41,675 nucleotides of DNA from positions 1-41,675 of the forward strand of contig JADLCR010000044.1 of assembly GCA_020847095.1 (NCBI GenBank). Reading direction: 5' to 3'. The first letter of the stretch is position 1; each line of letters opens with the position of its first letter. A program made the translations under genes and the position numbers. The notes below the pieces were generated by a model. It did not search any database. It had not been told where the DNA came from and saw nothing but the letters and a program-made list of their open reading frames with translations. Positions 1 to 41,675 of this stretch are shown one piece after another. Origin of the DNA: Oligoflexia bacterium (lineage in GTDB: Bacteria; Bdellovibrionota; Bdellovibrionia; JABDDW01).

Positions 1-878
1 ACCTGCCGATTTTCAAACGGTAGGTTGTAGGATCCTTGATTCCAATAGCGGCGATCGGGCGTTAAAAATTTTGGCTCAAAGCCATATCGGCTATCATTAA
101 TGTAGTTTCCGAAAAAGTTTCCGCCGCTGTTTTTGTCCGTGCGATAGCGATACTCGACCCCCGTTTTGAACCCACGGTTTTTGTAATAGGTTTCATAAAA
201 AGTCATGTCTTTGCTTTTGTTGATGGCCCAAAAATAGGCGGGCGTAAATGTGAAACCGTTGTCGCCGGAAAACGCATACTTTGGCGGTAACAGTCCGGAT
301 TGCCGCTCCGTTTTAATGGGAATCACAATATACGGGAGCCAAAAAATGGGAGCGCCGTAAATACGTACAATCGGATTTTTAATATAGGCGTAGCTCCCGG
401 CCGTTGCATCAATTTCTGAGCCAGTGAGTCTCCAGGCAGGCGGGCAGTTGATGCAAGAGGTGTAGCTGGCTCTTTTGGCCAGGTACTGAGTGTCGCCATC
501 TTTTATAATTTCTTCGCCCTCGATGGTTTCTTGGCCCATTTGGACAAAGCCGTTTTTCACCAAGCCCTTCTTTGTTTTGAAATTATATTGAAGGGACTCT
601 GCAGAAATAAATTCTTCCGGTGATATGAGCCTGACCGAGCCTTTCGCGGTTACTTCTTGAGTGGCCATATTAATGACGGCTTGATCGCAAGTGAGACTTT
701 GAAGGCCTTGAACTATATGAACATTACCCTTTAGCTCGGCAACCTGATTGGGCCTGCTCGTGTATTGATCGGCATCTACGGTGATTGAAGAATTTTGCGA
801 CTGCGCCCGACCGGCAGGTGCTGCCAGTAACACAATCATGGTGAGGCTGAATATTAAAAGCTTAAAATTTAAACTCAT
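1..878 (-). CDS. lptD: LPS-assembly protein LptD (OstA), N-terminal part; gene cut by window start
   Basis: LptD is the outer-membrane barrel that, with LptE, inserts lipopolysaccharide into the outer leaflet. The minus-strand frame is open from an ATG at 878 to base 1 (292 codons) and continues beyond the window. It starts with a signal peptide (hydrophobic LLIFSLTMIVLLAA, then APAGRAQS). An OstA/LptA-like beta-jellyroll follows (TVDADQYTSRPNQVAELKGN, later SAESLQYNFKTKKGLVKNG). Next comes the LptD hallmark at the start of the barrel: a Cys-containing SCINCPPAW segment, then a stretch reading IYGAPIFWLPYIVIPI and GLLPPKYAFSGDNGF. The two Cys in SCINC sit where inter-domain disulfides form in known LptD. 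The gene overlaps the upstream phosphodiesterase-like gene by 17 bp, so translational coupling is likely. Only the C-terminal barrel is missing from view. Confidence 0.93.
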   Translation of the reverse strand, partial: MSLNFKLLIFSLTMIVLLAAPAGRAQSQNSSITVDADQYTSRPNQVAELKGNVHIVQGLQSLTCDQAVINMATQEVTAKGSVRLISPEEFISAESLQYNFKTKKGLVKNGFVQMGQETIEGEEIIKDGDTQYLAKRASYTSCINCPPAWRLTGSEIDATAGSYAYIKNPIVRIYGAPIFWLPYIVIPIKTERQSGLLPPKYAFSGDNGFTFTPAYFWAINKSKDMTFYETYYKNRGFKTGVEYRYRTDKNSGGNFFGNYINDSRYGFEPKFLTPDRRYWNQGSYNLPFENRQ

Positions 879-1629
879 CTTCTTGATGGAGCAAATGCAT
901 GCGTTTAGGCGCATGACGGTGAAACTCGTCCATAAGCTCCTCAAAGAATCGAGGCTTGAAGTGAGCAATGTAAATTGGAACGTCCTGGTTCCGCAATTTC
1001 TTAATATCTTCTAGCAACTGCTGGGTTGTGAAGTGACCGCTGGCCCGTGCCAACGTGTCCATATAATTTGGAAAACTGATCTCCGTAAACACGGCTTTGA
1101 GATTTTTGCATTGATTAGCGAGTTCCCAGAGTTCATCGGTGGGACCCGTATCGCCTGAAAAGACGATCTGATTCTTGCCATCATCCAAGATAAAACCAAT
1201 AGCATGACCTGGATGGTTGACGCGCATGTGGGTGATTTTAATTCCGTCGTGAACCATGCCCTGTTCGATAGGCAAATAGCGCACCAAGGCCTTTTTCTGT
1301 TTAGCGTCAACGTAGATCTTAGAAAAGTCCGGCCACAGAATATCATTGAGTAGATGCGATTGAATGGAATTTAAAATATCCGGCGTGCTTCGAATATTGA
1401 GAATGCTGCGTTCTTCGTAAAAAGTGTTTTCGACAAGAAAACAAATGTCTTTAATGTGATCAATGTGAGGATGGGTGACAAAAATGTCCTCGATTTCGGC
1501 TTGTCGTTTAGGAGAAAGAGCAGAAGCCACCGAGCCCGCATCGATGAGGAATCGATCGTTGATCATGTAACAAGATGTTCGATACCCCGGTGCAACTCCC
1601 CCGTGGCAGCCTAGAATCGTGACCTTCAT
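862..1629 (-). CDS. Metallo-beta-lactamase-fold hydrolase, class II cyclic-nucleotide phosphodiesterase-like
   Basis: This 255-residue protein has a metallo-beta-lactamase fold. Metal ligands visible are the THPHIDHIKDI motif (His53, His55, Asp57, His58), a His in NHPGH (139-142), Asp160 in FSGDTG, and later His199 (SGHF) and His223 (IAHFKP). The H-x-H-x-D-H-[IL]-x-[DG]-[IL] form and the NHPGHAIGF segment resemble class II cAMP phosphodiesterases (yeast PDE1, bacterial CpdP). Hydrolysis of 3',5'-cAMP is therefore a reasonable but unproven role, and another MBL-type phosphodiesterase is possible. There is no signal peptide, so it is probably cytoplasmic, unlike the periplasmic CpdP of Vibrio-type bacteria. 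It lies directly upstream of lptD and overlaps it by 17 bp. A candidate promoter sits just upstream, inside the short gap after rsmI. Confidence 0.8.
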   Translation of the reverse strand: MKVTILGCHGGVAPGYRTSCYMINDRFLIDAGSVASALSPKRQAEIEDIFVTHPHIDHIKDICFLVENTFYEERSILNIRSTPDILNSIQSHLLNDILWPDFSKIYVDAKQKKALVRYLPIEQGMVHDGIKITHMRVNHPGHAIGFILDDGKNQIVFSGDTGPTDELWELANQCKNLKAVFTEISFPNYMDTLARASGHFTTQQLLEDIKKLRNQDVPIYIAHFKPRFFEELMDEFHRHAPKRMHLLHQEDEFKF

Positions 1630-1643
1630 AACCCCTCAATTCC

Positions 1644-1673
1644 ATTAGGCCTTTGATCTATTCTATTTGTCAA
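1644..1673 (-). promoter_or_regulatory. Candidate sigma70-type promoter for the phosphodiesterase-lptD pair
   Basis: On the minus strand a perfect TTGACA (1668-1673) is followed after 18 bp by CCTAAT (1644-1649), which matches 4 of 6 bases of the -10 consensus. The -35 box lies 5 bp past the rsmI stop codon and the gap holds nothing else. The predicted start would leave a very short leader before the ATG at 1629. Confidence 0.35.
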
Positions 1674-1678
1674 GAAAC

Positions 1679-2569
1679 CTAAGGAGGGGTGAGAGCTTTC
1701 TTGAGCCGCGTTATGAGATCATAAAGTCGTTTGCGGGGGAGTTCACTCTTGGGTTGCAAGGCATCCAGGATGAGTGAGGCCGATTGACCCAAATCAAGCA
1801 GTCGACTGATTTCTTGACTGGTCTCTATTTCAGACAGCATTTTTGCTCGCAAGCCTTTAAGGGCCACGACAAATTCACCGCGAGGTTCGTTAGTCTGAAA
1901 ATGCGCTCGGGCTTCGGATATCGTGCACCATCTCAGTTCTTCATATGGTTTAGTGAGTTCGCGACCAATGAATATTTCATTTTGTTCACCAAAAACTTCT
2001 TGAGCCGTTTGGAGAAAGGCACGCAGGCGGTGGGGCGCTTCAAAAAATACAAGTTGGTCGGCTCTTTGTTTGTATTGAGTCATGGCGTCGAGTCTTGCTT
2101 GATCTTGGGGCGGGAGGAAGCCGGCAAAAAAAACCGTTCCGCCACCTAAAGGACTCACGCTAAGAACAGCGGTGAGACTACTCGGCCCCGGGATACACCG
2201 CACGGGAATGCCTTTTTTAAAGCATTTTTGAACGAGGTGAAATCCGGGATCACTAACGTTGGGGGCCCCCGCATCCGATACGAGGCCCACTGAACGGCCT
2301 TTCTCAAGGCTTCCTAAGAGCGACTCCGACACTTGGCTCTCGTTGTGTTCGTGATAGCTCAGAACCTGTTTGGGCGTTAAGCCAAGTTTCTTAAGCTCTC
2401 CTTTGACAACACGGGTGTCTTCAGCGGCAATAATGTCAACGGCCTCCAAAACTAACGCTGCGCGTTCGGACCAGTCTTGGGAGTTTCCAATGGGCGTGGA
2501 GACCACGTAGAGTCCGGGCTCTAACCCACTAGGAACACTTTGCTTTTTTGCTGTTTTGGTCTTGGCCAT
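1679..2569 (-). CDS. rsmI: 16S rRNA (cytidine(1402)-2'-O)-methyltransferase RsmI
   Basis: RsmI 2'-O-methylates C1402 in the decoding centre of 16S rRNA using SAM. The 296-residue length fits the family (about 280-300). The tetrapyrrole-methylase (SAM-binding) fold is clear: GLYVVSTPIGNSQDWSERA near residue 20, AAEDTRV near 50, SYHEHNE, VSDAGAPNVSDPG near 100, RCIPGPSSLTAVLS, FFAGFLPP near 150, FFEAPHRL and FIGRELTKPYEE near 205. A Lys-rich N-terminal extension of about 15 residues precedes the conserved core. The ATG at 2569 has AAGGCGGG upstream as a plausible ribosome-binding site. It is transcribed divergently from the STAS gene. Confidence 0.95.
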   Translation of the reverse strand: MAKTKTAKKQSVPSGLEPGLYVVSTPIGNSQDWSERAALVLEAVDIIAAEDTRVVKGELKKLGLTPKQVLSYHEHNESQVSESLLGSLEKGRSVGLVSDAGAPNVSDPGFHLVQKCFKKGIPVRCIPGPSSLTAVLSVSPLGGGTVFFAGFLPPQDQARLDAMTQYKQRADQLVFFEAPHRLRAFLQTAQEVFGEQNEIFIGRELTKPYEELRWCTISEARAHFQTNEPRGEFVVALKGLRAKMLSEIETSQEISRLLDLGQSASLILDALQPKSELPRKRLYDLITRLKKALTPP

Positions 2570-2579
2570 TAATCCCGCC

Positions 2580-2609
2580 TTGAGTGAATTGTGATTGGGG
2601 GCCTATACT
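2580..2609 (+). promoter_or_regulatory. Candidate sigma70-type promoter for the STAS gene
   Basis: TTGAGT (2580-2585) and TATACT (2604-2609) are separated by 18 bp on the plus strand, 44 bp upstream of the STAS start codon. The -10 matches 5 of 6 bases and the -35 matches 4 of 6. Confidence 0.45.
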
Positions 2610-2653
2610 AGAGTTTAAGGGGCTTTGGTGCCCAGACGCAAGGGAGAGCATAA

Positions 2654-3013
2654 ATGCAGGCCAAAATTCGCAAAGACGGGGACGTAACAGTCGTAGATCT
2701 CAGTGGGAGACTGGATTTTGAATCCGCTGAGCCCTTTCGCGAAACCTGCCAAGACCTCCTATTAAATTCAAAAGTTGTATTTAATCTTAAAGATCTTAAC
2801 TTCGTCGGCTCCAGCGGCCTAGGTTCATTTGTTAACACGCTACGTGAATTTTCTCAGTCCAACCCCGTGGCCCCTCGGTTTTGTCATGTGAGATCGGAGT
2901 TCAAGAAACTATTCGATGCGACAGGTCCAGAGCATTTTAAAGTTTATGACGACGAAAACACAGCAGTCACGAGCTTCAATGCTTTTTCAGAAGCGGATCA
3001 AAAAAATCCCTAA
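2654..3013 (+). CDS. STAS-domain protein, anti-sigma-factor-antagonist type
   Basis: This 119-residue protein is essentially a single STAS domain of the SpoIIAA/RsbV type. It shows VTVVDLSGRLDFESAEPFR near residues 11-29 and NFVGSSGLGSFVNTLREF near 49-66. Ser53 or Ser54 in VGSSGLG is at the position that partner-switching kinases phosphorylate. A GGGAGA ribosome-binding site lies just before the ATG. No RsbW-like kinase, PP2C phosphatase or sulfate transporter is encoded nearby, so its partner is elsewhere. The protein could also scaffold a signalling complex. Its stop codon overlaps the stop of the convergent coiled-coil gene (shared CTAA at 3010-3013). Confidence 0.88.
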   Translation: MQAKIRKDGDVTVVDLSGRLDFESAEPFRETCQDLLLNSKVVFNLKDLNFVGSSGLGSFVNTLREFSQSNPVAPRFCHVRSEFKKLFDATGPEHFKVYDDENTAVTSFNAFSEADQKNP

Positions 3014-4098
3014 AGAATATCGCCGCTTTCCGTCAATAGTTCTGAATTAGAATTTTGCGACATCGATTCTCGAGCCTTCATTGTGGAAGAAGCCGCCGAC
3101 ATTTCATCCATGACGCGATTCCATCGACCCATGAATTCGTCAAGCTTGGCCCTATCAAAGGCTTGAGCTTTGGGGCGGGTAATATTCGTTTGAGAAAGCA
3201 TGACTTGAGATTTTTCAACAAGATTTTGAGCTTGCTGTGATTGGCGAAGGCGCTCGAGCTCTGCTTTCAATCGGGAAGTTTCAATTTCGGAGTGGTTTCT
3301 GTAATCGGTAAATTGCGCTTCCATCCCATGAAGTTGTTTTTGGAGCTGAGTCACGACGGTAGTTAACTCTTGATTCAACGCTGATACACCGGCTTCTTTA
3401 ATTTGAGCTTCTCTCAATTGACTTGAAAGAATCATGCATTCATCTCTCAATTTGTCGTACTTGGAGTTTGTTTCGAGAAGGGCCGCGCCCAATTGTTCGA
3501 TTTGGGTGATGTGTTGTCGAGCTTGCAAAGAGGCTTCTTCAAGTAATTTTCCACGCCGATCAAATTCTTCTGAAAGGGCCACAAATTGGAGATTGGCTTG
3601 ATCCATCGTGGATTCAGCGAGTCCCAATTTATTGGTGACTTGTCTGAATGCATCTTCGTGAGCTTGAATGGCAATTCGAAGCGTTTCATTTTCAATTTGC
3701 AAGTCACTCAGTGTTCGCTCTGTATCGACCAGGTTGCGCTGAATTTCCTGAAGATTTGACGCTAAAATGAGGTCGCCGCGTTTCGCATTGTTGTAGACGG
3801 CACGGACGCGCCGTTGGTAGCGGTCAAAGGTTCCAATTGCTTTCAATAGTTTTTCGTTGAATTTAACAACTTCGAGATATTGGCTATAAATTTCGGCAGC
3901 CTGAATTTCGGCGCGCTTTCGATCTTCGACGGCGGCCTTAAACAAGGTCGAATCAATTTTTTTTGGTAACGGTTGTTCGGTCTCGGCGAATTCTAGAATT
4001 TGCTCCCGGCTGGGTTCACTATTTTGGTTAGGCGTAAAATCAAGACCCTCTAAAGCAGGTTCTCGAATCAAGTAACTGGGCGGTTCTGGAATGCGCAC
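3010..4098 (-). CDS. Coiled-coil protein of unknown function (362 aa)
   Basis: I do not recognise a family. The N-terminal 60 residues are Pro/Glu-rich and probably flexible. From about residue 60 to 285 the sequence is rich in Glu, Gln, Leu and Ala with heptad-like spacing and almost no Pro, which indicates a long coiled coil. A Ser/Met-rich tail follows (AASSTMKARESMSQNSNSE). There is no signal peptide or membrane segment, so it is likely cytoplasmic. A strong GGAGG ribosome-binding site precedes the ATG at 4098. A segment around residues 95-115 (RYQRRVRAVYNNAKRGD) is basic and may bind a partner or nucleic acid. A structural role in cell shape, division or polar organisation is possible but not shown. 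Nothing suggests decay or transfer. Confidence 0.8.
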   Translation of the reverse strand: MRIPEPPSYLIREPALEGLDFTPNQNSEPSREQILEFAETEQPLPKKIDSTLFKAAVEDRKRAEIQAAEIYSQYLEVVKFNEKLLKAIGTFDRYQRRVRAVYNNAKRGDLILASNLQEIQRNLVDTERTLSDLQIENETLRIAIQAHEDAFRQVTNKLGLAESTMDQANLQFVALSEEFDRRGKLLEEASLQARQHITQIEQLGAALLETNSKYDKLRDECMILSSQLREAQIKEAGVSALNQELTTVVTQLQKQLHGMEAQFTDYRNHSEIETSRLKAELERLRQSQQAQNLVEKSQVMLSQTNITRPKAQAFDRAKLDEFMGRWNRVMDEMSAASSTMKARESMSQNSNSELLTESGDIL

Positions 4099-4241
4099 CG
4101 TAAGCCTCCTCCGTGAGTCTTGATCTAGTGTATCAAAGACCAGGTACGGCTCCTAGGCTCTAATCTCGTGGGCCTATCATTCCTAGACTAACGCCGGGTC
4201 ATTGGACTCATTGATTTGGCCGATAAAGTTGTAGGTGAGTC

Positions 4242-4781
4242 ATGGGAGCTAAGAAAGAAAAGCTGGCCGAAGAGCGCCATCAATTTGAGGTCCACGGCAC
4301 TGAAAGAGATCTCGGAGTCTTGCAATACTCTGTATTGGAAATGGTTTCGCTTTCTAAGTACGACGATGCAGCGCGAATTTTAGCCGAATACCGAAAGAGC
4401 AAATCCAAATACCCCACCTACGAGATTAAAACCGGAAGACTCTTTGATCACTGTGGTGAACTTATCGAGGCGATTCGCGCCAAAAAAACCTTTCCCAACC
4501 TTCAAAACTTAGCCCAAACAAAGCAAGAAGAAATCCATCAAAAAGCCAAAGAGAACTGGGAAGATCTAAGGGTTTCACTGCGTAGATTGCGGACCATGGA
4601 AAATGAAATGGCCGTTGCCGACTCACGCTCAAGTGTATGGGTCATCCGTGCGTTGATTTTTTCAGCCTTTATGATCTTGGGCACTTTCGTTATCCAAGAG
4701 GCCTTTCGCTCCTTCGGAATGTCCTTTTCGTTTTTTATCGACGAAATTATTCGAGTCTTTTGGGGTCTACTCGGAAGTTAA
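4242..4781 (+). CDS. Small protein with a C-terminal membrane anchor, unknown function
   Basis: The 179-residue product is not recognised. Residues 1-125 are charged and predicted helical (LVEMVSLSKYDDAARILAEYRKSKSKYP-like segments), with no signal peptide. A hydrophobic stretch at about 131-150 (VIRALIFSAFMILGTFVI) and a second amphipathic or hydrophobic one at about 156-175 form a C-terminal membrane region, so the bulk should face the cytoplasm. The ATG at 4242 was taken because it follows a short upstream region without better in-frame starts; the ribosome-binding site is weak. The TAA stop overlaps the TAA of the convergent VKOR-DsbA gene through a shared TTAA (4778-4781). Confidence 0.72.
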   Translation: MGAKKEKLAEERHQFEVHGTERDLGVLQYSVLEMVSLSKYDDAARILAEYRKSKSKYPTYEIKTGRLFDHCGELIEAIRAKKTFPNLQNLAQTKQEEIHQKAKENWEDLRVSLRRLRTMENEMAVADSRSSVWVIRALIFSAFMILGTFVIQEAFRSFGMSFSFFIDEIIRVFWGLLGS

Positions 4782-5950
4782 GGCGACAGTTGATCAAGGA
4801 CTTTTTGCAAAACTGGGATAGTAGCCCCGCCTGGCAAATAGCGCCCATTCACAATTAAAGTCGGAGTGCCCTGGACTTGAGCCGTAATGCCTCTGTCAAC
4901 TTGTTCGCGTATTAAGGCATCCGTATTCGGATCGTTTAAGCATTGGTCAAACAACTCCTTATTGAGCCCAATTTGTGTTGCCATTTCTTGGATGGATTCT
5001 AATTTGAGTCGATCTTGAGAGTTAAAAATCCAGCTTTTGGCTTCTAAAAACTTTCCTTGCCCGTGGGCACATTGGGCCGCTTTTGCTAAGGGGCAGGACA
5101 AGCCGTGTCCGCCGGTCCCTTGCATGGCTTTGTTGCAAGCGGGATCCAGGGGGTAGCTCTGAAAGACTATCGAAACTTTTTCGCGATTGGCATTGTAAAA
5201 GGCCATTAAAGTAGGATCGGCCCGTCGACAATGGCCACATTGAAAATCAAAAAATTCGACGATTTGCATTGGGGCCGTTGGCGAGCCTACTCGAGGCGCG
5301 TTTTCAAGATTAAATTCATTCTTCTTGTTTTGGCTCCATTCGGAAAGGGCAATCTCTTTGAGCTTGTCCATTTGGCTTGAAATATTTTGTGTCAACATCC
5401 CGTTAGCCAAGAACGATCCAATAGGAATCATGGCTAAGAATGCGACCGTCCCGTAAGAAGATCGAAGGCGACTCCAATCCGAAAGAAAACTGACTTTGGG
5501 AAGTCCACTTTTCAACATGATGCCTGAAGCAAAAGTGATGATGGATACGACATAAAGAGCCATGCACATCAGGCCTCCGGATTTAATGATGACTGCAGAA
5601 ACCGCTGCTAACAATAAGCTAGCGGTGAAGGAGATCGCAGATAAGTAAAAGAAAATTCTTTTGCACCACTGGGATTCTTCATTATCGAGGGTTCGTGCGC
5701 CGAATAGAAAAATCAGCTGCACCAAATAAGTCATAAATCCCCAGAGAGCGACGGGAATGCCAAGGAACTCCGAAAAACGACTCGTGTTAACAGCATCACA
5801 ATCAAGGTGTGAGTTTAGCGAGCAAAAGCTTTTCCCTAGACTAAGGCCGTGCATGAGGTCGTAGTGATGCATGACCAGATAAGCAGAGACCCCTAAACCA
5901 CAAATCAATCCTACGACTGCCGCCGCAAACCAAAATGTTTTGTTATTCAT
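4778..5950 (-). CDS. VKOR-DsbA fusion, membrane disulfide-bond-forming protein
   Basis: The protein joins a quinone-linked vitamin K epoxide reductase (VKOR) domain to a DsbA-like thioredoxin domain, so one polypeptide could both oxidise substrates and be re-oxidised. Residues 1-185 hold about five membrane segments. The loop Cys43 and Cys51 lie in FCSLNSHLDCDAV, followed by the conserved EFLGIPVALWGF. The soluble part (about 222-390) has CGHC at 238-241 and a cis-Pro loop QGTPTLIVNGRY, so it should face the periplasm. Extra Cys residues occur at 272, 286 and 294. Oddity: the VKOR active-site CxxC reads GLMC (126-129), so the first Cys is Gly. The start at 5950 puts a hydrophobic segment at the N-terminus. 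The fusion layout is known in several phyla. Confidence 0.9.
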   Translation of the reverse strand: MNNKTFWFAAAVVGLICGLGVSAYLVMHHYDLMHGLSLGKSFCSLNSHLDCDAVNTSRFSEFLGIPVALWGFMTYLVQLIFLFGARTLDNEESQWCKRIFFYLSAISFTASLLLAAVSAVIIKSGGLMCMALYVVSIITFASGIMLKSGLPKVSFLSDWSRLRSSYGTVAFLAMIPIGSFLANGMLTQNISSQMDKLKEIALSEWSQNKKNEFNLENAPRVGSPTAPMQIVEFFDFQCGHCRRADPTLMAFYNANREKVSIVFQSYPLDPACNKAMQGTGGHGLSCPLAKAAQCAHGQGKFLEAKSWIFNSQDRLKLESIQEMATQIGLNKELFDQCLNDPNTDALIREQVDRGITAQVQGTPTLIVNGRYLPGGATIPVLQKVLDQLSP

Positions 5951-6054
5951 GATTGTTCTTTTAACCCATGATCTGGCTTTCGTCTAGGTCTGCCAAAAGT
6001 CCTTCAAATCGGAAGTCGAGAAAACTACAATGATGAAATAGGGGTGTGGGCCAA

Positions 6055-7650
6055 ATGACAGCACGAGAGCAGTTGCTCAAAATGCAGCGCATCATTTTGA
6101 GACAAATCAAGAATGAAGTCTTTCGGCTTGAAGGGCCTTCTCGCAAAGGCCTCGCCTCCTATTACTCTCGGTATCAGCGGGAGCTCAGGGGTTTTGCTCG
6201 CGTGTCTTCTAAGCGTGAATTACTTTCTGAGGTGCGCAAGGCACAAATCGTTTTTGGGGCCGATTTTCATGCGTTTTCCCAAAGTCAAAGAACCCATTTG
6301 AGAATCCTAAGAAGTCTGAGTCAGGTCAATCGACCGGTAATCTTGTGTTTAGAGGCGTTTGGATCGCGATTTCAAAAAGAAATCGAACGCTATCTTCAGG
6401 GTAAAGTTTCAGATGCAGAATTTTTGAAGCGCTCCCAGTATTTTGAAAACTGGGGGTTTCCATGGGAAAACTACCAAGTTCTGTTTGAATACGCGCGAGC
6501 TAACAAAGTTAAAGTCTTCGGGATCAACGATGTCAACGCGCGGAGACCCGAAAAGGAATTGCGCCGTCGGGATCTTCACAGTGCAACCGTCATCTCAAAA
6601 ATCCACCGAGAAAACCCAACCGCTCTCATCTATGTGATTTATGGGGATCTTCATCTGGCGAAAGGGCACTTACCCAAATTGACAAGAAAGTTAATTGGTA
6701 GCCGCACTCAAGCCCGTTTTGTCACCATTTTTCAGAACTCTGAGAATCTGTATTGGCGCTTGGCAAAACGAAAACTTGAAGATCATGTCGATGTGGTCAG
6801 ACTCAGATCCGATGCGTTTTGCGTTGTGAATTCGCCGCCTTGGCTAAAATGGCAGGCCTACCTCAGTTTTCTTGAAGGATCAGCCGTGCAAGAGCGCCGG
6901 GAGCGGGGAGATGCTGGAGCGGAGTTTATTCATGAAATGATTAAAGTCATTTCTCAGGTTTGGGGAGTCACACCCCTTTGTCAGCATGACTACAATATCT
7001 ATAGTTATTTCGATTTTCGGCTGTTTAAGGGTATCTCAGAAGTTTCTAAGCGGAAAAATAAATCAGCTCTTTTGAAGTTAGTCGAAGGGGAGCGCAACTT
7101 CTTTATTCCCCATCCACGCACCTTTTTTCTGCTCAACTACACAGTCAATCATGGCGCCTCTTTGGCCGGTCAGTATCTTCATGCCAAGATGAGACGCGAG
7201 CGGGAACTTCATTATGATTTTCCAGGGGACCTTGTGCCCTTAATTTGGATTGAGGCTATTGGCTTTTTCGCCAGTCGAGTGCTGAACAGCCGACGAAAGC
7301 CCAACTCACATTCGGACTTGCCGGTGAAGAGCCAATCGACTCTGATAGTACTTGAGCAGCAGCTCAAAGAGAGGCTCGCGCTCAAGGGAGATCAAGTGCT
7401 TAAAGCTCTGCGTCCTCAGGCGGGAAGGCGATTTGGCCACTATTACTTAGCAGGCCGTTATATGGGGTCTCAGCTTGGCGCTCAAATTTATAATGCTTTT
7501 CGAGCGGGATCTTTGCGGCCAAGCGAGCTTCATCGTTGGCTAAGAAAACCAGTAGCGAATAAAGCAAGTTTTTACGTATTTTATACAGAGGTCTTAAGAT
7601 TTCTCAAAGGGCTTGAAAACCCGGAACCAAAGTTAGAGGAGAGGTTATAG
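6055..7650 (+). CDS. ChaN/TraB-like (haem-binding uptake family) protein with unknown C-terminal half
   Basis: The first 270 of 531 residues resemble the ChaN (PF04187) fold: VFGADFHAFSQSQRTHLRIL where family members have GExHxxxxHH, then VILCLEAF, a helical segment with LKRSQYFENWGFPWENYQ, and LIYVIYGDLHLAKGHLPKL. ChaN proteins bind haem or act as cofactor-binding lipoproteins, but this one has no signal peptide or lipobox and is probably cytoplasmic, so its ligand is unknown. The C-terminal half (about 290-531) is not recognised; it is helical with conserved-looking blocks (NHGASLAGQYLHAKMRRER, GRRFGHYYLAGRYMGSQLG). ATG 6055 is preferred over the in-frame GTG at 6046 because GGGG at 6041-6044 is correctly spaced for it. 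It is followed after 2 bp by the GYF gene, so the two likely form an operon. Confidence 0.72.
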   Translation: MTAREQLLKMQRIILRQIKNEVFRLEGPSRKGLASYYSRYQRELRGFARVSSKRELLSEVRKAQIVFGADFHAFSQSQRTHLRILRSLSQVNRPVILCLEAFGSRFQKEIERYLQGKVSDAEFLKRSQYFENWGFPWENYQVLFEYARANKVKVFGINDVNARRPEKELRRRDLHSATVISKIHRENPTALIYVIYGDLHLAKGHLPKLTRKLIGSRTQARFVTIFQNSENLYWRLAKRKLEDHVDVVRLRSDAFCVVNSPPWLKWQAYLSFLEGSAVQERRERGDAGAEFIHEMIKVISQVWGVTPLCQHDYNIYSYFDFRLFKGISEVSKRKNKSALLKLVEGERNFFIPHPRTFFLLNYTVNHGASLAGQYLHAKMRRERELHYDFPGDLVPLIWIEAIGFFASRVLNSRRKPNSHSDLPVKSQSTLIVLEQQLKERLALKGDQVLKALRPQAGRRFGHYYLAGRYMGSQLGAQIYNAFRAGSLRPSELHRWLRKPVANKASFYVFYTEVLRFLKGLENPEPKLEERL

Positions 7651-7652
7651 CC

Positions 7653-9398
7653 ATGGAAAGCACGCAATCAACTCAATGGTACGTTGTGATTAACGGCAAG
7701 GCTGAGGGGCCATTTCTTGAGACCGAGATCATCGAGAGAATCAGAAAAGGTGAGTTAAAGGCTACCGACTTGGTTTTTAAGCAAGGACTTACAAAGTGGG
7801 TGAGTATTGGCGAGTGCCCAGAGTTTGAACGAAGAGGGCCGGAGGCGGTTGCTCACACGGCTGGGACCTTTGAAATTCCCAAAGAGTCCGGTGAAGGTTG
7901 GGTTTTGTTAGTTAAGCATGACATGCCCGAGGGGAAGCATCACTACGTGCAAAGTGGGCCCTTTACCCACGACCAAATAAAAGAAAAACTAGAGCGTGCC
8001 GAAATCAAGTTTGAAGATCATGTCTGGCAAAAAGGGATGACTCATTGGACTTTGATTGGCTCCCTTGATGAATTCAATCGCCGAAGGCCGCATATTGAAA
8101 TTCAGCCCAAACCTCAATTAGGTGAAGCGGGGCCAACCGTGAACACGGCCCCTATGAGTGAACCAATCCCCGAAGTAACACCGAAGCCCATACCCAAAGC
8201 TTTGGAGGCCGAGCCCACGGTGACGTCTTTTGAAATCAAGCCCGAGGCTTCAACTCCACAAGCAAGCCCCCAATCCCCAGTGGCCGAGCCTGAACCGGTT
8301 TTAAGCTTAGCGCACGCTTCTGGGTCGGATGCTCAACCAGAATCACCCCAAGGTTCAAAAATGTCGCAATTAACAAAGAAACAAAGGTTGATTATTGCAA
8401 GCTCGGGAGCCTTACTCGGCATGCTTGTGGTTTATGCCGGATTGCAGACTTATCGAGAGTCTATTCCTAAAGCTCCACCTTTGCCCTCGGCGGAGCGCCA
8501 GACGGCTAGTCAAGAGGTGCCCCAACCACCGCCGCTTCCGCCTGAGCCAGCTGCCGAACCCCCTGTGGTAAAGAGTACCGAAGTTAATCAAGCCCAAGAA
8601 GAGATGGATCGTCAGGCACTAGGTTCGAAAACTCAACAACTGCAACCTGTGGGTAAAGAAGAAATCGAGGTTACCCCTCCCAATAGGATCCAAAAACTTA
8701 GCATCATGCCCCTTAAAGTGAATTCAAAGCGGCCACAGCTTGTATTTGAAACGGACCTTCCAAAAGGATCCAAAATTCAAATTCAGCTCAAGGGCGAGCC
8801 TGGTGAAATATTAAGTAACAAAGCGGTGATTAAGGATTATGAAGTTTTCGTCGAGGAGGGTAAGGTTCCGACGGTTGATCTTAGTCAAGCCAAGCTAAAA
8901 CCGGGAACTTACTCCGTTGTGGCTGAGTCCAGCGGAATGAAAGCTAAGGCGACTTTAAGTCTTCTGACTGGAGATAAAATGACCAAGAAGAAGATCGCCG
9001 AATTCAAAAAGAAAATCGCAAAGGCCGAAGCCGCGGAGAAATCCGCAGTCAGCCATCGCGTCAAGGCTCTGAAGGCTAGTTACGGGCAACTTAAAGATTT
9101 TCAGCTGAAAACAAAGGTCAAAAAGGCTAACAAGGAAACTTGGAAGCGATTTTACAAAAAGTGGAAGTCAGACCTGGACGATCAAGGAAAGAAAAACAAA
9201 AAACTAATGAAAGACTCTAAGACTCAGGCACAGACATTTAAAAGCATCGAAGGATTAAGGTTAAAGCTTTCCAAAATCGGTTCTAAAATGAACAAGACAT
9301 TCACGGGACAACGAGACGTGGCCTCTGAAGTCGATCTTGATCAGTGGGGTCAAGAGTTTGGAGAGTTTCGCAAGGGGTTGGGAAGTCCGAAAAAATAA
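7653..9398 (+). CDS. Membrane protein with two GYF_2 domains, Pro-rich linkers and a Lys-rich tail
   Basis: Two tandem GYF_2 domains sit at about residues 9-58 and 82-140. Each has a W/G-P-F start, a helix ending near an LKA/IKF-D motif, and a KQGLTKWVSIG or QKGMTHWTLIG end. A Pro/Glu-rich linker follows (about 145-235), then one membrane segment at about 246-264. After it come a second Pro-rich stretch with PPPLPPEP (about 291-300), a beta-rich part (about 345-435) and a basic helical C-terminus (about 445-575). GYF domains generally bind proline-rich sequences, so the N-terminal half is expected in the cytoplasm and the beta and Lys-rich parts outside. The substrate is unknown. The gene starts 2 bp after the ChaN-like gene, with GGAG 12-15 bp upstream. 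Its stop lies in the A-tract of the HU terminator. Confidence 0.8.
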   Translation: MESTQSTQWYVVINGKAEGPFLETEIIERIRKGELKATDLVFKQGLTKWVSIGECPEFERRGPEAVAHTAGTFEIPKESGEGWVLLVKHDMPEGKHHYVQSGPFTHDQIKEKLERAEIKFEDHVWQKGMTHWTLIGSLDEFNRRRPHIEIQPKPQLGEAGPTVNTAPMSEPIPEVTPKPIPKALEAEPTVTSFEIKPEASTPQASPQSPVAEPEPVLSLAHASGSDAQPESPQGSKMSQLTKKQRLIIASSGALLGMLVVYAGLQTYRESIPKAPPLPSAERQTASQEVPQPPPLPPEPAAEPPVVKSTEVNQAQEEMDRQALGSKTQQLQPVGKEEIEVTPPNRIQKLSIMPLKVNSKRPQLVFETDLPKGSKIQIQLKGEPGEILSNKAVIKDYEVFVEEGKVPTVDLSQAKLKPGTYSVVAESSGMKAKATLSLLTGDKMTKKKIAEFKKKIAKAEAAEKSAVSHRVKALKASYGQLKDFQLKTKVKKANKETWKRFYKKWKSDLDDQGKKNKKLMKDSKTQAQTFKSIEGLRLKLSKIGSKMNKTFTGQRDVASEVDLDQWGQEFGEFRKGLGSPKK

Positions 9399-9418
9399 AA
9401 GGCCGGTCATCCCGGCCT
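9391..9418 (-). terminator. Rho-independent terminator of the HU gene
   Basis: Read on the minus strand, AGGCCGG pairs with CCGGCCT (stem 9400-9406 with 9412-9418, loop of 5) and is followed by TTTTATTTTT. The U-tract is on the minus-strand side only, so it terminates HU. Its A-tract lies over the stop codon of the plus-strand GYF gene. Confidence 0.85.
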
Positions 9419-9446
9419 CATAATCAGTGATAAACGAGCGCGAAGC

Positions 9447-9719
9447 TTAGTTAACCATGTCTTTGAATTCTTTTCCTGCGCGAAACCGGGGTACTCGGCT
9501 TGCGGGGATCTCAATAGCAGCGCCAGTTTGAGGATTTCGGCCCGTACGAGCTTTTCTTTTTCCTCGGCTGAAGGTTCCAAAGCCCACAAGTTTAACATCG
9601 TCGCCTTTAGCCACCGCTTTTTTGATGAGTTCAATGGTGCAAGCCAAGATGTTTTCTGACTGTGCCTTCGAGAGCTTTGTTTCAGCGGCCAGTTTATCGA
9701 CGAGCTGAGCTTTGTTCAT
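9447..9719 (-). CDS. HU-family nucleoid DNA-binding protein
   Basis: HU proteins are small dimeric histone-like proteins that bend and compact DNA. The 90-residue product starts MNKAQLVDKLAAETKLSKAQ and contains the family signature GFGTFSRGKRKARTGRNPQTG and a C-terminal PRFRAGKEFKDMVN. Length is typical. The ATG at 9719 is chosen over a longer in-frame start at 9794 because GGAGG lies 5-9 bp before it and the extension is not HU-like. The gene is divergent from argS, with 140 bp between the start codons, and is closed by a strong terminator. Whether it is HU-alpha-like, HU-beta-like or IHF-like cannot be told from this sequence alone; the absence of IHF-specific features favours HU. Confidence 0.95.
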   Translation of the reverse strand: MNKAQLVDKLAAETKLSKAQSENILACTIELIKKAVAKGDDVKLVGFGTFSRGKRKARTGRNPQTGAAIEIPASRVPRFRAGKEFKDMVN

Positions 9720-9859
9720 GCCATCCTCCGTACAAAATGTGATGAATTTGTTTCGTTGTGCGAGGCAACCTACCAGTTTTGAGTTTGGAATCAAGTTTTT
9801 TTGATCACTCAGATTTTTTTACGGCAAAAAACAATAAAGTAATCTAAAAATAAGACGAA

Positions 9860-11680
9860 ATGTTGACAAAGTTAAAAACTACCGCCGCCCGCATTTTGCA
9901 CTTGCATCTGGGTGGCGAACTCGCCAAGTACGAAGAGGCGCTTGAGATTCCAAAAGATTTAAGTCTTGGGGATTTGGCGTTTCCTTGTTTTTTATTAGCG
10001 AAGTCACAAAAGAAAGCCCCTCCCGCAATTGCCCTTGAGCTTTCAAACCAGCTCAACTCTTTAAAAGGTACGGAGATTCGAGAGATTCGACCGCAAGGCG
10101 GATACGTCAATTTCATTTTCACTAACGAGTACTGGACCAAAACAGTATTGAGTGAAATTGAGCTGAAAAAGGGACAGGTGGGTGATGCAACTCTGGGGAA
10201 GGGGAAAAAAGTAGTTATCGATTACTCTTCACCCAATGTGGCCAAGCCCATGAGCATTGGGCATCTGCGCTCAACAGTTATCGGGCAGGCCCTTGTCAAT
10301 ATCCATAAGGCCGTAGGGTTTGAGACTATTGGCATTAACTATTTAGGGGATTGGGGCGTTCAGTTTGGAAAACTGGCTTGGGCTCATCTTAATAAGGCCG
10401 AATTAGCTTCAAAAGCAGCTCAACACTCAAAAGTCATCGTGCAAGATGGATTCAGCTCCTCGCTTTGGAGTCAATTGATCGATGATTTGGCCAATAAGCC
10501 CGAGGATTCGTTTGATTATCTTTATGCTCTCTATGTCGTGTTTCATGCCGTGGCCGAACAGGATCTTGATTTGGCCGAAAAAGGCCGAGAATATTTCCTC
10601 AAACTTGAAAAGCGCCATTCGGCCGAAAGCAAAAACGACGCCTTAACGGCCAAAATTGTTTCGACATGGCAAAAATTCGTGGAAATTAGCCTTGTTGAGT
10701 ATGATCGGGTTTATAAACTTTTAAATGTCAAACATGACCTTGTGCGCGGCGAGTCCTATCACGAGAATGACCTCGATGACGTCGTTAAGAGGTTGAAAGA
10801 TCATAAGCTTTTGACTTTAAGCGAAGGGGCGCAAATTGTTGACCTCACGGCATATGACATGCCGCCTTGTTTGATTCAAAAATCCGATGGAGCAACACTC
10901 TATGCAACCCGCGATATTGCTGCTGCCGAAGATCGCGCATTGAAGTTGGGAGCGGACCGGTTGATTTATGTCGTAGGCAGCGAACAAACCCTTCATTTTA
11001 AGCAATTTTTTAAAGTCCTCGAGCTCATGGGTTACCCTTGGGCCAAAGATTGTGTGCATGTTCCCTTTGGCCTTTATCGATTCAAAGAGGGGAAAATGTC
11101 CACGCGCCGAGGAAATGTGATTTTTCTGGAGGATGTTTTGGATCGGGCCATAGAACTTGTGGAGAAGATCATTCAAGAGAAAAATCCAGAGTTGAAAAAT
11201 GCGCGCCAGGTGGCCGAACAAGTCGGCACAGGTGCGGTCGTCTTTCACGATCTGATGAATGATCGGCAAAAAAGTATCGATTTTGATTGGGATCGATTGC
11301 TGGATTTCAACGGCGATACGGGGCCGTACGTACAATACACGTATGCACGACTTAACAGCATTATTTCCAAGTGGGGAAAACCTATTCCAAAAGTGAGTGA
11401 AATTTCAAAACTTGATGAACCGCTTGAAAAGGCGGTTTTGCAGAGTCTTGCTCGCATGCCACAAATGGTATTGGTTTCTTATGAACAGCTTAAACCTAAT
11501 TGGATTGCTCAGTACTTATTGGATCTTTGTAAATGCATTAACGCCTTTTATTACGAACACCGCATTTTGGGTGAGGAAGACTCTGTTCAAAGGTCTAGGA
11601 TTTTGCTCGTTTGGGCCTGCCAGACCGTCATTAAACGAGGTCTTGAGCTTTTAGGGATGCCAGCGCCTCAGTCAATGTAG
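9860..11680 (+). CDS. argS: Arginyl-tRNA synthetase
   Basis: ArgS is a class I aminoacyl-tRNA synthetase that charges tRNA(Arg). In 606 residues the N-terminal additional domain (1-110) is followed by DYSSPNVAKPMSIGHLRST (HIGH-type motif SIGH at 132-135), NYLGDWGVQFGKL, and the KMSKS-type motif GKMSTRRGN near 410-418. It ends in an ALAS-type alpha-helical anticodon domain that starts around DFNGDTGPYVQYTYARLNSI and closes with LELLGMPAPQSM. The length is slightly above the usual 550-590. Start ATG at 9860 lacks a strong ribosome-binding site. It is divergent from HU and is probably transcribed with the downstream TPR gene (69-bp gap). Confidence 0.97.
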   Translation: MLTKLKTTAARILHLHLGGELAKYEEALEIPKDLSLGDLAFPCFLLAKSQKKAPPAIALELSNQLNSLKGTEIREIRPQGGYVNFIFTNEYWTKTVLSEIELKKGQVGDATLGKGKKVVIDYSSPNVAKPMSIGHLRSTVIGQALVNIHKAVGFETIGINYLGDWGVQFGKLAWAHLNKAELASKAAQHSKVIVQDGFSSSLWSQLIDDLANKPEDSFDYLYALYVVFHAVAEQDLDLAEKGREYFLKLEKRHSAESKNDALTAKIVSTWQKFVEISLVEYDRVYKLLNVKHDLVRGESYHENDLDDVVKRLKDHKLLTLSEGAQIVDLTAYDMPPCLIQKSDGATLYATRDIAAAEDRALKLGADRLIYVVGSEQTLHFKQFFKVLELMGYPWAKDCVHVPFGLYRFKEGKMSTRRGNVIFLEDVLDRAIELVEKIIQEKNPELKNARQVAEQVGTGAVVFHDLMNDRQKSIDFDWDRLLDFNGDTGPYVQYTYARLNSIISKWGKPIPKVSEISKLDEPLEKAVLQSLARMPQMVLVSYEQLKPNWIAQYLLDLCKCINAFYYEHRILGEEDSVQRSRILLVWACQTVIKRGLELLGMPAPQSM

Positions 11681-11749
11681 ACATTTGTCGCGTCAAATTC
11701 CATCGCCCGTCTACCGATCTAAATAATTGAAAACACAGGAGCAAACCGA

Positions 11750-12430
11750 GTGCACACTCGCGTTGTCGTGATTTGGAGTAGCATGCTTCTCACCCTATGG
11801 GTGGGAGTCTTTGGATTTTTCAATCACTATTTTAGTGGTGTTGAATTCGAACGCGCACGCGTAGCGAAACTTACCAATCAAGTGCAAGCTGGCGAGCGAG
11901 ATCTTGCGCGGTTAGCGCTCAAGTTCTCAGAATTTCAAGATGCCATGGTCGCAGCGGGCCTTCGCATTGACGAGACAACAACTTTTCAAGAGCCACGTCG
12001 CTTGCTGGCGTCTGTTGTTGCCGAACCGCGACTTAAAAAAATACTCTTGCCTGAGCGTGGCGAAGCGTTGCTGATAAAAGGGCGCAACATGTTTTTGGCC
12101 GGTGACTACGTTCGCGCCTCTGAAATTTTAGAGGATTTTGTTGAAAAGTATCCCGGGCATCCGCAATTGCCCGTTGGAGCTTATTTACTTCAGGAATCGT
12201 ATTACCTTTCGGATCATAAAGAACGCGCCGTGCACATGATTGACTATGTCATTAGTCACTTTCCAGAAACGGAACTATCCGCATACAGTTTATTACGCCT
12301 GGGAAATATTTTCGAAAGAGAAAGTCGGGTCGAAGAGGCCGCCGAAATTTATGAAACCATCAGAACAAACTTTCCGAATACAAAAGCAAAGGCTATGGCT
12401 TCAGGTCGAATCAGGGAGTTGGATTTATGA
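11750..12430 (+). CDS. YbgF/CpoB-like envelope TPR protein
   Basis: The 226-residue product has an N-terminal hydrophobic segment (about residues 7-25), a short coiled coil (about 30-70, FERARVAKLTNQVQAGERDLARLALKF-type heptads) and C-terminal tetratricopeptide repeats (about 105-220). The repeats read FLAGDYVRASEILEDFVEKYPGHP and later RVEEAAEIYETIRTNFPNTKA. A coiled coil followed by TPRs resembles YbgF/CpoB, which links Tol-Pal to peptidoglycan synthesis, but no tol or pal genes are visible here, so the name is only structural. GTG at 11750 is used with AGGAG 10-14 bp upstream. It overlaps the FecR-type gene by 4 bp (ATGA), so the two are translationally coupled. Confidence 0.78.
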   Translation: MHTRVVVIWSSMLLTLWVGVFGFFNHYFSGVEFERARVAKLTNQVQAGERDLARLALKFSEFQDAMVAAGLRIDETTTFQEPRRLLASVVAEPRLKKILLPERGEALLIKGRNMFLAGDYVRASEILEDFVEKYPGHPQLPVGAYLLQESYYLSDHKERAVHMIDYVISHFPETELSAYSLLRLGNIFERESRVEEAAEIYETIRTNFPNTKAKAMASGRIRELDL

Positions 12431-13248
12431 TCCAATCTTTGAAAATCTGGAGCCTTCGATTTCTTCGAATATTTGTGTTCGTTCTAACTTTTACCACCGA
12501 CGTCAAAGTGCGTGCTGATATTTTTGTTCAAAGCATTTATGGCAATGTCGAAGTCAGCGCGGATAACGGGACTTATGCCGGTGAAAAATTAAAAAAAAAG
12601 TCACCGCTCCTAGAGCCAGCCACTTTTGAAACGCGCCCTGGAGGGCTCCTTAAGGTTCAAGTTAATTCGATTTACTTAGGTCTCAATCAGAATTCGCTTC
12701 TTGATGTCGATCGTTCGGCCACTTGGAGCATGTACTGGGGAGAGGTGCTTATTAAAACCTCTCACGGGCTACGAATAAAAACGCCCTCAGCTGATGTGAA
12801 AACCGATCAAGCGGAATTTATTTTAATTGTGGAAAAGCGTCGGACCAAGGTGCTTGTTGTAAGCGGTGAGGTGGCTCTGCTGGACCGGTCTAGCTCTCAA
12901 ACCTTAAGACTGATGCCTGGCGCAAGCGCCTGGATAGGGGGCTTGTTGGTTTCAGGACGTCGTGAGAACAGCTCAATTCTTGTAGCACCCTTCGAGGATG
13001 TTCTCGATGCGCTAGCGATGCTTGGTCCATACACCCAAGAGGAATTAGTAGGAAAGCGAGATAGCTTTTTGCCCATTTGGAAACTGGCGGTTAAGTCCAT
13101 CTCTGAGGGGTATCAAAAAGAAGTTGAACGCGATATTGCTCAATTAAAAATCTATCAAGAAAAGGACTTTGTTCGTCGCACCGAGAATATAAAAGAAGAT
13201 CGTGAGATAAAGCGATTATTTAGAGCGAAGGCCCTCGGTTTGCCGTAG
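12427..13248 (+). CDS. Secreted FecR-domain protein
   Basis: A signal peptide (hydrophobic FLRIFVFVLTFTTDVKV, cleavage likely after RA at about 31) is followed by a beta-rich region with the FecR-type pattern: SADNGTYAGEKLKKKSPLLEPATFETRPGGLLKVQVNS, then a beta-helix-like stretch (GEVLIKTSHGLRIKTPSADVKTD) and VLVVSGEVALLD. The C-terminal 80 residues are helical and charged. FecR domains outside iron signalling are common in periplasmic or surface proteins, and no sigma factor or TonB receptor is adjacent, so iron signalling is not implied. Its start overlaps the upstream TPR gene by 4 bp. Its C-terminal coding end overlaps the convergent OppA-like gene by 29 bp. Confidence 0.78.
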   Translation: MIQSLKIWSLRFLRIFVFVLTFTTDVKVRADIFVQSIYGNVEVSADNGTYAGEKLKKKSPLLEPATFETRPGGLLKVQVNSIYLGLNQNSLLDVDRSATWSMYWGEVLIKTSHGLRIKTPSADVKTDQAEFILIVEKRRTKVLVVSGEVALLDRSSSQTLRLMPGASAWIGGLLVSGRRENSSILVAPFEDVLDALAMLGPYTQEELVGKRDSFLPIWKLAVKSISEGYQKEVERDIAQLKIYQEKDFVRRTENIKEDREIKRLFRAKALGLP

Positions 13249-14758
13249 AAAAATCGATAATTCCCATAGGGGTGATCTTCAAACCTTGCCATTCAGAGCG
13301 AATCAAAAAACTTTGAATATATTGATAAATGGGAATGATGATCGCGTGTGCTTTCAAGATTTGTTCTGCTTGATCAATCAGAGCATCTCTATTCTTGCTG
13401 GGCAAAGCTTCTTCGATCTTCTGAACCAAGCGATCATACTCCAAATCAGAAAACCCCGTGTAATTGTTTGGATTGTCGCTGGTAAAAACCTGCAAATGGC
13501 TAATGGGATCGGGTACGGGCGCTAGCCATGCAAATCTAAAAAATCCAGGAGCATCTTTTGAAAGCTGGCTTAAATACGCCTTCCATTCTTTTGAAGTAAT
13601 TCGAAGTTTAAGTCCCAATGCATTTTGAATTTGCTTTTGAATGACGGTGAGAATCAAGGTGTTCTTTTCTTGGCTATCTGTCACAATTTCCAAAAAGTCT
13701 TCTTCAACCTTAAAACGACTCTTAAGATTTTGAGCTTCTTTAAGTTGAGGTAATGGGGCTTTCGCTTTCTTTGATCGCTTTAAAGCATACGGAACCCAAG
13801 CATCTGTGGGGATAATCGGATCTTGAAAAATTTTTTCTATTTCAGTTCGATCAATACTCAGGCCAATTGATTTTCTTAAGGCCAGTTGGTCAAAGGGAGG
13901 CTTTGAGATATTGAAACCTAAATAATAAGTGGCCAAAAACGGACGTGTGAAGAGCTCTTGACTGTTTTTAAATTTACCAAAGTGCGATGACGGAACCCTT
14001 TCTAAAACATCGAGTTCCTTTTTTTCAAAAAGGGCCACCGCGGTTCCCGGTTGGGGAACCACCACAAATTCTACTCCTTGTTGAGCTTTGGGATTTAGTC
14101 CACTAGGCCGGAGCATGACGGATTTTGCTGACACGGACTCAAGGGCAAAACTTCCCGTGACAGGCGCACCAAGTTTGATCGAGCCCGGTTCTCTCATCGG
14201 GTAAGCAAATGGCAAGGCCATGTAGTGTAAGAATAAAGTTGACGGTCGAGTCAGTGAAATCACTAACTTATTTTGAGACGGCGCGGAAACTTGGATTTTC
14301 TGGCGCTCACATTTGCCTTGTTTAAAGCAAGAGCCTCCTTCAATAAGGCTTACAAGGGGCATCGAAAGCTTTGAAATCACCTCGGGCTTTAATGCGTGAA
14401 TAATTGCGGATTCAAATTGCGACGCTAAAACGGGATGTCCATCGCTCCAATAACTTTCTTTGAGTTGAAAAGTGATCGTTCTTCGATCCTTCGACCAATT
14501 CCAAGATTTGGCGAGGTTCGGTTGAGGTTTCAGATTTTCGTCGTATTTGGTAAGACCTTGACCCGTATTCATGAGGATCCTCACCGAGGCGAAATCTTCC
14601 GCAGTCGTCGGGTCGAGGGACTTAATTTCGACCCCAATATTGACTCTCAATGGGGGTATGAAATCGCCGATTTTGGGCGCATTTTCGGCAGCGGAAATTG
14701 TAAAGATCACTGAGCTAGATAGTATGAAGTTAAACAGGTGTGGAAAAATTTTCATCAT
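13220..14758 (-). CDS. OppA-like periplasmic solute-binding protein (SBP family 5), orphan
   Basis: The 512-residue product has a signal peptide (FNFILSSSVIFTISAAENA) and the family 5 extracellular solute-binding fold of oligopeptide transporters: IKSLDPTTAEDFASVRILMNTGQGLTKYD, PNLAKSWNWSKDRRTITFQLKESYWSDGHPV, and TYYLGFNISKPPFDQLALRKSIGLSIDR. The C-terminal part (FTSDNPNNYTGFSDLEYDRLV) is also typical. It should bind peptides or a related ligand for an Opp/Dpp-type ABC importer. No permease or ATPase genes lie next to it, so its transporter, if any, is elsewhere. ATG-ATG at 14758/14755 is preceded by GGGA. Its end overlaps the FecR gene by 29 bp tail-to-tail. Confidence 0.92.
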   Translation of the reverse strand: MMKIFPHLFNFILSSSVIFTISAAENAPKIGDFIPPLRVNIGVEIKSLDPTTAEDFASVRILMNTGQGLTKYDENLKPQPNLAKSWNWSKDRRTITFQLKESYWSDGHPVLASQFESAIIHALKPEVISKLSMPLVSLIEGGSCFKQGKCERQKIQVSAPSQNKLVISLTRPSTLFLHYMALPFAYPMREPGSIKLGAPVTGSFALESVSAKSVMLRPSGLNPKAQQGVEFVVVPQPGTAVALFEKKELDVLERVPSSHFGKFKNSQELFTRPFLATYYLGFNISKPPFDQLALRKSIGLSIDRTEIEKIFQDPIIPTDAWVPYALKRSKKAKAPLPQLKEAQNLKSRFKVEEDFLEIVTDSQEKNTLILTVIQKQIQNALGLKLRITSKEWKAYLSQLSKDAPGFFRFAWLAPVPDPISHLQVFTSDNPNNYTGFSDLEYDRLVQKIEEALPSKNRDALIDQAEQILKAHAIIIPIYQYIQSFLIRSEWQGLKITPMGIIDFSTANRGPSL

Positions 14759-14811
14759 TGATTCCCATTGTACATTTCCGTCTTTTCAATTCCAAAATAA
14801 TAAGGTGTCTG

Positions 14812-14827
14812 TGGCACGCGCCATGCT
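14812..14827 (+). promoter_or_regulatory. Possible sigma54 (-24/-12) promoter before the outer-membrane-protein gene
   Basis: TGGCACGCGCCATGCT matches the consensus TGGCACG-N4-TTGCW except for A instead of the first T of TTGC. The GG and GC elements have the canonical spacing. The predicted start would be near 14838, only about 5 bp before the ATG at 14843, which leaves no room for a ribosome-binding site and weakens the call. Confidence 0.3.
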
Positions 14828-14842
14828 GTAAGTTGCCTCGGA

Positions 14843-16084
14843 ATGAATCAAATAAAGCGCAGTATTATTATGACCTTAATCTCGGTTGTCGCCTCGGTAG
14901 GCCGAGCTGAGATGGAGAGTACGACGGTCCTTCCACAAGGGGTCTGGAGTCCGGAGATCAACATTGGAATGGTCTCTGGTCTTGAAGATCGTTTTAATTC
15001 AAACGGATTAGTTGAAAGCGCGACAGCTAAGTACCACATTGATTTATCGGGTTCTCGCATTGGAAGACTTTATCCCGAAGTTAAAACTCTAGTGAGTGCA
15101 CTTAATACGGTTTCGCCCGGCCTCGGCGATGCTTTGACACGCGGCGGATTAGATTTCGAAGCGTCACCATTTATTCAATATTTTGGCCCGTCGCTTAGTT
15201 ATGGTCTTTCAAAGAATATCTCAATTGGTTTTGGCGTGCCTGTGTTTGCCGTTCAAAATGACGTTCGCATCGCGGTCAAGGGACCATCTAATCTCAACTC
15301 TGCCGCCGGTTTGGTGAATCAAATTGACCCAGAACTTGATGAGGCCTTTCGAAAAGTAACTGAAATGGCAGCGGCTGTTGATGAAGCCGTTCAACAACTC
15401 CTTGTGTCTCGTGGGTACCAGCGGGTGCGAAATCTCAAATACTCCGCGCTTGGCGATGTTCAAGTGTCGGGGGTTTTCGCTTACTACCACCGACCCCAAT
15501 GGAGATTGGCGATTCGCCCATTTGTGATCTTGCCAACGGGACGCGCTGATGACCCCGACGACTTAGTGGATATAGCCACTGGAGGGCAAACTGCTGTCGG
15601 GGTTTACTCAATTCACGATTACATTCCTCACCGCAAATGGACGATTTCCACAAGCATTGGCTATCAAGTTCCTTTGCCCGATCGTTCGGATGTGAGAGTT
15701 CCCATCGATAATCAGGATGTTTTGCCCGCTGCAAACCGAAAAGAAACGGTCGAGAGACAACTGGGTAATACCATTTTCTTAGAGGCTGGCGTTAAACACG
15801 AAATTAACAAGGAATTTGCACTGACCGGATACTACGGATTTACGCAGAAAGACCCCGATCGGTTTTCAGGCGAACACGATTGGAACTATTCCTTGTTATC
15901 AAGGGATACAGGCTCAGAAGCGCATTCCGTTAAAGGGTCAGTGGAGTTCAGCACAATCAATTGGTTTAGAGAAAAGATTTATGATTTTCCGTTTATCGTT
16001 GGTTACAGTTTTTCAACAAACTTAATGGCCAAAAATACTCCTGTGGCAACAATCAATCAGCTTTATATGAGGTTGTTTTTCTAA
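14843..16084 (+). CDS. Outer-membrane beta-barrel protein, unknown function
   Basis: The 413-residue product has a signal peptide (IMTLISVVASVGRA, likely cut after residue 22). It ends in a terminal aromatic residue (...QLYMRLFF) as do many outer-membrane barrels. Aromatic and Gly-rich alternating segments read as beta strands: FIQYFGPSLSYGLSKNISIGFGVPVF, HRPQWRLAIRPFVILPTG, WTISTSIGYQVPLPD, and FALTGYYGFTQKDPDRFSG. A region of about 50 residues near 150-190 (LDEAFRKVTEMAAAVDEAVQQLL) is helical and probably a plug or extracellular insertion. I do not recognise the family; a substrate-specific transporter is possible. It is followed 2 bp later by the 986-residue lipoprotein gene, so the two likely work together. 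Confidence 0.75.
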   Translation: MNQIKRSIIMTLISVVASVGRAEMESTTVLPQGVWSPEINIGMVSGLEDRFNSNGLVESATAKYHIDLSGSRIGRLYPEVKTLVSALNTVSPGLGDALTRGGLDFEASPFIQYFGPSLSYGLSKNISIGFGVPVFAVQNDVRIAVKGPSNLNSAAGLVNQIDPELDEAFRKVTEMAAAVDEAVQQLLVSRGYQRVRNLKYSALGDVQVSGVFAYYHRPQWRLAIRPFVILPTGRADDPDDLVDIATGGQTAVGVYSIHDYIPHRKWTISTSIGYQVPLPDRSDVRVPIDNQDVLPAANRKETVERQLGNTIFLEAGVKHEINKEFALTGYYGFTQKDPDRFSGEHDWNYSLLSRDTGSEAHSVKGSVEFSTINWFREKIYDFPFIVGYSFSTNLMAKNTPVATINQLYMRLFF

Positions 16085-16086
16085 CT

Positions 16087-19047
16087 ATGGTTCATTCGCT
16101 TTTTATGAAACGAATATTGATTGTAGCCCTTTTAGCATCGGGAGCGGCGGGCTGCGCGAAAAGGGCCGACGTTGGCCCCGACGGGAGTCCGAGAATTTTT
16201 AATCCAAAGGGAGTTGACGCCACTCTTGATCTTTCAAGACGATTTGAGCCTTTGCGCCCTGGACGCTTGCGGCCCACCACCTCGGTTCAATCGGAAAGTT
16301 GGTTGGGGCTATCTAATCAACTTTATGAGTGGGCCTACCTCACTCAGAATCCAGAAGTCATGGTATGGGCAAAGAGCTTGAGTGAATCGTTCTACGCGCT
16401 CCCCCATGCTACTTCAAAAATGATTAAGACGGCCACACCGTACGCGGCGCTCGCCTTTCACGCATTAAAGGAGCGCACCGCAGATAAAAAAGTTGCGGAC
16501 TTAATTAAAGATGCTGTTTCAAAAGCAGCCGAAGAAACAAACATAAATCATGCAGCCCTAACTCCATCGAAAAATCCCGCAACAGTCGTAAGAGCGGTCC
16601 TTGATGCGGTTTATGATTTTATGGCAAAACTGGAGTCCAAAAAGGGACCTGAAACCGCAGAGCATATCGCCGGCATTATTGACCTCATTAAAGAAAAACA
16701 TATTCCTGGCCTGAAAGAAATGGAGAGGGTAGTTGTGCGAGAGCCTGGGCTCCCGGTGGTTCCATTTATGGAGCGACTTAAAGACACACTTAAAAAAATT
16801 CCGGCTCTTACTGAAGGCGAAAGAAACGCGTTAACGAACGAACTAAGATTTGGGATTTACCTCTCAATGGAATCCAGTGCGCTCGATGACGCAGAAAAAA
16901 GTCTTGGTCTCATTATTGATATTTGGCTCAATGGCTATCGACGAAATTTGTTTCCGGCTGACCTTAAAGAGGCTTTAGGGCAGTTTTCAGATCAAGAGCT
17001 ATTGGCTCTTGCGACTCAAAATCAAGTACTGCCTGAGGACGAATGGAAGGTCGTTAGAAACACTAAGGTATTAAAGTCACTGACCCAAAGGCAAATTGTG
17101 GCAAGGGGAGTTGAAAACCAAGTCATCATGGATTCTGATGAGTGGTTGAAGGTCCTGGTGAAATCTGATCGCCATTTGAAGAAACTCTTAGAGCGCAAGG
17201 ATGTCATGCAACTTGCTTCGGACATGGTTCCTGAAGAAGTGCTCAGCTCGCAACAGGTTTTGACAGTGCTCGCATCAATGTGGTTGGGCCAAGAACTTCG
17301 GCTTGTATTTCCGGAGACACTTAGGAAGAGCTTCGCGGATCTATCTAGGCAAGATTTAGAAATGCTTAAGACCAATGACTTTTGGACGATCAGGCATCCT
17401 TGGTTGAGATTGATTCGGCGGCAGGCGATCGCAGATCTAAAAATGTTTACGGCAGAAGGACTTCCGGCCCCAGAAAATCCTCAGCAAGCGCTTGAAAATC
17501 TCAAAGCATATTTGGAGCAGGCGATTGTTGGATCGGCACAGGAAAGAGTGACATTTGCTTTTATTCCGATTGCTAAGAATTTGCCGAAGGTTATTAAAAG
17601 TAATATTGACCCGTTGTTAGCAACCCAGGCGCGGGGTCTGACTGTAGACAAGTTTAAAAGTACCGCCGATGAAGTATTGGAAGAATGGTTTTTTGCTCAC
17701 GTTAAAGGTGAAAAGTCGCTGCCATTACTTGAAAAATCAGAAGTTCGTTTTGAAAGTGCAGGCAACGACCTGAGGAATATCGCAACTCCAAACACCACGC
17801 AGCCAGCTGTATTGGGCAAAGGCTTCACGAATATATCATTCAGACTCCATCAAGGAGGAGTGTCGAGTGTAGAGCGCGCATTGGGCTATCAAAATGTATG
17901 CAAGATGTCGGTGATGATGGGCTATAAAGATCTTGGCGATCGAAACATCGAGCCCCTCATTGTTAATCTTGAAAGACGCGGACAAAAGTTAGTACTTGGT
18001 GAGTACAATCCTGCCAATGGACTTTTTGCTATACCTGATCGCTTAATATTTAGAGACTCGGCGGAGCTTGATGAGCAAACCTATAGTCAACTTCAAGTTT
18101 CAGCGGAGCAACAAATGGAGCTGCTCCGAGGTCTGGTCTCAGTTATTAGGTTTGTTTCGCCTTGGCGACAAAGTCCCTTCGATCAACAATTGGGAACCTT
18201 ACGGATTAAACAGATTCCATTCGAAGTCTTTTCAAAGCCGACCTTATTTAAAATGGCCGTCGGACTATCTGAAGTCATATTTCAAAATATGAAGAGCCAT
18301 ATGGTACGCGTCGTTGACGAAAACTTAGGACTCTGGATGGTCGATGAAAAAACTGATCCCAATGGGCCGAAGCGTGTTGGTGCTGTTGTGACGGATTTGG
18401 TTTCTTTGGTTAAGAATAATTCGGTATCGAGCGGAGATTTAGCTCGGGCGTTACTTGCTATGACAGAATTCTATGAAGCAACCCTTGGGATCGAGTCGGT
18501 CACGGACCCAAAACTTCAATCTATAGTAAAAAGTGTGGTCGAAAGCCGCCCGGAAATAAAGAAACTCATCATGGGATTGGCACTATTTCTCTCTAACCAG
18601 ATGGTTTTAGTTGATGGTGGGGTTGCCTCAGAATTTGATTTTAACTCAAAGCTTCCAAGTCGAATTCCTCGAAAGTTGAGTGATCAATTAATCACAGCGA
18701 CGGCACTTTTGAAGCTTGGGAACCTGTTTCAAACAGATTTGTTTAGGCTCCGAGCCGTAGATGTTTACTATTTCATGAATCGTCAGCTTTGGTCCGGCGT
18801 GCTCGGGTTTTATAAGCAAGTCGAAGGCGACGATACCCTCCGGGTTAAGTTAGAAGATGTGGCTACGGCGCTTTCGCTGGTGAATAGGCTTCAGGGATTT
18901 ATTCAGAGCTTTTTGACTCAGAGTCCCATGGCAAGCGAGTCGTTAAGTCAATTGAGACGGCTTGAGAGCCTGTGGACGGAGCGATTTATGGATCGTCAAT
19001 GGGCCACACTTCCACCAATCCAGCAGGTGATGGAGTTTTCTCTTTAA
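16087..19047 (+). CDS. Large lipoprotein (986 aa), unknown function
   Basis: The product begins with a lipoprotein signal peptide (MKRILIVALLASGAAGC, lipobox AAGC with Cys23 counted from ATG 16087). The in-frame ATG at 16105 would also give a clean signal, and the start is uncertain. The remaining 960 residues are mostly helical and charged (repeated Lys/Glu and Leu), with a beta-richer stretch around residues 560-650 (RFESAGNDLRNIATPN, GKGFTNISFRLHQGG). I see no known domain. Only one other Cys is present (KMSVMMG context), so no disulfide network. It probably sits at the inner face of the outer membrane or on the surface. It lies 2 bp after the barrel gene and 72 bp before the thiol-oxidase lipoprotein gene. 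Confidence 0.78.
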   Translation: MVHSLFMKRILIVALLASGAAGCAKRADVGPDGSPRIFNPKGVDATLDLSRRFEPLRPGRLRPTTSVQSESWLGLSNQLYEWAYLTQNPEVMVWAKSLSESFYALPHATSKMIKTATPYAALAFHALKERTADKKVADLIKDAVSKAAEETNINHAALTPSKNPATVVRAVLDAVYDFMAKLESKKGPETAEHIAGIIDLIKEKHIPGLKEMERVVVREPGLPVVPFMERLKDTLKKIPALTEGERNALTNELRFGIYLSMESSALDDAEKSLGLIIDIWLNGYRRNLFPADLKEALGQFSDQELLALATQNQVLPEDEWKVVRNTKVLKSLTQRQIVARGVENQVIMDSDEWLKVLVKSDRHLKKLLERKDVMQLASDMVPEEVLSSQQVLTVLASMWLGQELRLVFPETLRKSFADLSRQDLEMLKTNDFWTIRHPWLRLIRRQAIADLKMFTAEGLPAPENPQQALENLKAYLEQAIVGSAQERVTFAFIPIAKNLPKVIKSNIDPLLATQARGLTVDKFKSTADEVLEEWFFAHVKGEKSLPLLEKSEVRFESAGNDLRNIATPNTTQPAVLGKGFTNISFRLHQGGVSSVERALGYQNVCKMSVMMGYKDLGDRNIEPLIVNLERRGQKLVLGEYNPANGLFAIPDRLIFRDSAELDEQTYSQLQVSAEQQMELLRGLVSVIRFVSPWRQSPFDQQLGTLRIKQIPFEVFSKPTLFKMAVGLSEVIFQNMKSHMVRVVDENLGLWMVDEKTDPNGPKRVGAVVTDLVSLVKNNSVSSGDLARALLAMTEFYEATLGIESVTDPKLQSIVKSVVESRPEIKKLIMGLALFLSNQMVLVDGGVASEFDFNSKLPSRIPRKLSDQLITATALLKLGNLFQTDLFRLRAVDVYYFMNRQLWSGVLGFYKQVEGDDTLRVKLEDVATALSLVNRLQGFIQSFLTQSPMASESLSQLRRLESLWTERFMDRQWATLPPIQQVMEFSL

Positions 19048-19119
19048 TTTGGCTAAGTCCGTGGTTATCCTTCTGAAATCGACAATTGATTTTGACGCCA
19101 TTTGAAAACGGAGGAAACT

Positions 19120-20133
19120 GTGAAAAAGTTTTTAGTGCTCGGAATGATTTTGTCTGCGGCTTTAGTCGGATGCCAGAAAAATGCTGGAGACAACGAAGAT
19201 GAGGCGGTATTTGTAACCGTCAATGGCAAAGACATCAAGGGAAAGCAAGTACTTGAGAAGATTCGGGGCGAGCTCACTGAACTTGAGCGAAATGCCTATG
19301 AATTAAAAAGACGGGCCATTGAAGAAGTTGTGCAAAACCACATCCTAGAAGAAGAGGCTAAAAAGCAAGGTACGACTGTTCAAAACCTCTTTTCACAGTT
19401 TGATGGATTGAAGGATAAGGACGTTTCTAAAGAGGATATTAAGGGGTTTCTCGGTTCGCGCAATATCGACGAAAAGAAATTAAGCAAAGCCGAAAGGGAC
19501 TCCGTTCCGCAAATTATAAAAATGCAGCGTGTGATGGAAGCTCGGCAAAGATACTTGGCTGAACTTAAGAGCAAAGCAAGCATTCAAGTAAAGCTCAAGC
19601 GTCCAGCTGAAAAGGCTGTGACTGTTGGAAACGGTCAGGGTACAGCAAAGGGCAACAAGGGAGCAAAAGTCACAATCGTTGAGTTTAGCGACTTTCAATG
19701 CCCATTTTGTCGCCGTGGTCGTGATCGTCTGAATGAGATCGTTAGTAAATATGGTGACAAGGTCCAAATTTATTTCCGACACTTTCCGTTAGAGTCCATT
19801 CACCCTCACGCCTTTAAAGCTTCGGAAGCTTCGATTTGTGCGCGAGAACAAGGCAAATTCTGGGAATACCATGATTTGCTGTTTGATCAGCAAGACAAGC
19901 TTGAAGAAAAAGACCTCTTGGCTCACGCCGAAACTCTTAAGCTCGACACCAAGGCTTTCGGAGAGTGCCTCAAATCTGGTAAGGGAGCTGCTGAAATTCG
20001 CGCTGATATGGAAGAGGCAACTAAAATCGGTGTGAACAGCACGCCAACATTTTTTGTTAACGGCTTTGCCGTTCGCGGTGCGCAGCCTTTAGAAGCGTTT
20101 TCTGAGCGCATTGATGAGCTTCTAAGCAAGTAA
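19120..20133 (+). CDS. Lipoprotein with SurA-N-like region and DsbA-like thioredoxin domain
   Basis: A lipoprotein signal (KKFLVLGMILSAALVGC, Cys18) is followed by a SurA-N/PPIase-chaperone-like helical region (about 30-150: VFVTVNGKDIKGKQVLEKIRGELTELER, then AIEEVVQNHILEEEAKKQGT). A DsbA-like domain (about 180-335) follows. It has CPFC at 194-197 in FSDFQCPFCRRG, the cis-Pro motif NSTPTFFVNG, and an extra Cys pair around ICARE and ECLK. It should introduce or shuffle disulfides in periplasmic clients and may chaperone them. GTG at 19120 is chosen over the TTG at 19102 because GGAGG at 19110-19114 is well spaced for it and the resulting signal peptide starts correctly. It is the last gene before a strong terminator. 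Confidence 0.86.
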   Translation: MKKFLVLGMILSAALVGCQKNAGDNEDEAVFVTVNGKDIKGKQVLEKIRGELTELERNAYELKRRAIEEVVQNHILEEEAKKQGTTVQNLFSQFDGLKDKDVSKEDIKGFLGSRNIDEKKLSKAERDSVPQIIKMQRVMEARQRYLAELKSKASIQVKLKRPAEKAVTVGNGQGTAKGNKGAKVTIVEFSDFQCPFCRRGRDRLNEIVSKYGDKVQIYFRHFPLESIHPHAFKASEASICAREQGKFWEYHDLLFDQQDKLEEKDLLAHAETLKLDTKAFGECLKSGKGAAEIRADMEEATKIGVNSTPTFFVNGFAVRGAQPLEAFSERIDELLSK

Positions 20134-20156
20134 AGTAGACTCAAGTCTTGAATACC

Positions 20157-20186
20157 AAGACCCGACTCCGGTCGGGTCTTTTTTTT
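20157..20186 (+). terminator. Rho-independent terminator after the DsbA-like lipoprotein
   Basis: AAGACCCGAC (20157-20166), loop TCCG, GTCGGGTCTT (20171-20180) forms a perfect 10-bp stem and is followed by a run of T to 20186. It is on the plus strand 24 bp after the stop codon and ends the 14.8-20.1 kb unit. Confidence 0.95.
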
Positions 20187-20259
20187 ATCTTCGAACAGTC
20201 CGTGGAACTCGCTTAGGTCCGTGATATTCTATTGGTAAGTGTTTTCAGGAGGAAGACGC

Positions 20260-21915
20260 ATGGCCGTAGAGCGGGTAGATCGAAGCGCACGCAAGGATGC
20301 TCATGTTCGCGAAAGTCAGGAAGACGGCGAACGGGCAATGATCGCAAGACATCGTCGCGAGGTTGCTGAGATGCATCGCAAGCATCAAGAGGACCTCAAA
20401 AAAATAAAAGAAGACTATGACAAGAGACTTGATGAAACTCATTCGAATTCGCGGGCTACCATTTCAGAAAAAGACAAAAAGCACATCGACCAAGTTAACG
20501 AGCTCAAAGATACCCAGCGCCGGCTCATTGCCAAACAACGCCTCGAGGATGAAGAAGAATCCCGAAGACTTCGTAATAATTATGAAGGTGAAATTAAAAG
20601 GCTCAAAGACAAAGGAAATAAAGACACTGAACGCCTTTCTAATACTTTTACTGAACAGCTGACCGAAAAAGACAAGCAAACACGGGAATTGGAGCAAAAA
20701 TCGCGAGAAGGCAGTCAAGATGCGCTTCGGGCGAAAACCGAAAAACTCCAAGAAAAGCATGAGCAAGAAATGGGTGGCCTTGTGGAGCGAGTCGCCTCAC
20801 TTCAAGAAGAAAAGTTCTCAGAGGCTGAACGGGCTCGTAGGGCGCAAGATCGTGAGATCAAGCAAATGGAATCCCATCACAAGGCTCGTGAGAAGGCCAA
20901 TGAACAAAAGTGGAAAGATATACTGGCATTTGAAAAGGCAAAGTTTGACGACACTTTATCTGACATGAAATATGGCTACGACGATGCAAGGTTAGACCTT
21001 AAAGAGCAGCGCATGGAGCAAAGGGCTAATCTGGAAGATGAATACGCCGATCAGGTCAATCGATTGACTGACCAAGTTAATGACCGAGTCGATAAAGAAG
21101 TGAATTCGGTAAGACGTGAGAATGCAGATTTGAAACGCACAGCCGTTTCCGACCAAGTGACTCATAATCGCCAAAAAAATCGGGAGATCAAAAATCTACA
21201 GGATGAATATCAAAGAAAACTTGATGAACTGGAAAGAAGAAGAGTTGAAGGTGGAGCGCTCTCACACCAAGAATATTCCAAGCGCGTCGATCAGATTCAA
21301 AACGAACACAATCAATTCTTACAAGATCTAGACGCAAAATATAGAAACAAGCTTGAAGAAGAAAAGAACCGCTATGAGTCTCACCTGGATCAAAGCGTGG
21401 GACAGGCTAACCGTGATAAAGCGCTAGGTAAACTCATGGCCGACCAACAAAAGAAAAAGCTGACCGAGCTTTATGCGGAAAAAACGGTCGGACAAGCCGA
21501 ATTTTACGAAGATCAATTAAAGGCGAAGCATAAAGAGAAGAACCAATCTTTGGCCGATCAGAGACTCAATTTGGACAAGCGACGGGTTAACGAGGTCGAT
21601 GCGCTTCGAGAGCAAATGATGAAGCAAAGTGTTTCTCATCAGGAAAAGCTAGTAGAAACCATCGGAACCTACGAGCGTCAAATTAACTTGATGCGTAATG
21701 ATTATGATAAAAAATTTCGCCAACAAAATGAAATTCACAGAGATCAAACGAACAAGCTCATCAACGCCTCAAAGCTTGAACGTGAAACCCTCGAGTCTCA
21801 AATGCAACAGCGAATCAATTCGATGAAAAATGCCTATGAAAAGGAAATTGATCAGTTAAGAAAACGACAAGCCGCCGAGAGACAAGAGCTTGCAACTAAG
21901 AAGTCTCAAGGGTAA
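20260..21915 (+). CDS. Long coiled-coil protein (551 aa), unknown function
   Basis: The product is almost wholly charged helix (very rich in Glu, Lys, Gln, Arg, Asp; almost no Pro, Cys or Trp) from residue 15 to the end, with repeating heptad-like segments such as EKLQEKHEQEMGGLVERV and RQNEIHRDQTNKLIN. There is no signal peptide and no membrane segment. Such proteins usually form rods or filaments; a cytoskeletal or polar scaffold role is inferred only from this. ATG at 20260 is chosen over the in-frame GTG at 20239 because AGGAGG (20246-20251) is correctly placed for it. It is followed after 9 bp by pyk with no terminator between, so the two may be co-transcribed. Upstream is a terminator, so the promoter must lie in 20187-20259. 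Confidence 0.85.
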   Translation: MAVERVDRSARKDAHVRESQEDGERAMIARHRREVAEMHRKHQEDLKKIKEDYDKRLDETHSNSRATISEKDKKHIDQVNELKDTQRRLIAKQRLEDEEESRRLRNNYEGEIKRLKDKGNKDTERLSNTFTEQLTEKDKQTRELEQKSREGSQDALRAKTEKLQEKHEQEMGGLVERVASLQEEKFSEAERARRAQDREIKQMESHHKAREKANEQKWKDILAFEKAKFDDTLSDMKYGYDDARLDLKEQRMEQRANLEDEYADQVNRLTDQVNDRVDKEVNSVRRENADLKRTAVSDQVTHNRQKNREIKNLQDEYQRKLDELERRRVEGGALSHQEYSKRVDQIQNEHNQFLQDLDAKYRNKLEEEKNRYESHLDQSVGQANRDKALGKLMADQQKKKLTELYAEKTVGQAEFYEDQLKAKHKEKNQSLADQRLNLDKRRVNEVDALREQMMKQSVSHQEKLVETIGTYERQINLMRNDYDKKFRQQNEIHRDQTNKLINASKLERETLESQMQQRINSMKNAYEKEIDQLRKRQAAERQELATKKSQG

Positions 21916-21924
21916 TAGTTATCC

Positions 21925-23403
21925 GTGATCGCAGATCGTCGTACAAAGATTGTTGCAACTATCGGTCCCGCCTCTCAATCTCCTGAGATGCTTCACGCCC
22001 TTGTTGAAGCGGGCGTGAATGTGGCCAGGCTCAATTTTAGCCACGGAAGTCACCAAGATCATTTGAAAGTCATTCAGACTCTTCGAGAAATTGCTAAAGC
22101 TGAGCAAGCGCCGGTCGCCCTTCTTCAAGATCTACAAGGCCCAAAAATTCGCGTCGGAAAAATGAAAGATGGGGGAGTCACATTAAAAGATGGTCAATCC
22201 ATTGTTGTGACCACCGATAAGATCCTTGGCGATTCTCAGCGTATTTCCACGGATTTTTTGGAGCTTCCTCGGGACGTCTCCCAAGGCACCCAGATTTTGC
22301 TGGATGATGGCAATTTGGAATTTCTGGTTGAGAAGGTTGACGGACATGAAGTCCATTGTAAAGTCGTCGTCGGCGGCCTGCTAAAGGACAACAAGGGAAT
22401 GAATATTCCCGGAGCAAGACTCACCGTGGATCCTTTGACCGAGAAAGATCTTAAGGATCTCGAGTTTGGTATTTCTCAAGGTGTTGAGTACATTGCCTTG
22501 AGTTTTGTTCGCCAAGGTCGGGATATCAGGCAACTTCGCGAATTGATTGAAAACAAAGGGTCAGCGGCCAAAATTATCGCAAAAATTGAAAAGATTGAAG
22601 CATTAGACAATTTAGAAGAAATCGTATCACTCGCCGACGGCGTGATGGTGGCGCGGGGAGATTTGGCCGTTGAAATCGGTCAAAGCCTTCTTCCGGGAAA
22701 ACAAAAAAAGATTATTAAGCTTTGCAATGCTTTGGGAAAGCCAGTCATTACGGCCACGCAAATGTTGGATTCGATGGTGAATAACCCAAGACCTACAAGG
22801 GCTGAAGTTACTGATATTGCAAATGCGGTACTTGATGGTACCGATGCGGTCATGTTGTCAGCGGAAACCGCCTCCGGAAAGTATCCGGTCCGGTGCGTGG
22901 AAACCATGGCCGAGATTATCAAAGAGGTCGAAAAGACCGATGTGCATTACTATAATATGAATTTGCGGGATGAGTATCTCACTGTGGCGGAAGCGATTGC
23001 TGAAAGTGCCTGCTTGTCAGCGATGAAACTCAATGCCAGCAGCATTGTCTGTCTGACAACCTCAGGAAAAACTGCAACTTTAATTAGCCAATTTAGGCCA
23101 AAGGCGAAAATTGTAGCTGTTACTCACAAAATGGAAACTCTCAATCGTCTTGAATTAGTTTGGGGAATCGAAGGGATTCCAATTGAACCGTACGATGATA
23201 CGGATGCTGTTATGCTTGGGCTGGAAAAATCACTGCTCAATTATGGTCTTTGCAAACCCGGAGACAAGGTCATCTTGACGATGGGAGTGCCGGTTTTGGA
23301 GCGTGGCACGACTAATAGCGTTCGTGTTTACACCATTAAAGATCAAGAGAGGGTTAAATTGAACCCTAAAGCACTTCCGCTTCGTGTTCGAAAAGATTCT
23401 TAA
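21925..23403 (+). CDS. pyk: Pyruvate kinase
   Basis: Pyruvate kinase converts phosphoenolpyruvate and ADP to pyruvate and ATP at the end of glycolysis. All landmarks are present: TKIVATIGPAS near residue 7, VARLNFSHG near 32, DLQGPKIRVG, the PK B-domain (about 70-170), IIAKIEKIEALDNLEEIV (catalytic Lys), GVMVARGDLAVEIG and VITATQMLDSM near 270-285. TDIANAVLDGTDAVMLSAETASGKYPV follows, and the C-terminal regulatory domain includes IVCLTTSGKTATLISQFRPKA. The length of 492 is close to the 470-500 usual for the type. Start is GTG at 21925, 9 bp after the coiled-coil gene, with only a weak GGG-type ribosome-binding site. The convergent neighbour begins just 4 bp beyond the stop. Confidence 0.97.
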   Translation: MIADRRTKIVATIGPASQSPEMLHALVEAGVNVARLNFSHGSHQDHLKVIQTLREIAKAEQAPVALLQDLQGPKIRVGKMKDGGVTLKDGQSIVVTTDKILGDSQRISTDFLELPRDVSQGTQILLDDGNLEFLVEKVDGHEVHCKVVVGGLLKDNKGMNIPGARLTVDPLTEKDLKDLEFGISQGVEYIALSFVRQGRDIRQLRELIENKGSAAKIIAKIEKIEALDNLEEIVSLADGVMVARGDLAVEIGQSLLPGKQKKIIKLCNALGKPVITATQMLDSMVNNPRPTRAEVTDIANAVLDGTDAVMLSAETASGKYPVRCVETMAEIIKEVEKTDVHYYNMNLRDEYLTVAEAIAESACLSAMKLNASSIVCLTTSGKTATLISQFRPKAKIVAVTHKMETLNRLELVWGIEGIPIEPYDDTDAVMLGLEKSLLNYGLCKPGDKVILTMGVPVLERGTTNSVRVYTIKDQERVKLNPKALPLRVRKDS

Positions 23404-23407
23404 TCGT

Positions 23408-24715
23408 TTATTTTTTTTCTTCCGTTCTTCTAACTTCATCAAATGCCTCATTAATATCGTCAATTCTCTTGTCCAATTTTTTGAAAATATCGGCCGTCAT
23501 GAGGTGAGCGCTTGATAATGAACTGGCTTCACGGCTATCAGCCGGAAGATGCTCGGATAAAAACCGGTTGAGAAGACTCTCGAGCTGAACGCGAATTCCG
23601 ATTGGAAAGTTAAAGTAAGTTCCAAATCCGTGGGCGGATTCAATAATGATCGGGGCAAGCACCTGATGAGTTTTTAATTTCAATGCACCGTCGTAAAGAC
23701 CTGCCATGTAAGCGACCCGCATGACCGCGGCTTCGGTAGGATACACATTTGGCCTAGCCAAAAAGCTTACCGCCTCTGCAAGTGCCGCCAAGTCTTCTGT
23801 GACCGCAAATTTATAAGAAGCGCTAAAGGGCGTATCCAGATCACCCTCTTTTAGTTTTGAAAGATAAGAAGAAAAATTAGCAGTGCCCGCATCAATTTCA
23901 AATGATCTTTCCTTAAGGAGCTGGTCGGTTAAGAGGCGAGTGACTTGTTCGCCGAGTACGGATTGATGTTTGTCTAGAAAAGCCGCTAACTGGAGAGTTC
24001 TTAGATTTACATATTGTGCCCTTACGAGCAGTGATCGAGGTAGTAGAATCGATCCAAGGTGGTAGGCTACTTCATGAACGGTCAAGTTTGGATTGTTGTC
24101 ATCGTACGGAAACCTGAGGGCAATGTCTCCCTCTGAACGAGACCCTAATTCGATGATCTGCCGAGCGCTTAAGAATCCTTGCTGAACGGGAAGGTATGAA
24201 ATTGGCTCTTTACCTCTTTTCTTAAGGACTTCGTTAACCTCTAAGACTTTGCGTTTTAATTTCTCGGCCGATGGAGCAATCAAACGAACGGCCCGATTCG
24301 GCAGTTCGAAAATTGAAAACCCAAGATTCTGGTAGAGGCGAAACCCCAAAGTAAATAGGGGCCGTCGAGGATCTGCCTGTTTTGTGAACGTTCCCGGCAT
24401 GTACTCATGAGCCGAATACCACGCCGATCGCGGGCTCTTTTTTTCTAAGATCACGTTACCGGAGGCGTCTTGGCCCAAAAAAATAACAGTTGGTTTCATT
24501 GAAGCTTTGGTATCGGGAACAAGCAATTCGGTTTCAACACGAAGCGGCCGTTGACCCGCCGGATTCAAATGAAATATCGCTTTGATGCAAGAAAGTAGCG
24601 ACTCAGCAAGGCTTGGACGGTGAGTTTCGGCAAATGCCGATGGGCCCCAAAGGGAAAGTCCCACTATCAAAGCGAGCACTAATGCATGAGTGTTGAGTCT
24701 CTTGAGTAAGATCAT
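23408..24715 (-). CDS. Secreted protein of unknown function (435 aa)
   Basis: A signal peptide (LNTHALVLALIVGLSLWGPSAFA, cut before ETH) targets the product to the periplasm or beyond. I recognise no family. A HEVAYH segment (His-Glu-x-x-x-His) occurs near residue 215 and is followed by a hydrophobic LGSILLPRSLLVRAQYV helix. HExxxH is one of several zinc-binding patterns, so a metallohydrolase role is possible but weak. The C-terminal third is helical and charged. The ATG at 24715 is chosen over a TTG at 24733 in the same frame. The 114 bp between this start and the CNBD stop codon hold no gene; I see only a few A/T-rich hexamers there. The gene ends 4 bp from the convergent pyk stop. Confidence 0.72.
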   Translation of the reverse strand: MILLKRLNTHALVLALIVGLSLWGPSAFAETHRPSLAESLLSCIKAIFHLNPAGQRPLRVETELLVPDTKASMKPTVIFLGQDASGNVILEKKSPRSAWYSAHEYMPGTFTKQADPRRPLFTLGFRLYQNLGFSIFELPNRAVRLIAPSAEKLKRKVLEVNEVLKKRGKEPISYLPVQQGFLSARQIIELGSRSEGDIALRFPYDDNNPNLTVHEVAYHLGSILLPRSLLVRAQYVNLRTLQLAAFLDKHQSVLGEQVTRLLTDQLLKERSFEIDAGTANFSSYLSKLKEGDLDTPFSASYKFAVTEDLAALAEAVSFLARPNVYPTEAAVMRVAYMAGLYDGALKLKTHQVLAPIIIESAHGFGTYFNFPIGIRVQLESLLNRFLSEHLPADSREASSLSSAHLMTADIFKKLDKRIDDINEAFDEVRRTEEKK

Positions 24716-24829
24716 CAGATCGAATAATTGCAAAGCTTATGGCAAAAACCGCTCTCTAAAATCGAATATAGGGGCGCTTATATGAAGATTGTGGCAGGGG
24801 ACAGTTTTTGGCACTCGGTTGTTCAGGTC

Positions 24830-25846
24830 TTATTCAATGCCCTGGTCAAGGCCCAGACCGTAGACAATCTGCCAAAAGGGGTAGATTCGGGCGAGCTCAG
24901 CAATTTCGAATTTCAAATAAGTTCCATCTTTTTCTGAAAGCTTGTCAGAAGTTAAATTTTTAGCGATTAATCCGTTCACGTCGTTGACACCAACGAGATA
25001 GCCTAAGTCTTTCATGGATTCATTTTGAATTTCTACGAGACTCACTTTCACGAACCCTTTTTCATCGGGTTGGAGTTTGGCTCCGAAATGCAGCAGGGCT
25101 TTAATCACTTTCATTTCATCATTTTTGACCGTGACGCGCTTATCTTCGGATGCAAAAAGATACTCATTAAACCACTCAACAAAGCCTTCGAGCATTTCTT
25201 TTTTGAGTAATGTAATGCGCTGTTTTCCCTCGCCTAGATCTTCCATCTTGAGAAAGCCAAGTCCTTGAAGACCTTCCATCAGGGCCTGCATTTTTGAAGT
25301 GGGCTCTTGGAATACTTGTATGGTGAATTTTCTTAGCGGACCGGGTTTGACATCGACACCGCCACCTTCAACGGGGGTTCCCCATTTATGAGCGACAAAC
25401 ATCAAGATTGCTGCAAGTTTATTGGCTTGGTGAGGCGTGAATGACGGGGCTTTGCCACCGCCGCCTTTGTAATTCATTGATCCTTGCGCCTGCTCTAGAT
25501 TTTTAATTCGTTTGTTGGCTTCCCGTAAATGGTCGTTAATGGTTTTAACCATCGACTTCAGCCACTCGGGAAATTTGTCAAACTGAGCCTGAAGGGCATT
25601 ATAAGGAAGTTCAATAATCTCGCTATCCAACGCGGCGCGAATGCTGGCTGATCGGGGCTTGCGATCAAAGAAAGCCATTTCACCGATCATGGCACCGGCG
25701 CCAACCTCTGCTAGTTCAATTTCCGAATTTCCTTTTGGCTTAAATACGACCAGGCGTCCCTTTTTGACAACGTACATGCTGTCAGGGGGATCGCCCTCTT
25801 TGAACAAAATTTCGCCTTGTTTGAGCTGCCGGATGTGCGATGCCAT
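24830..25846 (-). CDS. Cyclic-nucleotide-binding (CRP/CAP-type) domain protein with unknown C-terminal part
   Basis: The first 120 residues are a cNMP-binding domain (GEILFKEGDPPDSMYVVKKGRLVVF, then VGAGAMIGEMAFFDRKPRSASIRAA). Gly55-Glu56 and Arg65-Ser66 occupy the positions of the phosphate- and sugar-contacting Glu and the Arg-Ser pair of E. coli CAP, so cAMP binding is plausible. A C-helix (about 100-130) follows. From residue 140 to 338 I do not recognise a domain; there is no obvious CRP helix-turn-helix, so it may act through protein partners or a divergent winged helix. It is 49 bp downstream of the CoA-transferase B gene on the same strand, with GGAGGGAG upstream, so it is probably the last gene of the thiolase operon. 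Confidence 0.85.
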   Translation of the reverse strand: MASHIRQLKQGEILFKEGDPPDSMYVVKKGRLVVFKPKGNSEIELAEVGAGAMIGEMAFFDRKPRSASIRAALDSEIIELPYNALQAQFDKFPEWLKSMVKTINDHLREANKRIKNLEQAQGSMNYKGGGGKAPSFTPHQANKLAAILMFVAHKWGTPVEGGGVDVKPGPLRKFTIQVFQEPTSKMQALMEGLQGLGFLKMEDLGEGKQRITLLKKEMLEGFVEWFNEYLFASEDKRVTVKNDEMKVIKALLHFGAKLQPDEKGFVKVSLVEIQNESMKDLGYLVGVNDVNGLIAKNLTSDKLSEKDGTYLKFEIAELARIYPFWQIVYGLGLDQGIE

Positions 25847-25895
25847 TTGCCTATACTTGCTCCCTCCAGTGGAGCCGGCTCTTTACTCAAATTTA

Positions 25896-26552
25896 TTAAA
25901 CGGCGACTGGTTTCAGCTCAGGTGAAATAATCAGCTTTGCCTCTGTTACTTCTTGAATCTGGGCTGCAGTCATTCCTGGGGCGTGTTCTTTCAACAACAA
26001 ACCCTTTGGAGTGACTTCCATTACCGCTAAATCAGTTACTATTAAGTTTACCACTCGAATTCCAGTGAGCGGTAGTGTGCACTTTTTGAGAATCTTCTTT
26101 TCTCCAGTCTTTCCATCGCAATGCTGCATTGCGATAATGACTTTCTTGGCTCCGGCGACGAGGTCCATGGCCCCACCCATACCTTTGACCATTTTACCTG
26201 GAATCATCCAGTTAGCCAAAGATCCAGTTTCATCAACTTGCATCGCTCCCAGGACTGTAAGATCAATGTGGCCGCCTCGAATCATGGCAAATGAATCAGC
26301 CGACGAAAAAAAACTCGCCCCAGAAACCGTAGTCACTGTTTGCTTGCCGGCGTTGACAAGATCTGGATCAACTTCACTTTTTAGAGGAAACGGTCCCATT
26401 CCCAAAATGCCATTTTCTGATTGAAGCAATACTTCCTTAGTTTTTGGAATGTGGTTGGCCACCAAAGTGGGCATGCCAATTCCCAAATTGACTGTGAATC
26501 CATCCTCAATTTCTTGAGCAATGCGCATGCAAATTTGATCACGGGTTAACAT
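25896..26552 (-). CDS. scoB: 3-oxoacid (succinyl-CoA:acetoacetate) CoA-transferase subunit B
   Basis: Subunit B carries the catalytic Glu of family I CoA-transferases. The 218 residues contain [18 protein letters not shown] and [15 protein letters not shown], where Glu46 (SENG) is the attacking residue. They also contain the substrate-binding block [23 protein letters not shown] and [27 protein letters not shown]. With subunit A it exchanges CoA between succinyl-CoA (or acetyl-CoA) and acetoacetate. The order A then B with the TGATG junction (stop of A, start of B) is typical. Whether the physiological donor is succinyl-CoA or acetyl-CoA (AtoDA) cannot be decided from sequence. Confidence 0.94.
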
Positions 26553-27250
26553 CAGGCCTCCCTCACGGTGAGATTTTCAATGCGTTTGACGTAAGATGGT
26601 CCTTTAATGATCCGCTTCACGTAAACTCCTGGAACGTGAATCTGATCCGGATCAAAAGTTCCGGTGGCCACAATTTCTTCAGCTTCGACTATGGTCACCT
26701 TCGCTGCGGTGGCCATCATCGGATTGAAATTGCGAGTGGATTTTCGAAAGAGGAGATTTCCGTATTCGTCAGCCTTCCAAGCTTTTACAAAGGCAAAATC
26801 CGCCTTTAGAGCGCGCTCTAAAATATAAGTTCGACCATCAAAGTCTTTAGTTTCTTTACCTTCGGCAACTTTGGTGCCGACTCCCGTTGGGGTGTAAAAC
26901 CCGGGAATTCCCGCACCGCCAGCGCGAATTCGCTCAGCCAAGGTGCCTTGAGGGCAAAACTCAACTTCAAGTTCACCGGACAAATATTGCTTTTCAAAAA
27001 GCTCATTTTCTCCGACATAACTAGAAATCATTTTTTTGATTTGCTTATTAGCCATCACGATTCCAAGTCCAAAATCAGAAACGCCCGCGTTATTTGAAAT
27101 ACAGGTTAAGTTTTTACTCCCTTTTTTTCTCAAAGCTTGGATCAGATTTTCAGGAATGCCACAAAGTCCAAACCCACCGCACATAATGGTGGCGCCATCA
27201 AAGACATCGAAAATGGCGTCGTCAGCGGATTTATAAATTTTTGATTTCAT
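26552..27250 (-). CDS. scoA: 3-oxoacid CoA-transferase subunit A
   Basis: Subunit A of a family I CoA-transferase: [25 protein letters not shown] (residues 20-44), [48 protein letters not shown] and a C-terminal [26 protein letters not shown]. It pairs with subunit B (overlap of one base, TGATG). ATG at 27250 is chosen over an upstream in-frame start at 27301 because the extra residues ([14 protein letters not shown]) are not family-like and would run into the thiolase gene. Its start shares one base with the thiolase stop (TGATG), giving three coupled genes for acetoacetate metabolism. Confidence 0.94.
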
Positions 27251-28437
27251 CAGTCGATCCTCTCTAGGATAACGGCACTCGCTTCTCCACCACCAATACA
27301 AATTGAGGCCATTCCGCGCTTAAGTTTTTCGCGTTTCATCGTGTGAATCAAAGTGGTTAATATTCTTGCGCCACTGGCCCCGATCGGGTGTCCCAAAGAG
27401 ACCGCTCCGCCCAGCGGATTTACCCGAGCAGCGTCCAGCCCTAATTCTCGAATGCAAGCGAGGGCGACCACACTAAAGGCTTCATTGACTTCAAAGACGT
27501 CGATATCTTTAAGCGTAAGTCCGGTTTTTTTAAGAACCTGATTCATCGCTTTTGCGGGGGCGGTGGTAAACCATTCTGGCGCTTGCGCTGCTGAAGCTTG
27601 TCCCACAATTCTCACCAAGGGCTTGAGTCCAAGCGCTTTAGCTCTGGCTTCGCTCATCACCACATGAGCCGCCGAACCATCATTTATAGAGCTCGCGTTT
27701 GCAGCGGTGACGCTTCCTTGTTTATCAAACGCGGGCTTCAGAGTTGGGATCTTTTCAAATTTGACTTTGAATGGTTCTTCATCTTTTTCAAAAAGTGTTT
27801 GTTCCTTGGAATTGGGTTGCTGAACCGACACCGGAGTTATTTCTTGTTTAAAAAGTCCCGATTCTGTGGCCTTTTGGGAACGTTTGTAGGACTCGATGGC
27901 AAATTGGTCTTGATCCTCTCGTGAAATCGTTTTTTCTCTGGCGCAGAGTTCAGCCGCATTTCCCATATGGTAATTGTTGTAGACGTCCCACAGTCCATCT
28001 TTGATCATAGAATCGGTGAGTTGGGCGTGCCCCATTTTAAATCCGAGTCGGGATTTTTCTAAAAGGTGAGGAGTCAGGGACATATTTTCTTGTCCGCCGG
28101 CCACGATAACTTCTGCGTCTCCAGATTGAATGGCTTGAGCCGCCAGCATCACGGCCTTTAGCCCGCTGCCACAAACCTTGTTAATGGTCATACAGGCCAC
28201 CGAATTCGGTAGGCCCGCGAAGATGGCGGCCTGCCTGGTGGGGGCTTGACCTACTCCAGCGGTCAGCACGTTACCCATAATCACTTCATTGACCAGATCA
28301 GGATTGATTCCGGCGCGTTCAATGGCGGCTTTAATCGATAGGCTCCCCAGTTGAGGGGCCGTTAGCGCCGAAAGTGCTCCTTGAAAGGTGCCGATGGGAG
28401 TTCGGGTGCTGCTCACAATAACTACGGACTGACTCAT
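27250..28437 (-). CDS. Acetyl-CoA acetyltransferase (thiolase)
   Basis: Thiolase interconverts two acetyl-CoA and acetoacetyl-CoA plus CoA. The 395-residue protein has the nucleophilic Cys89 in [11 protein letters not shown], the catalytic His350 in [11 protein letters not shown] and Cys380 in [10 protein letters not shown]. It starts [23 protein letters not shown]. The ATG at 28437 is preceded by AAAGGAG; the longer in-frame start at 28518 would add a non-conserved Ser/Arg-rich leader. Together with the two CoA-transferase subunits it would catabolise acetoacetate (activation, then thiolysis to acetyl-CoA), or run backwards toward acetoacetate. It is the first gene of the unit and is divergent from the zinc-knuckle gene. 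The fadA/phaA/atoB subtype is not resolved. Confidence 0.96.
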
Positions 28438-28582
28438 TTTTCTTCTCCTTTGAGATTTGGACCGCCAAAGCCTCGTCGAGCCTTGTATTTTTGTCAAAAA
28501 AAAAGACTTGCCAAGCATTGAGAACCCACTCTAGGGTCAGATTGGACTTAGTGTATCTTTTGCCTTCGGAGGAAGAAGCCCC

Positions 28583-29182
28583 ATGGCGGCCAAAAAGAAA
28601 ATTAAATCAAAAGCGAAAGCGGCGGGACCAAAAGCTGCTGCAAAAACATCAAAGAAGACAGCAATGAAACTTAAAAAACCCGAGTTAAAACAAAAACTTA
28701 CGGCTAAAGCTAAAAGCCAATTATCAAAGCTTCCAGAAGCTAAAGGCGCCGCCCCCAAGGGCAAGGGAGCAGCAAAATCTCCCGAGGTCGTCGCGGCTAA
28801 AGTGGAAGTGGCCGAGGTCATTTTAACTAATGCCGACGGTAAGCAATATTGCCGGGCTGCCGACTGCGACGCCGAAGGCACTACCGACGGATATTGCCGA
28901 TTTCATTACATCGCCCTTTGGAAGCGCAACCGCGCTAAAACCAAGATCCTTCAAGGTGGCAAACTGGATAAATACATTGAAGATTTAACAGCAAAATATC
29001 CTGACCGTTATCTTGAAATTTTAAGAAAAGATTTGAGCTCGGAAAAGGATTTTAACCTCATTATTTCTGAAATGGATGTTGAGGATAGCAATGACGAGGC
29101 AGAATCCGAAGAGGAAGCTAGTCGGTTTATCGAGGAAGTAAGAGGAGGAATCCCTACTTCCGACGATGACGAGGGCTTTTAG
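28583..29182 (+). CDS. Basic Lys/Ala-rich protein with a C/H zinc-knuckle-like motif and acidic tail
   Basis: The 199-residue product has three parts. Residues 1-75 are very rich in Lys, Ala and Pro, like a histone H1/AlgP-type DNA-binding tail (AAKKKIKSKAKAAGPKAA). Residues 90-108 hold Cys90, Cys95, Cys105 and His108 (CX4C-X9-CX2H), a plausible zinc-binding knuckle, followed by a basic helix (YIALWKRNRAKTKI). The C-terminus (about 164-199) is highly acidic (Glu/Asp/Ser). There is no signal peptide. I infer a nucleic-acid-binding or chaperone-like role. GGAGGAAG 8 bp before the ATG is a strong ribosome-binding site. It is divergent from the thiolase gene, and the last 29 bp overlap the convergent gene. 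Confidence 0.8.
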   Translation: MAAKKKIKSKAKAAGPKAAAKTSKKTAMKLKKPELKQKLTAKAKSQLSKLPEAKGAAPKGKGAAKSPEVVAAKVEVAEVILTNADGKQYCRAADCDAEGTTDGYCRFHYIALWKRNRAKTKILQGGKLDKYIEDLTAKYPDRYLEILRKDLSSEKDFNLIISEMDVEDSNDEAESEEEASRFIEEVRGGIPTSDDDEGF

Positions 29183-29672
29183 CCTTTTCGGGCTTGTCAG
29201 ATTCTAAAGCGCCGGCTTCCGCTAAAAACCGGTCGGCCGCTTGTTCAAGATCTGAGTTGTCGCTACTGACCTTCAAATAAACAGGGGCCCCTTCAAATTC
29301 AAAGGGGTGCCATTCTTTAGGGACTTCAATATCGCCTTCAGCGGAGAAGTACTCAGAGATCAGTGATCCCAGCGCATCGAGAGCCCGATTGAGATGGGTC
29401 ATCACGTCTTTTTTCTGAGGTGAATGATCAACACTGGCTTCAAAGTTAACCTGATTGATCCCAACGGTGCTTTGAAAGCCGACTCTCAGGCAAACCTCTT
29501 CGAGGAAGATTTTACCCTCTACAACGACCCGTTTGTCCTTCGCCTGCGCTTTGAACTGGGTTTCGATGACTTCACGAACCATTTTTGAAAAATCGGCTGG
29601 CAAATCCGTGCTCTTTTTAGAGCTCGCTTTTCTTGCTTTCATCATGATTTTAAACACTGCCAGCGTTGACAT
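29154..29672 (-). CDS. Conserved-looking protein of unknown function (172 aa)
   Basis: I do not recognise this family. Residues 1-30 are basic (KARKASSKKS). The middle (about 35-155) alternates helix and strand (MVREVIETQFKAQAKDKRVVVEGKIFLEEVCLRVGFQSTVGINQVNFEASVDHS, then VPKEWHPFEFEGAPVYLKVSSDN). The tail is basic (KAKSPRHRRK). It has no signal peptide, so it is cytoplasmic. The start is unsure: the ATG at 29672 has almost no ribosome-binding site, and in-frame ATGs at 29645 and 29642 are also possible. The promoter of miaB runs over the first codons. The end overlaps the zinc-knuckle gene by 29 bp. Confidence 0.7.
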   Translation of the reverse strand: MSTLAVFKIMMKARKASSKKSTDLPADFSKMVREVIETQFKAQAKDKRVVVEGKIFLEEVCLRVGFQSTVGINQVNFEASVDHSPQKKDVMTHLNRALDALGSLISEYFSAEGDIEVPKEWHPFEFEGAPVYLKVSSDNSDLEQAADRFLAEAGALESDKPEKAKSPRHRRK

Positions 29673-29695
29673 TATTTGTCCAGAAAGACTATAAG
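29666..29695 (+). promoter_or_regulatory. Sigma70-type promoter of the miaB-guaB-guaA-dnaE run
   Basis: A perfect TTGACA (29666-29671) and TATAAG (29690-29695, 5 of 6) are separated by 18 bp on the plus strand. They lie 34 bp or less from the miaB ATG at 29724. The -35 overlaps the start codon of the divergent 172-residue gene. Confidence 0.65.
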
Positions 29696-29723
29696 AATGG
29701 GTTCAATTGAGGTCCTTTAAGTT

Positions 29724-31067
29724 ATGGAAATGAGTCAGAATCTAGGTCGAGGGCAAAAGGTTTATATCACAACCTACGGCTGCCAAATGAACGAGCACGA
29801 CACAGAGCGCATGTACTCGCTTCTGGAGCTCAATAAGTACCTGGCTGCGACCTCACCGGAAGAAGCGGATATCATCATTATCAATTCATGCTCCGTTCGC
29901 GAAAAGCCCGTTCATAAAGTCATGTCGGAGATTGGAACCTACAAATCCTTAAAAGAAACCAAATCCCAACTGAAGATCGGAGTGGGTGGGTGTGTGGGCC
30001 AAATGGAGGGCAAGAAGCTTTTGCAAAAAGCAAGGTTGCTTGATTTCGTTTTTGGTACCGATTCTATCGATCAGCTTCCTCAAATATTAGATTCCGTAGT
30101 TCAAGAAAATAAGCGTGACGCGTGGACACGGATGGGGCATCGAGAAACCTATTCTTTAGAAACATTGGTCCGAAAAACCAAGGTCAATGCTTTTGTGACC
30201 ATCACTAAGGGCTGTGATAATTTTTGCTCTTTTTGTGTGGTGCCCTTTACGCGCGGAAGAGAACGAAGCCGTTTGATGAGCGAATTGATTTCTGATGTTC
30301 GAGGCCTAGTTTCTCGCGGAGTTAAAGAAATCACCTTGCTTGGTCAAAATGTAAACTCTTACAAGTGCCCCGAAGGGGCTGGCGGCCTCAGCGAGCTATT
30401 GAAACGAGTCTGCACAGAGACTGATGTGGAGCGCGTGCGCTTTACAACAAGCCATCCAAAAGATTTTGATGATGCGCTCATCGAAGTCTTAGCCAAGCAC
30501 ATTGATAAGCTCGGACACTATGTTCATTTACCAGCCCAGTCCGGCTCTTCAAAAATTCTTGAGATGATGAACCGAGGTTACACTCGGGAGGCCTATTTGG
30601 AAAAGGTTCATAAGATAAAAGCCGCCATTCCCAATGTGAATCTATCAACAGACATCATCGTTGGGTTTCCCGGTGAGACTGACGAAGATTTCGAGCAAAC
30701 GCTTAGCCTCCTCCAAGAGGTGGAATATGAAAATGTATACGGATTCATGTACAGTCCCAGACCGTTTACAAAGGCGCTCAAGTACACAGAGCAGGTTCCC
30801 GAGGAGATCAAGAATCAACGGCTTCAGCGACTCCTTGAGTTTCAGGATTCCTTGAGTGAAAAGATTGTCCATAAATACGATCAGAAAATTTTTGACGTGC
30901 TTGTAGAAGGACCTTCCCGTCACAATAAGAATGTCTACATTGCTCGGACAAGTCACAACAAGGTGGTCCATTTTGAATCCGACACTGACCTTGTCGGAAA
31001 AACTTTGCCTATGAAAATTGTCAGAGCGCAGCCGTTTGTGCTTTGGGGAGAGGTCGTTTCGCAATGA
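29724..31067 (+). CDS. miaB: tRNA-2-methylthio-N6-dimethylallyladenosine synthase (MiaB)
   Basis: MiaB is a radical-SAM methylthiotransferase that adds a methylthio group to i6A37 of tRNAs reading codons that start with U. In 447 residues the N-terminal UPF0004 domain holds Cys20 (YGCQMNEHDTE), Cys56 (NSCSVRE) and Cys90 (GGCVGQ), ligands of the auxiliary cluster. The radical SAM motif CDNFCSFC has Cys164, 168 and 171, and a C-terminal TRAM domain includes KIFDVLVEGPSR. Length fits the family (about 440-475). Start is ATG at 29724 (a second ATG lies 6 bp on). It opens a tight run of genes: the next start overlaps its stop by 4 bp. Confidence 0.97.
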   Translation: MEMSQNLGRGQKVYITTYGCQMNEHDTERMYSLLELNKYLAATSPEEADIIIINSCSVREKPVHKVMSEIGTYKSLKETKSQLKIGVGGCVGQMEGKKLLQKARLLDFVFGTDSIDQLPQILDSVVQENKRDAWTRMGHRETYSLETLVRKTKVNAFVTITKGCDNFCSFCVVPFTRGRERSRLMSELISDVRGLVSRGVKEITLLGQNVNSYKCPEGAGGLSELLKRVCTETDVERVRFTTSHPKDFDDALIEVLAKHIDKLGHYVHLPAQSGSSKILEMMNRGYTREAYLEKVHKIKAAIPNVNLSTDIIVGFPGETDEDFEQTLSLLQEVEYENVYGFMYSPRPFTKALKYTEQVPEEIKNQRLQRLLEFQDSLSEKIVHKYDQKIFDVLVEGPSRHNKNVYIARTSHNKVVHFESDTDLVGKTLPMKIVRAQPFVLWGEVVSQ

Positions 31068-31531
31068 ATGAGCGCATCCGCATATTTCCAAATGGGTTAT
31101 CGTTAGGCGGAGCTAAGTTTCGACCTAGCCTCATCTTTAAAGATAAAACAGAGCGTTATGTTTTACCCCTTTGGCTCGATCGGTCGGGGGTCACACTTCT
31201 GCTATCTCAAAGCGACGGTAAAGCTAACTCGGTGCACCCCTATGGCGGTGTATTGAAGATTTTTGATCTTTTAGGGGTCAAAATCACTTCGGTCTACTTT
31301 TATGACGTCAGGGGTCAAACTCAGTACGCCTTGGTGGAGGGTTATCAGGGAGAAAAGCCATTTGAATTATCGTTGAGAGCAGAGGAAATCGTTGGCTTTA
31401 GCGTCAATTCGGGTTGTGAGTTTTGGACCAATGAAAATGTCATTGAAAAGAGTCGAGTTCTGAACTTAGATTTGATTATCCGGAAAGCTCATACAGACCA
31501 TGTTCAACCGATGCCTGATGGGCTTCATTAA
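31064..31531 (+). CDS. BFN (bifunctional nuclease, DUF151-type) domain protein
   Basis: The 155 residues match the BFN fold pattern: GLSLGGAKFRPSLIFKDKTERYVLPLWLDRSGVTLL near the N-terminus, HPYGGVLKIFDLLGVKITSVYFYDVRGQTQYALVEGY in the middle, and RAEEIVGFSVNSGCEFWTNENVIEKS toward the end. BFN family proteins are annotated as nucleases with DNase and RNase activity, but the activity of this divergent copy is not shown. ATG at 31064 overlaps the miaB stop by 4 bp (ATGA) and is preferred over an upstream TTG. A miaB-BFN pair is a recurrent arrangement in delta-proteobacteria-like genomes, from memory. It is cytoplasmic. Confidence 0.78.
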   Translation: MNERIRIFPNGLSLGGAKFRPSLIFKDKTERYVLPLWLDRSGVTLLLSQSDGKANSVHPYGGVLKIFDLLGVKITSVYFYDVRGQTQYALVEGYQGEKPFELSLRAEEIVGFSVNSGCEFWTNENVIEKSRVLNLDLIIRKAHTDHVQPMPDGLH

Positions 31532-31546
31532 CTTAGGGGGCTCGCC

Positions 31547-33525
<1,979 letters not shown>

Positions 33526-33527
33526 AA

Positions 33528-35057
33528 ATGGAACACGCTGGGGGGATAGTTGTTCTGGATTTTGGTTCCCAATTCACTCAACTCATTGCGCGACGGGTGC
33601 GCGAATTAGGGGTGTATAGCGAAATTCTCCGCTTTGATGCGCCCTTTGAAACAATCAAAAAGAAGTTACCTAAAGGAATCATTCTCAGTGGTGGACCGAG
33701 TTCTGTTTATGATGAAGAAGCTCCGCAGAGAAACGACCTTGCAGAATTGTTAAAGTTATCGCCAGTGCTCGGCATTTGCTATGGCATGCAGCTCTTCAGT
33801 CACCGCTTTGGCGGAAAAGTAAAAGCTGGAAGTACTCGTGAGTACGGGCGCATGCCGATCATGTGGCTCAACGGCGCCAAGACCCAGAATGTATGGATGA
33901 GTCACGGAGACCTTGTCGAAGAGTTGCCACCGGATAGTGTTGGCTTGGCGAAATCTCAATCGGGGCATTGGGCAGCAATTGAAAATACTAAAGTAGGTCT
34001 GGGCTTTACGGGGCTGCAATTTCATCCGGAAGTTTCTCACACCGAAGGCGGGCTTGAGGTACTTTCGGACTTTGTTTTTAAGAAATGCAAAGCGATTAAA
34101 AATTGGCAAGGCCAAGGAGTTATAGATCACCTCATCCAAGAAATTCGAACTCAAGTCGGTGAAAGCGGTCGGGTGCTGTGCGCGCTAAGTGGCGGAGTGG
34201 ATTCGACCGTGACGGCGACTCTACTACTAAAGGCATTAGGGCGAGAGCGCCTTCAATGTGTTTTTGTTGATACGGGTCTCATGCGAGATCAAGAAGCGCA
34301 CGAAGTGATGAAGGCCTACGAGACTTTGAAACTTCCAGTAAAAGCTGTTTTTGCTGAACAAGAATTTATGTCGCAGCTTGCGAATATCGAAGATCCAGAG
34401 CAAAAAAGAAAAATCATCGGCCGTGTTTTTGTTGAAGTGTTTGAAAAAGCGACGAAAGAATTTCCGTGCCAATGGTTGGCACAAGGAACCTTATACCCTG
34501 ACGTTATTGAAAGTGTAAATCTGCGCGGGCAAAGTGTTACTATAAAAAGTCACCACAACGTCGGTGGGCTTCCTGAACGAATGAAGTTAAAACTTGTTGA
34601 GCCTCTGCGAGAGCTTTTTAAAGATGAAGTCCGAAAGCTTGGGCGCGACTTAGGCGTTCCGGAAAATCTGTTGATGCGTCATCCTTTTCCTGGGCCTGGC
34701 CTGGGCATACGGATTTTGGGCGCTGTCAACAAAGACGATGTGAGCATTCTTCAAAAAGCTGATCGCATCTATGTCGACGAATTAAAGGCCTCAGGCCTTT
34801 ATGAGAAAATATGGCAGGCTTTTGCGGTTTTATTGCCAGTGAGAAGTGTCGGTGTGATGGGTGACGGACGCACCTACGATCGTGTGATAGCGCTCAGGGC
34901 CGTGACCTCGTTGGATGGAATGACGGCTGATTGGTATCCTTTCGATCACGCATTTTTGTCTCGAGTCAGCAGCCGTATTGTCAATGAAGTTAAAGGTGTT
35001 AATCGGGTGGTTTACGATGTTTCAAGCAAGCCACCGGCCACCATAGAATGGGAGTAA
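33528..35057 (+). CDS. guaA: GMP synthase (glutamine-hydrolysing)
   Basis: GuaA aminates XMP to GMP using glutamine and ATP. The class I glutamine amidotransferase domain (1-190) has catalytic Cys84 (GICYGMQ), His166 and Glu168 (FHPEVSHTE). The ATP pyrophosphatase domain has the PP-loop SGGVDST at 221-227. The dimerisation domain has HPFPGPGLGIRILG and the ending PPATIEWE. ATG at 33528 has GGAG in good position upstream (33519-33522). An in-frame GTG at 33522 that overlaps the guaB stop is an alternative. The last 10 bp overlap the dnaE start. Confidence 0.97.
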   Translation: MEHAGGIVVLDFGSQFTQLIARRVRELGVYSEILRFDAPFETIKKKLPKGIILSGGPSSVYDEEAPQRNDLAELLKLSPVLGICYGMQLFSHRFGGKVKAGSTREYGRMPIMWLNGAKTQNVWMSHGDLVEELPPDSVGLAKSQSGHWAAIENTKVGLGFTGLQFHPEVSHTEGGLEVLSDFVFKKCKAIKNWQGQGVIDHLIQEIRTQVGESGRVLCALSGGVDSTVTATLLLKALGRERLQCVFVDTGLMRDQEAHEVMKAYETLKLPVKAVFAEQEFMSQLANIEDPEQKRKIIGRVFVEVFEKATKEFPCQWLAQGTLYPDVIESVNLRGQSVTIKSHHNVGGLPERMKLKLVEPLRELFKDEVRKLGRDLGVPENLLMRHPFPGPGLGIRILGAVNKDDVSILQKADRIYVDELKASGLYEKIWQAFAVLLPVRSVGVMGDGRTYDRVIALRAVTSLDGMTADWYPFDHAFLSRVSSRIVNEVKGVNRVVYDVSSKPPATIEWE

Positions 35058-38000
35058 GGCATCCTTTGAAGTTTACCCATCTGCACCTACATACTCAATA
35101 TAGCCTCCTTGAAAGTAGCATCACGGCCGAAGATCTGATGCCAAAGGTCTTAGAGCTAGGTATGGACTCCGTTGCTCAAACGGATAATGGCAATATGTTT
35201 GGGACCATTGAGTTTTACCTCGAGGCTAAGATGGCTGGTGTGAAACCCATCATCGGGTGTGATTTGTATATTGCGCCGTACGGCCGTTTTGAAAAAGGTG
35301 CTGTGACTTCGTCCGGAGTCAAGATTGCAAATCCTCAAAGCTTTCCCCGACTTGTTTTATTGGCGCAAAATCTCAACGGTTATAAGAATCTTTGCCAAAT
35401 TGTGAGTCGAGGGTACACCGAAGGATTCTATTATCGTCCACGCATCGACTATGAAGTGCTCAAGCTCTACAGTTCAGATTTGATCGCTCTTACTTCCAGT
35501 GTTTTCGGAGATGTTCCTCAAGCTTTTTTCAACGGAGGTCCTGAAAAGGCCTTAGAGAAAATTCATTTTTACCGTGATCTCTATGGGGACAGATTTTACT
35601 TGGAAATCAGTCGTAACGGAGCTCCTCAGCAAGAGGCTCTTAATCGATTTTTTATTGAAACAGGAAAGAATTTAGGGATCGGGGTTGTTGCAACTGCCGA
35701 ACCACACTATTTGAAACAAGACGATGCTTACGCCCAAGAAGTCATGCTTTGTATCGGATCAAGTAAGACTTTGGGAGATGATCGCAGGCCCAAGCTTCCT
35801 AGTGATCAATTCTATTTGAAATCGCCCGAAGAAATGTTTCGCCTCTTCAAAGATATCCCCGAGGCATGCGAGCGCACCACCGAGGTGGCTGAAAGATGCC
35901 AGCTGCAATTCAAATTTACCGATGATCGAGGAAATACCATTTATCATCTCCCTTCGTTTCCCGTATCCGAAGGCAAAACAATTAAAGATGAAATGCGTGA
36001 GTTGGCCACCCAAGGACTCGAGAAGCGATTCGAAGAAGCGGCTTTAAGAAACGAGCCCGTGGCAATTGACGAACGGCCCAAATACTTTAGCCGATTAGAG
36101 TTTGAACTTAATGTCATCGATCGCATGGGATTTAACGGTTACTTCTTAATTGTTGCCGATTTTATTAACTTTGCTAAATCCAAAGACATTCCCGTGGGTC
36201 CTGGGCGAGGTTCGGGTGCCGGGTCGCTTGTCGCATACAGTTTGAGAATCACCGATCTTGACCCACTCAAATACAATCTCTTGTTTGAGCGATTTCTCAA
36301 TCCAGAACGTATCAGCATGCCTGACTTTGACGTGGATTTTTGTCAAGACCGACGGGGTGAAGTGATTCAATACGTGACTGAAAAGTACGGTTCCCAGTGC
36401 GTGGCCCAGATTATCACGTTTGGAAAATTGCAGGCACGCGCCGCCCTTCGTGATGTTGGGCGAGCCATGGGCATGAGCTTTTCAGAAGTCGATGTGATCG
36501 CAAAATTGATTCCGGAGAAGTTAGGAATCTCTTTGCAAGAGGCAATCGATCTTGAGCCGAAACTACGTGAAGCATCTGAGAATGATCCTAAAGTGGACAG
36601 TCTTTTAAAAACGGCTCAAAAGCTTGAGGGCTTAGGAAGGCACGCCTCGATCCATGCGGCGGGAGTTATTATTTCGGATCGACCGTTGGTTGAGCATTGC
36701 CCGCTTTACAAGGGCAATGAGGGTGAGACCGTCATTCAATACGATATGGTCAGAGCTGAGCAAATTGGTCTGATCAAGTTCGACTTTCTCGGACTTAAAA
36801 CACTCACCATGATTAGTAATGCTATTAAAAATGTGCATCGCAACCGGCCTCATGATGAGAGGGCGCAAAAGTTATCTACAAATTCGATTTCTTTGAATGA
36901 TCCCAAAATTTATGAGCTCTTATCTCGGGGCGATACGGCTGGAGTCTTTCAGTTTGAGGGCGATGGCATATCCGATCTTATTCAAAAATTTAAACCCAAT
37001 TGCTTTGAAGACATCACGGCCATTAACGCTCTCTATCGACCGGGTCCGATGAATATGTTGGACGAATATGTGGCGCGAAAGCATGGAAAAATTAAAGTCA
37101 GTTATATCTTTCCCGTCATTGAAGACATTCTAAAAGAAACTTACGGGATTATTGTTTATCAAGAGCAGGTTCAGCTGATAGCGGCAAAGTGCGCAAACTA
37201 TTCTTTGGGTGAGGCGGATATTCTTCGCCGGGCGATGGGTAAAAAGAAGGCCTCAGAAATGGCCGCTCAGCGGGAGAGATTTTTAAAGGGTGCTGCCGAG
37301 AATAAGCTCGATCCAAAAAAGGCCGGTGAATTATTTGATTTGATGGCTAAGTTTGCTGAGTATGGATTTAACAAATCTCATGCCTCAGCGTATTGCGTAA
37401 TCGCCGCTCAAACGGCTTACCTTAAGGCCTATTATCCCGTTGAATTTTACGCCTCTCTCATCACGACTGAGATGGCGGACACCGATAAGCTTGTTAAATA
37501 CATTCGAGATGCCGGTGAGCATGGCATTAAAGTTCGCGGCCCCGATGTTAATCATTCTCAATACCAATTTGCTGCATTGGGTGATGAAATTGTTTTTGGT
37601 TTAGGTGGGGTTAAAGGTATTGGCGAGGCTGCTGTTCAGGCCATTGTAGAAGCGCGCGAATCTAAACCTAATAAGTGTTTTGATTCACTGTCTGACTTTT
37701 TTGAAAGCGTGGATCTTAGAAGAGTGAATAAAAAAGTCATTGAATGTTTAGTAAAGGCAGGAGCCTTTGATAACCTCCATAGTCATAGGGCTCAGATTAT
37801 TGCCGGTCTTGAGAAGATTATCGATTTTGCTGAAAGCAAACGCCGTGACCGCGAACTAGGCCAAACGAGTCTCTTCGATCTGGATTCAAAAAGCGATGGG
37901 GCCCCTTCTCTGGATTTGCCTCAAGTTGAGCCATGGAGTCGTACTTTGAGGCTGAGTAATGAACGTGAAGTCCTTGGCTTTTATATGAGTGATCATCCAT

Positions 38001-38575
38001 TGGCGGGCTTTGAAAGCATTTTAAAAAATCATGTGCAGTGCCTCATTTCGGGACTACAAGAGGCTCCGGTGAAGAAAAAAATTTCCATCGGTGGGATCAT
38101 TGGAGGCCTCAAAGAGTTCATTACAAAAAAGGGAACTCGAATGGCATTTGCTCAACTTGAAGACCAGACCGGTGTTGTGGAACTGGTTATCTTTTCGGAA
38201 GCTTTCACTAAATACCAGCATTTACTTAAGGGAACTCAGCCGCTAGTGGTTACGGGTCAGCACGAGCGAGAGAACAACACGAGTAAGATTCTGGTCGATC
38301 AAGTGACCACCATTCAAGCGTTGGCGGCAATGTCTAAAGAGGTTGTGGTTCGATTGAAAGCGGGCGAATTGACGGAGAAACATATTAAACTTTTGAAATC
38401 GGTTCTTGCTAAACATAAGGGCGAAATGCGAAGTCGAATAGAAGTTCAGGTTCCAGAATTAAAGAAAACCATTCAACTTGATCTTGGACCTGAGTACGGT
38501 GTTAACCCGTCAGAAGCATTCTTTGAGGATTTAGAATCTCATTTAGGCGTTCGTGGCCTTGCAGGGCTCCAGTAA
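35048..38575 (+). CDS. dnaE: DNA polymerase III alpha subunit
   Basis: DnaE is the replicative polymerase catalytic subunit. The 1175 residues hold a PHP domain (1-260), the C-family polymerase with PGRGSGAGSLVAY near 390 and the metal-binding PDFDVDFC near 424-431, the motif GRHASIHAAGVIISD near 530, and a C-terminal HhH and OB-fold region ending in a short tau-binding tail. The length fits DnaE (about 1150-1200). Oddity: several PHP metal ligands are replaced (TDN for TDH at 47, GCD for GCE at 72, Arg101 for His, Ser151 for Cys, RNG for DHG at 189-191, AEPH for NDxH at 217-220), so PHP phosphatase or proofreading activity is unlikely. The start overlaps guaA by 10 bp. Confidence 0.97.
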   Translation: MGVRHPLKFTHLHLHTQYSLLESSITAEDLMPKVLELGMDSVAQTDNGNMFGTIEFYLEAKMAGVKPIIGCDLYIAPYGRFEKGAVTSSGVKIANPQSFPRLVLLAQNLNGYKNLCQIVSRGYTEGFYYRPRIDYEVLKLYSSDLIALTSSVFGDVPQAFFNGGPEKALEKIHFYRDLYGDRFYLEISRNGAPQQEALNRFFIETGKNLGIGVVATAEPHYLKQDDAYAQEVMLCIGSSKTLGDDRRPKLPSDQFYLKSPEEMFRLFKDIPEACERTTEVAERCQLQFKFTDDRGNTIYHLPSFPVSEGKTIKDEMRELATQGLEKRFEEAALRNEPVAIDERPKYFSRLEFELNVIDRMGFNGYFLIVADFINFAKSKDIPVGPGRGSGAGSLVAYSLRITDLDPLKYNLLFERFLNPERISMPDFDVDFCQDRRGEVIQYVTEKYGSQCVAQIITFGKLQARAALRDVGRAMGMSFSEVDVIAKLIPEKLGISLQEAIDLEPKLREASENDPKVDSLLKTAQKLEGLGRHASIHAAGVIISDRPLVEHCPLYKGNEGETVIQYDMVRAEQIGLIKFDFLGLKTLTMISNAIKNVHRNRPHDERAQKLSTNSISLNDPKIYELLSRGDTAGVFQFEGDGISDLIQKFKPNCFEDITAINALYRPGPMNMLDEYVARKHGKIKVSYIFPVIEDILKETYGIIVYQEQVQLIAAKCANYSLGEADILRRAMGKKKASEMAAQRERFLKGAAENKLDPKKAGELFDLMAKFAEYGFNKSHASAYCVIAAQTAYLKAYYPVEFYASLITTEMADTDKLVKYIRDAGEHGIKVRGPDVNHSQYQFAALGDEIVFGLGGVKGIGEAAVQAIVEARESKPNKCFDSLSDFFESVDLRRVNKKVIECLVKAGAFDNLHSHRAQIIAGLEKIIDFAESKRRDRELGQTSLFDLDSKSDGAPSLDLPQVEPWSRTLRLSNEREVLGFYMSDHPLAGFESILKNHVQCLISGLQEAPVKKKISIGGIIGGLKEFITKKGTRMAFAQLEDQTGVVELVIFSEAFTKYQHLLKGTQPLVVTGQHERENNTSKILVDQVTTIQALAAMSKEVVVRLKAGELTEKHIKLLKSVLAKHKGEMRSRIEVQVPELKKTIQLDLGPEYGVNPSEAFFEDLESHLGVRGLAGLQ

Positions 38576-38594
38576 AACAGTTAGAGTAAATATC

Positions 38595-39758
38595 ATGAAA
38601 ATACTTTTGATTCTTGTTGTTTTGGTAATGCCAACGATTGGGCGCACTCAATCAGATGACTTATCGACATTTTATTCTGAAGGTATCAGTCAGGATGCAA
38701 ATGCGGGAAAGGCCCAGGCCGAAGCGTTTAAAGATGCCGTCAATAAGGTTGTTGTTCAAGCGGCGACTCAATTGATCGGTGGGGCTCGGGTAGAAAAGAA
38801 TTTAGGCGTGATGAAGTCGAAGGTGTTTCCCAATTGGAGCAAATTTGTCACTTCCTATAAGGCCTCAGACCCTAAAATCAAGGGGCCCGATACCACTGTT
38901 CAAGTGCAGATGCGTGTTTCACTCACTTCTCTCAGGGATCTTTTGGCAAGCTCCGGCGTGTTGTATCAGAATGACGGCAAGCTCAATGTTATTCCGCTTG
39001 TGAAAATCGTAGAAAAAACAGATTTGGAATCAAGTTTTCGATGGTGGGTTGATGACGGCACTCCGGGGATAGCTAAGCAGCGTGAGAGCGCAAAATTGAT
39101 GTTTCAGCTTCTTGAAGCTTCTTTAAAGTCTAAGGCCATCGTTTTTCCAGAGGCTGTCAATAAATGGGTTCCGGGTCAGATTCCAGATCTCTATCGACGT
39201 GACTTTTTGAGTCTGGATGAGATGCGCTCTCTAGGTGAATATTTTAAAGCTCAAGTTATTTTGAGCGGACAGTTAACTTATGAACTGACCGCTCAAGGTT
39301 ATCGGACCAGTTTTGCTGTAAACGGATTTAACGCTCTAAACGGAAGAAAAATTTTAGAGCTGAATAAGAGTCTTGAAGAAAAAATTAAAGATCCCACTCT
39401 TGTCAAATCTTTGAAAAAACAAGTTCCGGTTTTTTCAGCAGAACTTGCCGCCAGACTTGCTGATGAAAATTCAAAAGGAAATCTCAATGTCTCAACTCTT
39501 TTGTTAGTGATCAACACATCACTAGGACCCCAGGAGTTGGATCTTTTCAAAAAACAGGTCCTGGCAAGGGTGAGTGAATTAAGAACCATGAGGGAGCGCC
39601 GCATGGAGCGGGGGCAGTTTTCTTTTGAAGCCGATGTCTCAGGCGGGGCGACCGGTTTGGCAAAGCGACTTGAATCGATTAGTTTTGAGGGATTAAAGGT
39701 TTCTCAGGTGCGTCCAGGAGACGATCGCGTAGAATTCAGACTCGACAAAGGTCGATAG
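38595..39758 (+). CDS. Secreted FlgT-N/TolB-like protein
   Basis: The product has a signal peptide (MKILLILVVLVMPTIGRTQS). An early domain (about 20-110) has the alternating DANAGKAQAEAFKDAVNKVVVQAATQLIG pattern seen in LPP20/FlgT N-terminal domains. A second part (about 120-290) has VILSGQLTYELTAQGYRTSFAVNGFNALNGRKILEL, a TolB-N-like strand-helix pattern. A Lys/Arg-rich C-terminus (about 290-387) follows. The ATG at 38595 is chosen because it starts the signal peptide; the in-frame start at 38553 lies inside dnaE. It is 39 bp upstream of the lipoprotein gene that carries the rest of a FlgT-like architecture. A flagellar-base role is an inference. Confidence 0.7.
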   Translation: MKILLILVVLVMPTIGRTQSDDLSTFYSEGISQDANAGKAQAEAFKDAVNKVVVQAATQLIGGARVEKNLGVMKSKVFPNWSKFVTSYKASDPKIKGPDTTVQVQMRVSLTSLRDLLASSGVLYQNDGKLNVIPLVKIVEKTDLESSFRWWVDDGTPGIAKQRESAKLMFQLLEASLKSKAIVFPEAVNKWVPGQIPDLYRRDFLSLDEMRSLGEYFKAQVILSGQLTYELTAQGYRTSFAVNGFNALNGRKILELNKSLEEKIKDPTLVKSLKKQVPVFSAELAARLADENSKGNLNVSTLLLVINTSLGPQELDLFKKQVLARVSELRTMRERRMERGQFSFEADVSGGATGLAKRLESISFEGLKVSQVRPGDDRVEFRLDKGR

Positions 39759-39797
39759 GACCTTGTGGAGTTCGGCAAACGTCAGTAAAATTTAAAC

Positions 39798-40748
39798 ATG
39801 GTTAGTCATCGGCTTGGGCGTGTTCTATTTGCTTCATTATTAGGTGCCTGCGTCATCAGTTTTACTGCGGGTTGTGTAACTTCGCCTCAAAGAACAACCG
39901 AGGAGCCGGAGACTCAAGATCTTCTCAAAAAGCTTTCTAAGCTTCGCGGGCAGGGGCCACGCAAGCGCATTCTGGTTTTGCCGTTTATCAATTTATCGTC
40001 GGAGAAGTCCATTCGAGTTGCAAAAAACAGCCGGGATGCGTTGGTGAAAGGACTAAAGCTCACTGACAATTTTGTCATCGTCGACAATAACGATATATCA
40101 AAAGATATTGGAAGATTTGTAAAAGGGGATCAGTACGAAATAGAAGAAATTGGGAAAATTGCCTCCGAAATGGGAGTGGTCGCCATCGTCGAAGGGCGAG
40201 TGTTGGAGATAAAGGCAAAGCGCAGCGGTGATGATATTGGCTTGATTAGAAGTGTAAGTGCCGAGGTCAATGCCACCGTTGGAGTGAGAGTTTACTCGGC
40301 TCAGTCAAAAAAGGAAATCTTGAACGAAGTGAGATCTGCAAGCTCGGAAGCGAAGACCCATCGGGTTTTGTCCGAGGCTCGTGAGTCGTTGGCCGCTGAT
40401 CCCGAATTAACCGAAGAAGCGTTATTATCAGCATTCAAGGGCATGATTTTACCAATAACGAAATCGGTTGATAAAGTCAGTTGGGGCGGGAAGATTGCAG
40501 CGGTTATTGAAAATCGCGTTTATGTAAACGCCGGCCGCATTACAGGACTTCAAATAGGTGATATTTTGAGGGTTTCCGAAGAAGGCAATTCGATTTATGA
40601 TCCTGACACTGGGGCCTTTATAGGAAAGGGCCCAGGGCACATGAAAGGGACGCTTGAAGTGGTCTCTTATTTCGGTAAAGACGGCGCTATAGCTGTCGTT
40701 CATTCTGGGTCCGGTTTTCGAGAAAACGACATCGTCGAACTCTATTAA
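39798..40748 (+). CDS. Lipoprotein with TolB-N-like and FlgT-C-like domains
   Basis: A lipoprotein signal (lipobox TAGC, Cys26) is followed by a TolB-like domain (about 50-180: RKRILVLPFINLSSEKSIRVAKNSRDALVKGLKLTDNFVIVDNND, then EMGVVAIVEGRVLEIK). The C-terminal domain has NRVYVNAGRITGLQIGDILRVSEEGNSIYDPDTGAFIGKGP and ends with GSGFRENDIVELY. This tail is the SH3-like FlgT C-terminal pattern, where FlgT of Vibrio (N, M and C domains) helps build the flagellar H ring. Here the M- and C-like parts are on a lipoprotein separate from the N-like part encoded upstream. It could equally be a CsgG/TolB-like transporter accessory. It is followed after 22 bp by lipB. Confidence 0.74.
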   Translation: MVSHRLGRVLFASLLGACVISFTAGCVTSPQRTTEEPETQDLLKKLSKLRGQGPRKRILVLPFINLSSEKSIRVAKNSRDALVKGLKLTDNFVIVDNNDISKDIGRFVKGDQYEIEEIGKIASEMGVVAIVEGRVLEIKAKRSGDDIGLIRSVSAEVNATVGVRVYSAQSKKEILNEVRSASSEAKTHRVLSEARESLAADPELTEEALLSAFKGMILPITKSVDKVSWGGKIAAVIENRVYVNAGRITGLQIGDILRVSEEGNSIYDPDTGAFIGKGPGHMKGTLEVVSYFGKDGAIAVVHSGSGFRENDIVELY

Positions 40749-40770
40749 ATGTGATAGCCTACAAGTCAAG

Positions 40771-41571
40771 ATGGACATGGTTTTGGACCACATTCAAAAG
40801 CTCCATTTGAGCTGGCTTGGCGTGATGGATTATGAAGCCTCTTTGTTAAGCCAAATTGGAATCTCGAGTAAAGTGCGAGAGGGCAAAGCTCTTCCTCAGA
40901 TCCTTGCACTTGAACATCCCCTCGTGATTACCCTAGGGAAGCGAAGTGACGTGCTCAAAGATATCTTGATTCCTGTTCCCGAGCTTCGCAAAAGGCAAAT
41001 TCCAATAGTTAATACGGACAGAGGCGGGCAGGCGACAATTCATAATCGCGGTCAACTTGTGCTTTACCCTATCATTCCCCTTCGCGATTGGAAAATTGGC
41101 GTTCGTCAATACGTCGATGCGCTCGAGCGAGCGACCGCTATGTTTTTGGCTGAATCCGGACTTGAGGTTACCCGTGGCTTTGAGCCGGGCCTTTGGGTCA
41201 ATGATAAGAAAATCGCCTCATTCGGCATTCGAGTGGATCGTGGGATAACGCTTCACGGTGTTTCAATTAATATCAATAATGAGTTGAGCGACTTTCAAAT
41301 GATTAAAAGCTGTGGGGCGGCTTCTCAAGTGACAAATCTTCATCAAGAGCTTGCCGAGTGGGGCTTTGAACCGGAACAGTGGAATTTTACAGAACTTGCA
41401 AATCAGTGGTTGAATGCTTTTAAGGTTGAGCTTTCACAAGGTATTGATTTACCAACGGAACCCGAGGCCGAGCAGTTTGAAGTGCGCTCGCTGGGAGCTC
41501 TCCGGGAAGAGCAAGATCCCATCGTGGTAGCCGCCGAAAAGGCATCTCAAGATCTTGAGTTAGTCGAATAG
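40771..41571 (+). CDS. lipB: Octanoyl-[acyl-carrier-protein]:protein octanoyltransferase (LipB)
   Basis: LipB transfers octanoate from octanoyl-ACP to lipoyl domains of 2-oxoacid dehydrogenases and GcvH, the first step of lipoate synthesis. The 266 residues contain TDRGGQATIHNRGQLVLYPI (residues 82-101), GLWVNDKKIASFGIRVDRGITLHG with the catalytic Lys147, and SCGAASQVTNL with the catalytic Cys181. The Cys motif reads SCGA instead of the usual PCG. The protein is about 40-50 residues longer than typical LipB because of a Glu-rich C-terminal tail (about 225-266). It is the last clearly supported gene; lipA is not in view. Confidence 0.95.
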   Translation: MDMVLDHIQKLHLSWLGVMDYEASLLSQIGISSKVREGKALPQILALEHPLVITLGKRSDVLKDILIPVPELRKRQIPIVNTDRGGQATIHNRGQLVLYPIIPLRDWKIGVRQYVDALERATAMFLAESGLEVTRGFEPGLWVNDKKIASFGIRVDRGITLHGVSININNELSDFQMIKSCGAASQVTNLHQELAEWGFEPEQWNFTELANQWLNAFKVELSQGIDLPTEPEAEQFEVRSLGALREEQDPIVVAAEKASQDLELVE

Positions 41572-41675
41572 CCCTTTAAAACGCTGTCAAAATTGACCGA
41601 ACATTTCTTAACTGCAGGTCTAATTGATCTAAGTATTGAACGCAAAATCGAATTGGAACTCCTTCAATGCGAGAA
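41572..41675. other. End stretch with two possible truncated reading frames
   Basis: The last 104 bp carry no complete gene. On the minus strand a frame is open from the window edge to a TAA at 41576-41578 and would be the last 32 residues of a convergent gene (IEGVPIRFCVQYLDQL...). On the plus strand a frame in register with lipB is also open to the edge (KLTEHFLTAGLIDLSIERKI), with a possible TTG start at 41593 but no ribosome-binding site. They cannot both be genes over this range; the sequence beyond the window would decide. Confidence 0.3.

Follow-up and report, generated by a model that had tools for sequence, protein, structure and literature searches.

A gene for a candidate outer-membrane beta-barrel protein and the gene that follows it, for a giant lipoprotein, form an invariant two-gene cassette that has been gained and lost together across the Bdellovibrionota. 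The pair, here called BARREL and BIGLIP, lies in a contig from an Oligoflexia bacterium [GenBank: JADLCR010000044.1], the whole of which, 41,675 nucleotides, was analysed and is referred to as the window. The most probable reading, to which we give a probability of about 55%, is that BARREL and BIGLIP work together as the two subunits, both of them obligate, of an outer-membrane complex, in which the toroid-type end of BIGLIP binds or guides a ligand and a third gene is optional. The first-pass annotation of the window had placed all three genes in one unit with a single strong terminator; the three co-directional open reading frames are indeed all present and correctly placed, and the terminator is present in the sequence after gene 3. 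The features of the region are:

14843..16084, forward strand: BARREL, outer-membrane beta-barrel candidate of 413 residues, with a signal peptide, a Phe-Phe end and no Cys
16105..19047, forward strand: BIGLIP, giant outer-membrane lipoprotein of 980 residues, the lipid Cys being residue 17
17065..17424, forward strand: insert in BIGLIP, residues 321-440, seen from column conservation
18577..18963, forward strand: BIGLIP residues ~825-953, alpha-hairpins like those of the alpha/alpha-toroid of DUF255/YyaL and AGE epimerases
19120..20133, forward strand: gene 3, optional neighbour, a lipoprotein with a SurA-N-like part and a DsbA-like thioredoxin part (CPFC)
20157..20188, forward strand: intrinsic terminator, a 10-pair stem (20157-20180) followed by a T run
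20239..21915, forward strand: COIL, coiled-coil-like protein of 558 residues outside the unit, with no Pfam match

For BIGLIP the ATG at 16105 is a more likely start than the ATG at 16087, which would give 986 residues; for gene 3 the GTG at 19120 (337 residues) is more likely than the TTG at 19102 (343 residues). The intergenic gaps are 2 bp between genes 1 and 2 and 72 bp between genes 2 and 3, the latter counted from 19120. A terminator scan of the window gave 9 sites, which is no excess over the 7.8 of shuffled sequences, but the site at 20157-20188 is the best of them. COIL is conserved after the pair in families f1, f4, f5, f8 and f11, followed by pyruvate kinase wherever the contig is long enough. 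Elsewhere in the window, on the reverse strand, are a VKOR-thioredoxin/DsbA fusion of 390 residues, a self-contained disulfide-forming enzyme (4778-5950), and a 441-residue open reading frame with no Pfam match above chance (23408-24733). A DsbA-like gene of similar length to the VKOR fusion is found near the pair at three loci of family f5 (L125, L127 and L129).

Do the three genes occur apart in other genomes? The synteny search that had been proposed as a test of the unit gave a divided answer, as gene 3 is separable and genes 1 and 2 stay together. The genome of the window has one copy of BIGLIP, and 45 of 148 relatives have the gene. When 369 genomes of the phylum were searched with a profile made from 40 BIGLIP sequences (alignment A1), 52 had it at the orthologue level, or 59 if weak matches are included. 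The barrel profile, made from 39 sequences (alignment A2), matches 224 of the 369 genomes in two groups that are separated by a wide gap in E-value, the orthologue group being below 1e-110 and the best match of the second group being 9e-69. An orthologous barrel (E <1e-110, or interrupted by the end of a contig) is beside BIGLIP in 50 of the 52 BIGLIP genomes. The two others are G115, where BIGLIP is incomplete and its contig short, and G142, a 57% complete genome in which the locus is at a contig edge. Conversely, no orthologue-level barrel without BIGLIP was found in the 369 phylum genomes. At nearly all loci the orthologous barrel is directly upstream of BIGLIP on the same strand, with gaps that are mostly between -4 and 18 bp. 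There are exceptions: a 320-residue open reading frame lies between the two at L139, and the second BIGLIP of G061 has no adjacent barrel gene (L170, G061:C5, 6359-8938). At L129 (G016, 5301-9671) BIGLIP is apparently split into open reading frames of 253 and 781 residues, possibly through a frameshift or sequencing error. In a Halobacteriovorax genome (G400, from L041) the barrel match has the contig position and E-value that it has in G260 of the 369 genomes, which identifies their phylum as the Bdellovibrionota. A search that took in 29 genomes of other groups (Myxococcota, Acidobacteriota and others) found nothing in these, its six matches all being to Bdellovibrionota-type genomes. No barrel relatives were found in viral contigs.

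The movement of the pair as a unit can be seen within a single genus, g10, in which 14 genomes have both BARREL and BIGLIP and 10 have neither. The genes that flank the pair in L116 stand 229 bp apart in the empty site L325 (G038), and those that flank it in L115 stand 29 bp apart in L319 (G040). L320 and L316 are further empty sites in pair-negative genomes. These pair-negative sites are without exactly BARREL and BIGLIP, and nothing else. In addition, the pair is found in many unrelated gene contexts. Together, the pairing counts, the presence and absence in g10, the two-gene empty sites and the varied contexts make a strong case that the two genes are one functional unit. A mirror-tree comparison of BARREL and BIGLIP gave r 0.93, a value that is uncorrected for the species tree and carries little weight. 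The suggestion that the barrel and the giant lipoprotein belong together, originally made from one sequence, is far better founded, through the 50 of 52 genomes, the empty sites and the co-diversification, than its author could have known.

The description of gene 1 as an outer-membrane barrel candidate stands. BARREL has an N-terminal signal peptide, ends in LYMRLFF with a C-terminal Phe and matches Phenol_MetA_deg (PF13557) at 1.1e-8, with 35.9 bits against a Pfam cut-off of 22. Just 7 of 39 family members have this match (E up to 0.05), and BARREL differs from Phenol_MetA_deg barrels in its two conserved helical inserts, seen by eye in alignment A2, and in its lipoprotein partner. No TonB-dependent receptor or plug was matched by Pfam in BARREL or its 39 relatives, which distinguishes it from the TonB-dependent SusC/SusD-type pair. 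An AlphaFold prediction from the single BARREL sequence, with no alignment, had a pLDDT of 29.2, too low for the model to be of use. PopA of Bdellovibrio is a pentameric 16-stranded porin-like protein (PMC12228718); the text of that paper mentions neither phenol nor Pfam.

BARREL belongs to a larger family of three clades, and in each clade the barrel gene directly precedes a gene for one particular class of lipoprotein. Besides BIGLIP, the partner classes are MED (~560-650 residues) and SMALL (~280-500 residues). When lipoproteins are called with a strict lipobox pattern, the gene after the orthologous barrel is one at 36 of 42 loci, compared with 21 of 470 other genes; at the remaining 6 loci the lipobox is missed by the pattern or the start is over-long. 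After second-group barrels the count is 22 of 31 by the strict pattern and 27 of 31 by eye, compared with 15 of 334 other genes. In a tree of 72 barrel sequences the SMALL-associated barrels form one clade (100% SH-aLRT) and the MED-associated barrels another (99%), with those of BIGLIP making up the rest, and the partner-class label changes 4 times on the tree versus 27.7 in shuffles. Profile comparison shows MED and BIGLIP lipoproteins to be related (83-88%) and finds no similarity between SMALL lipoproteins and BIGLIP. Several genomes have two pair types together. We tentatively suggest that these pairs could be phylum-wide, undescribed two-component outer-membrane machines, in which one barrel family has three clades with dedicated lipoprotein classes and one class may have recruited a non-catalytic, polymer-binding alpha/alpha-toroid. 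The SMALL-type loci (L156, L157, L227-L229, L235-L244) often have a gene for a secreted, weakly TPR-like protein of 265-318 residues upstream, and so have a three-gene arrangement of their own.

Could the lipoprotein be the cargo of the barrel rather than its partner? The genes of Slam/DUF560 surface-lipoprotein translocators, which are outer-membrane barrels, commonly adjoin a lipoprotein gene (PMC5449769, PMC8406197), as the BARREL gene does. In the main rival explanation the barrel would similarly flip the neighbouring lipoprotein to the cell surface, with BIGLIP, or the lipoproteins of the other classes, being cargo that works outside. The barrels are better conserved than the lipoproteins (mean column identity 44% in A2 and 22% in A1), one barrel family serves several lipoprotein classes including the dissimilar SMALL, and the TPR-like gene upstream of SMALL-type pairs is reminiscent of the TPR part of Slam, all of which would fit an exporter. 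However, neither Slam/DUF560 nor TPR models are matched by the window BARREL (E up to 1) or by any of the 39 barrels (0/39, E up to 0.05), BIGLIP-type pairs do not have the TPR-like gene immediately before them, and each barrel clade has kept a single lipoprotein class with no exchange of cargo. We therefore consider a Slam-like exporter unlikely.

BIGLIP has the lipobox ASGAAGC-AK, and the lipid Cys is kept in at least 90% of its 40 relatives. The insert of ~120 residues (321-440) is near-absent outside the family of the window, with a conservation of 0.05-0.14 of all rows. The earlier view that this lipoprotein, then taken as 986 residues, is without known domains holds true for Pfam and NCBIfam, as nothing beyond chance-level helical matches was found for the family in these or in PDB sequences. 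It does not hold for profile-profile comparison. With hhalign, the C-terminal region of BIGLIP aligns with DUF255/YyaL at 95% over ~116 columns and with AGE epimerases at 62-71%, whereas none of 48 decoy families, made from genes of the neighbourhood, exceeded 0.8%. In the reverse direction, the best 14 of 546 neighbourhood open reading frames in a search with the YyaL profile are all BIGLIPs. Likewise, the non-orthologous matches to the BIGLIP profile in the 369 genomes are, in every case that was scanned with Pfam, DUF255/YyaL or AGE epimerase; L161, L164 and L257 are DUF255-like by sequence, and L256 is outside the Pfam scan. The match spans ~115-130 BIGLIP residues, which corresponds to two or three hairpins and is short of a whole toroid. 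The BIGLIP profile matched no toroids among PDB sequences with an E-value limit as high as 10, and AlphaFold on the single sequence of the C-terminus, with no alignment, gave an unusable model with a pLDDT of 38.7. On the profile evidence we take the C-terminal region of BIGLIP to be homologous to toroid hairpins, a claim that stops short of a complete toroid.

Unlike DUF255/YyaL proteins, which combine a thioredoxin domain with an alpha/alpha-toroid, BIGLIP is lipid-anchored, and its long N-terminal half is unrelated to theirs. The DUF255 thioredoxin domain PF03190 was matched neither in BIGLIP nor among the families found for its 40-member alignment. The YyaL signature HFEKMLYD has also been lost, with the aligned BIGLIP residues reading ~RKLxDQ, so YyaL-type catalysis is unsupported. 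This bears on the suggestion that BIGLIP processes glycans in the periplasm or at the cell surface, as an active alpha/alpha-toroid hydrolase, lyase or epimerase for which the barrel would be the pore for substrate import or export. The toroid relationship itself would be in keeping with such an enzyme, as would four nearly invariant acids (E543, D645, D686 and D693) in a family with only ~20% identity. Yet these acids are N-terminal to the toroid-like hairpins and no glycan genes are consistently near the pair loci, which, with the altered signature, makes an active enzyme improbable.

Gene 3 is a SurA-N/DsbA-like lipoprotein, as it was first described, with the lipobox LVGC-QK. Its matches to Thioredoxin_4 (2.9e-32) and DSBA (3.3e-24) are strong, and with the CPFC motif and STPTFFV in its sequence it has the thioredoxin fold, CXXC and cis-Pro of a DsbA-like protein. 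The SurA_N_3 match is weak (6.4e-6, 26.5 bits, just below the cut-off of 27.2), and Pfam found no PPIase domain, which a SurA chaperone has in addition to its N-domain. In Thioredoxin_4/DSBA and CPFC it is like the bacterial DsbA/BdbD-type oxidases with a SurA_N domain, compared with which it is ordinary and lineage-specific only in its position beside the pair. It takes that position in only 3 of ~50 loci, which are those of all three genomes of the window's family, and is absent from beside the pair in ~45 other loci. In family f5, 2 of 3 genomes have a SurA-N-only lipoprotein of 161-180 residues where gene 3 would stand. G303 has a complete gene 3 that adjoins pyruvate kinase, is read in the opposite direction to the pair and is outside the transcript of the pair. 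Among scanned contigs 533 relatives of gene 3 were confirmed, including in Myxococcota and Acidobacteriota, and neither barrel nor BIGLIP was found within up to 10 kb on each side of them. DsbA-like proteins are present in every relative genome searched.

The proposal had been that gene 3 completes a self-contained module by folding the other two products. BARREL has no Cys, and BIGLIP has only the lipidated C17 and C599, so that no internal disulfide is possible in either protein and their oxidative folding by gene 3 is contradicted. A CX5C pair (~310-316) is conserved in the BIGLIPs of several families (e.g. f2 and f10; L115, L116, L123 and L130) and absent from those of the window's family. 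The BIGLIPs with this conserved pair are in lineages without gene 3 as a neighbour. A three-gene folding module is thus very improbable, for although gene 3 is adjacent to and apparently co-transcribed with the pair in the window's family and has a shorter counterpart in f5, its rarity beside the pair, the Cys content, the lack of a PPIase domain and the G303 copy all speak against it. The best reading is that gene 3 is an optional downstream neighbour of one lineage, and that the pair is made and functions without any need for it; the SurA-N part may still act as a chaperone, though only in families f1 and f5.

A barrel with a lipoprotein is a known kind of arrangement. In LptD-LptE and AlgE-AlgK, an outer-membrane barrel and a lipoprotein are needed together, and BARREL and BIGLIP resemble them in being a barrel with a dedicated lipoprotein, a likeness that is seen here from the genes alone. 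They differ in that BARREL and BIGLIP have no sequence relation to these proteins by Pfam and PDB sequence search, in the ~980-residue BIGLIP with its toroid-type end, and in that genes for LPS or alginate are not consistently adjacent. In the part of the literature covered, on Bdellovibrio barrel-lipoprotein operons and Phenol_MetA_deg, no description of the barrel family, the pair or the partner classes was found, nor was any named system with this content, in agreement with the first-pass annotation.

Adjacency alone is no proof of physical contact between BARREL and BIGLIP. In the two-subunit complex that we favour, BARREL, with its signal peptide and C-terminal Phe, would be inserted by BAM, and BIGLIP, which has a lipobox, would be sorted to the outer membrane via its lipid anchor. 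The helical N-terminal half of BIGLIP may lie in contact with the barrel, on a side of the membrane that is likewise presumed, and the toroid-type C-terminus might bind or guide the material that passes through the barrel, which would most likely be a chain-like or glycan ligand.

The case of gene 3 illustrates how a third gene that is read in the direction of its neighbours, however appealing its annotation, can be no more than a bystander. If BARREL and BIGLIP do form a complex, it would be a barrel-plus-lipoprotein system of the Bdellovibrionota with a lipoprotein that is unrecognised in Pfam and NCBIfam. The two-gene presence and absence within one genus provides natural knock-outs for the envelope role of the pair, both in predatory bacteria and in their relatives.
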